Part shown: positions 1 through 38,769 of the stretch, in pieces
Numbering within the stretch: the stretch's first letter is position 1
Layout: every line of letters begins with the position of its first letter
Source of the DNA: Acidimicrobiia bacterium
GTDB taxonomy: Bacteria; Actinomycetota; Acidimicrobiia; Spongiisociales; Spongiisociaceae
Length of the DNA stretch: 38,769 bases
Reading direction: 5' to 3'
NCBI GenBank assembly: GCA_021296345.1
Contig: JAGWAN010000020.1
Span: 44,437 to 83,205, forward strand
Made by a program: the position numbers and the translations under genes
The notes under the pieces: generated by a model
The model's input: the letters and a program-made list of their open reading frames with translations, nothing else
The model's database searches: none
What the model was told of the DNA's origin: nothing

Positions 1-3
1 CAC

Positions 4-40
4 TATCCTCAAGTGAGGTCAGGTGGAGCATCAACCTGAC
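4..40 (+). promoter_or_regulatory. candidate -10 element and leader hairpin before the purine permease
   Basis: A TATCCT hexamer at 4-9 resembles a -10 box; the same hexamer in the same ACTATCCT context recurs before rplY. A 7-bp perfect stem, GTCAGGT (18-24) with ACCTGAC (34-40) around a 9-base loop, lies just upstream of the permease ribosome binding site (48-55). The window edge cuts off any -35 box. I do not recognise a known purine riboswitch here. Confidence 0.3.
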
Positions 41-57
41 TCTTGAAGGGAGGAGAA

Positions 58-1437
58 ATGGCCCAGACGGGACTTGATAGTTACTTCAAGGTCTCTGAAC
101 GCGGATCGTCTGTAGGCACCGAGGTCCGGGCGGGAATCACCACTTTCTTGGTGATGGCCTACATCCTGTTCGTTAACGCGGACGTTCTCGGCGCCACCGG
201 CCTCGATCCGGTGGCGGTTGCCGCCGGAACGGCCCTGGTGGCGGGGGTGCTCTCCATCGCCATGGGGGTGGTCGCCAACCATCCGATTGCGCTGGCGGCC
301 GGGCTGGGAATCAACGCTGCCGTAGCGTTCGGCCTGGTACTGACCGACGGGCTCACTGCGGAAGGCGCCATGGGTGTGATCCTGTGGGAAGGCATCCTCG
401 TCACCATCCTGGTCGTGCTCGGCCTGCGCGAGGCGGTGATGGCCGCTATACCCGACAGCCTGAAGTACTCCATCGGGGTGGGCATCGGCCTGTTCATCCT
501 CTTCATCGGCCTGGTCAACGGAGGCCTGGTACGGAGCGGGGGCGCCATCGTGGAGTTCGTGTTCCCGAACTCGTATGCCGCCGGCACCACCCTGGTCGGG
601 GTGCTGATCGCCCTCGTGCTGATGGCCCGTAAGGTGAAGGGTGCGATGATCATCACGATCGTCCTCACCACCATCGTGGCGTTGATCCTGAACGTGATCG
701 ACCTGCCGTCCACCTTCTCGGCCAGCGTCAGCTTCTCGACGATCGGTGCCGTGGACATGGGGAACGTGTTCGTTGAAATGGGCGCGCTAGCGGCCATTCT
801 CACGATCTTCACGTTCATGCTGACCGACTTCTTCGACACGATGGGAACCGCCACCGCCATCTCCGAGCAAGCCGGACTGACCGATAAGGACGGTCACATT
901 CCCAAGCTTCGCGAGCTGCTCTTGGTGGACTCCCTGGGCGCAGCACTGGGTGGACTGTGCGGGGTGAGCTCCAACACCAGCTACATCGAGAGCTCGGCGG
1001 GAGTAGCCGAGGGAGGGAAGACCGGACTGACGTCGGTGGTTACCGGCGTGCTGTTCCTGATCGCCATCGTCCTGTCGCCCCTGGCGCTGCTGGTACCCAG
1101 CCAGGCCACGGCTCCGGTTCTGATCCTGATCGGGTTCCTGATGGTTGGCCTGCTAAAGAAGATCGCCTTCACCGATCTGCAAGAAGGACTACCGGCGCTA
1201 CTGGCCGTGATCCTGATGCCGCTGACCTACTCGATCACGGTGGGAATCGCGGCAGGGTTCGTGACGCATACCCTGATCAAGATCGTCAAGGGCAAGGCCG
1301 CCCAGGTCCATGTCCTGATGTGGATCGTCTCGGCGGCGTGCCTGATCTACTTCCTCCAGGACTGGCTCAACGCCACACTGACTCCGGCGTGCCGGCCATC
1401 CGGCGCCCTCTCCCCATTCCCGGCGGTCGGGTTATGA
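58..1437 (+). CDS. NCS2-family purine (adenine/guanine/hypoxanthine, AzgA-type) permease
   Basis: Multi-pass inner-membrane protein of 459 residues, the usual size of AzgA-type NCS2 permeases. Family hallmarks near the N terminus are GITTFLVMAYILFVN and the long alternating hydrophobic segments that follow; a further motif DFFDTMGTATAISEQAG lies mid-protein and SSNTSYIESSAGVAEGG in the second half. ATG 58 is chosen because GGGAGGAG (48-55) sits immediately upstream; a TTG at 43 is in frame but overlaps that site. The next gene encodes an adenine deaminase, which supports adenine or a related purine as substrate (inference). The last sense codon is TTA (1432-1434), a rare codon here, and it overlaps an ATGA that could couple to the next gene. 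Confidence 0.88.
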   Translation: MAQTGLDSYFKVSERGSSVGTEVRAGITTFLVMAYILFVNADVLGATGLDPVAVAAGTALVAGVLSIAMGVVANHPIALAAGLGINAAVAFGLVLTDGLTAEGAMGVILWEGILVTILVVLGLREAVMAAIPDSLKYSIGVGIGLFILFIGLVNGGLVRSGGAIVEFVFPNSYAAGTTLVGVLIALVLMARKVKGAMIITIVLTTIVALILNVIDLPSTFSASVSFSTIGAVDMGNVFVEMGALAAILTIFTFMLTDFFDTMGTATAISEQAGLTDKDGHIPKLRELLLVDSLGAALGGLCGVSSNTSYIESSAGVAEGGKTGLTSVVTGVLFLIAIVLSPLALLVPSQATAPVLILIGFLMVGLLKKIAFTDLQEGLPALLAVILMPLTYSITVGIAAGFVTHTLIKIVKGKAAQVHVLMWIVSAACLIYFLQDWLNATLTPACRPSGALSPFPAVGL

Positions 1438-1481
1438 CAGGCGAGGAAGGTGCAGGCATCCGGCGCGAGGAGCGTACGGAT

Positions 1482-2492
1482 ATGGAGAGGTTCGTCCGGG
1501 GGCTACCGAAGTCGGAGCTACATATCCATATCGAAGGCACCCTCGAGGCGCGGATGATGTTCGACCTGGCCCGACGTAACGCGGTGGACCTGCCTTACGG
1601 CTCGATCGAGGAGGTTGAGGCGGCTTACGCGTTCGCAGATCTGCAGTCCTTCCTCGACATCTACTACGAAGCCGCCGCGGTGCTCCGGAAGGAGTCGGAC
1701 TTCGCCGATCTGATGTCCGCCTACCTGACCCGGGCGGCGGCGGACGGAGTGCGCCACGCCGAGGTCTTCTTCGACCCCCAGACCCACACCGAGCGGGGCG
1801 TTGACATCGGAACGGTGATCCGGGGATTCGTGAGCGCACAGGAAGACGCCGCACCTGACATCACCTCCACGCTGATCCTGTGCTTCCTGCGGCATCTGCC
1901 CGCCCAGGCTGCCGTCGAAACGTTGGAGGCGGCCCGGCCCCATCTCCAGCATGTCCAAGGCGTGGGTCTCGACTCGGGCGAGAAGGGCAACCCGCCGGAA
2001 CTGTTCGCCGAGCCATACCGCATGGCGGTCGAGGCCGGGCTCATCCCGGTCGCCCACGCCGGCGAGGAAGGTCCGGCCGGATACATCCGCTCGGCTCTGG
2101 ACGTCCTCGGCGCCCGGCGTATCGACCACGGGGTCAGGGCCTGGGACGACCCGGAACTGGTGGACCGGCTCGCCCGGGAGCGAGTACCCCTGACCATCTG
2201 CCCCCTATCTAACCAACGGCTCCAGGTATTCCCCGACCTCGGTCGGCACCCCCTCAAACGCTTCATGGACGCGGGCGTGCTGGTGACGGTGAACTCGGAC
2301 GATCCTGCCTACTTCGGCGGCTACGTGGGCGACAACTACCTGGCGATCGCCGAAGCCCTAAGTCTGACCCGGGCAGACCTGGTCCGGCTCGCCAGGAACT
2401 CGATCGACGCCTCCTTCCTTCCCGATGACCGCAAGGCGGCCCTGCAGGATGAGATCACCGCCTATGTCCGCTCGTATCCGGCGAGCCCTTGA
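1482..2492 (+). CDS. adenine deaminase (adenosine deaminase superfamily, Aah1-like)
   Basis: Metal-dependent hydrolase of 336 residues predicted to convert adenine to hypoxanthine plus ammonia in the cytoplasm. Metal and catalytic residues are visible: H14 and H16 in the LHIHIEGT motif, H192 and E195 in HAGEE, a later RIDHG histidine, and D273/D274 in NSDDPAYFG. The segment FFDPQTHTERG is typical of adenine deaminases of the yeast Aah1/Pseudomonas type rather than adenosine deaminases, which usually have an FxPxxH pattern there. ATG 1482 is preferred because GAGGAG (1467-1472) lies 9 bases upstream. An alternative ATG at 1434 overlaps the permease stop as ATGA but has no ribosome binding site. 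Adjacent to the purine permease, it forms an uptake-and-salvage pair. Confidence 0.85.
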   Translation: MERFVRGLPKSELHIHIEGTLEARMMFDLARRNAVDLPYGSIEEVEAAYAFADLQSFLDIYYEAAAVLRKESDFADLMSAYLTRAAADGVRHAEVFFDPQTHTERGVDIGTVIRGFVSAQEDAAPDITSTLILCFLRHLPAQAAVETLEAARPHLQHVQGVGLDSGEKGNPPELFAEPYRMAVEAGLIPVAHAGEEGPAGYIRSALDVLGARRIDHGVRAWDDPELVDRLARERVPLTICPLSNQRLQVFPDLGRHPLKRFMDAGVLVTVNSDDPAYFGGYVGDNYLAIAEALSLTRADLVRLARNSIDASFLPDDRKAALQDEITAYVRSYPASP

Positions 2493-2500
2493 TGAAGGGC
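2485..2500 (+). terminator. hairpin terminator candidate at the end of the adenine deaminase gene
   Basis: A perfect 6-bp stem GCCCTT/AAGGGC with a GATG tetraloop contains the deaminase stop codon (2490-2492). There is no T-run after it, as is common for high-GC actinobacterial hairpins. Confidence 0.45.
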
Positions 2501-2512
2501 GGACGCCGGCAC

Positions 2513-2518
2513 TATCCT
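2513..2518 (+). promoter_or_regulatory. candidate -10 element for rplY
   Basis: TATCCT lies 94 bases before the rplY start. TTGATG (2489-2494) is 18 bases upstream and could act as a -35 box, but it overlaps the hairpin proposed as a terminator, so the two readings compete. Confidence 0.35.
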
Positions 2519-2611
2519 TAGCCCGCCCGCCGCGTCCGTCCGGGGCGTATATTTCCGTAGCGGGTTCGGTTCGGCGGTCACCCGCCCCATCCATGTGTCC
2601 GAGGAGTTGTC

Positions 2612-3268
2612 ATGTCGAACGTCACACTGCGCGCCGAGACTGGTCGCGAAACCGGTACGAGAAGGTCCCGAAGGCTCCGGAACCGCGGCATGGTGCCCGC
2701 CACGTTCTACGGCCGGGGATCGGATGCCCTCTCGATAGCGGTCAGCGCCCGTGATCTTCGCTCGGCGTTGACCACGGGGTCCGGGCTCAACGCGGTGATC
2801 AACCTCCGGATCGGCGAGGAGACCCACACCTCCCTGGCCCGCCAGCTCCAACGCCATCCCACCCGGGGCGACATCATCCACCTGGACTTCCTCAAGATCT
2901 CCATCACTGACGAGGTCGAAGCCGTGGTGGCAATCGAGTTGGTTGGGGATCAGGCCGCGATCCGCGAGGGGGGCGGCATCCTCGAAACGATCGCCAACAC
3001 GGTGAACGTGCGGGCGCTGGTGACCGCCATCCCGGAATCGATTCAGGCGGACATCTCCGGGCTGGGAGTCGGCGACACCCTTCGCGTGTCGGACCTTCCC
3101 GCTCCGAGCGGGGTCGAGTACCTCGACGACCCGGACCAACCGATCCTGGTGGTCAGCCTCCCGGCCATCGCCCTCACCGAAGAAGATGCGGAGGAGGAAG
3201 ACCAGGATCTCGCGCTGGTTGGAGAGGATGGCGATGCGACGGAGGCCGGGCCCGAACAGGACGCCTGA
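2612..3268 (+). CDS. rplY: 50S ribosomal protein bL25, long Ctc form
   Basis: Binds 5S rRNA in the large ribosomal subunit. The 218-residue protein has the two-domain Ctc/TL5 layout: an N-terminal L25 domain (about residues 1-90, with RRLRNRGMVPATFYGRG and the DIIHLDFLKI segment) and a C-terminal beta domain (about 95-190, with the DISGLGVGDTLRVSDLP segment), then an acidic tail. ATG 2612 has GAGGAG (2601-2606) 5 bases upstream. The next gene is pth, a frequent neighbour of ctc/rplY in bacteria. Confidence 0.93.
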   Translation: MSNVTLRAETGRETGTRRSRRLRNRGMVPATFYGRGSDALSIAVSARDLRSALTTGSGLNAVINLRIGEETHTSLARQLQRHPTRGDIIHLDFLKISITDEVEAVVAIELVGDQAAIREGGGILETIANTVNVRALVTAIPESIQADISGLGVGDTLRVSDLPAPSGVEYLDDPDQPILVVSLPAIALTEEDAEEEDQDLALVGEDGDATEAGPEQDA

Positions 3269-3406
3269 CAGCGGCGTACCGAAAAGTGTCCGCTGGCCCA
3301 TGACCGGAGCCAGGACCCCAGGCCGAGGCGCGGCGTGCCAACCCATCCCCACTTTTTTCAGCATGCTCCTACCGGTCGGAGGCTCGTCCCGACCGTGAGG
3401 GTCAGC

Positions 3407-3979
3407 ATGCCGGTGATCGTGGGGCTACACAACCCCGAGCCTACCTACTCCGGTACGCGCCACAATATCGGGGCCGAGGTGATCGCCGCCCTGGCGCGGC
3501 GCTCGGAGACCGGGCTGCGACGGGGACCGCGCCGGGTCCGGTGCCGGGTGGTCCGGGCGCGCATCGGAACCGAGTCCGCGTTGCTGGCACTCCCGAACGC
3601 TTCGATGAACGTTTCCGGGCCAACCGTGCGGGGATTACTCAGCTACTACAAGGTTGCGCCGCGGGATCTTCTGGTCATTCATGACGACATCGATCTGCCC
3701 TTCGGACGGCTCCGGCTCCGGTCGGGCCACGGCCACGGCGGCCACAACGGTGTGCGCTCGATAGTCGGATCGATCGGAACAACCGACTTCTGGCGTCTCA
3801 AGCTCGGCCTCGGGCGCCCGCCCGGGCGGATGGATCCGGCCGACTACGTTCTGAGCCGGTTCTCAGCGGCGGAAAGGGAGGAGGTCGACCATATGGTGGC
3901 CGATGCCGCGGATGTGGTGGAACGATTCCTGAACGATCCTGAGAGAGCCATGGAACTCGCCGGCGGCAGGCGGCCTTGA
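3407..3979 (+). CDS. pth: peptidyl-tRNA hydrolase
   Basis: Cleaves peptidyl-tRNA released from stalled ribosomes, recycling tRNA in the cytoplasm. The 190-residue length fits bacterial Pth. Visible signature residues are the GLHNPE segment (usually GLGNPG), catalytic H19 in TRHNIG, HDDIDLPFGRLR and GGHNGVRSI. ATG 3407 follows GTGAGGG closely. The frame is open upstream to 3335 and a GTG at 3395 is possible, but that would add residues before the conserved N-terminal strand. The 138-base gap to rplY contains a T6 run (3350-3355) without a convincing hairpin directly in front. Confidence 0.93.
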   Translation: MPVIVGLHNPEPTYSGTRHNIGAEVIAALARRSETGLRRGPRRVRCRVVRARIGTESALLALPNASMNVSGPTVRGLLSYYKVAPRDLLVIHDDIDLPFGRLRLRSGHGHGGHNGVRSIVGSIGTTDFWRLKLGLGRPPGRMDPADYVLSRFSAAEREEVDHMVADAADVVERFLNDPERAMELAGGRRP

Positions 3980-4036
3980 TCCGGATGCTCGTATTGGCCG
4001 TTCCAACCATTCTCGACGGGGCAAGGAGGTAGTCAC

Positions 4037-5533
4037 GTGCCGCGATTGGTCGGGGCCATCGACCAGGGGACCACGAGCACCCGCTTCATGGTCTTCGATC
4101 ACGACGGTGCGGTAGTGGCATCCGCGCAGGAGGAGTTCGAGCAGATCTACCCCCGTCCCGGCTGGGTGGAGCACGACCCGGCGGAGATCCTCGACTCCGT
4201 GGAGAGCGTCGTCACCCGGGCCCTCTCGCAGGCGGGCCTGACCGCCCGGGATCTGGTGGCAGTGGGGATCACCAACCAGCGGGAGACCACTGTGGTCTGG
4301 GACCGCTCCACCGGCACGCCCCTGGCCAACGCAATCGTCTGGCAGGACACCAGGACATCCCGGCTCTGCCGGGAACTGGAGGGGGGTCAAGGCATGGATC
4401 GCTTCCGGCCCACTACGGGCCTTCCCCTCGCCACCTACTTCAGCGGACCGAAGGCCGGCTGGCTACTCGATCACGTGGACGGGCTCACGGAGCAGGCCGC
4501 CTCCGGACTGGCAGTGATGGGAACCATCGACTCCTGGCTGCTCTGGAACCTCACCGGCGGTACCGGGGGCGGCCGGCACGTTACCGACGTTTCCAACGCC
4601 TCCCGGACCATGCTGATGGACCTCGACACTCTGACCTGGAGCGACGAACTGCTCGCCGCCATGAGCATCCCACCCTCCATGATGGCCGAGATCGTTCCTT
4701 CCATCGGCCGGGTGGGGCTGGGAACCGGCGTCCTCGAGGGCGTTCCCATCTCCGCCATCCTGGGCGACCAGCACGCCGCCCTGTTCGGGCAGACGAGCTT
4801 CCGCCCGGGCGAGGCCAAGAACACGTACGGGACCGGCTGCTTCCTGCTGATGAATACCGGCGGCGCGATGATCCCCTCGACCCACGGCCTGCTCACCACG
4901 ATCGGGTACCAGATCGCCGGCGAAGCGCCTGTCTACGCGCTGGAGGGCTCCGTCGCGATCGCCGGAGCGGTGGTGCAATGGCTACGCGACAACCTCCGCA
5001 TGATCTCGACCGCCGCCGAGGTCGAGACCCTGGCCGCCTCGGTGGAGGACAACGGCGACGTGTACTTCGTACCCGCCTTCTCGGGCCTCTTCGCGCCGCA
5101 TTGGCGCTCGGATGCCCGAGGAGTGATCACCGGCCTGACCCGGTATTCCACCCGAGCGCACATAGCCCGCGCCGCCCTGGAGGCGGTGGCCTACCAGACC
5201 CGGGAAGTGCTGGAGGCTATGCAGACCGACTCGGGCGTGACGCTCAAGGAACTCCGCGTCGACGGAGGCATGGTGGCGAACGACCTGCTGATGCAGTTCC
5301 AGGCCGACATCCTCGACGTTCCGGTGGTGCGCACCGGAACGGACGAGACCACCGCCCTCGGCGCCGCCTACGGGGCCGGGCTGGCCGAGGGGTTCTGGCG
5401 CGACCTCGACGACCTGCGCGCCCGATGGCGGGAAGCGAACCGGTGGTCGCCCCGCATGGCCACCGCGGAGCGGGAGATGCTGTACGCCGGATGGTCCAAG
5501 GCGCTGGAACGTTCACTGGAATGGGCGGGCTAG
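4037..5533 (+). CDS. glpK: glycerol kinase
   Basis: Phosphorylates glycerol with ATP to sn-glycerol 3-phosphate, feeding glycolysis and phospholipid synthesis. The 498-residue FGGY-family protein has the N-terminal ATPase loop DQGTTST (residues 9-15), the segments [19 protein letters not shown] and AIVWQDTRT, and the C-terminal domain with [19 protein letters not shown] and [19 protein letters not shown] 4037 has a near-perfect Shine-Dalgarno AAGGAGGT (4023-4030). The following gene is pgsA, whose substrate is the glycerol 3-phosphate made here, so co-expression is plausible. No glycerol facilitator is in the window. Confidence 0.94.
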
Positions 5534-5576
5534 GAATCCGGCGCGCGGTGTAGTGTTGCCGCGGGGAGGTACTCCT

Positions 5577-6143
5577 ATTTCGATCCCTGACCTGCTCGCG
5601 CTCTTCCGAGTATTGTGCGTTCCGGCCATCATCGGCTTGGTGCTGGCCACCGAGCACACCAGCGGTAGGTACCTCTTCGGCATCGCCGCAGTGCTGGTCG
5701 TCCTTGCCGGTCTCAGCGACTTCTTCGACGGCTACATCGCCCGGCGTCAGGGCATCACCTCCACAGTCGGCGCCTTCCTGGACACCACTGCCGACAAGAT
5801 CCTGGTAAGCGGCGTGTTGATCGCCCTGATCTCGGTGGATCGGGCATCGGTGTGGGTCACCTTCATCATCATGACCCGCGAGTTCGTGGTGATGGCGATA
5901 CGGAGCCTGGTCGCCATCGACGGAACCCTGGTTCCGGCGTCGGTGGCCGGCAAGGCCAAGGCCGCCGTCCAGTTCTTCGCGCTCGGGTTCGCAATGCTGC
6001 GGCTCCCGGACCCGTGGGGACCGCTCTACTTCGATGAGTACTGGATGTGGCTCGCCGGCGCGGTGACGATAGCGTCGGGCTGGGGCTACGCCGTCAAGTT
6101 CGGCGAAGCGATCCGCCAGGTCGGACGGACTACGGATCCGTGA
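5577..6143 (+). CDS. pgsA: CDP-diacylglycerol-glycerol-3-phosphate 3-phosphatidyltransferase, apparent ATT start
   Basis: Integral membrane CDP-alcohol phosphatidyltransferase (188 residues) making phosphatidylglycerophosphate. The complete family motif DGxxAR(x8)GxxxDxxxD is present: D51, G52, A55, R56, G65, D69 and D73, preceded by D48. The strong Shine-Dalgarno GGGGAGGT (5563-5570) lies 6 bases before an ATT at 5577 that begins a typical PgsA N terminus (SIPDLLALFR). The only in-frame canonical candidates, GTG 5553 and TTG 5556, lie upstream of that site and have no ribosome binding site of their own. I therefore place the start at ATT 5577; automatic annotation would probably use 5553. 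The stop overlaps the next start as GTGA. Confidence 0.88.
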   Translation: MSIPDLLALFRVLCVPAIIGLVLATEHTSGRYLFGIAAVLVVLAGLSDFFDGYIARRQGITSTVGAFLDTTADKILVSGVLIALISVDRASVWVTFIIMTREFVVMAIRSLVAIDGTLVPASVAGKAKAAVQFFALGFAMLRLPDPWGPLYFDEYWMWLAGAVTIASGWGYAVKFGEAIRQVGRTTDP

Positions 6144-7111
6144 CCGTACTGGTCACCGGCGGCACGGGCGTGGTAGGACAGCCGGTGATCCGCCGGCTGG
6201 TGGAATCGGGCCGCAACGTACGGGGTCTGGCTCGCTCAGAGAAGGCGGCGTCGGTTCTGACAGGCCTGGGAGCCGTACCGTCACCCGGCGACATCGAGGA
6301 CCCCGATTCCCTGGTCCGGGCCATGTCGGGTTGCGAGGTGGTGTACGACATCGCCGGTCTGGTGTCCTTCTGCCCTGATGATCCGGCCGCCCTGTACCGG
6401 ATCAACGTCGAGGGCACCCGCAACGTGGTGAGGGCTGCCCGCCGGGCCGGGGTCAGGCGCCTGATCCACACTTCTACGGTGGCGGCTCTGGGAGAGAGGC
6501 CGGGAACGGTGGGGAACGAGTCCACCCGGCACACCGGCCGCTACTACAGCCACTATGCCCGATCCAAGCACCAGGGAGAGTTGGTGGCCCTTGCCGAAGC
6601 GGGGGACATGGAAGTGGTGGTGGTCAACCCTGCCTCTGTCCAGGGCGGCGGCCGGATAACCGGTACCGGCAACCTGCTGCTCCAGGCGGTGAACGGGCAT
6701 CTCAGGTTCCTCGTGGACACCCCCATCTCGATAGTCGACACCGAGGATTGCGTCCGGGGCCACATCGCCGCCGAGCAGCGAGGAGTGGCCGGCCGACGCT
6801 ACGTGCTGAGCGGATTCACCATCACCCTCCGCCAGGCTTGCGACCTGATCCGTGAGCTGACCGGTGGTCGCTACCCGATCCGGTTCATACCCAGGCCCCT
6901 GCTAGCGCCGCTGAGCCCCCTGGCCGATCTCATCGGGCGGCGGGTTCGATCGGTTCCCATCTGCCGGGAGACCATGCACCTGATGCGCTACGGCGCCCGG
7001 TATGACGGCTCCCAGGCCGCCCGGGAACTGGGATTGGAGTATCGATCCGCCCATGAGACCTTCGCCGGAGCACTCGACTCATTCCGGAAGGCCGGTCTCA
7101 CCGAGGTCTAG
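6140..7111 (+). CDS. NAD(P)-dependent epimerase/dehydratase, extended SDR family
   Basis: Rossmann-fold oxidoreductase of 323 residues. The N-terminal dinucleotide site reads TGGTGVVGQ, the INVEGTRNVVRAA helix follows, and the active-site pair is in YARSK. The protein resembles the HpnA/dihydroflavonol reductase branch of extended SDRs, whose substrates are sugar nucleotides or ketones; the exact substrate cannot be read from sequence. GTG 6140 overlaps the pgsA stop (GTGA, 6140-6143), suggesting translational coupling. The frame is open upstream into pgsA to 6047, but the Rossmann strand begins right at this GTG. Confidence 0.82.
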   Translation: MTVLVTGGTGVVGQPVIRRLVESGRNVRGLARSEKAASVLTGLGAVPSPGDIEDPDSLVRAMSGCEVVYDIAGLVSFCPDDPAALYRINVEGTRNVVRAARRAGVRRLIHTSTVAALGERPGTVGNESTRHTGRYYSHYARSKHQGELVALAEAGDMEVVVVNPASVQGGGRITGTGNLLLQAVNGHLRFLVDTPISIVDTEDCVRGHIAAEQRGVAGRRYVLSGFTITLRQACDLIRELTGGRYPIRFIPRPLLAPLSPLADLIGRRVRSVPICRETMHLMRYGARYDGSQAARELGLEYRSAHETFAGALDSFRKAGLTEV

Positions 7112-7167
7112 TGGTCCGCGCTGCTGAACTTCCCGGTAGGTCTACTCGGCCGGATCTGCTCGGCGCG

Positions 7168-7173
7168 TACAAT
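7168..7173 (+). promoter_or_regulatory. candidate -10 element for the Cys-repeat lipoprotein
   Basis: TACAAT fits the TANNNT consensus and would give a leader of about 45-50 bases before ATG 7228. I do not see a convincing -35 box. Confidence 0.35.
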
Positions 7174-7227
7174 GACTCCGGTCGCCGCCATCGCGGAGTT
7201 CGTTCGCTGCCACGAAGAGTCTGATTG

Positions 7228-8367
7228 ATGTATGAGTATCTCAGGTCCCATCGGATCCGCATCACGGGCGCGGCCCTTGCGGTAGCGCTGATCGCCGGAG
7301 CCTGTTCGAGCGATTCGGAATCCGAGCCGGCACCGACCGTGACTACAACCACGGTCGCTTCGACCACCACGGCGCCTACGACCACGACATCGCCCGCAAC
7401 TACCACAACCACCACGTTGCCCGCGACTACCCCGACCGCCACCGTTGCCCAGACCGAGACCGGGCAGCCATCCGGCACTCTGGCAGATCTCTTTGTGGAT
7501 GAGTCCACCACCTACCAGGATGTGATGGATCGGATCTCCGAGGACGAGAGGGCGTGCATCAAGGCGGCTTTCGGGGAAATGGTGTACACCATCCTGGTAA
7601 CCAGGCCGGTTCTGACGGAGGACGCGGCGAGTGACCCCGATGCCGTAACCAGGCTGCTCTCCTGCCTGACTCAGGACAACGTCGTGATGGCCATGTTGGT
7701 GTACAGAGATGCTGCGGCCGGGAGGATCAACGAGGAGACCCGCAGGTGCGTTGTGCCCCTCGCCTTGCAGATTCCGGAGAGCTATTACGAGCACGCCGGG
7801 CTGGAGTGGGAAGGGGAACGCGTCTCCGCCAAGGAACTAGCCGAGATCAACTCCCAGCTCCTGCAGTGCTTCCCCGCCGAAGAGGTGGCGGCGTTGCAGT
7901 TCCGTATCTACCAGCAGGTGGTCGAGATGGTCCCCATGGTGTGGAGCGACGTCACCGAGGCGTTCACCGAGGCCGAAAGGGACTGCTTCCGCGAGCACAT
8001 CGGCGATGACGAGTTCACCGCGATCCTGGACTCCCCGCTCCGAGGTGGCGGTGCGATGTCGGACCACGAGCTGCACGAGGCATGCTTCGGTCGGGACACC
8101 CCTGGGCGCCTGTACGCCGCCTTTGTGGGGATGCTGCTCGGGACGGACTTGACGGAAGAGTCCGCGATTTGCATGATCGATTTCGCCGCCGACCACGAGC
8201 ATTACATCGACTACCTGCTGTTCACGCCGTATGAGGACAAGCTGGCACTCGAGGCGGAGACCCGCGCCGAGTTCCTCCAGGACGGATACCGGCTGCACTC
8301 GTGCTTCAACGATGACGAGTCGCAGCGGTGGAACAACCTCTACCTCGAAGCCTTCCAACGGAGCTAG
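7228..8367 (+). CDS. secreted lipoprotein with Thr-rich linker and four Cys-pair repeats
   Basis: I do not recognise a named family. The 379-residue protein starts with a basic-hydrophobic signal sequence ending in a lipobox-like IAGAC (C26 the likely lipidated residue). A linker of about 50 residues made largely of Thr, Ala, Pro and Val follows. The rest consists of four alpha-helical-looking modules, each with two cysteines: C110/C146, C174/C214, C253/C286 and C315/C359. The first Cys of each follows an acidic stretch (DERAC, EETRRC, EAERDC, EESAIC); the second is usually in LxxCF or its variants. Likely anchored on the outer face of the membrane with disulfides (inference). ATG 7228 follows GAAGAG (7214-7219); a TTG at 7225 is possible. 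Confidence 0.75.
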   Translation: MYEYLRSHRIRITGAALAVALIAGACSSDSESEPAPTVTTTTVASTTTAPTTTTSPATTTTTTLPATTPTATVAQTETGQPSGTLADLFVDESTTYQDVMDRISEDERACIKAAFGEMVYTILVTRPVLTEDAASDPDAVTRLLSCLTQDNVVMAMLVYRDAAAGRINEETRRCVVPLALQIPESYYEHAGLEWEGERVSAKELAEINSQLLQCFPAEEVAALQFRIYQQVVEMVPMVWSDVTEAFTEAERDCFREHIGDDEFTAILDSPLRGGGAMSDHELHEACFGRDTPGRLYAAFVGMLLGTDLTEESAICMIDFAADHEHYIDYLLFTPYEDKLALEAETRAEFLQDGYRLHSCFNDDESQRWNNLYLEAFQRS

Positions 8368-8381
8368 GTGATAAGTCCCTA

Positions 8382-8404
8382 GTCGGTAGTCGATGGTCGG
8401 TAGT
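8382..8404 (+). repeat. short direct repeat between the lipoprotein gene and mfd
   Basis: The nonamer GTCGGTAGT occurs at 8382-8390 and 8396-8404, a period of 14 bases. It lies in the 123-base gap before mfd. No function is apparent. Confidence 0.6.
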
Positions 8405-8476
8405 TTCTTTGTCGATGCTTAGCCCTGCGATCACGTAGTTCCTTATCTCAGAGCGCAATCGGCAGTCCGAGCCGGG

Positions 8477-8482
8477 TACGAT
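8477..8482 (+). promoter_or_regulatory. -10 element for a leaderless mfd transcript
   Basis: TACGAT ends 8 bases before GTG 8491, which has no Shine-Dalgarno upstream. Transcription would begin at or next to the GTG. acpS shows the same spacing. Confidence 0.45.
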
Positions 8483-8490
8483 GGTCAGTC

Positions 8491-11400
8491 GTGCGCGCAC
8501 CCCTTTCCCCTTTCCTGGATCGTTGGCGCCACGACCACCTACCCCAACCTCCCGACCGGTTGGTGGTGCCGGTGGCAGCCCGAGCCATCACCGTCGGCGG
8601 GCTGGCCGGATCGGCCCGGGGGCCGGTCGTGGTGGTGGTTCCATCCGATCCGGAAGCCGAGGCCCTCGCCTCCGATCTCCGGCTGTTCACCGACGACGTG
8701 CTCCTGTTCCCATCCTGGGAGACCCTGCCCTTCGAGCACGTCTCCCCCAACCTGTCCACCATGGCCTCGCGGTCCGAGGTTCGGGACCGTCTGGCCGCCG
8801 GTCCTCGTGGCCTGGTGGTGATCGCTTCGGTGCGATCCGTGATCCAGCGGGTCAGCCGGTGCTCCACCGACCCGCTGGTGGTGAGATCGGGGACCGAGGT
8901 GGCGTTCGAGCCCCTCGTCAAACGCCTCGACGCCTACGGCTACGCCCGTACCGACCGGGTCGAGGCGAGAGGGGAGTTCGCCGTGCGGGGCGGCATCCTC
9001 GACGTCTTCCCGGCGCAGGCCGAACTCCCCGTCCGGCTCGACTTCTGGGGCGATCAGGTCGACGAGATCCGGGTGTTCTCGGTCGGGTCCCAGCGCTCCA
9101 CCGATTCGGTGGACGAGCTGCGGGCCTATCCGGCCCGCGAGCTACGCCCCGACCCGAAGGTACGAGAAGCAGCCCGGGACCTCTACGACCGCCTCCCTTG
9201 GGCGGCGTCGATATGGGATCGCTTCGCGCAGGGGATCCGGTTCGCCGGGATGGAGTCCTGGCTCCCCTGGTTGGCCCCGCCCCGCTGCTTCCTGGATGAG
9301 ATCCCGCCCCCGACCACCACGGTCCTCCTCGACCCGGTCCGGATCAGAGCCCGGGCAACAGACCTGGCCGAGGAGGAACAGGACCTGGCCGAGGCCCTCG
9401 CCGGGACCTGGGGCGAGAGCTTTCCGGTTGAACAGGACCGGCCGGCCCTGTTCCTCGATCTCGACGGCTCCCTTCCCGGAAAGGTGCTGGAGTGCCCTCC
9501 CCTGGCCGCCTCCCCGACCGACCGAGGCGTCACGGTTGGTCCCTGGGAGGCGCAACCGGGTGATCGAGAATCGGTCACTGCCGCGCTGCAACGCCTACGG
9601 ATCGCCGGTACGGATGTGGTCCTGGCCATGGACGGTGGCCCGGCCGCCAACCGGGTGGCGGAGGTTCTGAGGGAGAACGGCCTGGACCTACCGGTAATCG
9701 AGCAGTTGGCCCGGCCGGTCCGTTCGGGAATCCTCGCGGAGGGCATCCACACCGGAGTCGTGCTTCCCTCCCTCAAGCTGGCCGTGCTGGGCGAGCGGGA
9801 GATACTGGGTCGCCGCCGAGCCCATCGGCGCCCCGTCACCCGCCGCCGGACGGCCTCCGGATACGAAGACCTCAAACCCGGCGACTACGTGGTCCATCGC
9901 CACCACGGGATCGGACGCTTCGACGGGCTGATCAGCCGGACCATCGCCGGGGTGGAGCGCGACTACCTCCTGATCGTCTACGCCAAGGACGACCGCCTGT
10001 ACGTGCCCACCGACCAGCTGGCGGCGGTCCGCAAGTACACCGGCGGCGAATCCCCCCGTCTCAGCCGGATGGGGGGCCGCGACTGGGCGAACACCCGGAA
10101 CAAGGTGCGGCGCGAAGCCTCGGTCCTGGCCGAGCACGTGGTAGCGGTCCACCGGGCCCGTGCCGCAGCCAAGGGCCACGCCTTCGCACCTGACACTCCT
10201 TGGCAGCGCGAGATAGAGGAGGCCTTCCCCTTCGAGGAGACCGCCGACCAGCTGACCGCTATCGAGGACGTCAAGAGGGACATGGAGTCCCCGCTCCCCA
10301 TGGACCGCCTCATCTTCGGCGACGTGGGTTTCGGCAAGACCGAGGTCGCCCTGCGGGCCGCCTTCAAGGCCGTGGCGGACGGACACCAGGTGGCCATGCT
10401 CTGTCCCACCACACTCCTCGTCCAGCAGCATTTCCAGACCTTCTCGGAGCGCTTCGCCGCCTATCCCCTGCGGGTCGAGATGTTGAGCCGTTTCCTGACC
10501 GCCGCCCAGGCACGCAGGGTGGTGAACGATCTCGAGAGCGGGCAGGTGGACATCGTGATTGGTACCCACGGGTTGCTGTCCGACCGGGTGAGGTTCCGCA
10601 AGCTGGGCCTCCTCGTCGTGGATGAGGAGCATCGCTTCGGCGTCAAGGCCAAGGACCGCATCAAGGCTATGAGGACGGCTGTGGACGTGATCACGCTGAC
10701 TGCCACGCCTATTCCACGGACGTTGGAGATGGCCCTCACCGGGATCCGGGATGTAAGCCACATCCTCACCCCACCGGAGGACCGGCACCCGATCCTCACC
10801 TTCGTGGGCCCCTACGACCCGAGGGTGGTGTCAGCGGCCATCCGTCGGGAGATGCTCCGCGACGGACAGGTCTTCTACGTCCACAACCGGGTGCGCTCGA
10901 TCGACCACGCCGTGGCCCGGCTCCGGGAGCTGGTACCGAATGCCCGCTACGGGGTGGCCCACGGCCGGATGAACGAGGGGAACCTCGAACAGATGATGCT
11001 CGACTTCTGGGATCACCGCTACGACGTGCTGGTCGCCACCACCATCATCGAGTCGGGGCTCGACCTGCCCCAGGTCAACACCCTGATCGTGGAACGGGCC
11101 GACCAACTGGGCCTGGCCCAACTCCATCAGCTTCGGGGTCGGGTGGGACGGTCGGGAAGGCGAGCCTACGCCTACCTGTTCCATCCTGAGACCACGCTGT
11201 CCGAAACCGCCTACCGGCGCCTGGAAGCCGTGGGTGAATCCAGCGATCTCGGATCCGGGCTGCAGCTCGCGCTGCGCGACCTGGAGATCCGGGGAGCGGG
11301 TTCGGTCCTCGGAGAGGTGCAGTCGGGGCACATCGCGGCGGTGGGGTTCGACATGTACGTGGAACTGGTCTCGGAGGCGGTGGCCGAAAGGATGGGTAAC

Positions 11401-11877
11401 GAGCCTGCCAGCGAGACCATCAGGGAAATCCGGATCGATCTGCCGGTCGACGCCCATCTGCCGGACGACTACGTATCCGATCAGCATGCCAGGCTCGAGG
11501 CATATCGCACCCTGGCAGTGGCCGTGTCCCAGGACGACGTGGCCGATGTGGCGCTGGAATGGCGGGACCGCTACGGCCCTCTCCCCGATGAGGCGGATCG
11601 CCTGCTCGACATGGCCCGCCTACGGGTGGAGGCGATCAGGGCGGGGATCGACGAGATCGTCCATCTCCGGGGAGAGGTCCGCCTCGGGCCTATTCGCCTC
11701 AGCCAATCACAGGAGATCCGCCTCGAGCGCCTGGCGCCGAAGGCCATCATGAACGCCACCCAGGGGAAACTGTTCCTACCCGTACCCGGGTACGTGGATG
11801 TCTTGCCCTTCCTGCTGACCTTTCTGACGAGAATGTGGCCCCCGCCCGCCGATCCGGTCGATGTCCCCGAGGCTTAG
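8491..11877 (+). CDS. mfd: transcription-repair coupling factor
   Basis: DNA translocase that removes RNA polymerase stalled at lesions and recruits UvrA. The 1128-residue length is normal. Domains in order: UvrB-like N-terminal region (about 1-250), CarD-like RNA polymerase-interaction domain (about 460-530, starting LKPGDYVVHRHHGIGRFDG), and the RecG-like motor with Walker A GDVGFGKTEV (from about 610), DEEH (about 709-713), TATPIPRTLEMAL and QLRGRVGRSGR. The C-terminal TRCF domain covers about 960-1090. The start is GTG 8491, without a Shine-Dalgarno but directly behind a -10-like TACGAT. Confidence 0.95.
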   Translation: MRAPLSPFLDRWRHDHLPQPPDRLVVPVAARAITVGGLAGSARGPVVVVVPSDPEAEALASDLRLFTDDVLLFPSWETLPFEHVSPNLSTMASRSEVRDRLAAGPRGLVVIASVRSVIQRVSRCSTDPLVVRSGTEVAFEPLVKRLDAYGYARTDRVEARGEFAVRGGILDVFPAQAELPVRLDFWGDQVDEIRVFSVGSQRSTDSVDELRAYPARELRPDPKVREAARDLYDRLPWAASIWDRFAQGIRFAGMESWLPWLAPPRCFLDEIPPPTTTVLLDPVRIRARATDLAEEEQDLAEALAGTWGESFPVEQDRPALFLDLDGSLPGKVLECPPLAASPTDRGVTVGPWEAQPGDRESVTAALQRLRIAGTDVVLAMDGGPAANRVAEVLRENGLDLPVIEQLARPVRSGILAEGIHTGVVLPSLKLAVLGEREILGRRRAHRRPVTRRRTASGYEDLKPGDYVVHRHHGIGRFDGLISRTIAGVERDYLLIVYAKDDRLYVPTDQLAAVRKYTGGESPRLSRMGGRDWANTRNKVRREASVLAEHVVAVHRARAAAKGHAFAPDTPWQREIEEAFPFEETADQLTAIEDVKRDMESPLPMDRLIFGDVGFGKTEVALRAAFKAVADGHQVAMLCPTTLLVQQHFQTFSERFAAYPLRVEMLSRFLTAAQARRVVNDLESGQVDIVIGTHGLLSDRVRFRKLGLLVVDEEHRFGVKAKDRIKAMRTAVDVITLTATPIPRTLEMALTGIRDVSHILTPPEDRHPILTFVGPYDPRVVSAAIRREMLRDGQVFYVHNRVRSIDHAVARLRELVPNARYGVAHGRMNEGNLEQMMLDFWDHRYDVLVATTIIESGLDLPQVNTLIVERADQLGLAQLHQLRGRVGRSGRRAYAYLFHPETTLSETAYRRLEAVGESSDLGSGLQLALRDLEIRGAGSVLGEVQSGHIAAVGFDMYVELVSEAVAERMGNEPASETIREIRIDLPVDAHLPDDYVSDQHARLEAYRTLAVAVSQDDVADVALEWRDRYGPLPDEADRLLDMARLRVEAIRAGIDEIVHLRGEVRLGPIRLSQSQEIRLERLAPKAIMNATQGKLFLPVPGYVDVLPFLLTFLTRMWPPPADPVDVPEA

Positions 11878-12001
11878 GTCTCCGGAGGCACGGCGTCCGG
11901 TCGGGCCCTCAGTGGTCTGCGTCAGGAGAATCAGGGCTACCATCGCTACCCGAACTCCGTGGGCGCCGGAACCGGATTGCGTCCGTAGGAAGGAGACAAG
12001 G

Positions 12002-12949
12002 TTGCGTAGTCTCATCACCGGACGCCGCGGGAGCCGGGCCCGTCCGGCCTTCCTCGCGCTCGTGTCGTTGGCAGCGGCTCTTCTCGCAGCGTGCGGGAGC
12101 ACCGGCGAGGTAGCCACGGTTGACGGCGAACCGATCACCTTCGACGAGGTGGCCGCCCTGATCCCCGATGAGGGCGACACGGTCGACGTCTCCCGCTTCG
12201 CCAACTCGCTGATGCTGGTGGTGGCCGACCGGGTGATGTCCTCGCAAGCCGAGGAACATTTCGGAGTGGTCAGGACCGAGCAGCAGGTCGACGGCAAGCT
12301 CGGGGAACTGCTTCTTCAGACCGGCCTGTCCGCCGAGCAGATCTACGAGACGTACGGCCTGACCGAGACCTCTCTCCGTCTCATCGCAGCCCAGGAAGTC
12401 ACGGCGGAACAGGTAGCTGCCGAGCTCCTGGCCGGCGCCGAACCGGCGACCGAAGAGGAACTGATGGCGATCTACGAGGCGTCGCTCCGTGACCTCAGCG
12501 AGGTCTGTGCCGCCCATATCCTCGTCGAGACCGAGGAGGAGGGCAACGCCACCTACGACCGCGCCATAGCCGGTGAGGACTTCGCAGCGCTGGCGATGGA
12601 GCTGTCAACCGGCCCGAGCGGCCCCAACGGCGGTGATCTGGGGTGCTCCTCCCCTGCCACCTACGTGGAGGAGTTCGCCGCCGCGACGCTCGAAGCGGAG
12701 GTGGGCGTCCCATTCGGACCGGTCCAGACGAGCTTCGGCTGGCACGTGATCCTGGTGAACGAGCGGACCGCTCCCGCCTTCGAGGATGTCAGGGACAGGC
12801 TGGCCGAGGACCTGCAGCTATCTGACGGCAACCGGCGATGGGTGGAGTGGCTGACCCGCGTCCTGGTAGAAGCGGAGGTCACCGTGGAGCCTGAGTACGG
12901 GACATGGACCACCGAGCCCAGCCCCAACATCATCCCGCCGGAATCCTGA
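12002..12949 (+). CDS. SurA/PrsA-like parvulin peptidyl-prolyl isomerase lipoprotein
   Basis: Extracytoplasmic folding factor of 315 residues. The signal peptide ends in a canonical lipobox LLAAC (C31). A SurA-type N-terminal helical chaperone region (about 35-165) is followed by a parvulin domain (about 175-270) with the CAAHILVE strand, the FAALAMELSTGPSG segment, GGDLG and the FGWHVI strand. The start is TTG 12002 because AAGGAG (11990-11995) is 6 bases upstream; the frame is open back to 11861, but those residues precede the signal peptide and look non-coding. Its end overlaps the annotated start of the MazG gene. Confidence 0.85.
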   Translation: MRSLITGRRGSRARPAFLALVSLAAALLAACGSTGEVATVDGEPITFDEVAALIPDEGDTVDVSRFANSLMLVVADRVMSSQAEEHFGVVRTEQQVDGKLGELLLQTGLSAEQIYETYGLTETSLRLIAAQEVTAEQVAAELLAGAEPATEEELMAIYEASLRDLSEVCAAHILVETEEEGNATYDRAIAGEDFAALAMELSTGPSGPNGGDLGCSSPATYVEEFAAATLEAEVGVPFGPVQTSFGWHVILVNERTAPAFEDVRDRLAEDLQLSDGNRRWVEWLTRVLVEAEVTVEPEYGTWTTEPSPNIIPPES

Positions 12950-14409
12950 GCGAAGTCCTGATCGTCGCCGGCCTCGGGCTCGGAGATCTCTCCCGGACTC
13001 CGGCCGGGGCCCGGGAGGCATTGCTCGATCCTGATCGCCGCGTGATCCTCCGTACCGGGCAGCACCCTGCCGCCGCCCAGCTCGCGCGGAGTCGGCAGGT
13101 GACGACCTGTGACGACCTCTATGACGCAGGCGAGACGTTCGAAGATGTGTACGAAGCCATCGTGTCGAGGGTGCTGGCGGCGGCGGAGACCAGCCCCGTA
13201 ATTTACGCGACGCCTGGTAGCCCGCTCTACGGGGAACGCACTGTCGCCGAGTTGAGGAAGCGCTGCCGGGCCGCGGGCCGGCCGGTCGAATTGAGACACG
13301 CCCCCTCCTTCCTCGACGAGGTGTTCGCCGCCCTTGAGCTGGACCCCACCGAGCGGGGCTTCACCGTTCTGGACGGCCGGGACCTGCCCGATCCCCTGAT
13401 GTTGCACCTGCCTACGGTGGTGTTCCAGGTCGACACCGGACCGGTGCTCGACGATGCGCTACGCCGGCTCGGAGGCACCCTCCCCGACGGCACCCCGGTG
13501 ACCGTGATGTCCGACCTCGGCACCGAGAAGGCCCTGATCCGGACCTACCCGATCGAAGAAGTCCCCGCCGATGCGGCCGGTTCGCGCACCAGCCTGTTCC
13601 TCGACCCTCCCGAGACCGGCCTGGTCGGAGCCATCCGGGCGATGCGCCGGCTGAGGAGGGAGTGTCCGTGGGATCGGCGGCAGACGCACGACTCTCTCAC
13701 GCCATACGCGGTGGAGGAAACCTTCGAGCTGCTGGAAGCGATCGGCCGGCTCCCTCACGGCGCCCCTGAAGGGAATGAGACCGACTACGTGACCTACCAC
13801 GATGTGGAGGATGAGTTGGGCGATGTCCTCCTGCAGGTGATCTTCCACTCCAACCTGGCCTCGGAAGCGGGGGCGTTCGACATCGAAGACGTGGCCGAGA
13901 CCCTCCGGCGCAAGCTGGTGCGCCGCCATCCCCACGTGTTCGGCACTGTCGAGGTCCGAGACGCCGAGGAGGTGATCGCCAACTGGGTGGAGATCAAAGC
14001 GGGCGAGAAACACCGTGAATCGCTCATGGACGGCGTGCCGGGCGCTCTGCCCGGACTGGACCGTGCTGTCAAGCTCCAGAAAAGAGCCGCTCGGGTGGGA
14101 TTCGACTGGCCGGACGCCCGTTCGGTGGTGGCCGATGTGGAGGAGGAGATCGCCGAGTTGGTCGAGGTGATCGACGAGGGCGAGGAAGCCGACCCCGAGG
14201 ATGCCTACCACGAGCTGGGCGACGTGCTGTTCGCGGTGGCCAACCTGGCCCGGCACCTCGGCGTGCCACCCGAACTGGCGCTGCGCAAGGCCGTCAACCG
14301 GTTCGAGAGCCGTTTCCGCCGCATGGAGGAACTCGACGACCTATCCGCCGCCGACCTGGACCGCCTCGACGCCCTCTGGGAACAGGCCAAACGAGAAGAA
14401 CGCTCCTGA
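12904..14409 (+). CDS. mazG: tetrapyrrole-methylase-like/MazG nucleotide pyrophosphohydrolase fusion
   Basis: Two-part protein like Bacillus YabN. The N-terminal region (about 15-240) resembles SAM-dependent tetrapyrrole methylases (VLIVAGLGLGDLSRTP, YATPGSPLYGERT). The C-terminal region carries two MazG units, both with intact metal motifs: EETFE then EDELGD (about 270-307), and EEEIAE then HELGD (about 413-440). MazG enzymes hydrolyse non-canonical NTPs or (p)ppGpp. The only ATG is at 12904, which overlaps the previous gene by 46 bases, lacks a ribosome binding site and adds 14 residues outside the fold. A CTG at 12946 overlapping the upstream stop as CTGA matches the YabN N terminus better. 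The product is 501 residues from 12904 or 487 from 12946. Confidence 0.87.
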   Translation: MDHRAQPQHHPAGILSEVLIVAGLGLGDLSRTPAGAREALLDPDRRVILRTGQHPAAAQLARSRQVTTCDDLYDAGETFEDVYEAIVSRVLAAAETSPVIYATPGSPLYGERTVAELRKRCRAAGRPVELRHAPSFLDEVFAALELDPTERGFTVLDGRDLPDPLMLHLPTVVFQVDTGPVLDDALRRLGGTLPDGTPVTVMSDLGTEKALIRTYPIEEVPADAAGSRTSLFLDPPETGLVGAIRAMRRLRRECPWDRRQTHDSLTPYAVEETFELLEAIGRLPHGAPEGNETDYVTYHDVEDELGDVLLQVIFHSNLASEAGAFDIEDVAETLRRKLVRRHPHVFGTVEVRDAEEVIANWVEIKAGEKHRESLMDGVPGALPGLDRAVKLQKRAARVGFDWPDARSVVADVEEEIAELVEVIDEGEEADPEDAYHELGDVLFAVANLARHLGVPPELALRKAVNRFESRFRRMEELDDLSAADLDRLDALWEQAKREERS

Positions 14410-14421
14410 AAGTCCGGCCCA

Positions 14422-14450
14422 CGCGGTTACGTGCACGCGAGTAATCCACG
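14422..14450. terminator. imperfect hairpin between convergent genes
   Basis: GGTTAC (14425-14430) can pair with GTAATCC (14441-14447) with one bulged T, and outer CG pairs extend the stem. It sits between the mazG stop and the end of the HNH pseudogene and could act in both directions. There is no T-run. Confidence 0.25.
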
Positions 14451-14505
14451 CGCGAGCCATCGTATTGGGTCGGGGTTGGGAGGTCGGATCGAGAGGGGCT
14501 GGGGG

Positions 14506-15866
14506 TCAGGGAGGCGCTCGGTTGATCTTAGCAAGTGCTCGGAGTAAGGAGAGGGCGTGGGGATCGGGGGGAGGTGGCCGGTAGCCGCAGGCTCGGCGGT
14601 TGGGCAGCAGGCGCCTCCGGCGGGGTGGTGACTGGGGGTCGATCCGCATGCCTCGGCGGTGCACGGCCACATGGTGGTGCCACCAGCACAGGGTGGTGAG
14701 GTTCTCGGACGAGTGGTCGCCGCCTCTGGATCGTTCGAGGATGTGGTGAACCTCCAACCGGTAGCTGGAGCTGCACCCGTCGATGGTGCATCCTCCGTCG
14801 CGGGCGAGGACAGCCCGCCGCATACCGGGCCGAATGGCGGAGGTGGATCCGTGACGGGTGATGTCCTGTCCCGCCACAGTGATAGCTTCGATCCGGCCCG
14901 AACATTGGATGAGGTCCACGGTGTCGGGACCCACCCGCCCTCCGGCCAGCACGGCGGCGCCCTGCTCGAAGCCCGACGCTTCGGCGACAGGGTTGTTGGC
15001 CACGACCATGAGCAAGGGCTCGCGCCGGCCGCGAGGTGGAGGTTCACCGGGCGCGGCTGCCGGGGAGACCATGGGGTGCTGGTCGAGTTCGTCCTGGCAT
15101 AGGGTGGTGAGCGCCAGCGCTCTGCGCTGACCGGCATCGGGCCGGTCCTCTGCGGCCGGGACCAGTGTCTCGCCTCTGCGGTTGAGTGCTTCGCGGCATA
15201 TCTCCGCCTCGAACGCTCCGAGGCGGCCGTTCATGCGTACATGTGAACCATCCAGGGAGGGCTGGAAAGCGACATACTGGCCCTCGAAGATCCGCCGCTC
15301 GTCCGCGCGGGTGATTTTCCGCATCTGCTGGACGACACGTCCGACCGAATCGGGGTCCAGGTCCCTGGTCCGGGCGATCTCCTCCGCCGACGCTCCGGCT
15401 TCCCGTAGCCGGGTCTCTTCCAGGACTCGAACGTAGGAAACCTCACCCTGACGTATACGTTCGATGTGGCTGTCGTCCAGTCGCTGGGCCAGGTACACCA
15501 TGTCGCGGGCCGTGGAGCGATGCGCATCCATGCGTGACGCCACAAGATCGACCGGGTTGCCGTACCCGAGTCGCGCCGAGCTGTTGCTCCGCAGCATGCC
15601 CTTGACCCAAACGCAACTGGCCCCCTGGCCCGGCTGACTACGGCCTGCTCGCGGACCAGGGCCGCTTCGGCTTGGGCGTCCTCGACATCAGGATGTAGAT
15701 GGCCGCCGCCGTTGACCAGGTGCCGGGCCCGGTCATAAGCCCGTTGTCGCTCCTTCTGGTAGCGAGTCATGAACAGGTCCGAGTGCGATCCTCGGACGTC
15801 GCCGGTGACCGCGGCGCCGGGTTCGACCGTGTCGCCCTCCGGGTAATCGAGTAGGTATTCGTACAT
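14506..15866 (-). pseudogene. DUF222/HNH endonuclease (REP13E12-type), broken by a frameshift
   Basis: The C-terminal part (15597 to 14506) holds the DUF222 helical region (ARDMVYLAQRL, LEETRLREAGASAEEIA) and an intact HNH nuclease motif: CTIDGC, LEVHHILERSRGGDHSS, ENLTTLCWWHHH. The N terminus is in another frame and starts at ATG 15866 (MYEYLLDYPEGDTVEP), running to VREQAVVSRARG. The frames meet at a run of five C on the + strand (15621-15625). One extra base there joins them into a single protein of about 453 residues. So this is either a recent one-base loss, a sequencing error or a slippage site. DUF222-HNH genes occur in many copies in actinobacteria and may be selfish or defence-related; the role is unknown. 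Confidence 0.78.
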
Positions 15867-15921
15867 ATGTTCGCATGGTACGCCATACGTGTGACATAAA
15901 CCAGCTGAAACCATGCCAATA

Positions 15922-15949
15922 AGTATGTAGCTATGGCTTCTTTCTGCAA
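15922..15949 (-). promoter_or_regulatory. candidate promoter of the HNH gene
   Basis: Read on the minus strand, TTGCAG (15949-15944) is separated by 16 bases from CATACT (15927-15922), in the AT-rich stretch between the HNH gene and eno. The transcript would have a leader of about 45-50 bases. Confidence 0.35.
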
Positions 15950-15995
15950 TTCTGTTGTGGAGGCCGCGCCAGCCATGGATGCCCGGAATTGGCGG

Positions 15996-17313
<1,318 letters not shown>

Positions 17314-17315
17314 CG

Positions 17316-17711
17316 GTGGAAGCCCGCCAGCGCCGCAGCGTCCTCCTCCCCCTCGTAATGCTGGGGATCGTGCTGGTTGCAGCGGTGGACGTGTTTCCGG
17401 TCCGCCAACTGATCGCGCTGAACGGAGAGGCAGAGGAGCTCCGCTTGCACCTGGCCGAGATCCAGGAGGAAAACACTGGGCTGGAGGCGGAGATAGAGAG
17501 GCTGCACTCCCCGACCGAGATCGAGCGCATCGCCCGAGCCGACTTCGGCTACGTGAATCCAGGTGAGACCAGCTACGTGGTCATCATGACCGACGAACCC
17601 TATGACCAGGACCAACCGCAGGGCGGATCGGACGAGTTGGTACCCGAGTCCGGCGGGTTCTGGGAGGCGTTCTGGGACTTCCTTACCGGCCGCGACATGA
17701 GCCATGGATGA
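17316..17711 (+). CDS. FtsB/DivIC-family septum formation protein
   Basis: Bitopic membrane protein of 131 residues expected to act with FtsL/FtsQ in division. A short cytoplasmic basic start (MEARQRR) leads to one membrane segment (about 8-26) and a coiled coil (about 33-63, rich in Glu and Leu). The conserved DivIC segment follows: SPTEIERIARADFGYVNPGE. A Gly/acidic C-terminal tail completes it. GTG 17316 is preceded by GGAGG (17302-17306). It overlaps the next gene by 8 bases, so translation is probably coupled. Confidence 0.85.
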   Translation: MEARQRRSVLLPLVMLGIVLVAAVDVFPVRQLIALNGEAEELRLHLAEIQEENTGLEAEIERLHSPTEIERIARADFGYVNPGETSYVVIMTDEPYDQDQPQGGSDELVPESGGFWEAFWDFLTGRDMSHG

Positions 17712-18225
17712 GCGTCAGGTCGTAGCGGCACAGATCGGCCGGCCCTCGAGAGCGGAGATCACCACCCCATCCCGTTGCCATCTCGACCTTCCGGTCGTCG
17801 TCCGGGTGCCCCCGATACTGGAGGACGGCACACCCTTCCCGACCCTGTACTGGTTGACATGCCCGCTGGCGGTGCGGCGGATCAGCCGCATCGAGAGCGG
17901 CGGAGGGGTCAAAGCACTGGACCGGCGGGCGGACCGGGTCCCTACCTTCGGCGCCGCGCTGGAAGCGGCCCACGCCCGTTACGCCGCCGAGCGGGACGCC
18001 TTGCTGCCGGAGGGCGTGGAACCACAACCCCGGGGAGGAATAGCGGGCGCCACCAGCGGGGTCAAGTGCCTGCATGCCCACTACGCGGACACGCGGGCCG
18101 GCAACGCCAATCCGGTGGGAGAACTGGTATCTCCCTGGGTGGAGCCGCTCGACTGTCCGGTGCCCTGCGTGATCGAGGCCGAGGGCCGGGCCACCCGGAA
18201 CACCCGCTGGGTCGAGCCCCGCTGA
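17704..18225 (+). CDS. DUF501 family protein
   Basis: Conserved actinobacterial protein of unknown function, 173 residues. It contains the family's CHLDLPVVVRVPP strand, the TLYWLTCPLAVRRISRIE segment, and GVKCLHAHYA (C122, H124, H126) near the C terminus, with further cysteines in DCPVPC. The Cys/His pattern suggests metal binding (inference). It normally lies between ftsB and an exopolyphosphatase (ppx/gppA) gene. Here no ppx follows; a terminator-like hairpin and a tRNA do. ATG 17704 overlaps ftsB by 8 bases. Confidence 0.85.
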   Translation: MDERQVVAAQIGRPSRAEITTPSRCHLDLPVVVRVPPILEDGTPFPTLYWLTCPLAVRRISRIESGGGVKALDRRADRVPTFGAALEAAHARYAAERDALLPEGVEPQPRGGIAGATSGVKCLHAHYADTRAGNANPVGELVSPWVEPLDCPVPCVIEAEGRATRNTRWVEPR

Positions 18226-18234
18226 ACGGACGGA

Positions 18235-18256
18235 CCGGTGCGAGAATGGGCACCGG
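18235..18256 (+). terminator. hairpin terminator of the eno-ftsB-DUF501 operon
   Basis: A perfect 7-bp stem, CCGGTGC (18235-18241) with GCACCGG (18250-18256), loop GAGAATGG, starts 10 bases after the DUF501 stop. No T-run. Confidence 0.6.
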
Positions 18257-18402
18257 GAAGGCGCACGGATAGGCTGGAGCGAGGCGCGGCGCACCAGGAG
18301 CGGTCCCACAGGCATGCTTCGGCAAGCAGGGATCCGGAACCGGCAGGACCGATCGGAACGATGAGAGCCTCGCAGGATCCTCCCTACCCGCGCACCCGCT
18401 TG

Positions 18403-18487
18403 GCCCGGGTGACGAAATCGGTAGACGTGGCGGACTTAAACTCCGCTGCCCCTAAGGGGCGTGTGGGTTCGAATCCCACCCCGGGCA
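18403..18487 (+). tRNA. tRNA-Leu (anticodon UAA)
   Basis: Class II tRNA of 85 bases. The acceptor stem is GCCCGGG (18403-18409) with CCCGGGC (18480-18486) and discriminator A. The anticodon stem GCGGA/TCCGC encloses loop CTTAAAC, giving anticodon TAA (18437-18439), which reads UUA. The long variable arm contains GCCCCTAAGGGGC. The T arm is GTGGG-TTCGAAT-CCCAC (18463-18479). CCA is not encoded. In Streptomyces the equivalent tRNA is bldA; here UUA codons occur in ordinary genes. The 3' half is the end of a putative island. Confidence 0.95.
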
Positions 18488-18488
18488 C
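18457..18488 (+). repeat. tRNA-side copy of a degenerate direct repeat (att-like)
   Basis: The 3' half of the tRNA matches sequence at 20997-21030: GGGCGTGTGGGTT is identical, a diverged middle follows, then CCGGGCAC is identical. The spacing differs by 2 bases. This is the usual geometry of integration at a tRNA 3' end. Confidence 0.5.
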
Positions 18489-18896
18489 TGGGTTCCCCAA
18501 CGCTTCTGTTGGTTCTGCAAACATCACCGTGGTCGGAGCACGTACAAGACGTTCGAGTACCGCAAACCAGCCCGCCTATTCGCCCTCACCGCGGCCATCT
18601 CGCACAGCCAATCCGACAAGCCCAGCCCCCTCCCTCATCGCATATGGCCACCAAGACCTGGGAGACAATCCTCTAGGGCCGGACAGCCGGGAGGTCCCCG
18701 CGCACAACACCTTCTGGTTCGCCTGGAGCCAGTTCCATCCCGAAACCGAGCTGTGGAACCGATCAACCCTCAGGAGGCCGCCGAAAGACGAGAATGGCTT
18801 GGCTCGCCGTCAGCTGACGAAGGATTGTGCCATCGCACGCCGGACCAACGGAAGGTTTCCCAACCGAGTCTGGGATGCGGACGGTCTACGTGCCGC
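18489..18896. other. gene-poor left end of the putative island
   Basis: This stretch of about 400 bases holds no intact gene. A + strand frame is open through the tRNA to 18945, but only its middle (about 18640-18765) resembles a protein family (see the DUF3179-like fragment). The first 150 bases after the tRNA look non-coding. Confidence 0.5.
18640..18765 (+). pseudogene. fragment resembling the C terminus of a DUF3179 protein
   Basis: The frame reads VPAHNTFWFAWSQFHPETEL (18694-18753), which resembles the C-terminal FWFAW-x-x-F-x-P-D/E-T motif of DUF3179 proteins. No start, N-terminal domain or ribosome binding site is present, so it looks like a relic. The family assignment rests on memory of the motif and is tentative. 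Confidence 0.4.
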
Positions 18897-20075
18897 TTAC
18901 CACTCGCTGGACCGTTCGGCATGGGCGTGGTCGGGCAACCGGTAACTGAGACCGGCATCATCGTAGGCCGACGCCTCCATAAGGGTCGCGAAAGTCTGGA
19001 ATCCAGACCTTCGGAACTTGGCCAGCACTCCCTTCATGCGCTGGTCGATCCGGTAGGTGAGCAAGGGGAACGGCGTTGCCCATGCCCTGGGGAACTTCAG
19101 ATCGTCCGCGAGACTGTTGCCCACCAGCGCGCGGGAAATCGGGTAGATGACCCTCTTCACCAGCTTGCTCCGCTCTGCCGGATCAGTGATGTTCGCTACC
19201 AGAGGTGCAGAGTTGATCAGCGCATTGGTCATGACGATCGCGTCCATGGTCGGAGGAGGCTCGCAAAGGGAGCCGATCCGGTATAGATCCAGCGCGTGGC
19301 TCTCGTCGGTGAACAGGATGGTTTCCGGGATGCCCATGAGATAGCCGGCGTAACGCCAGACGTCATGGAAACCGGCCCGCTCCTCCGGGCTGTACCGCGC
19401 TCCCAGTGATTCCGAGTGCTTGACAGTGCGCGCGGCGAAGCACGCGACCGAGTAGCCCAGATGCGCGGCGCTGATCGGTACGCCCCACGCGTCGTGTTCC
19501 CATTCCGGCGTCTCTCCCAGCAGCCTCCGAATCTGCGCATGCACGAACCGGATGCGGACGGAGAGCTTCCACCCCTCGCCGAACCGTTCCAGCCCACCGG
19601 GCAGGAAGATCTCCATCTGATGGCGGTTGTTCTGCTTGAGGCGCCAGACGCCGTTGTCGAATATCCGGCCGGTCTGCACGAACGATTTGCTTATCAGCGT
19701 CGAGAAGCCGTCGATCAGCACACCCGTGACGAAAGCCGACAGGACGAAGACGGAGTTTCTCTGAAAGCCGCGGATGCCCGGCTGAAAGGCATCGCGATCG
19801 AGCCAGTCCGGGTCGGGTTGCGGCGCGTCAAAAAAGAAATAGCGCAGCGATCTCGGCGCGTTCCTGAGACCCTCGCGATCCTCCTCCATCCCCGCGTGAA
19901 TGAACCGGTGGACCTGACGCTGGGGAATGGATGCCAAGTCCTCCACCACCGCGTCCATGACCGGATCGCCGATCTGGGTATGAGCGACGTAGTTGTCCGC
20001 AGCTTCCCGGTCGAGCGCCCGCGCTTTGGTGTAACCATCGACATAGGCAGATGGCAGAGAGGGGGCGTTCAACAC
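18897..20075 (-). CDS. MpaB/DUF2236 family oxygenase-like protein
   Basis: Protein of 392 residues resembling the MpaB/latex-clearing-protein (DUF2236) superfamily, whose studied members are heme-dependent oxygenases. Family segments are VRIRFVHAQIRR (173-184, with H179), the WGVPISAAHLGY stretch (H205 a candidate ligand), and a long helical C-terminal half. It has no signal peptide. The start is GTG 20075: an in-frame TGA lies 6 bases upstream, so no longer version is possible. It overlaps the stop of a 26-codon ORF (20149 to 20069) with a much better ribosome binding site, suggesting coupled translation. It is the only intact gene of normal size between two tRNA-like repeats. Substrate unknown. 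Confidence 0.75.
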   Translation of the reverse strand: MLNAPSLPSAYVDGYTKARALDREAADNYVAHTQIGDPVMDAVVEDLASIPQRQVHRFIHAGMEEDREGLRNAPRSLRYFFFDAPQPDPDWLDRDAFQPGIRGFQRNSVFVLSAFVTGVLIDGFSTLISKSFVQTGRIFDNGVWRLKQNNRHQMEIFLPGGLERFGEGWKLSVRIRFVHAQIRRLLGETPEWEHDAWGVPISAAHLGYSVACFAARTVKHSESLGARYSPEERAGFHDVWRYAGYLMGIPETILFTDESHALDLYRIGSLCEPPPTMDAIVMTNALINSAPLVANITDPAERSKLVKRVIYPISRALVGNSLADDLKFPRAWATPFPLLTYRIDQRMKGVLAKFRRSGFQTFATLMEASAYDDAGLSYRLPDHAHAERSSEW

Positions 20076-20149
20076 GCCGGTTCACCCCGTCCGGACACGA
20101 CCACCACCGGGTTGAACAACAACATGAACGCAAAGTGTTGAGCATCCAC
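20069..20149 (-). CDS. 26-residue ORF overlapping the MpaB-family gene
   Basis: GTG 20149 is preceded by a strong Shine-Dalgarno, AAGGAGA, about 6 bases upstream. The peptide begins VDAQHF, has a hydrophobic core FMLLFNPVVVV and ends GEPAC before TGA. Its last 7 bases overlap the MpaB-family start. It could be a translational-coupling leader, a small membrane peptide or a substrate peptide; nothing in the sequence decides between these. Confidence 0.5.
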   Translation of the reverse strand: MDAQHFAFMLLFNPVVVVSGRGEPAC

Positions 20150-20202
20150 GTGTTGTCTCCTTTCCTTGTCACCCGCCTCGGCGCCGCGTGCTCGGCAAGA
20201 GA

Positions 20203-20208
20203 AGTATA
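20203..20208 (-). promoter_or_regulatory. candidate -10 element for the small ORF and MpaB-family gene
   Basis: On the minus strand TATACT lies 53 bases before GTG 20149. A clear -35 box is not visible. Confidence 0.4.
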
Positions 20209-20343
20209 CGGCCTCCGGTGGATTTTGAGCCTGTTTGCCGGGAGTCGACCTAGCTAGCCTCGGTCTGGAGCCGGGTCAGGTCGCGTCCAGGGATGTGGTG
20301 TAGGAGAGGGGTTCAGCGTCGGCCCTCGTTGTCGGGTTCTCTT

Positions 20344-20880
20344 CTAGCTGACGTGGGTTCGGAGTGCGACCTCCTCGCTGAGTTGTTCGGGTTCGGGTTC
20401 GATGAGCCGGATTCCCCTATCTCCCGACCATCGACGGCGAGGAAGTCGTCCCAGAAGTCCGAGTCGTGCTCGGCCCAATGGCGATCCTCGCCGAGGCGCT
20501 CCGCCCGCTGTCGATCGGGAGGCGACCCGACGCAACCGCCTGGATATGAGGGTGCGGGATGCTGGAGCCCGATGCCGGCCAGAAGTTCCATCCCAGTACA
20601 CCCTGGTCACGTGGCGACTGCACGTCGCGGAAGAACTCGCGCATGATGGCCAGCGCGTCGGAGACGGATTCGGGATAGATGTCGTTAGGCTCTACGAGCG
20701 ACCGGTCGCCAATGGTGACCACGGGCGAATGCTCGTCGTACGGGTTCCAAGAGTTCCTGGGCAAAGATGTAGCCGGGATGACCGACGATGGCATTGTAGT
20801 AACTGAAGAACGAGTCGAAATCCACCGTCTTCCCCTGCTCGATCGAATCCCAAAAGTATCTTGTCGTCGCCGGATCACGC
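20344..20880 (-). pseudogene. GalT-like (HIT superfamily) nucleotidyltransferase pseudogene
   Basis: Three minus-strand frames carry consecutive pieces of one protein. The first (about 20880-20750) reads TRYFWDSIEQGKTVDFDSFF and ends GHPGYIFAQELLE. The second (about 20745-20510) reads NPYDEHSPVVTIGDRS, then FWPASGSSIPHPHIQAVASG, which contains the HPHxQ nucleotide-transfer motif of galactose-1-phosphate uridylyltransferases. The third (about 20510-20344) reads RLGEDRHWAEHDSDFWDDFL. At least two frameshifts separate them and no start is evident. It is a decayed gene beside the right-hand tRNA-like repeat. Confidence 0.65.
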
Positions 20881-20996
20881 TGCTCGCAGGGTCGGTCACT
20901 GCCGTCCTGTGAGTATTGTGGGCCAAGTGTGGGATGCTCGGTATCAAATACCTATCTAACTGGGGTTACGCGGTTCTGAACGCTGCTGTCAGTGAA

Positions 20997-21030
20997 GGGC
21001 GTGTGGGTTGGCCAGTCCTACTCCGGGCAC
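20997..21030 (+). repeat. distal copy of the tRNA-Leu 3'-end repeat (att-like)
   Basis: GGGCGTGTGGGTT (20997-21009) and CCGGGCAC (21023-21030) match the 3' half of the tRNA-Leu in order and nearly in spacing. The copy ends one base before the CaiB start codon, so insertion here may have replaced that gene's original leader. Confidence 0.5.
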
Positions 21031-21031
21031 G

Positions 21032-22150
21032 ATGAGCGGTCCACTCTCCGACATCACGGTCGTGGATCTCAGCCGGGTGCTGGCCGGCCCGTACGCCACC
21101 ATGGTGCTGGCCGACCTGGGTGCCCGCGTCATCAAGGTCGAGCCGCCGGGCGGGGGTGATGACGCTCGCCGGTTCGGGCCCTTCGTGGGTGGGCGGAGCG
21201 TCTACTACGAGTCCCTCAACCGGGGCAAGACGGCCGTGATGCTCGACCTCAAGGACGATGCTCACCGGTTGCGGTTCGAGGCGCTGCTGGACGGTGCCGA
21301 TGTGCTGGTCGAGAACTACCGTCCCGGGGCCCTGGAACGGCTCGGCTACGGATGGGATGAACTGTCGGCGCGCTGGCCCGGGTTGGTGTACGCGGCGGTC
21401 AGCGGGTTCGGCCACAGCGGACCCTACGCGGAACGCCCCGCCTACGACATGGGGGTGCAGGCGATGGGGGGTCTTATGAGCCTGACCGGCGTGGCGGGAG
21501 GCCCGCCGGTGCGGGTGGGAACATCGGTGGGAGATATCACCGCCGGGTTGTTCGCTGTGGCCGGCATTCTCAGCGCCCTTCACGACCGGAATCGAACCGG
21601 GCGGGGCCAGATGGTCGACATCGCCATGCTCGACTGCCAGGTGGCAATCCTGGAGAACGCCATCGCCCGGCATTCTGCGACCGGTGAGGTACCCGGTCCG
21701 CTGGGCGCCCGCCATCCGTCGATCACCCCCTTCGGCGTTTTCCGGGCCGCCAACCGCCCGATCGTGATCGCAGCCGGCAACAACGGCCTCTTCCGGAGGC
21801 TATGTGCCACGCTGGGTCGACCGGAGTGGGCCGACGATCTCCGGTTCCTCGACAACCACGCCCGGACCCGCCATGCCGATGAACTGGGAGACGAGATCGA
21901 GACCGTGTTGAGGGACGAGCAGGCCGAAGTCTGGTTGAAACGGCTGGAACGGGCCGGTGTTCCGAGTGGCCCGATCAACGACATCGCCGATGTGATGGCC
22001 GATCCGGCCGTGCGGGCTCGGAACATGATCGTCGGAGTCGACCTCCCTGACGGGACGAAACTGGAAATCGCCGGGAACCCGATCAAGCTCTCGGCCCATG
22101 AGGATCCCTCGACCCGCCCCGCCGCGCCGGACACCCTCGATGGGCCGTGA
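21032..22150 (+). CDS. CaiB/BaiF family CoA-transferase (class III)
   Basis: Transfers CoA between carboxylic acids; family members include formyl-CoA:oxalate and carnitine CoA-transferases. The 372-residue protein opens with the family signature VVDLSRVLAGPYATMVLADLGARVIKVE-type strand-helix, has NRGKTAVMLDLK, GALERLGYGWDEL, and the active-site aspartate D139 in PAYDMGVQAMGG. Later GRGQMVDIAMLD and the small domain with GVPSGPINDIADVMADP are typical. The substrate cannot be told. ATG 21032 has no clear ribosome binding site; TTG 21008 is in frame but lies inside the tRNA-like repeat. Confidence 0.85.
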   Translation: MSGPLSDITVVDLSRVLAGPYATMVLADLGARVIKVEPPGGGDDARRFGPFVGGRSVYYESLNRGKTAVMLDLKDDAHRLRFEALLDGADVLVENYRPGALERLGYGWDELSARWPGLVYAAVSGFGHSGPYAERPAYDMGVQAMGGLMSLTGVAGGPPVRVGTSVGDITAGLFAVAGILSALHDRNRTGRGQMVDIAMLDCQVAILENAIARHSATGEVPGPLGARHPSITPFGVFRAANRPIVIAAGNNGLFRRLCATLGRPEWADDLRFLDNHARTRHADELGDEIETVLRDEQAEVWLKRLERAGVPSGPINDIADVMADPAVRARNMIVGVDLPDGTKLEIAGNPIKLSAHEDPSTRPAAPDTLDGP

Positions 22151-22327
22151 GCCCGCGGGGTGCCGGATGGACAGCGAGCCGGCGGAGCCCGTGCCTATCG
22201 TTGGAGCCGGGACCGATCCGGACGGCCGGAAGTCTCCCCCATCCGCTCCGAAGCGCAAGGATTGCCGGCAGGCTGAGCCGCGGTAGGTCGGCGGAGCAAA
22301 CTGAGCAAACGACAGCAAGGACGCCGC

Positions 22328-23503
22328 ATGGACCGATCTCGTCCCACCTTCAACCGCCGGGTCCGAGCGACCGTGACGTCGCCGGTGAGCGAGGTGCGGG
22401 CCTGGGTGGCGAATAGCAACTCCGACCACGGCTACTCGCTGCTTGACGTATCGCAAGCCGTCCCCGGCTATCCACCCCCTACCGGCCTGACCGAGCACCT
22501 ATTCCGGCTGGATCCGGCCGAGGTCTCGCGATACGGACCCGTCCTGGGTGACCCGGAGCTGCGGGGTGCCCTGGCGTCCGACCTCTCGGCTACCTACCGG
22601 GGGCCGGTGCGACCCGACCAGGTGGCCATCACGGCCGGCGCCAACCAGGCCTTCTGCCTGGCGTTGGCGGTCCTGTGCGAGCCCGGTGACCGGATCATCC
22701 TGCCCGTTCCCTACTACTTCAACCACGACATGTGGCTGAGCATCTGCGGCGTGAAACCGGACTACCTGGCCTGCTCGGACGGGATGCTTCCCTCGGCGGA
22801 GGCCGCCGCTTCCTTGATCGACGAGCGCACCCGGGCCATCGTTCTGGTCACCCCCAACAACCCAACCGGGGCGGTGTATCCCCCCGATCTCATATCCCGG
22901 TTCGCCCGTTTGGCGACCGACCGGCGGCTGTACCTGATCCTCGACGAGACCTACCGGGACTTCCGGACCACCACCGAGCCCGCGCACGGCCTGTTCGAGG
23001 ATCCCGACTGGGACCGGTCCGTCATCCATATCCAGAGTTTCTCGAAGGTGTACTCGATCCCGGGTTTCCGGGTGGGTGGGATGGCGGCCTCCCCCGAGAT
23101 ACTCCATGAGGTGGACAAGGCGGCCGACTGCCTCACGATCTGCCCCAACCGGATCGGCCAGGAGGCCGCCAGGTACGGGCTGGCGCACCTCGAGCCGTGG
23201 GTGGAGTCCAATCGCCACACCCTGAACCGGAGGGTCGAGAGATTCGTGGCGGCCATGGAGGACGGCCCCTATTCGGTGGTTTCGGCCGGGGGTTACTTCG
23301 CGTACGTCCGGCACCCGTTCGATGCAATGGGAAGCAAGGAGGTGGCGAGACGGCTGTTCGACCGGCTCGGAGTCCTGTCGTTGGCAGGCGAGATGTTCGG
23401 CCCCGGCCAGGACCGCTACCTGCGGCTGGCCTTCGCCAACCTGGAAGACCACCAGGTCAACGAGCTGGCCCGGAGGCTGATCGCCGACACCGAAAGTCGG
23501 TAG
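22328..23503 (+). CDS. class I/II pyridoxal-phosphate aminotransferase
   Basis: PLP-dependent transaminase of 391 residues, fold type I. Visible features are AGANQAFCLALAVL (cofactor phosphate loop), TPNNPTGAVYPP, LDETYRDF (the Asp that contacts the pyridine N), SFSKVYSIPGFRVG with Schiff-base K240, and an Arg-containing C-terminal segment YLRLAF. It resembles the aspartate/aromatic aminotransferase group; the substrate is not deducible. ATG 22328 follows AAGGA (22317-22321). The 177-base gap to the CaiB gene shows no other gene. Confidence 0.87.
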   Translation: MDRSRPTFNRRVRATVTSPVSEVRAWVANSNSDHGYSLLDVSQAVPGYPPPTGLTEHLFRLDPAEVSRYGPVLGDPELRGALASDLSATYRGPVRPDQVAITAGANQAFCLALAVLCEPGDRIILPVPYYFNHDMWLSICGVKPDYLACSDGMLPSAEAAASLIDERTRAIVLVTPNNPTGAVYPPDLISRFARLATDRRLYLILDETYRDFRTTTEPAHGLFEDPDWDRSVIHIQSFSKVYSIPGFRVGGMAASPEILHEVDKAADCLTICPNRIGQEAARYGLAHLEPWVESNRHTLNRRVERFVAAMEDGPYSVVSAGGYFAYVRHPFDAMGSKEVARRLFDRLGVLSLAGEMFGPGQDRYLRLAFANLEDHQVNELARRLIADTESR

Positions 23504-23519
23504 GGCTCGACAGACTTCT

Positions 23520-23533
23520 CCCGGCTGACCGGG
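23520..23533. terminator. hairpin between convergent aminotransferase and acpS genes
   Basis: CCCGG-CTGA-CCGGG, a 5-bp stem with a tetraloop, fills the 32-base space between the two stop codons and could terminate both transcripts. Confidence 0.45.
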
Positions 23534-23535
23534 CG

Positions 23536-23913
23536 TTACTCGCCATCCCCCAGGGCGATGGCGAACACCAGGGCCTGGCTATCGGTATGGGTGATCGTTA
23601 TCTCGACCCTGGTGACCTCGAGCGAATCGGCGCGTGCGGCGCCGGTGCCGGTCAGGTTCACTTCCGGCTTGCCTCCGCCCGTGATCTCCACATCGCGCCA
23701 GCGCACCATGCGGTATCCGGTACCGAGCGCCTTCATCACCGCTTCCTTGCCTGCGAAACGAGCGGCGTACCGGCGGGCCGGATTGGAGAACCGCTCGGCA
23801 TATGCCTGCTCGTGAGGCGTGAAGCACCGTTGCGCGAAGCGTGGATAGCGAGCGAGGACCCGTTCGATCCGATCGATCTCGGCCAAGTCCACGCCCAACC
23901 CGATAATCCGCAT
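23536..23913 (-). CDS. acpS: holo-[acyl-carrier-protein] synthase
   Basis: Transfers 4'-phosphopantetheine from CoA to apo-ACP for fatty-acid synthesis. The 125-residue length fits AcpS. Mg-binding and catalytic segments are present: GLGVDLAEIDRIE at the N terminus and RFAGKEAVMKALG in the middle; ITITHTDSQALVFAIA is the usual C-terminal strand pair. ATG 23913 is preferred over an in-frame TTG at 23922 because a -10-like TAATCT ends 8 bases before the ATG and there is no Shine-Dalgarno, implying a leaderless transcript. It lies downstream of glmS as in many actinobacteria. Confidence 0.92.
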   Translation of the reverse strand: MRIIGLGVDLAEIDRIERVLARYPRFAQRCFTPHEQAYAERFSNPARRYAARFAGKEAVMKALGTGYRMVRWRDVEITGGGKPEVNLTGTGAARADSLEVTRVEITITHTDSQALVFAIALGDGE

Positions 23914-23921
23914 GAGGCGCA

Positions 23922-23927
23922 AGATTA
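23922..23927 (-). promoter_or_regulatory. -10 element for a leaderless acpS transcript
   Basis: On the minus strand TAATCT (23927-23922) is followed by 8 bases and then ATG 23913. The sequence in between is pyrimidine-rich with no ribosome binding site. Confidence 0.4.
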
Positions 23928-23977
23928 GGAGGGTGTTGAGCGTCCGGGTGTGAATGCCACCACCCGTATGTCCGGCG

Positions 23978-23999
23978 GGGAGCCTTCCGGCAAGCTCCC
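23978..23999 (-). terminator. hairpin terminator candidate downstream of glmS
   Basis: GGGAGC (23978-23983) pairs perfectly with GCTCCC (23994-23999); TT/AA pairs extend the stem inward past a bulged C. It lies about 40 bases past the glmS stop and upstream of the acpS promoter. Confidence 0.45.
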
Positions 24000-24036
24000 G
24001 GAGAGGCCGTTTCCGCCCACGGCGACTGAGCGGGCG

Positions 24037-25875
24037 CTACTCGACCGTGACGCTCTTCGCCAGGTTCCGCGGCTGGTCGATATCCCGGCCTAGACGGCGG
24101 GCTACGAAGTAGGCGAGCAGCTGGAGGGGTATCGCGGCCAGGATCGGGGAGAAGAGGTCGGTGGTCCGAGGGATCCGCAGCACATGGTCGGCAACCGTTC
24201 CTATCTCCTCGTCGTCTTCATAGGCGACCGCGATGACCAGGCCGCGGCGGGCCTTGACCTCCTGGAGGCCGAGCATGGCCTTGCTGTGCACGTCCTGCTG
24301 GGTGACCACCGCTACCACCGGGGTGCCTTCCGAGATCAGGGCTAGCGTCCCGTGCTTAAGCTCGCCGGCCGGCATCGCCTCGGCATGGATGTAGGAGATC
24401 TCCTTCAGCTTGAGCGCGCCCTCCATGGCCGAGGCGAGGTCAAGGCCCCGACCGATGAAGTAGGCGTCGCGGGATAATGCCAGGACGTCCGCCAGGCGGG
24501 CGACTTTCTCCATGTCCTCCAGCACGCGGGCCGCCTTGCCGGGAAGCGTCCGCAATTCGGCCACCAGCTCGCTCTCCGACGTCGGGGAGAGCATGCCCCG
24601 CCTGCGGCCGAGCTCCAGGGCCAGCAGGCTCTCCCCCACCAGCATCGCCACGTACGCCTTGGTCGAAGCAACCGAGATCTCGGGACCGGCCCATGTGTAC
24701 AGGACATCGTCCGCCTCCCGGGCCAGACTCGATCCGACCACGTTGGTCAAGGCCAGCAGGCGGGACCCGTGCCCGCGGGCCAGGCGGGCGGCGGCCACCG
24801 TGTCGGCGGTCTCTCCCGATTGGCTGATGGCCAGAGTCAGGGATCTGTCGCGGAACAGCGGTTTGCCGTAGCGGAGTTCGTGGGCGAAGGCGACCTCGCC
24901 GGGGATGCCGGCCAGCTGCTCGAACAGGACCCGGCCCACTAAGCCGGCGTGATAAGCGGTGCCACAGGCGGTGATCCAGATCCGGTCGATCGCCGCCGGA
25001 TCCCGATCCGACCATTCCAGGCCCTCCATCGCCACCTGTTCACCCCCGTCCGCGCTCGGCCGGATCCGCGCCCCCAGGGTCCGGGAGATCACGTCGGGTT
25101 GCTCGTGAATCTCCTTGAGCATGAAGTGGTCGAATCCTCCCTTTCTCACCGAATCGGTCTCCCATTCGGCGGTGAACGGTTGCTTCCGGACAGGACTGCC
25201 GGTGATGGTTTCGAGCGTGGCGCCGTCGCTGGTGACGGTGGCGATCTCCCCGTCCTCCACCAGCAGGAACTCCCGGGTGTACTCGAGTACCGCCGGGATG
25301 TCAGATGCCAGAAAGTTCTCCCCCTCGCCTAGGCCCACTACTAGCGGGCTGATCATGCGGGCCGCCACGATGCGATCAGGCTGGTGGGAGGTCATCGCCA
25401 CCAGCGCGTAGGCGCCGTGCGCCTGGCGGATGGCCCGGCGGACCGCCTCGGTCAGGTCTCCGTCAAAGGCGAGGGCCACCAGATGGGCCAGAACCTCGGA
25501 GTCCGTGTCGGACCGGAAGGCAACCCCACCGGCTTCGAGCCGGTCTCGGAGTGGCCGGAAGTTCTCCACTATCCCGTTGTGCACGACCACGAAATCGCCG
25601 GTCGCGTCGCAGTGGGGATGGGCGTTGCGGTCTGATGGAACCCCGTGGGTTGCCCACCGGGTGTGTCCTATGCCGGCGTGACCACCAAGGGGAGACCGAT
25701 CCACACGTCCGATAAGCCGGGCGAGCTTCCCCTCCGCCTTGGCGATGGCCACCTTCCCCCGGCCGGCGACCGCTAACCCGGCGGAGTCGTATCCCCGGTA
25801 CTCGAGCCGGGCCAGGCCGTGCATCAGAACGTCCTGCGCCTGGCGTGGACCCACATAGCCGACGATTCCGCACAT
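24037..25875 (-). CDS. glmS: glutamine-fructose-6-phosphate aminotransferase (isomerizing)
   Basis: Makes glucosamine 6-phosphate from fructose 6-phosphate and glutamine for peptidoglycan. The 612-residue enzyme starts MCGIVGYVG, C2 being the N-terminal nucleophile of the glutaminase domain. GHTRWATHGVPS and VVHNGIVENF follow. The two SIS domains carry ITACGTAYHAG, LAISQSGETADT and the C-terminal segment ending DIDQPRNLAKSVTVE. ATG 25875 has GGGAGG (25886-25881) 5 bases upstream. It lies downstream of glmM, the next enzyme of the pathway, behind a long leader. Confidence 0.96.
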   Translation of the reverse strand: MCGIVGYVGPRQAQDVLMHGLARLEYRGYDSAGLAVAGRGKVAIAKAEGKLARLIGRVDRSPLGGHAGIGHTRWATHGVPSDRNAHPHCDATGDFVVVHNGIVENFRPLRDRLEAGGVAFRSDTDSEVLAHLVALAFDGDLTEAVRRAIRQAHGAYALVAMTSHQPDRIVAARMISPLVVGLGEGENFLASDIPAVLEYTREFLLVEDGEIATVTSDGATLETITGSPVRKQPFTAEWETDSVRKGGFDHFMLKEIHEQPDVISRTLGARIRPSADGGEQVAMEGLEWSDRDPAAIDRIWITACGTAYHAGLVGRVLFEQLAGIPGEVAFAHELRYGKPLFRDRSLTLAISQSGETADTVAAARLARGHGSRLLALTNVVGSSLAREADDVLYTWAGPEISVASTKAYVAMLVGESLLALELGRRRGMLSPTSESELVAELRTLPGKAARVLEDMEKVARLADVLALSRDAYFIGRGLDLASAMEGALKLKEISYIHAEAMPAGELKHGTLALISEGTPVVAVVTQQDVHSKAMLGLQEVKARRGLVIAVAYEDDEEIGTVADHVLRIPRTTDLFSPILAAIPLQLLAYFVARRLGRDIDQPRNLAKSVTVE

Positions 25876-25891
25876 CTTCGCCTCCCAACCT

Positions 25892-25969
25892 CGGGTCTGC
25901 CTGCGACCGATGCCGGACCCGCAATGGTTGCTGGGCGAAGCATTCGCTCGTGTCCTCGGTCAGGACACG
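25892..25969 (-). promoter_or_regulatory. structured glmS leader with three hairpins
   Basis: Three stems lie in succession before the glmS ribosome binding site: CGTGTCCT/AGGACACG (25949-25956 with 25962-25969, 5-base loop), GCGAA/TTCGC (25935-25939 with 25943-25947), and CGGGTC/GACCCG (25892-25897 with 25916-25921). The last ends 5 bases from the Shine-Dalgarno. I do not recognise the glmS ribozyme or another known class. Confidence 0.4.
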
Positions 25970-26288
25970 GGCGGTAGCAATCGCCGGGCGGCGTGTGCGG
26001 CCAGATGTGCCGGACGGCCCGAGGACCGCATCCCCCCGGCCGGACCCGGGAAGGGGCGCGCCACGTGCCGCTCACACGCTTCCACCCCGGCCCGGTCTCT
26101 GTCACCCCGGTTGCCCGTGGCCTTTCGTCCGAACCGTCACGACCGTGGAAGGGCCGAGAGGGCATCCGCCGAATGCTCGATGATCCCTCTTCCTCGTCAC
26201 CCCGGATCGGCGAGCCGATGGCCGGGGCCTGGCGCTTGAAGATACGGTTGTCCGTGATCGGTTGTCGGATCCAGGTTAGCCCCGATCC
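25970..26288. other. non-coding stretch between glmM and glmS
   Basis: With the hairpin-rich leader this gap is 450 bases, far longer than the others in this cluster. The frames open across it show no recognisable protein. On the minus strand TATCTT (26244-26239) is a weak -10 candidate. An 8-base direct repeat CGGTTGTC occurs twice near 26245-26267. It may hold a long leader or a small RNA. Confidence 0.4.
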
Positions 26289-26318
26289 TCGGTACCGGCG
26301 CGGACCGTCCGGTACCGA
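26289..26318 (-). terminator. strong hairpin terminator of glmM
   Basis: A perfect 10-bp stem, TCGGTACCGG (26289-26298) with CCGGTACCGA (26309-26318), 10-base loop, starts 8 bases past the glmM stop. There is no T-run, but stem strength and position suit a high-GC terminator. Confidence 0.6.
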
Positions 26319-26325
26319 TCCAAGG

Positions 26326-27675
26326 CTATGTACGGCCGAGTTCCTGCCTGACCACTGCCGCCAGCCGGTGGGCGATCGAATCGGCGGTTTCCGCTCTGGA
26401 GGCCTCCACCATCACCCGGACCACGGGCTCGGTTCCCGATGCCCGGACCAAGACCCGCCCATCGTCTCCGAGCTCGGCTTCGGCCGCGACGATCGCCTCA
26501 TCGACACCACTCGCCCGGTCCAGATCCCGGGATCGGACCGCCAGGTTGACCAGCACCTGGGGGAACTCGGTCATCGCCTCCCGTCGCAGGTCAGCGAGCC
26601 GGCGCTGCTCCCGAACCACCACCTCCAGGAGTCGCAGGGCGGTGAGAAGGCCGTCGCCGGTCGTCCCCCGGTCGAGTTGGATGACGTGGCCTGACTGTTC
26701 CCCGCCGAGCACCGCGCCGTGCTCACGCATCGCAGCCAGGACGTAGCGATCACCGACCTGTGTCTCCAACAACTCGATCCCCGCCTCCCGCATGGACCTG
26801 CGGAATCCCAGGTTGGACATCACCGTGGTTACCACCGTGTTACCGGCCAACTCCCCCCGGCGTTTGAGGTGGAGGGCGATGATGGCCATGGTCACGTCGC
26901 CGTTGACGACATGACCGTCCTCATCGACGGCGATGAGACGGTCGGCGTCGCCGTCGAAGCACAACCCGATCCGGTCGCCAACGCCGGTCTCCGAAACCAG
27001 GCGCTCGGGCGAGGTGGCGCCGCAGCCGTCGTTGATGTTCATACCGTCGGGATCATCGAAGAAGGTCACCACGTCAGCGCCGAGCGACCCGAATAGCTCG
27101 GGAGCGGCCCGATGAGCGGCACCGTTGGCACAATCGAGGGCTAGGCGCAACCCCTGCAGCGATCGAGGGGCATGGGAACGTATAGCGGCCAGGTACCGGT
27201 CCGTTGCGTCCGGCAGAGCACGACCGGTGCCGACCCCCGCTCCGGTGGACCTACGCCAGGGCGCCCCCAGGGCCAGCCGGGCCTCGATATCAGCCTCCCG
27301 CTCGTCATCGAGCTTGAAACCGTCGGCATCGAGAAACTTGATCCCGTTGTCCTGCGCCGGATTGTGCGAGGCCGATACCATCACTCCCAGATCGGCGCCG
27401 AGTTCGGCCACGAGGGCGGAAACCCCACCTATCGGAATCACGCCCGCGTCGAGAGTGTCAACGCCAACCGAATTGAATCCGGCCTGGAGAGCGGCGACCA
27501 GCATCGGACCGGAGCGGCGGGTGTCACGGCCCACCACCACCGTGCCGCCTCCGGCCAGATCGCCGGCGGCGCGGGCCAGGCCCATCACGAGATCAACATC
27601 GAGGTCCGAGTTGGCTACCCCCCGCACGCCGTCCGTACCGAACAGCCGGCGGGAAGGCGAGGGGTTACCAGCCAA
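26326..27675 (-). CDS. glmM: phosphoglucosamine mutase
   Basis: Converts glucosamine 6-phosphate to glucosamine 1-phosphate, the step after GlmS. Alpha-D-phosphohexomutase of 449 residues, the usual size. The N-terminal RLFGTDGVRGVAN, phosphoserine loop SASHNPAQDNGIKF (S103), metal loop FDGDADR, sugar-binding GEQSGHV and the phosphate-binding RASGTEP are all present. I choose TTG 27675 because it begins just before the conserved N terminus and gives a family-typical length. The frame is open to GTG 27732, and neither candidate has a good ribosome binding site. Confidence 0.92.
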   Translation of the reverse strand: MAGNPSPSRRLFGTDGVRGVANSDLDVDLVMGLARAAGDLAGGGTVVVGRDTRRSGPMLVAALQAGFNSVGVDTLDAGVIPIGGVSALVAELGADLGVMVSASHNPAQDNGIKFLDADGFKLDDEREADIEARLALGAPWRRSTGAGVGTGRALPDATDRYLAAIRSHAPRSLQGLRLALDCANGAAHRAAPELFGSLGADVVTFFDDPDGMNINDGCGATSPERLVSETGVGDRIGLCFDGDADRLIAVDEDGHVVNGDVTMAIIALHLKRRGELAGNTVVTTVMSNLGFRRSMREAGIELLETQVGDRYVLAAMREHGAVLGGEQSGHVIQLDRGTTGDGLLTALRLLEVVVREQRRLADLRREAMTEFPQVLVNLAVRSRDLDRASGVDEAIVAAEAELGDDGRVLVRASGTEPVVRVMVEASRAETADSIAHRLAAVVRQELGRT

Positions 27676-27749
27676 GATCGAGTGCGTCGGTGGGTGCGGT
27701 GTGGATGGCTGGGAAAACCCCCGACAGGTCACTAGCCGATGGCCGGACC

Positions 27750-27769
27750 CCGCAGGATCCGTGCTGCGG
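27750..27769 (-). terminator. hairpin terminator of the rplM-rpsI operon
   Basis: CCGCAG (27750-27755) pairs perfectly with CTGCGG (27764-27769) around an 8-base loop, 7 bases past the rpsI stop. It implies that glmM has its own promoter. Confidence 0.5.
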
Positions 27770-27776
27770 CACCCTC

Positions 27777-28169
27777 CTACCGCTTGGTGTACTGCGGCGC
27801 CCGCCGAGCCTTGCGGAGACCGTACTTCTTCCGTTCCACGACCCGAGCATCCCTGGTGAGCAGCCCGGCGCGCTTGAGGTCGTGGCGGAGGCTCGGATCC
27901 AGGTTGACCAGGCTACGGGCGATGCCGAGGCGAAGGGCATCGGCCTGGCCGTTCACACCGCCACCGTGTAGCTTGGCCACGATGTCGTAGCGGCCCTCCG
28001 CGTTGGCGACCCGGAGCGGTTCCAGCACCCGCATGCGGCGAGCCATGGTGGGAAAGTACCGCTCCAGAGACCGCCCGTTGAGGGTGAACACGCCGGTACC
28101 GTTGTAAAGGCGCACCTGGGCAACCGATTCCTTGCGGCGCCCGGTGGCCTGGGCCACGGCTCGGACCAT
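27777..28169 (-). CDS. rpsI: 30S ribosomal protein uS9
   Basis: Small-subunit head protein whose C-terminal tail reaches the P-site tRNA. 130 residues, with ATGRRKESVAQVRL at the N terminus, GGGVNGQADALRLGIARSL in the middle and the basic tail KKYGLRKARRAPQYTKR. ATG 28169 shares one base with the rplM stop (TGATG), so the pair is translationally coupled, the universal rplM-rpsI arrangement. Confidence 0.97.
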   Translation of the reverse strand: MVRAVAQATGRRKESVAQVRLYNGTGVFTLNGRSLERYFPTMARRMRVLEPLRVANAEGRYDIVAKLHGGGVNGQADALRLGIARSLVNLDPSLRHDLKRAGLLTRDARVVERKKYGLRKARRAPQYTKR

Positions 28170-28630
28170 CAGAAACTCACCTTCCTTATCGCGAGGTCGA
28201 GAACCTCCGGAGATTGGGCCTTGTGAGGATGATCCGGACCCGTGTAGACCTTGAGCTTGCGGATCATCCGGCGACCCAGCTTGGTCTTGGGGAGCATACC
28301 CCGGACTGCCCGTTCGATGACCGCCTCGGGCCTACGCTCGATCAGGCTCTCGAACGATTCCTCCTTGAGCCCGCCCGGGTAACCGGAGTGCCGGTAGTAG
28401 ATCTTGTTCTGGCTGTTGGTGGACGTGACCACCACCTTCTCCGCATTGACGACCACCACGAAGTCGCCGCCATCCATGTGGGGAGCGTAGGTGGGCTTGT
28501 GCTTGCCGGCCAGAAGCGGCGCGAGGCGCGACGCGAGACGCCCGAGCGGCACGTCGGCGGCGTCGACCAGCAACCAGCGCCGGCTGATGTGGTCGGGCTT
28601 GGGCGTGTACGTGGTTTGTCGCTTCACCAT
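28169..28630 (-). CDS. rplM: 50S ribosomal protein uL13
   Basis: Early-assembling large-subunit protein of 153 residues. Diagnostic segments are [53 protein letters not shown] and [20 protein letters not shown]. The start is ATG 28630; the frame is open upstream to 28822, but those residues are not part of uL13. The ribosome binding site is weak. The stop overlaps the rpsI start by one base. Confidence 0.97.
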
Positions 28631-28784
28631 CGTCGCTCGATTGCGGATCGGAAACAGGACGAAGACCGGGGAGCCGCGGCGGCGGCCGTGACTACCGGCA
28701 GCCCCCGGGAACAGCGATCGGTCCACGCTGATACCACGCCGGGACCGAAATGTGCGCACCGGCGGGCCGCCGGATTGTAGCGAG

Positions 28785-28815
28785 ACCGGCAGCCGGTTGC
28801 CAGCCGCCGGGCGGC
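28785..28815 (-). terminator. two short GC hairpins downstream of truA
   Basis: ACCGG-CAG-CCGGT (28785-28797) and GCCGC-CGG-GCGGC (28803-28815) lie just past the truA stop, in the 192-base gap before rplM. They may end the truA transcript. The rest of the gap should hold the rplM promoter, which I cannot locate. Confidence 0.35.
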
Positions 28816-28822
28816 GGGCCAC

Positions 28823-29554
28823 TCAATAGTCCACCTGCCACAGGACCAGGCCGTGGGGCGGAGCAGCCCCCCGGGCCCTATTCCTGTCCTTGGCATCGAG
28901 GATCAGGGGGGTGGTACCGGGTTCGATCCGTCCCCTACCCACGTCCACCGATAAGGCAACGATGGACCGGACCATCTGGTGGCAGAACGCCGTTCCTGCG
29001 ATCTCCAGCTCGAGGATGCTGTCGGACCGGGCGGACCAGCCGGCCGAAAGAACGGTGCGAACGGTCGAAGCGCCTTCCCTACGGCGGCAGAAGGAGGCGA
29101 AGTCGTGCTCGCCGACCAGGTAACCGACCGCCCGGTTCATCGCCTCAAGATCGAGGGGCTCCCTGACGTGCCACGAGGTTGCGCGGCGGAGCGGGTCGGG
29201 AAACGGACTGTTGAGAACACGATACCGGTAGGTGCGGCGGGTGGCGGAGAAGCGGGCCGAGAAATCTTCGGGCACTCGCGCCGCGGCGTAGACCACGATC
29301 TCGGGCCCCAGGAGCTTGGTGAGCGAGCGAGCCAGCCGGTCTGGATCGACCAGCTTCCCAGTGGAAAACGACACCACCTGATGGCAGGCGTGGACTCCGG
29401 CATCGGTACGCCCGGCCACGACCGTGTCGACCGGCTCGAGAACGCGAGCCAGGACGGCCTCCAACTCACCCTGAACGGTGCGCACGGTGGGTTGCCGGGC
29501 ATAACCGTGGAATCCTGATCCGTCATAGGAGAGATCGAGACGGTAGATCGGCAT
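28823..29554 (-). CDS. truA: tRNA pseudouridine(38-40) synthase
   Basis: Isomerises U38-U40 in the anticodon arm of tRNAs. 243 residues, with YDGSGFHGYARQP near the N terminus, the catalytic D51 in AGRTDAGVHA, FSARFSATRRTYRY, and VGEHDFASFCRR; the C-terminal FCHQMVRSIV segment is also typical. ATG 29554 is chosen because the family begins at this point, although the frame is open to 29698. Position upstream of rplM-rpsI is the standard actinobacterial order. Confidence 0.94.
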   Translation of the reverse strand: MPIYRLDLSYDGSGFHGYARQPTVRTVQGELEAVLARVLEPVDTVVAGRTDAGVHACHQVVSFSTGKLVDPDRLARSLTKLLGPEIVVYAAARVPEDFSARFSATRRTYRYRVLNSPFPDPLRRATSWHVREPLDLEAMNRAVGYLVGEHDFASFCRRREGASTVRTVLSAGWSARSDSILELEIAGTAFCHQMVRSIVALSVDVGRGRIEPGTTPLILDAKDRNRARGAAPPHGLVLWQVDY

Positions 29555-29609
29555 CCGGGGACTCAGTGGTCTGACTGCGAAACAGCCTGACCATTCCACA
29601 GGCAGACCA

Positions 29610-30101
29610 TTAGAAGAGAATGATCGACAGGTACCAGCCGAGCAGGCCGGTGGCGGCAACGAAGCTGTTCTCGGGATGATCGAACTCGAACTGGGCACGG
29701 GCCACGGTACGGAGCGCGAGGAAGAACCACACGGCCGTGATCAGCAGCGCTACCAACCAGAGCGGGCCCGGCCGGCCGGTCAGGACCAACGGGAAGAAGG
29801 CGACATTGGCGAAGCCGACCATCCTGAAGGTGGCTCGGGGGTTTCCGTGGCGCTTGAAGATGTATACCGAGGCCGCCCACACCGCGGCGGTTACCAGGCC
29901 GGCCCGGAGAATGCTGGCAAGGACAGCGAACGCAGCGGCGACCAGCGAGAACGCCCCTACCTGCGGAATTCTCCCGACCTGCGGTAGTAACCCGGCGATG
30001 ATGATCATCACCACCGCGTTGCCGGTTGCGTAGTTGTCGAATAGCAGCGACTCGTAGAAGGACCGATCGAGGCGGCCGGCGCGAATCATCTGGGAAAGCA
30101 T
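29610..30101 (-). CDS. Yip1-like integral membrane protein
   Basis: Membrane protein of 163 residues with about four or five hydrophobic segments (VVMIIIAGLLPQVG onward; SLVAAAFAVLASILRAGL; LWLVALLITAVWFFLAL; a C-terminal LLGWYLSIILF). The N-terminal amphipathic part (MIRAGRLDRSFYESLLFD), the mid-protein GNPRATFRMVGFA and the overall layout resemble bacterial Yip1-domain proteins, which have no settled function. ATG 30101 has AAGGA about 5 bases upstream. It follows no obvious partner; a 124-base gap separates it from the MFS gene. Confidence 0.65.
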   Translation of the reverse strand: MLSQMIRAGRLDRSFYESLLFDNYATGNAVVMIIIAGLLPQVGRIPQVGAFSLVAAAFAVLASILRAGLVTAAVWAASVYIFKRHGNPRATFRMVGFANVAFFPLVLTGRPGPLWLVALLITAVWFFLALRTVARAQFEFDHPENSFVAATGLLGWYLSIILF

Positions 30102-30220
30102 GTCGTCCTTGAGGTTACGGCCTCCAGGGAGAAGAAGGCCAACGAACGGTGTTCGAGGCGCCCCACGACCTGCATGCTTGGCTCAGTGCGGCCATTTACG
30201 GTTGGTCCGGCAGGGATGAC

Positions 30221-30240
30221 CCCGGTCACTGGACACCGGG
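30221..30240 (-). terminator. hairpin overlapping the MFS gene stop
   Basis: CCCGGT (30221-30226) pairs with ACCGGG (30235-30240) around the MFS stop codon. It is the first strong hairpin at the downstream end of the formate module and may end that transcript. Confidence 0.45.
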
Positions 30241-31500
30241 CCAAGATAGCCCGATCTCTTTCAGTGGGCTCCCTCCCCCGGCGCGCCGGCGGAGGTATTC
30301 GGTTACCAGCCACCCAGTGACGAGACCGCTCAGGACGGCCACCGCGATGACCGGGATGCGAAAGCTACCGGTCCGGTCGATCCACCAGCCGGCTAGGGCG
30401 ATACCCGACATGGCGCACCAGGCCGCGGCCGTCAGACCACCTGAGAAGGCCCGCACCGCCAGCCGCGGTTCCAAACCCTGGCCGGCCAGGTGGCCCAGTA
30501 GCCCCCATATCGGGTAGTTGAAGAACCCGAATCCCACGGCCGCCACCATCAGGCCCGCGTACGACCAGGTCAGCACGAGAACAATGAGGCTGGTGGCGAA
30601 GACGAGGGAGATTACTCCCATGACCAGCACGGGCGATACCCGATCCGACCAGGCGCCCATGACCACGGCCGCCATCAGTCCGACCGACGATGCGATCCAC
30701 CAGAGCGTGGCCACCGCTAACGGCGACACCCCGAACTCGTCCACCGCCGTGGCCGACATGTAGCTGACGAACGTGAAGCCGCCGACGCCGGCCGCGATGC
30801 TGAGCAGGACCACGATCCGACCGCTCCGGACTGCCCAGGTATCTCTCCATCCCCGTCTCCGCACGGCTGTCCGGGCAAGGCAGGGATTCGAGGCGGGAGT
30901 ACGGGGTAGCAGCGCCAGGACGGCCAGCGCAGCCGCCACTGACACCGCAGTTGTGATCACGAAGGCCAGCCTCCATTCGTCCTGTCCGGCGAGGAAGAGC
31001 GCGAACGCACCATTGATACCGCCTCCGACTCCGGCACCCGAGCCCGCCACCACCATGACCCGACCACGGGAGGAAGGCTTCACCACGCGGGCGATGAGGC
31101 GTACCGACGCCGACCAGCTGATCGGCGCGAGCAGACTGATGAGCACGACCGACCCGGCCAGAGCGACCGGCGTCCTGGCCCACACCGCCACCAGGAACCC
31201 GACCACGCAGACCGACAGCGCGGCCAGAATGATTCCCCGTAACGGGAACACATCCACGACCCTGACTCCCACAGCGGCGCCCAGACCGTAAGCGAGAAGT
31301 CCTGAGGACACGGCCAGACCGAGGGTGCCGTAGCCGGACCCGAAACTTTCCCCGATGCGCGGGAGGAGGGCGGGAACCAGACCGTTGCCGAAACCGTGGG
31401 TGACCATGATCACTGCACAGAAGACGACCGCTGCCCTGCCCGGCCCGATTAACTCCTCAGGCGCGTGGCTCGGGGCGCCGGCGCCGCCCTCGGTCGTCAA
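30226..31500 (-). CDS. MFS transporter
   Basis: Twelve-segment major facilitator of 424 residues. Signs are the alternating hydrophobic helices from AAVVFCAVIMVTHGFGNGL on, a long basic central loop (TAVRRRGWRDTWAVRSGR), and a GAWSDRV motif in the second half typical of the MFS loop between helices 8 and 9. The substrate is not evident. The start is TTG 31500, with GGAGAG (31512-31507) 6 bases upstream; TTG 31527 is also in frame. It overlaps the end of the preceding FDH subunit gene by 44 bases, so it appears to belong to that operon, and could move formate or a related acid (inference). Confidence 0.78.
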   Translation of the reverse strand: MTTEGGAGAPSHAPEELIGPGRAAVVFCAVIMVTHGFGNGLVPALLPRIGESFGSGYGTLGLAVSSGLLAYGLGAAVGVRVVDVFPLRGIILAALSVCVVGFLVAVWARTPVALAGSVVLISLLAPISWSASVRLIARVVKPSSRGRVMVVAGSGAGVGGGINGAFALFLAGQDEWRLAFVITTAVSVAAALAVLALLPRTPASNPCLARTAVRRRGWRDTWAVRSGRIVVLLSIAAGVGGFTFVSYMSATAVDEFGVSPLAVATLWWIASSVGLMAAVVMGAWSDRVSPVLVMGVISLVFATSLIVLVLTWSYAGLMVAAVGFGFFNYPIWGLLGHLAGQGLEPRLAVRAFSGGLTAAAWCAMSGIALAGWWIDRTGSFRIPVIAVAVLSGLVTGWLVTEYLRRRAGGGSPLKEIGLSWPGVQ

Positions 31501-32446
31501 TCCTGGCTCTCCGGAGAATCTCGTCAATGGGCGTCACGGCTAGATCGCCGACCTCCTGAACGTACTCGTATCCGAACCGTCCCTTGATACAGAGGTGTCC
31601 GGAAGTGACCGAGTGGTCCATCGGCGAGGTGACTTTCACGATCCGGTTGTCCTGGACGTGGAGGTCTAGGTTGCAACCGACCCCGCAGTACGAGCAGATG
31701 GTGCGCGTAACGGTCTGGGAATCCTCCTCCCACATGCCTGCCTGGCGCAGCTCGTACTCGCTGCGGAACATGAGGGCGCCGGTGGGACACACGCCTATGC
31801 AGTTTCCGCAGAATACGCAGGCCGAGTCGGTCAGTCCGGTGTCGAATTCGGTCGAGATGCGGGCGTCGAAGCCGCGGCCGGCCACCGCGATGGCGAAGGT
31901 GTTCTGGGCGTCCTCCCCGCAGGCCTCCACGCACTTGTAGCAGAGGATGCACCGGGAGTAGTCCCGCACGTAGAGCTCGTTGTCCACCTTGACCGGCTGG
32001 TGAACGGTCTCGGCTACGGTCCCCGGCCCGATCTGGTGATGGCCCGCCTTACGCCGGTCGCGGTCGACGGCCGGATCAGCGGGCGGGCCGTAGCGGTCGG
32101 GATCGCAGCCGTAACGGTCCATCCACGCCACCGTCTCCTCGTCGACCAGGCCCAAGTCGACCGTGGACGCCAGGAACTCGTAGACCATCTTGCGGGAGTG
32201 GCGCACCCTATCGCTGTCGGTGGCCACCTCCATTCCGTCCTCGGCCGGGCGGCTGCAAGAGGGCACCAGCGTGCGGTTGCCCTCCACCTCCACCACGCAT
32301 ACCCGGCAGACGTTGACCGGGGTCAGGTTGTCCAGGTAGCAGAGGGTGGGCTGGTCGTTGCCCAGGGCCCGGCATGCGTCGAGGATGGTCGATCCGTCCG
32401 GGACCTTAACGGTGGTCCCGTCGACAGCGAGCGTGACTTCAGCCAC
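31457..32446 (-). CDS. NuoG/FdhA-like iron-sulfur subunit carrying the Moco-subunit [4Fe-4S] domain
   Basis: Electron-transfer subunit of the formate dehydrogenase, 329 residues. The N-terminal plant-type ferredoxin domain has [2Fe-2S] ligands C36, C47, C50 and C64. Two bacterial-ferredoxin [4Fe-4S] sites follow: C166/C169/C172/C176 and C210/C213/C216/C220. Last comes C251/C254/C258 with C286 in HLCIKG, the [4Fe-4S] cassette that normally begins the molybdopterin-binding subunit of FDH. The protein then stops after a basic tail, and the rest of that subunit is encoded at 36253-34319. ATG 32446 overlaps the NuoEF gene by 8 bases. In FdsA-type enzymes all of this is one polypeptide. Confidence 0.88.
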   Translation of the reverse strand: MAEVTLAVDGTTVKVPDGSTILDACRALGNDQPTLCYLDNLTPVNVCRVCVVEVEGNRTLVPSCSRPAEDGMEVATDSDRVRHSRKMVYEFLASTVDLGLVDEETVAWMDRYGCDPDRYGPPADPAVDRDRRKAGHHQIGPGTVAETVHQPVKVDNELYVRDYSRCILCYKCVEACGEDAQNTFAIAVAGRGFDARISTEFDTGLTDSACVFCGNCIGVCPTGALMFRSEYELRQAGMWEEDSQTVTRTICSYCGVGCNLDLHVQDNRIVKVTSPMDHSVTSGHLCIKGRFGYEYVQEVGDLAVTPIDEILRRARIDDRGRRRRPEPRA

Positions 32447-34220
32447 GAGATCGCTCCAGCAGGCCCAGATCGATGACCGACCGGATCGCAGTCGACGCAG
32501 TGTGCCCCAGCCCGCAGATCGAGGCGTCCATCATCACCCGGGCGACCTCCTCGAACAGATCCTCGTCCAGCGGCTCGCCACCGTGGGGGCGAGCCAGCAA
32601 CTCCTCCTGGCGAACGGTACCGACCCGGCAGGGTACACACTGGCCGCAGGACTCGTCCCGGAAGAAGCGGGCGATCCGCCTGCTTATGTCCGGGAAGTCG
32701 GTACGGTCGTCGAACACCAGGACCACGCCGGAACCGAGAGTGGCTTGGCGAGATCGGGCATCCTCGAAGGTCAGCGGCATGTCGAGATGGTCCTCACCCA
32801 CGAACAGGCCGGCCGCGCCACCGAGCATCACCGCGCCTATCCGGCCGTTTCCGGTCACGCCCCCGGCCAGGTCTATCAGCTCTCCCAATGTCGTGCCGAA
32901 CTCCACCTCGTACACGCCGGGCCGCGCCACGGCGCCCGCCAGGCAAAACAACTTCGGCCCGGTCGACTCCCCGGTTCCGATCTCCGCGAACGCGGCTCCG
33001 CCCTCGAGCACTATGTCGAGCACGTTGATCAGGGTTTCGACGTTGTTGATCACCGTGGGGCGTCCGAACAGGCCCACCTGGGTCGGAAAGGGGGGCTTGT
33101 TGCGCGGCTCCCCCCGCTTACCCTCGATCGAGTTCATCAGAGCGGTCTCCTCACCGCAGATGTACGCGCCTCCACCGCGCCGGATCTCGATCTCGAACGC
33201 GCGGCCCGAACCGGCCACGTTCGCGCCGAGCAGGCCCTCTGCCCGGGCGCTGTCGATGGCGTTCTGGAGACGGGACTGGGCCAAGGGGTATTCGGCGCGT
33301 ATGTACAGGTAACCGCGCTCGGCCCCGACGGTCAGGCCGGCGATGGTCATCGACTCGATCACCGCGAAGGGGTCACCCTCCATCAGCGCCCGGTCCTTGA
33401 AGGTGCCCGGTTCCGATTCATCGGCGTTACAGATCAGGTAGTGCGGCATGTCGGGTGACCGGGCCACCGCCTCCCACTTGATCCCCATCGGGAAAGCGGC
33501 ACCCCCACGGCCCCGGAGGCCGGATGCCTTGATCTGGGTAAGAACCCGATCCGGCCCGATCTCGACGGCTCGGGCCAGAGCCTGGTAACCGCCGACGTCC
33601 CGGTAGCCCTCCAGGGAGGTCGGATCGACCGTGCCAATGCGCTTGAGCAAGCGCAACGACGGATCGCCTGCCTGCGGCGCGATGGGAGGGACTTCCTCGA
33701 TGGACCCGCCTGCCAGCACCTCCACGACCCGGTCGTGGGTAGCGCCGACCAGCACGGTGTCCTCCTCGCCGGCCCGCTGGAAGAAGACGGCCGGGGCCTG
33801 GTCGCACTGACCCAGGCACGGACTGGGATGCGCATCGGGGCGCCCTTCCAGGTCGGCCAGGATCCCGGCACCGCCCATGGTCCGGCAGGCCACGTCGTCA
33901 CACACATGAGCCACCCGAGTCGGTCGTTCCTCCAAAGACAGCAGGGCGTAGAAGCCGGCCACGCCGTACGCCTCCGCGGGGGGGACGAGAAGCCGCTCGC
34001 AGATGTAGTTGAGCGCCCCTGTGCTAACCCATCCGACCGCGTCGTTCACCGCGTGGAGCGCCGGGAGCAATAGATGGCGGCTCTCCACCGAATGGCGATA
34101 GCCACCGAACACCACGCGCCGGTCGGCCGGTTGCGTAGGCTCGCCGTCCCCGGACGGGGAGGGAGGTCCTAGCAACGCATCCACAGCAAACCGCTCCGCT
34201 GCGGTTGGCTCGGCGGACAT
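32439..34220 (-). CDS. formate dehydrogenase NuoE-NuoF fusion subunit (NAD-reducing diaphorase)
   Basis: FMN-dependent subunit passing electrons from the iron-sulfur clusters to NAD+, 593 residues. The N-terminal NuoE-like domain has [2Fe-2S] ligands C107/C112 (CDDVAC) and C135/C139 (CLGQC). The NuoF-like domain has the FMN/NAD segments GLRGRGGAAFPMGIKW, NADESEPGTFKDR and GGGAYICGEETALMNSIEG. The C-terminal [4Fe-4S] site is SCGQCVPCRVGT with a distal ICGLGHT cysteine. ATG 34220 lacks a good ribosome binding site. Fifteen bases upstream an in-frame ATC follows AGGAGA with 6-base spacing and might be the true start. Such NuoE-NuoF fusions are known in NAD-linked FDH and hydrogenase diaphorases. 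Confidence 0.9.
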   Translation of the reverse strand: MSAEPTAAERFAVDALLGPPSPSGDGEPTQPADRRVVFGGYRHSVESRHLLLPALHAVNDAVGWVSTGALNYICERLLVPPAEAYGVAGFYALLSLEERPTRVAHVCDDVACRTMGGAGILADLEGRPDAHPSPCLGQCDQAPAVFFQRAGEEDTVLVGATHDRVVEVLAGGSIEEVPPIAPQAGDPSLRLLKRIGTVDPTSLEGYRDVGGYQALARAVEIGPDRVLTQIKASGLRGRGGAAFPMGIKWEAVARSPDMPHYLICNADESEPGTFKDRALMEGDPFAVIESMTIAGLTVGAERGYLYIRAEYPLAQSRLQNAIDSARAEGLLGANVAGSGRAFEIEIRRGGGAYICGEETALMNSIEGKRGEPRNKPPFPTQVGLFGRPTVINNVETLINVLDIVLEGGAAFAEIGTGESTGPKLFCLAGAVARPGVYEVEFGTTLGELIDLAGGVTGNGRIGAVMLGGAAGLFVGEDHLDMPLTFEDARSRQATLGSGVVLVFDDRTDFPDISRRIARFFRDESCGQCVPCRVGTVRQEELLARPHGGEPLDEDLFEEVARVMMDASICGLGHTASTAIRSVIDLGLLERSRG

Positions 34221-34262
34221 GAGTCGCAGGTCGATGGGAGTTCTCCTAGAAGGTTGCCGGGA

Positions 34263-34315
34263 ATCCCCTTACATGGGGATGGCGTGGTGGCCGACAGATC
34301 TGTGGTGGCCGACAG
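34263..34315. repeat. hairpin and 14-base direct repeat between FDH genes
   Basis: GTGGTGGCCGACAG occurs at 34284-34297 and 34302-34315 (period 18). ATCCCC/GGGGAT (34263-34268 with 34275-34280) forms a 6-bp hairpin. Both fall in the 98-base space between the FDH catalytic and NuoEF genes, the largest gap within this set. Confidence 0.6.
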
Positions 34316-34318
34316 CTC

Positions 34319-36253
34319 TCATGCCGGATAGTTTGCCACGGAACGAACCCCGGTTCGATTCTCAACCCCCTCCTCCAAAGGCTCGATCCGGACCGCGGTG
34401 GCCTTGAACTCGGCGGTGCCCGACTTGGGATCCCACGCGTCGATGGTGAGCAGGTTCACGTCCACCTCGTCGGGATCGTGGACGGCCATGAAAGCCAGGC
34501 CGGCACGGAGCGACCGATCGAACAGTACCGGTGCCTCGACGGATCCCCGGCGCGAGACGACACGGACACGGTCGCCCTCGGCCACGCCGAGGGCGGTTCC
34601 GTCCGCGGGCGCCACCTCTACGGCGACCGCCGTCCTCAGCGGGGATGAGTAACCCCGGGACTGGACCCCGGTGTTGTAGGAGTCGAGCCGGCGACCCGTG
34701 GTTAGCCGGATCGGGTACTCCTCGCTCAGCTCGTCCACCGGCGGGGCCCACGGCGTCGCGAAGAATGGGGCCGGGTCACGAGGCAGCGGATCGTCCCAGA
34801 GATCGCCGTGGAGGAACAGTGTGCCGGGATGGTCCTCGCCGGTACACGGCCACTGCAGCCCGCCCACGTCGGCGAGCCGCCGGTACGACATCCCGGCGTG
34901 CAGGGGCGACAGGCTGCGCAACTCGTCCCATACCTCTTCGGCGGTTGGATACCCCCAACCCCGGCCCATCCGTTCGGCGAGGGCCGAGATAATGTGCAGG
35001 TCATCTCGAGCGTCCCCCGGAGGTTCGAGAGCCTTGCGGACCCGCTGCACCCGCCGCTCGGATGAGGTCACCGTGCCGTCTGTCTCGGCCCATCCGGCCG
35101 CCGCCGGGAACACCACGTCGGCCAGCTCGGCCGTCCTGGTCATGAATAGGTCCTGCACCACCATGAACTCCAGCCCGCGCAGGATGCTGCGGGCATGGTC
35201 GGAGCGGGCCTCCGACTGGGCCGGGTTCTCGCCGATCACGTACAGAGCGGTTATCTCTCCGTGCTCCATCGCCTCCAGCATCAGCGACAGGTGCTTGCCG
35301 GCCTGGTTGGGCACGGGCCGGCCCCAGAGGGCCTCGAACTTGCCGCGTGAGACCGGGTCCTCGATGTCCTGAAAACCGGGCAGCCGGTTGGGCAGCGCGC
35401 CCATGTCGCCGCCGCCCTGGACGTTGTTCTGGCCGCGGATCGGAACCAATCCCGATCCGTAGCGACCCACATGGCCGGTCAGGAGGGCCAGGTTTATGAG
35501 GGCCAGGACATTGTCGGTGGCGTTGTGATGCTCGGTGATGCCCAGCGTCCAGCAGATCTGGGCCTGCTCCGCGGTGGCGTAGTCGTGGGCCATGCGGCGG
35601 ATAACTTCGGGGGGCAAGCCGGTGATATCGGCACCCCTCTGCAGCGTCCAGGGTTCCACCGACTCGGCATAGGCATCGAAACCCACCGTGGCGTGCTGGA
35701 TGAACTCCTTGTGATGCAGGCCGGACGTGATTATCTCGCGCCCGACGGCGTTGGCCAGCGCGATGTCCGAACCCACCTCCAGCCCCAGCCAGGCATCGGC
35801 CCACATGGCCGAGGTGGTCCGGCGCGGGTCAACCGTGTACAGCTTAGCGCCGTTGCGGACCCCCTTCATCAGGTGATGGAAGAAGATCGGATGAGCCTCC
35901 CGGGCATTGGAACCCCAGAGCAGGATCACGTCCGTGGTCTCGATCTCCTCGTAGGAACAGGTCCCGCCTCCTACTCCGAACACTGCCGCCAGACCGGCGA
36001 CGGAGGGAGCGTGTCAGGTGCGGTTACACGAATCTATGTTGTTCGACGCCATGACCAGCCTGGCGAACTTCTGGGCCAGGAAGTTCATCTCGTTGGTCGC
36101 CTTGGAGCACGAGAACATGGCATAGGCACTACCGGTATGGCGGCTCAGCCCGGCCGCCGCCCGGTCGAGCGCCTCGTCCCATGTGGCCGGCACCAACTCG
36201 CCGTCGCGTCGCACGTACGGCGTGGTCAATCGGGGAAGCGTCACCTTCGGCAT
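34319..36253 (-). CDS. selenocysteine-containing formate dehydrogenase catalytic subunit (split alpha subunit)
   Basis: Molybdopterin oxidoreductase that oxidises formate to CO2. Two adjacent frames (36253-36014 and the part below) are one reading frame interrupted by TGA at 36016-36014. The residues around it, NRT-U-HAPSVAGL, align with the FDH active site RV-U-HGPSVAGL of E. coli FdhF. Read as Sec (U80), the protein has 644 residues. Further FDH segments: LLWGSNAREAHPIFFHH, DPRRTTSAMWADAWLGLEVG, RGQNNVQGGGDMGALPNRLP, ADVVFPAAAGWAETDGTVT and a C-terminal molydopterin dinucleotide-binding domain. It begins at MPKVTLPRLTTPYVRR, after the usual [4Fe-4S] cassette, which is encoded in the gene at 31457-32446. 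ATG 36253 has AAGGAGG about 8 bases upstream. Confidence 0.92.
35985..36016 (-). promoter_or_regulatory. UGA selenocysteine codon and bacterial SECIS hairpin
   Basis: After the TGA (36016-36014) the minus strand forms GTCGCC (36001-35996), loop GGTCT (35995-35991), GGCGGC (35990-35985), a 6-bp stem with one GU pair. The loop GGUCU and its position, nucleotides 19-23 after the UGA, are the same as in my recollection of the E. coli fdhF SECIS, where SelB binds. The bases straight after the UGA (CACG) also match. Confidence 0.85.
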
Positions 36254-36290
36254 TCCATCACCTCCTTTCCATCACTCCACCAACGGCCGT

Positions 36291-36689
36291 TCACTCCGCC
36301 TGTGTACCACTGACAGTAGACGGCGACGGGATCTTGTTCACGCAGAACTCGTTGCCGTCGGGATCGACCATGACTGCCAGCGTGTACTCGTCCTCCGTGA
36401 CCGTCTCCACGATTCTGCCACCAAGTCGTACCGAACGGGCGAGGATCATGTCGAAGTCCTTCTGGTTCGAACCCTCGATGTCGAAGTGGACCGGACTCTT
36501 GTCGGCCGTGACACGGTCCACCCGCTGGAGAACCAGATCGCACCCGGTTAGTACCGGCCCCATGAACAGGTAGTTGTCGAGCCGCCGCCCGGGCGCCAGG
36601 CCGAGAAGCGGACCCCAGAAGGCGGCCGATCGATCGAGGTCGAGACAATCTATGACCAGGTACCGGATCGAGGCGACCGGCTCGTCCAC
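36291..36689 (-). CDS. VOC-family (glyoxalase-like) protein
   Basis: Single-module protein of 132 residues from GTG 36689. The VOC fold shows as two beta-alpha-beta repeats: IRYLVIDCLDLDRSAAFW and CDLVLQRVD, then VHFDIEG and the closing VMVDPDGNEFCVNK. It resembles the Glyoxalase_6 type common in actinobacteria; substrate unknown. The frame is open to ATG 36737, which would overlap fhs by 32 bases. GTG 36689 starts 16 bases after the fhs stop and just before the fold, though its ribosome binding site is poor. It sits between fhs and the FDH gene, so it is probably co-transcribed. Confidence 0.7.
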   Translation of the reverse strand: MDEPVASIRYLVIDCLDLDRSAAFWGPLLGLAPGRRLDNYLFMGPVLTGCDLVLQRVDRVTADKSPVHFDIEGSNQKDFDMILARSVRLGGRIVETVTEDEYTLAVMVDPDGNEFCVNKIPSPSTVSGTQAE

Positions 36690-36705
36690 CGCCGCCGCCG
36701 AGAAG

Positions 36706-38475
36706 TCAGAACAAGCCGATGATCTTGCCGTCTTCATCGATGTCTACATTCATGTACGCCGGCCGGGCCCCTAGTCCCGGCATCGTGCGGATCTCGCCCA
36801 GGAGCACCACGAGGAAGCCGGCGCCGACCGACGCTCTGACCTCGCGAACCGGCACGGTGAACCCGCGCGGCCGCCCTTTCATAGCGGAATCGTGCGAGAT
36901 CGACAGGGGAGTCTTGGCCAAGCAGATCGGCAAGTTCCTCATCCCGGCCTGCTCGAAGTCGGCGATCTGGCGCGCCGCGGCGGTGGAATAGTCGACTCCG
37001 CCGGCGCCGTAGATCTCCCGGCAGACGGTCTCGATCTTTTCCTTGATCGACCGGTCCGACGGGTAGAGGAAACGGAAGTCCGCAGGCCGTTCGCAGGCGG
37101 CCACCACGGCTTCGGCCAACTCCAGGGCTCCACGCCCGCCATCCGCCCAGTGGCTGGACGTGACCGCCGATAGCGCTCCCGCCTCCCGGGCGGCCCGCTT
37201 GACCACCCGGCGCTCGTTCTCCGTGTCGGTCGGGAAGGTATTGACCGCCACCACCACCTCGATACCGAAGCGGCGAGCGTTCTCGATGTGTGCCACCAGG
37301 TTGACGAGGCCGGCTTCCAGCAGGGGTAGGTTCTCCTCCGTGTAGGCCTTAGCGAGCGGCCGGCCCGCCACCACTCGAGGGCCGCCGCCGTGGGTCTTGA
37401 GCGCCCGAACCGTGGCCACCAGGACGACCGCATCGGGCTTCAGACCGGAGGCCCGGCACTTGATGTTGAAGAACTTCTCCATACCCATGTCGGCCCCGAA
37501 TCCCGACTCGGTAACCACGTATTCCCCAAGTTGGAGCGCCACCCGGTCGGCCAGGATCGACGAGTTGCCATGGGCGATGTTGGCGAACGGACCCGCGTGG
37601 ACGAACGCGGCCTGGCCTTCGAGCGTCTGCATGAGCGTGGGATGTAGCGTGTCCTTCATTAGGACGGTCACCGCGCCGCCCACGCCCAGGTCGTCGAGGG
37701 TGATGGTGTCGCCGGCGGTGTTCGCTCCGACCACGATCCGTCCGCAGCGGGCCCGAAGGTCGCGGAGCGCCGAGGCGTAGTCATGGCCGTCGGTGAGCGC
37801 CAGAATCGCCATCAACTCGGAAGCCACGGTGATGTCGTAACCGGTCTCACGGGGCCGGCCGTCGATACGTCCGCCCAGGCCCAGCACCACGTTGCGCAGT
37901 GCCCGATCGTTGACGTCGACCACCCTGCGCCACTGGGCACGGAACATGTCGATATTGAGCCGCCCGAGCCCTATCGCATCGAGTTGAGCGTCGCTCATCC
38001 GCCCCTCGTGGTACCAGCGGGCGTCCATGGCCGCCGCCGCCAGGTTGTGGGCCACGCTGATGGCATGCATATCGCCGGTCAGGTGCAGGTTGAACTCGTC
38101 CATGGGGATGACCTGGCTGTAGCCACCCCCCGCTGCCCCGCCCTTGATCCCGAAAGTAGGTCCCATCGAGGGCTGGCGGATGGCGGCGACGGCCTTCTTC
38201 CCGAGGAGACCCAGTCCTTGAACCAGACCGATCGTGGTGGTGGTCTTGCCTTCGCCGAGAGGTGTGGGGGTGACCGCGGTGACGTCGATGTACTTGCCGG
38301 GCGAACGGGCGCCTACCCGCTTCAGAATGTCGAGGTGGACCTTGGCCTTGGTCGATCCGTACGGAATCAGCTCGTCGGCACGGACACCGATCGACTCGGC
38401 GATCTCGGCGATCGGTGTGACCGGAGCCGCCTGAGCGATCTCGAGGTCGGAGGGGAACCTAGCGGAAGAACTCAT
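36706..38475 (-). CDS. fhs: formate-tetrahydrofolate ligase
   Basis: Makes 10-formyl-THF from formate, THF and ATP. The 589-residue protein has the P-loop-like TPTPLGEGKTTTT (about 69-81) and conserved IRQPSMGPTFGIKGGAAGGG, LTGDMHAI, FANIAHGNSS, ESGFGADMGMEKFFNIKCR and TRxxGLGARPAY-like C-terminal segments. ATG 38475 is preceded by GGAGA about 5 bases upstream. As the first gene of a run that continues with the VOC protein and FDH subunits, it gives the module two routes for formate: assimilation into the folate pool or oxidation by FDH. No folD is in the window. Confidence 0.95.
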   Translation of the reverse strand: MSSSARFPSDLEIAQAAPVTPIAEIAESIGVRADELIPYGSTKAKVHLDILKRVGARSPGKYIDVTAVTPTPLGEGKTTTTIGLVQGLGLLGKKAVAAIRQPSMGPTFGIKGGAAGGGYSQVIPMDEFNLHLTGDMHAISVAHNLAAAAMDARWYHEGRMSDAQLDAIGLGRLNIDMFRAQWRRVVDVNDRALRNVVLGLGGRIDGRPRETGYDITVASELMAILALTDGHDYASALRDLRARCGRIVVGANTAGDTITLDDLGVGGAVTVLMKDTLHPTLMQTLEGQAAFVHAGPFANIAHGNSSILADRVALQLGEYVVTESGFGADMGMEKFFNIKCRASGLKPDAVVLVATVRALKTHGGGPRVVAGRPLAKAYTEENLPLLEAGLVNLVAHIENARRFGIEVVVAVNTFPTDTENERRVVKRAAREAGALSAVTSSHWADGGRGALELAEAVVAACERPADFRFLYPSDRSIKEKIETVCREIYGAGGVDYSTAAARQIADFEQAGMRNLPICLAKTPLSISHDSAMKGRPRGFTVPVREVRASVGAGFLVVLLGEIRTMPGLGARPAYMNVDIDEDGKIIGLF

Positions 38476-38563
38476 GCAATCTCCGTGAAAAGGTGAACTG
38501 CCGAACGGGAATGCTACCCGGAGAAATCCTACCGTCCGTGTGCTGCGATGCGGTACCGTTCCG

Positions 38564-38569
38564 TATAGT
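38564..38569 (+). promoter_or_regulatory. candidate -10 element upstream of the ProV-like gene
   Basis: TATAGT matches the -10 consensus well and ends 7 bases before ATG 38577, a spacing that would make the transcript leaderless for a 19-codon ORF. No clear -35 box. Confidence 0.4.
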
Positions 38570-38576
38570 CAGACAA

Positions 38577-38636
38577 ATGGAAGGTTTCGTCAAGCAGAGC
38601 AGCCTGTCCCACACTAGTGTCTTGGCAAGGCGTTGA
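38577..38636 (+). CDS. possible leaderless 19-residue leader ORF
   Basis: ATG 38577 to TGA 38636 encodes MEGFVKQSSLSHTSVLARR. It directly follows a -10-like TATAGT and lies 57 bases before the ProV-like start. It may be a leader peptide or chance; the peptide is Ser-rich with no obvious attenuation pattern. Confidence 0.3.
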   Translation: MEGFVKQSSLSHTSVLARR

Positions 38637-38693
38637 GGCCAGGCTTGTCGTCAAATGCGAAACGTGCGGTGACGAGCTTGGAAGGGAGTAGTG

Positions 38694-38769
38694 GTGGCCG
38701 GTGACGGGCTGATACGCCTTGAGGGTGTTTACAAGATTTTCGGTCCCCAACCTCACGGTCGGGCCTTCG
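38694..38769 (+). CDS. ABC transporter ATP-binding protein, ProV-like, truncated by the window end
   Basis: Only the first 25 codons are present. After VAGDG they read LIRLEGVYKIFGPQPHGRAF, which matches the N terminus of glycine-betaine/proline (ProV/OpuAA) ATPases, where an LYKIFG-x-x-P segment precedes the Walker A region. GTG 38694 is 5 bases after AGGGAG (38683-38688); GTG 38691 is too close to it. The gene is divergent from fhs. Walker motifs lie beyond the window, so the assignment is partial. Confidence 0.6.
   Translation, partial: MAGDGLIRLEGVYKIFGPQPHGRAF

Follow-up and report, generated by a model that had tools for sequence, protein, structure and literature searches.

A predicted selenocysteine formate dehydrogenase with its molybdenum-proximal [4Fe-4S] domain encoded by a separate gene in an Acidimicrobiia bacterium

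The fdhABC genes and their neighbourhood

Three consecutive genes on the minus strand, here called fdhA, fdhB and fdhC, lie in the window, by which we mean the whole 38,769-nucleotide stretch of an Acidimicrobiia bacterium genome that was analysed (contig JAGWAN010000020.1). The first gene, fdhA (34319–36253), was assigned from its domains, alignment and structural model to the selenocysteine (Sec)-containing catalytic core of a formate dehydrogenase (FDH), with Sec80 and His81. When its inner TGA (36014–36016) is read through, fdhA forms a single frame of 644 residues running from 36253 to 34319, in which Sec is residue 80. The frame starts with an ATG at 36253–36251, preceded by AAAGGAGGT at 36268–36260, is intact after the inner TGA, and has a TGA as its own terminator at the 34319 end. 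The second gene, fdhB (32439–34220, minus strand), encodes a fused NuoE/NuoF-like diaphorase of 593 aa (PF01257, PF01512, PF10531 and PF10589), composed of a 2Fe-2S thioredoxin-like part, a 51K FMN domain, an SLBB part and a 4Fe-4S part. The third, fdhC (31457–32446, minus strand), overlaps fdhB by 8 bases and encodes a NuoG/HoxU-like Fe-S protein of 329 aa with PF13510, Fer4 and PF04879 domains.

Upstream of fdhA lie a gene for a glyoxalase-fold protein (36291–36737, minus strand; PF18029) and, beyond it, fhs, which encodes formate-tetrahydrofolate ligase (36706–38475, minus strand; PF01268, 824 bits). Among the named homologous loci (the best 80 of 122), 17 of 80 had an fhs match in the same orientation anywhere within the locus, and the glyoxalase-fold gene was present in 7 of 80. 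The fhs gene would be tied to the fdh genes through their C1 context. A plasmid search gave matches of less than 60% identity in all 1462 records. Elsewhere in the window, a full-length match to the glmS ribozyme (RF00234, 86.7 bits) was found at 26079–26247 on the minus strand, upstream of glmS (24037–25875).

What kind of enzyme does fdhA encode? A domain search found Molybdopterin (PF00384) and Molydop_binding (PF01568) domains in FdhA, whereas Molybdop_Fe4S4 (PF04879) was not found there and was present in FdhC. The best solved relatives of FdhA are formate dehydrogenases. FdhA can be aligned with E. coli FdhF (formate dehydrogenase H) starting near residue 57, so that U80 falls on Sec140, and U80-H81 and the RGQNNVQG motif align with Sec140-His141 and Arg333 of FdhF. 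Sec/Cys-His and Arg are the catalytic residues of formate dehydrogenase. A single-chain AlphaFold2 model built from a 28-row alignment had a mean pLDDT of 76.8, with values below 50 in the Sec loop (77–80) and in other stretches such as 264–285, and it matched E. coli FdhF (1fdi) with a query-normalised TM score of 0.85. The first-pass annotation had proposed that the TGA at 36016–36014 joins two frames at the FDH active-site Sec/Cys position, and that FdhF carries Sec at the equivalent residue; the coordinates, the read-through frame and the alignment of Sec140 with Sec80 agree with both proposals. Its description of the product as one FDH catalytic subunit was right as regards the catalytic core, but the Fe4S4 domain belongs to the product of fdhC, which lies two genes further downstream. 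FdhA alone scored below the cut-off of TIGR01591, the NCBIfam Fdh-alpha model (617.6 against 666.25). From its domain content, 36253–34319 is predicted to encode the catalytic core only and not a whole FDH alpha subunit.

The in-frame TGA and the hairpin that follows it

Is the TGA of fdhA a selenocysteine codon, or does it mark a gene in decay? In a listing of open reading frames of at least 80 aa made with translation table 11, fdhA appears only as a 554-aa frame from 35983, from which we infer that standard gene calling would split the gene at its active site, as the first-pass annotation had warned. The same listing would suit an fdh gene in decay that has acquired a nonsense mutation; such a mutation is very hard to reconcile, however, with the distribution of this codon among homologues. 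We compared 110 homologous loci, made up of 80 named loci (the best 80 of 122) and 30 further loci from related genomes, the latter partly repeating the named species and including the window itself. TGA stands at the Sec codon position in 109 of the 110 loci (79 of the 80 named loci and all 30 further loci), and TGC in the remaining one. Relatives with a sense codon other than Cys or Sec at this site had been put forward as the sign of a nonsense mutation; the 110 loci contain 109 TGA codons and a single Cys codon.

The nearest named homologues of the window's fdhA, among the best 80 of 122, come from Acidimicrobiia MAGs, and the record titles in this set name Acidimicrobiia, Pseudonocardia, Actinomycetospora, Acidobacteria, Gemmataceae and Chloroflexi, with the MAG labels as deposited. 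The locus with TGC, that of Marinitenerispora sediminis (L115), has the three-gene set with Cys and has GGCCTG where the others have GGTCTG; this is likely to represent a Sec-to-Cys conversion. In three further genomes (G054, G084 and G066), we observed remoter, longer FDH homologues with frames of 965–1076 aa, 43–44% identity and one in-frame TGA each, the frame of G066 additionally holding a TAA. These are perhaps fused Sec FDHs.

The TGA is followed by a putative SECIS stem-loop of 6 bp (35985–36001, minus strand), in which 36001–35996 would pair with 35990–35985 around an apical GGUCU loop at 35991–35995. The first-pass annotation had described this loop at +19 to +23 after the TGA and likened it to that of E. 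coli fdhF; we located it at 35995–35991, and E. coli fdhF (NC_000913) has a GGUCU loop at the identical offset. The folding energy of the hairpin was not outstanding, either for a 39-nt stretch (−12.3; shuffle mean, −12.43; z 0.05) or for a 32-nt stretch (z 0.19), and this unremarkable energy is a second point in favour of a nonsense mutation. Because the folding energy is no better than that of the shuffles, a hairpin in the window sequence alone proves nothing, and the assignment as a predicted SECIS is decided by comparison, through conservation and covariation.

The 109 TGA loci yield 76 distinct sequences, every one of which has GGTCTG. Might this GGTCTG have been kept, together with the stem, merely through conservation of the protein sequence Val-Ala/Val-Gly-Leu? 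V85, G87 and L88 are indeed invariant in 28 aligned FdhA sequences, as this explanation would predict, but the synonymous site is fixed as well: GGT is used here in all TGA sequences, as against 14.7% of the 3999 other Gly codons that follow the Sec codon in the TGA genes of the named loci. A wider comparison covered an evenly sampled set of 396 genomes of the phylum, in which a pattern allowing TGA, TGC or TGT gave 83 sites; these are pattern matches and may include other subfamilies than that of the window's fdhA. GGTCT was present at 69 of the 70 TGA sites, against 2 of the 13 Cys sites (counted by eye; Fisher 6e-11), and the other 11 Cys sites had another Gly codon. In addition, the wobble bases at positions 18 and 30 change together, and we consider it highly improbable that protein-level conservation accounts for the pattern.

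The stem was compared across 65 distinct sequences. All 390 of 390 cells of the stem pairs were standard and 20 of these cells, belonging to two stem pairs, were altered on both sides. The percentage paired, the count of double-changed cells and the covariation score were each higher than in any of 500 shuffles, and 1 of 500 attained as many pairs with a double change. As many further pair types arose in 472 of the 500 shuffles, and this measure is therefore no evidence. When the stem was slid along the alignment, the resulting structures were 14.6–83.1% paired, and the closest of them (+3; 83.1% paired, 22 double-changed cells) had a score of 0.157 versus 0.322 for the proposed stem. On a FastTree phylogeny built from residues beyond the SECIS region only, pair 18/30 underwent at least five changes, between C-G and G-C, with other states absent from the sequences, and pair 20/28 was altered mostly on one side, via U-G. 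Independent pairs on supported branches were altered jointly in 3 of 3 cases, which are too few for a sign test.

Selenocysteine machinery in the genome and selA in the phylum

The source genome (2.83 Mb in 82 contigs, 95% complete) contains a tRNA-Sec scoring 76.6 bits (cut-off 47), which ARAGORN calls tRNA-SeC with anticodon TCA. The ARAGORN call carries weight because the tRNA-Sec model also passes the cut-off, with 48.1 bits, at a second place that ARAGORN calls tRNA-Ser. The selB gene (313.6 against 242.25) adjoins selA (435.4 against 267.9) on contig C55, and selD (L017, G000:C14:113964-114890; 371.2 against 125) holds one in-frame TGA. This TGA falls within SPGGG-U-TSK, which we take to be the usual Sec/Cys site of SelD, so that SelD is probably a second selenoprotein of this genome. 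FdhD is encoded on the window's own contig. The first-pass annotation had asked for a search for selA, selB, selD and tRNA-Sec and had held that absence of this machinery would favour a nonsense mutation; all four were found over their cut-offs, and this, the intact frame after the TGA and the covarying stem make a decaying gene extremely unlikely.

A second in-frame TGA in the same genome would also be expected if TGA were read as some other residue, by stop-codon reassignment or a near-cognate tRNA and without SelB, and the selD codon taken alone would fit such a reading. However, fdhA itself terminates at TGA, the TGA of selD sits in the presumed Sec/Cys site, and a tRNA-Sec with anticodon TCA is present; moreover, reassignment would need neither a fixed loop nor a covarying stem, both of which were seen. 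We regard it as very unlikely. Given the conservation of TGA and loop, the machinery and the stem covariation, we rejected the nonsense mutation, the reassigned TGA and the protein-level conservation alike, and it is close to certain, on comparative sequence evidence, that the in-frame TGA of fdhA encodes selenocysteine. The SelB-dependent decoding that had been proposed for this organism is supported by the presence of tRNA-Sec, selA, selB and selD together with the conserved TGA and GGTCTG and the covarying stem.

The accompanying statement that such decoding is uncommon in actinobacteria found no support: selA, the only gene searched for and our proxy for Sec use in the 396-genome phylum sample, was over its cut-off in 226 of the 396 genomes. 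The genus Symbiobacterium is now placed outside the Actinobacteria. It is one of the examples in PMC1794560, which, in the part of its text that bears on this point, names the Actinobacteria among three selenoprotein-rich phyla. Among 99 related genomes, the source genome included, selA was over its cut-off in 84. A close FDH homologue and selA were both present in 65 of these genomes, with FDH only in 5, selA only in 19 and neither in 10 (p 0.0013), where the count of close homologues includes fragments and five genomes with only homologues below 50% identity were scored as lacking one. The co-occurrence is real but loose. The 5 of 99 genomes with a close FDH homologue in which no selA match was found were G001 (96% complete), G086 (90%) and three at 68–77%. 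Both G001 and G086 are nearly complete and possess a TGA-containing fdhA homologue; assembly gaps or a real loss are possible reasons for the absence of selA from these two.

A catalytic unit apparently divided between FdhA and FdhC

The [4Fe-4S] domain that FdhA lacks was found in its partner. The Mo-proximal [4Fe-4S] domain PF04879 lies at the C-terminus of FdhC (residues 245–297), and residues ~1–53 of FdhF, with CxxCxxxC and LCLKG, are without a counterpart in FdhA and align with this C-terminus, which carries CSYCGVGC and LCIKG. TIGR01591 is likewise divided, with model positions 52–672 on FdhA and 1–51 on FdhC (57.3 bits). Against Rhodobacter FdsA, FdhC 3–298 aligns with residues 24–305 and FdhA 23–624 with residues 325–932. 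This arrangement is conserved: 69 of the named loci (from the best 80 of 122) extend at least 3000 bases downstream, and in all 69 fdhA is followed, in the same orientation and within 5.5 kb, by fdhB and by both the N-terminal and the Fe4S4 part of FdhC. Among the 11 named loci with a shorter downstream sequence, 2 show all three parts and 9 end too early to judge. An upstream in-frame CxxCxxxC was found in none of the 80 named loci (best 80 of 122), one of which ends at a contig end.

How does this system compare with known enzymes? FdhC and then FdhA align in order along FdsA of Rhodobacter capsulatus, which is presumably a Cys enzyme at its active site; FdsA is one chain, whereas the window encodes two. 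The structure used for this NAD+-dependent FDH was 6tg9. By its domains alone, FdhB provides the NuoE/NuoF-like diaphorase of an NAD-dependent Fds-type FDH, and fdhABC looks like a split FdsA with a fused NuoE/NuoF diaphorase, probably NAD-linked. E. coli FdhF serves hydrogen production and, in contrast to the window's FDH, retains its [4Fe-4S] domain in the same chain.

A closer counterpart is FDH3 (FdhA3/FdhB3/FdhC3) of Actinomycetospora chiangmaiensis DSM 45062, reported in 2020 (PMC7176365). In the account given there, FDH3 is called cytoplasmic and NAD+-dependent and has Sec in its alpha subunit, SECIS elements were sought with bSECISearch, all three FDH3 proteins were detected, and formate removal depended on selenite, with which formate accumulation was almost negligible, a result that applies to the three Sec FDHs of that organism jointly. 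The FDH3 subunits have 640, 614 and 316 aa, compared with 644, 593 and 329 aa in the window, and seven loci of other Actinomycetospora species share the window's three-gene set with TGA. From these sizes, the gene order and the homology to the seven other Actinomycetospora loci, the window's fdhABC is apparently the same system as FDH3. The main text of PMC7176365 contains neither "Fe-S" nor "iron-sulfur". In a limited search of the open literature, and in the parts of it that were available, we found no description of a split FdsA; likewise, nothing was found on a Sec formate dehydrogenase of Acidimicrobiia or on a sponge-linked FDH of this class. As the FDH alpha subunit is the top entry among the bacterial selenoprotein families tabulated in the relevant part of PMC5029168, Sec use here would add a member rather than a new kind. 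Measured against the published description of FDH3, as far as its main text goes, the sole additional feature is that the Mo-proximal [4Fe-4S] domain is consistently split off onto another subunit.

We propose, with a probability of about 0.96, that fdhABC encodes a soluble, probably NAD-linked Mo/W FDH with a SelB-inserted Sec80 and with its [4Fe-4S] cluster supplied in trans by FdhC. The NAD link, the solubility and the direction of the reaction are what we infer for the window's FDH. During translation of fdhA, SelB carrying Sec-tRNA-Sec would bind the GGUCU hairpin just past the UGA and insert Sec80, which, by analogy with FdhF, may bind the metal (Mo or W). FdhA would hold the bis-MGD cofactor, and the alignment suggests that the C-terminal domain of FdhC supplies the adjacent [4Fe-4S] cluster and the lysine of LCxKG in trans, so that FdhA and FdhC together would equal one FdsA-type catalytic subunit. 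Judging from the domains, electrons from formate would travel via the clusters of FdhC to the FMN in FdhB and would then reduce NAD+. A likely role would be to oxidise formate that C1 metabolism produces, alongside formate-tetrahydrofolate ligase.

With a table-11 gene caller, this FDH would be cut at its active site, as the open reading frame listing suggests, and an annotation that considers only FdhA leaves out the [4Fe-4S] part of the catalytic unit. We also considered a bolder and rather doubtful reading, namely that these enzymes form a distinct and widespread class of Sec FDHs, whose catalytic subunit is severed at the junction of its [4Fe-4S] and Mo domains and whose Sec half is exchangeable. 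If this were true, the cluster and the lysine beside the active site would lie on the subunit at the diaphorase side, the Sec half could be synthesised, receive its cofactor and be swapped independently, and the split would perhaps be an adaptation by which aerobes keep a selenoenzyme functional. Whether the Mo-proximal cluster can work from a different chain is a question for which the conserved split provides a natural test.
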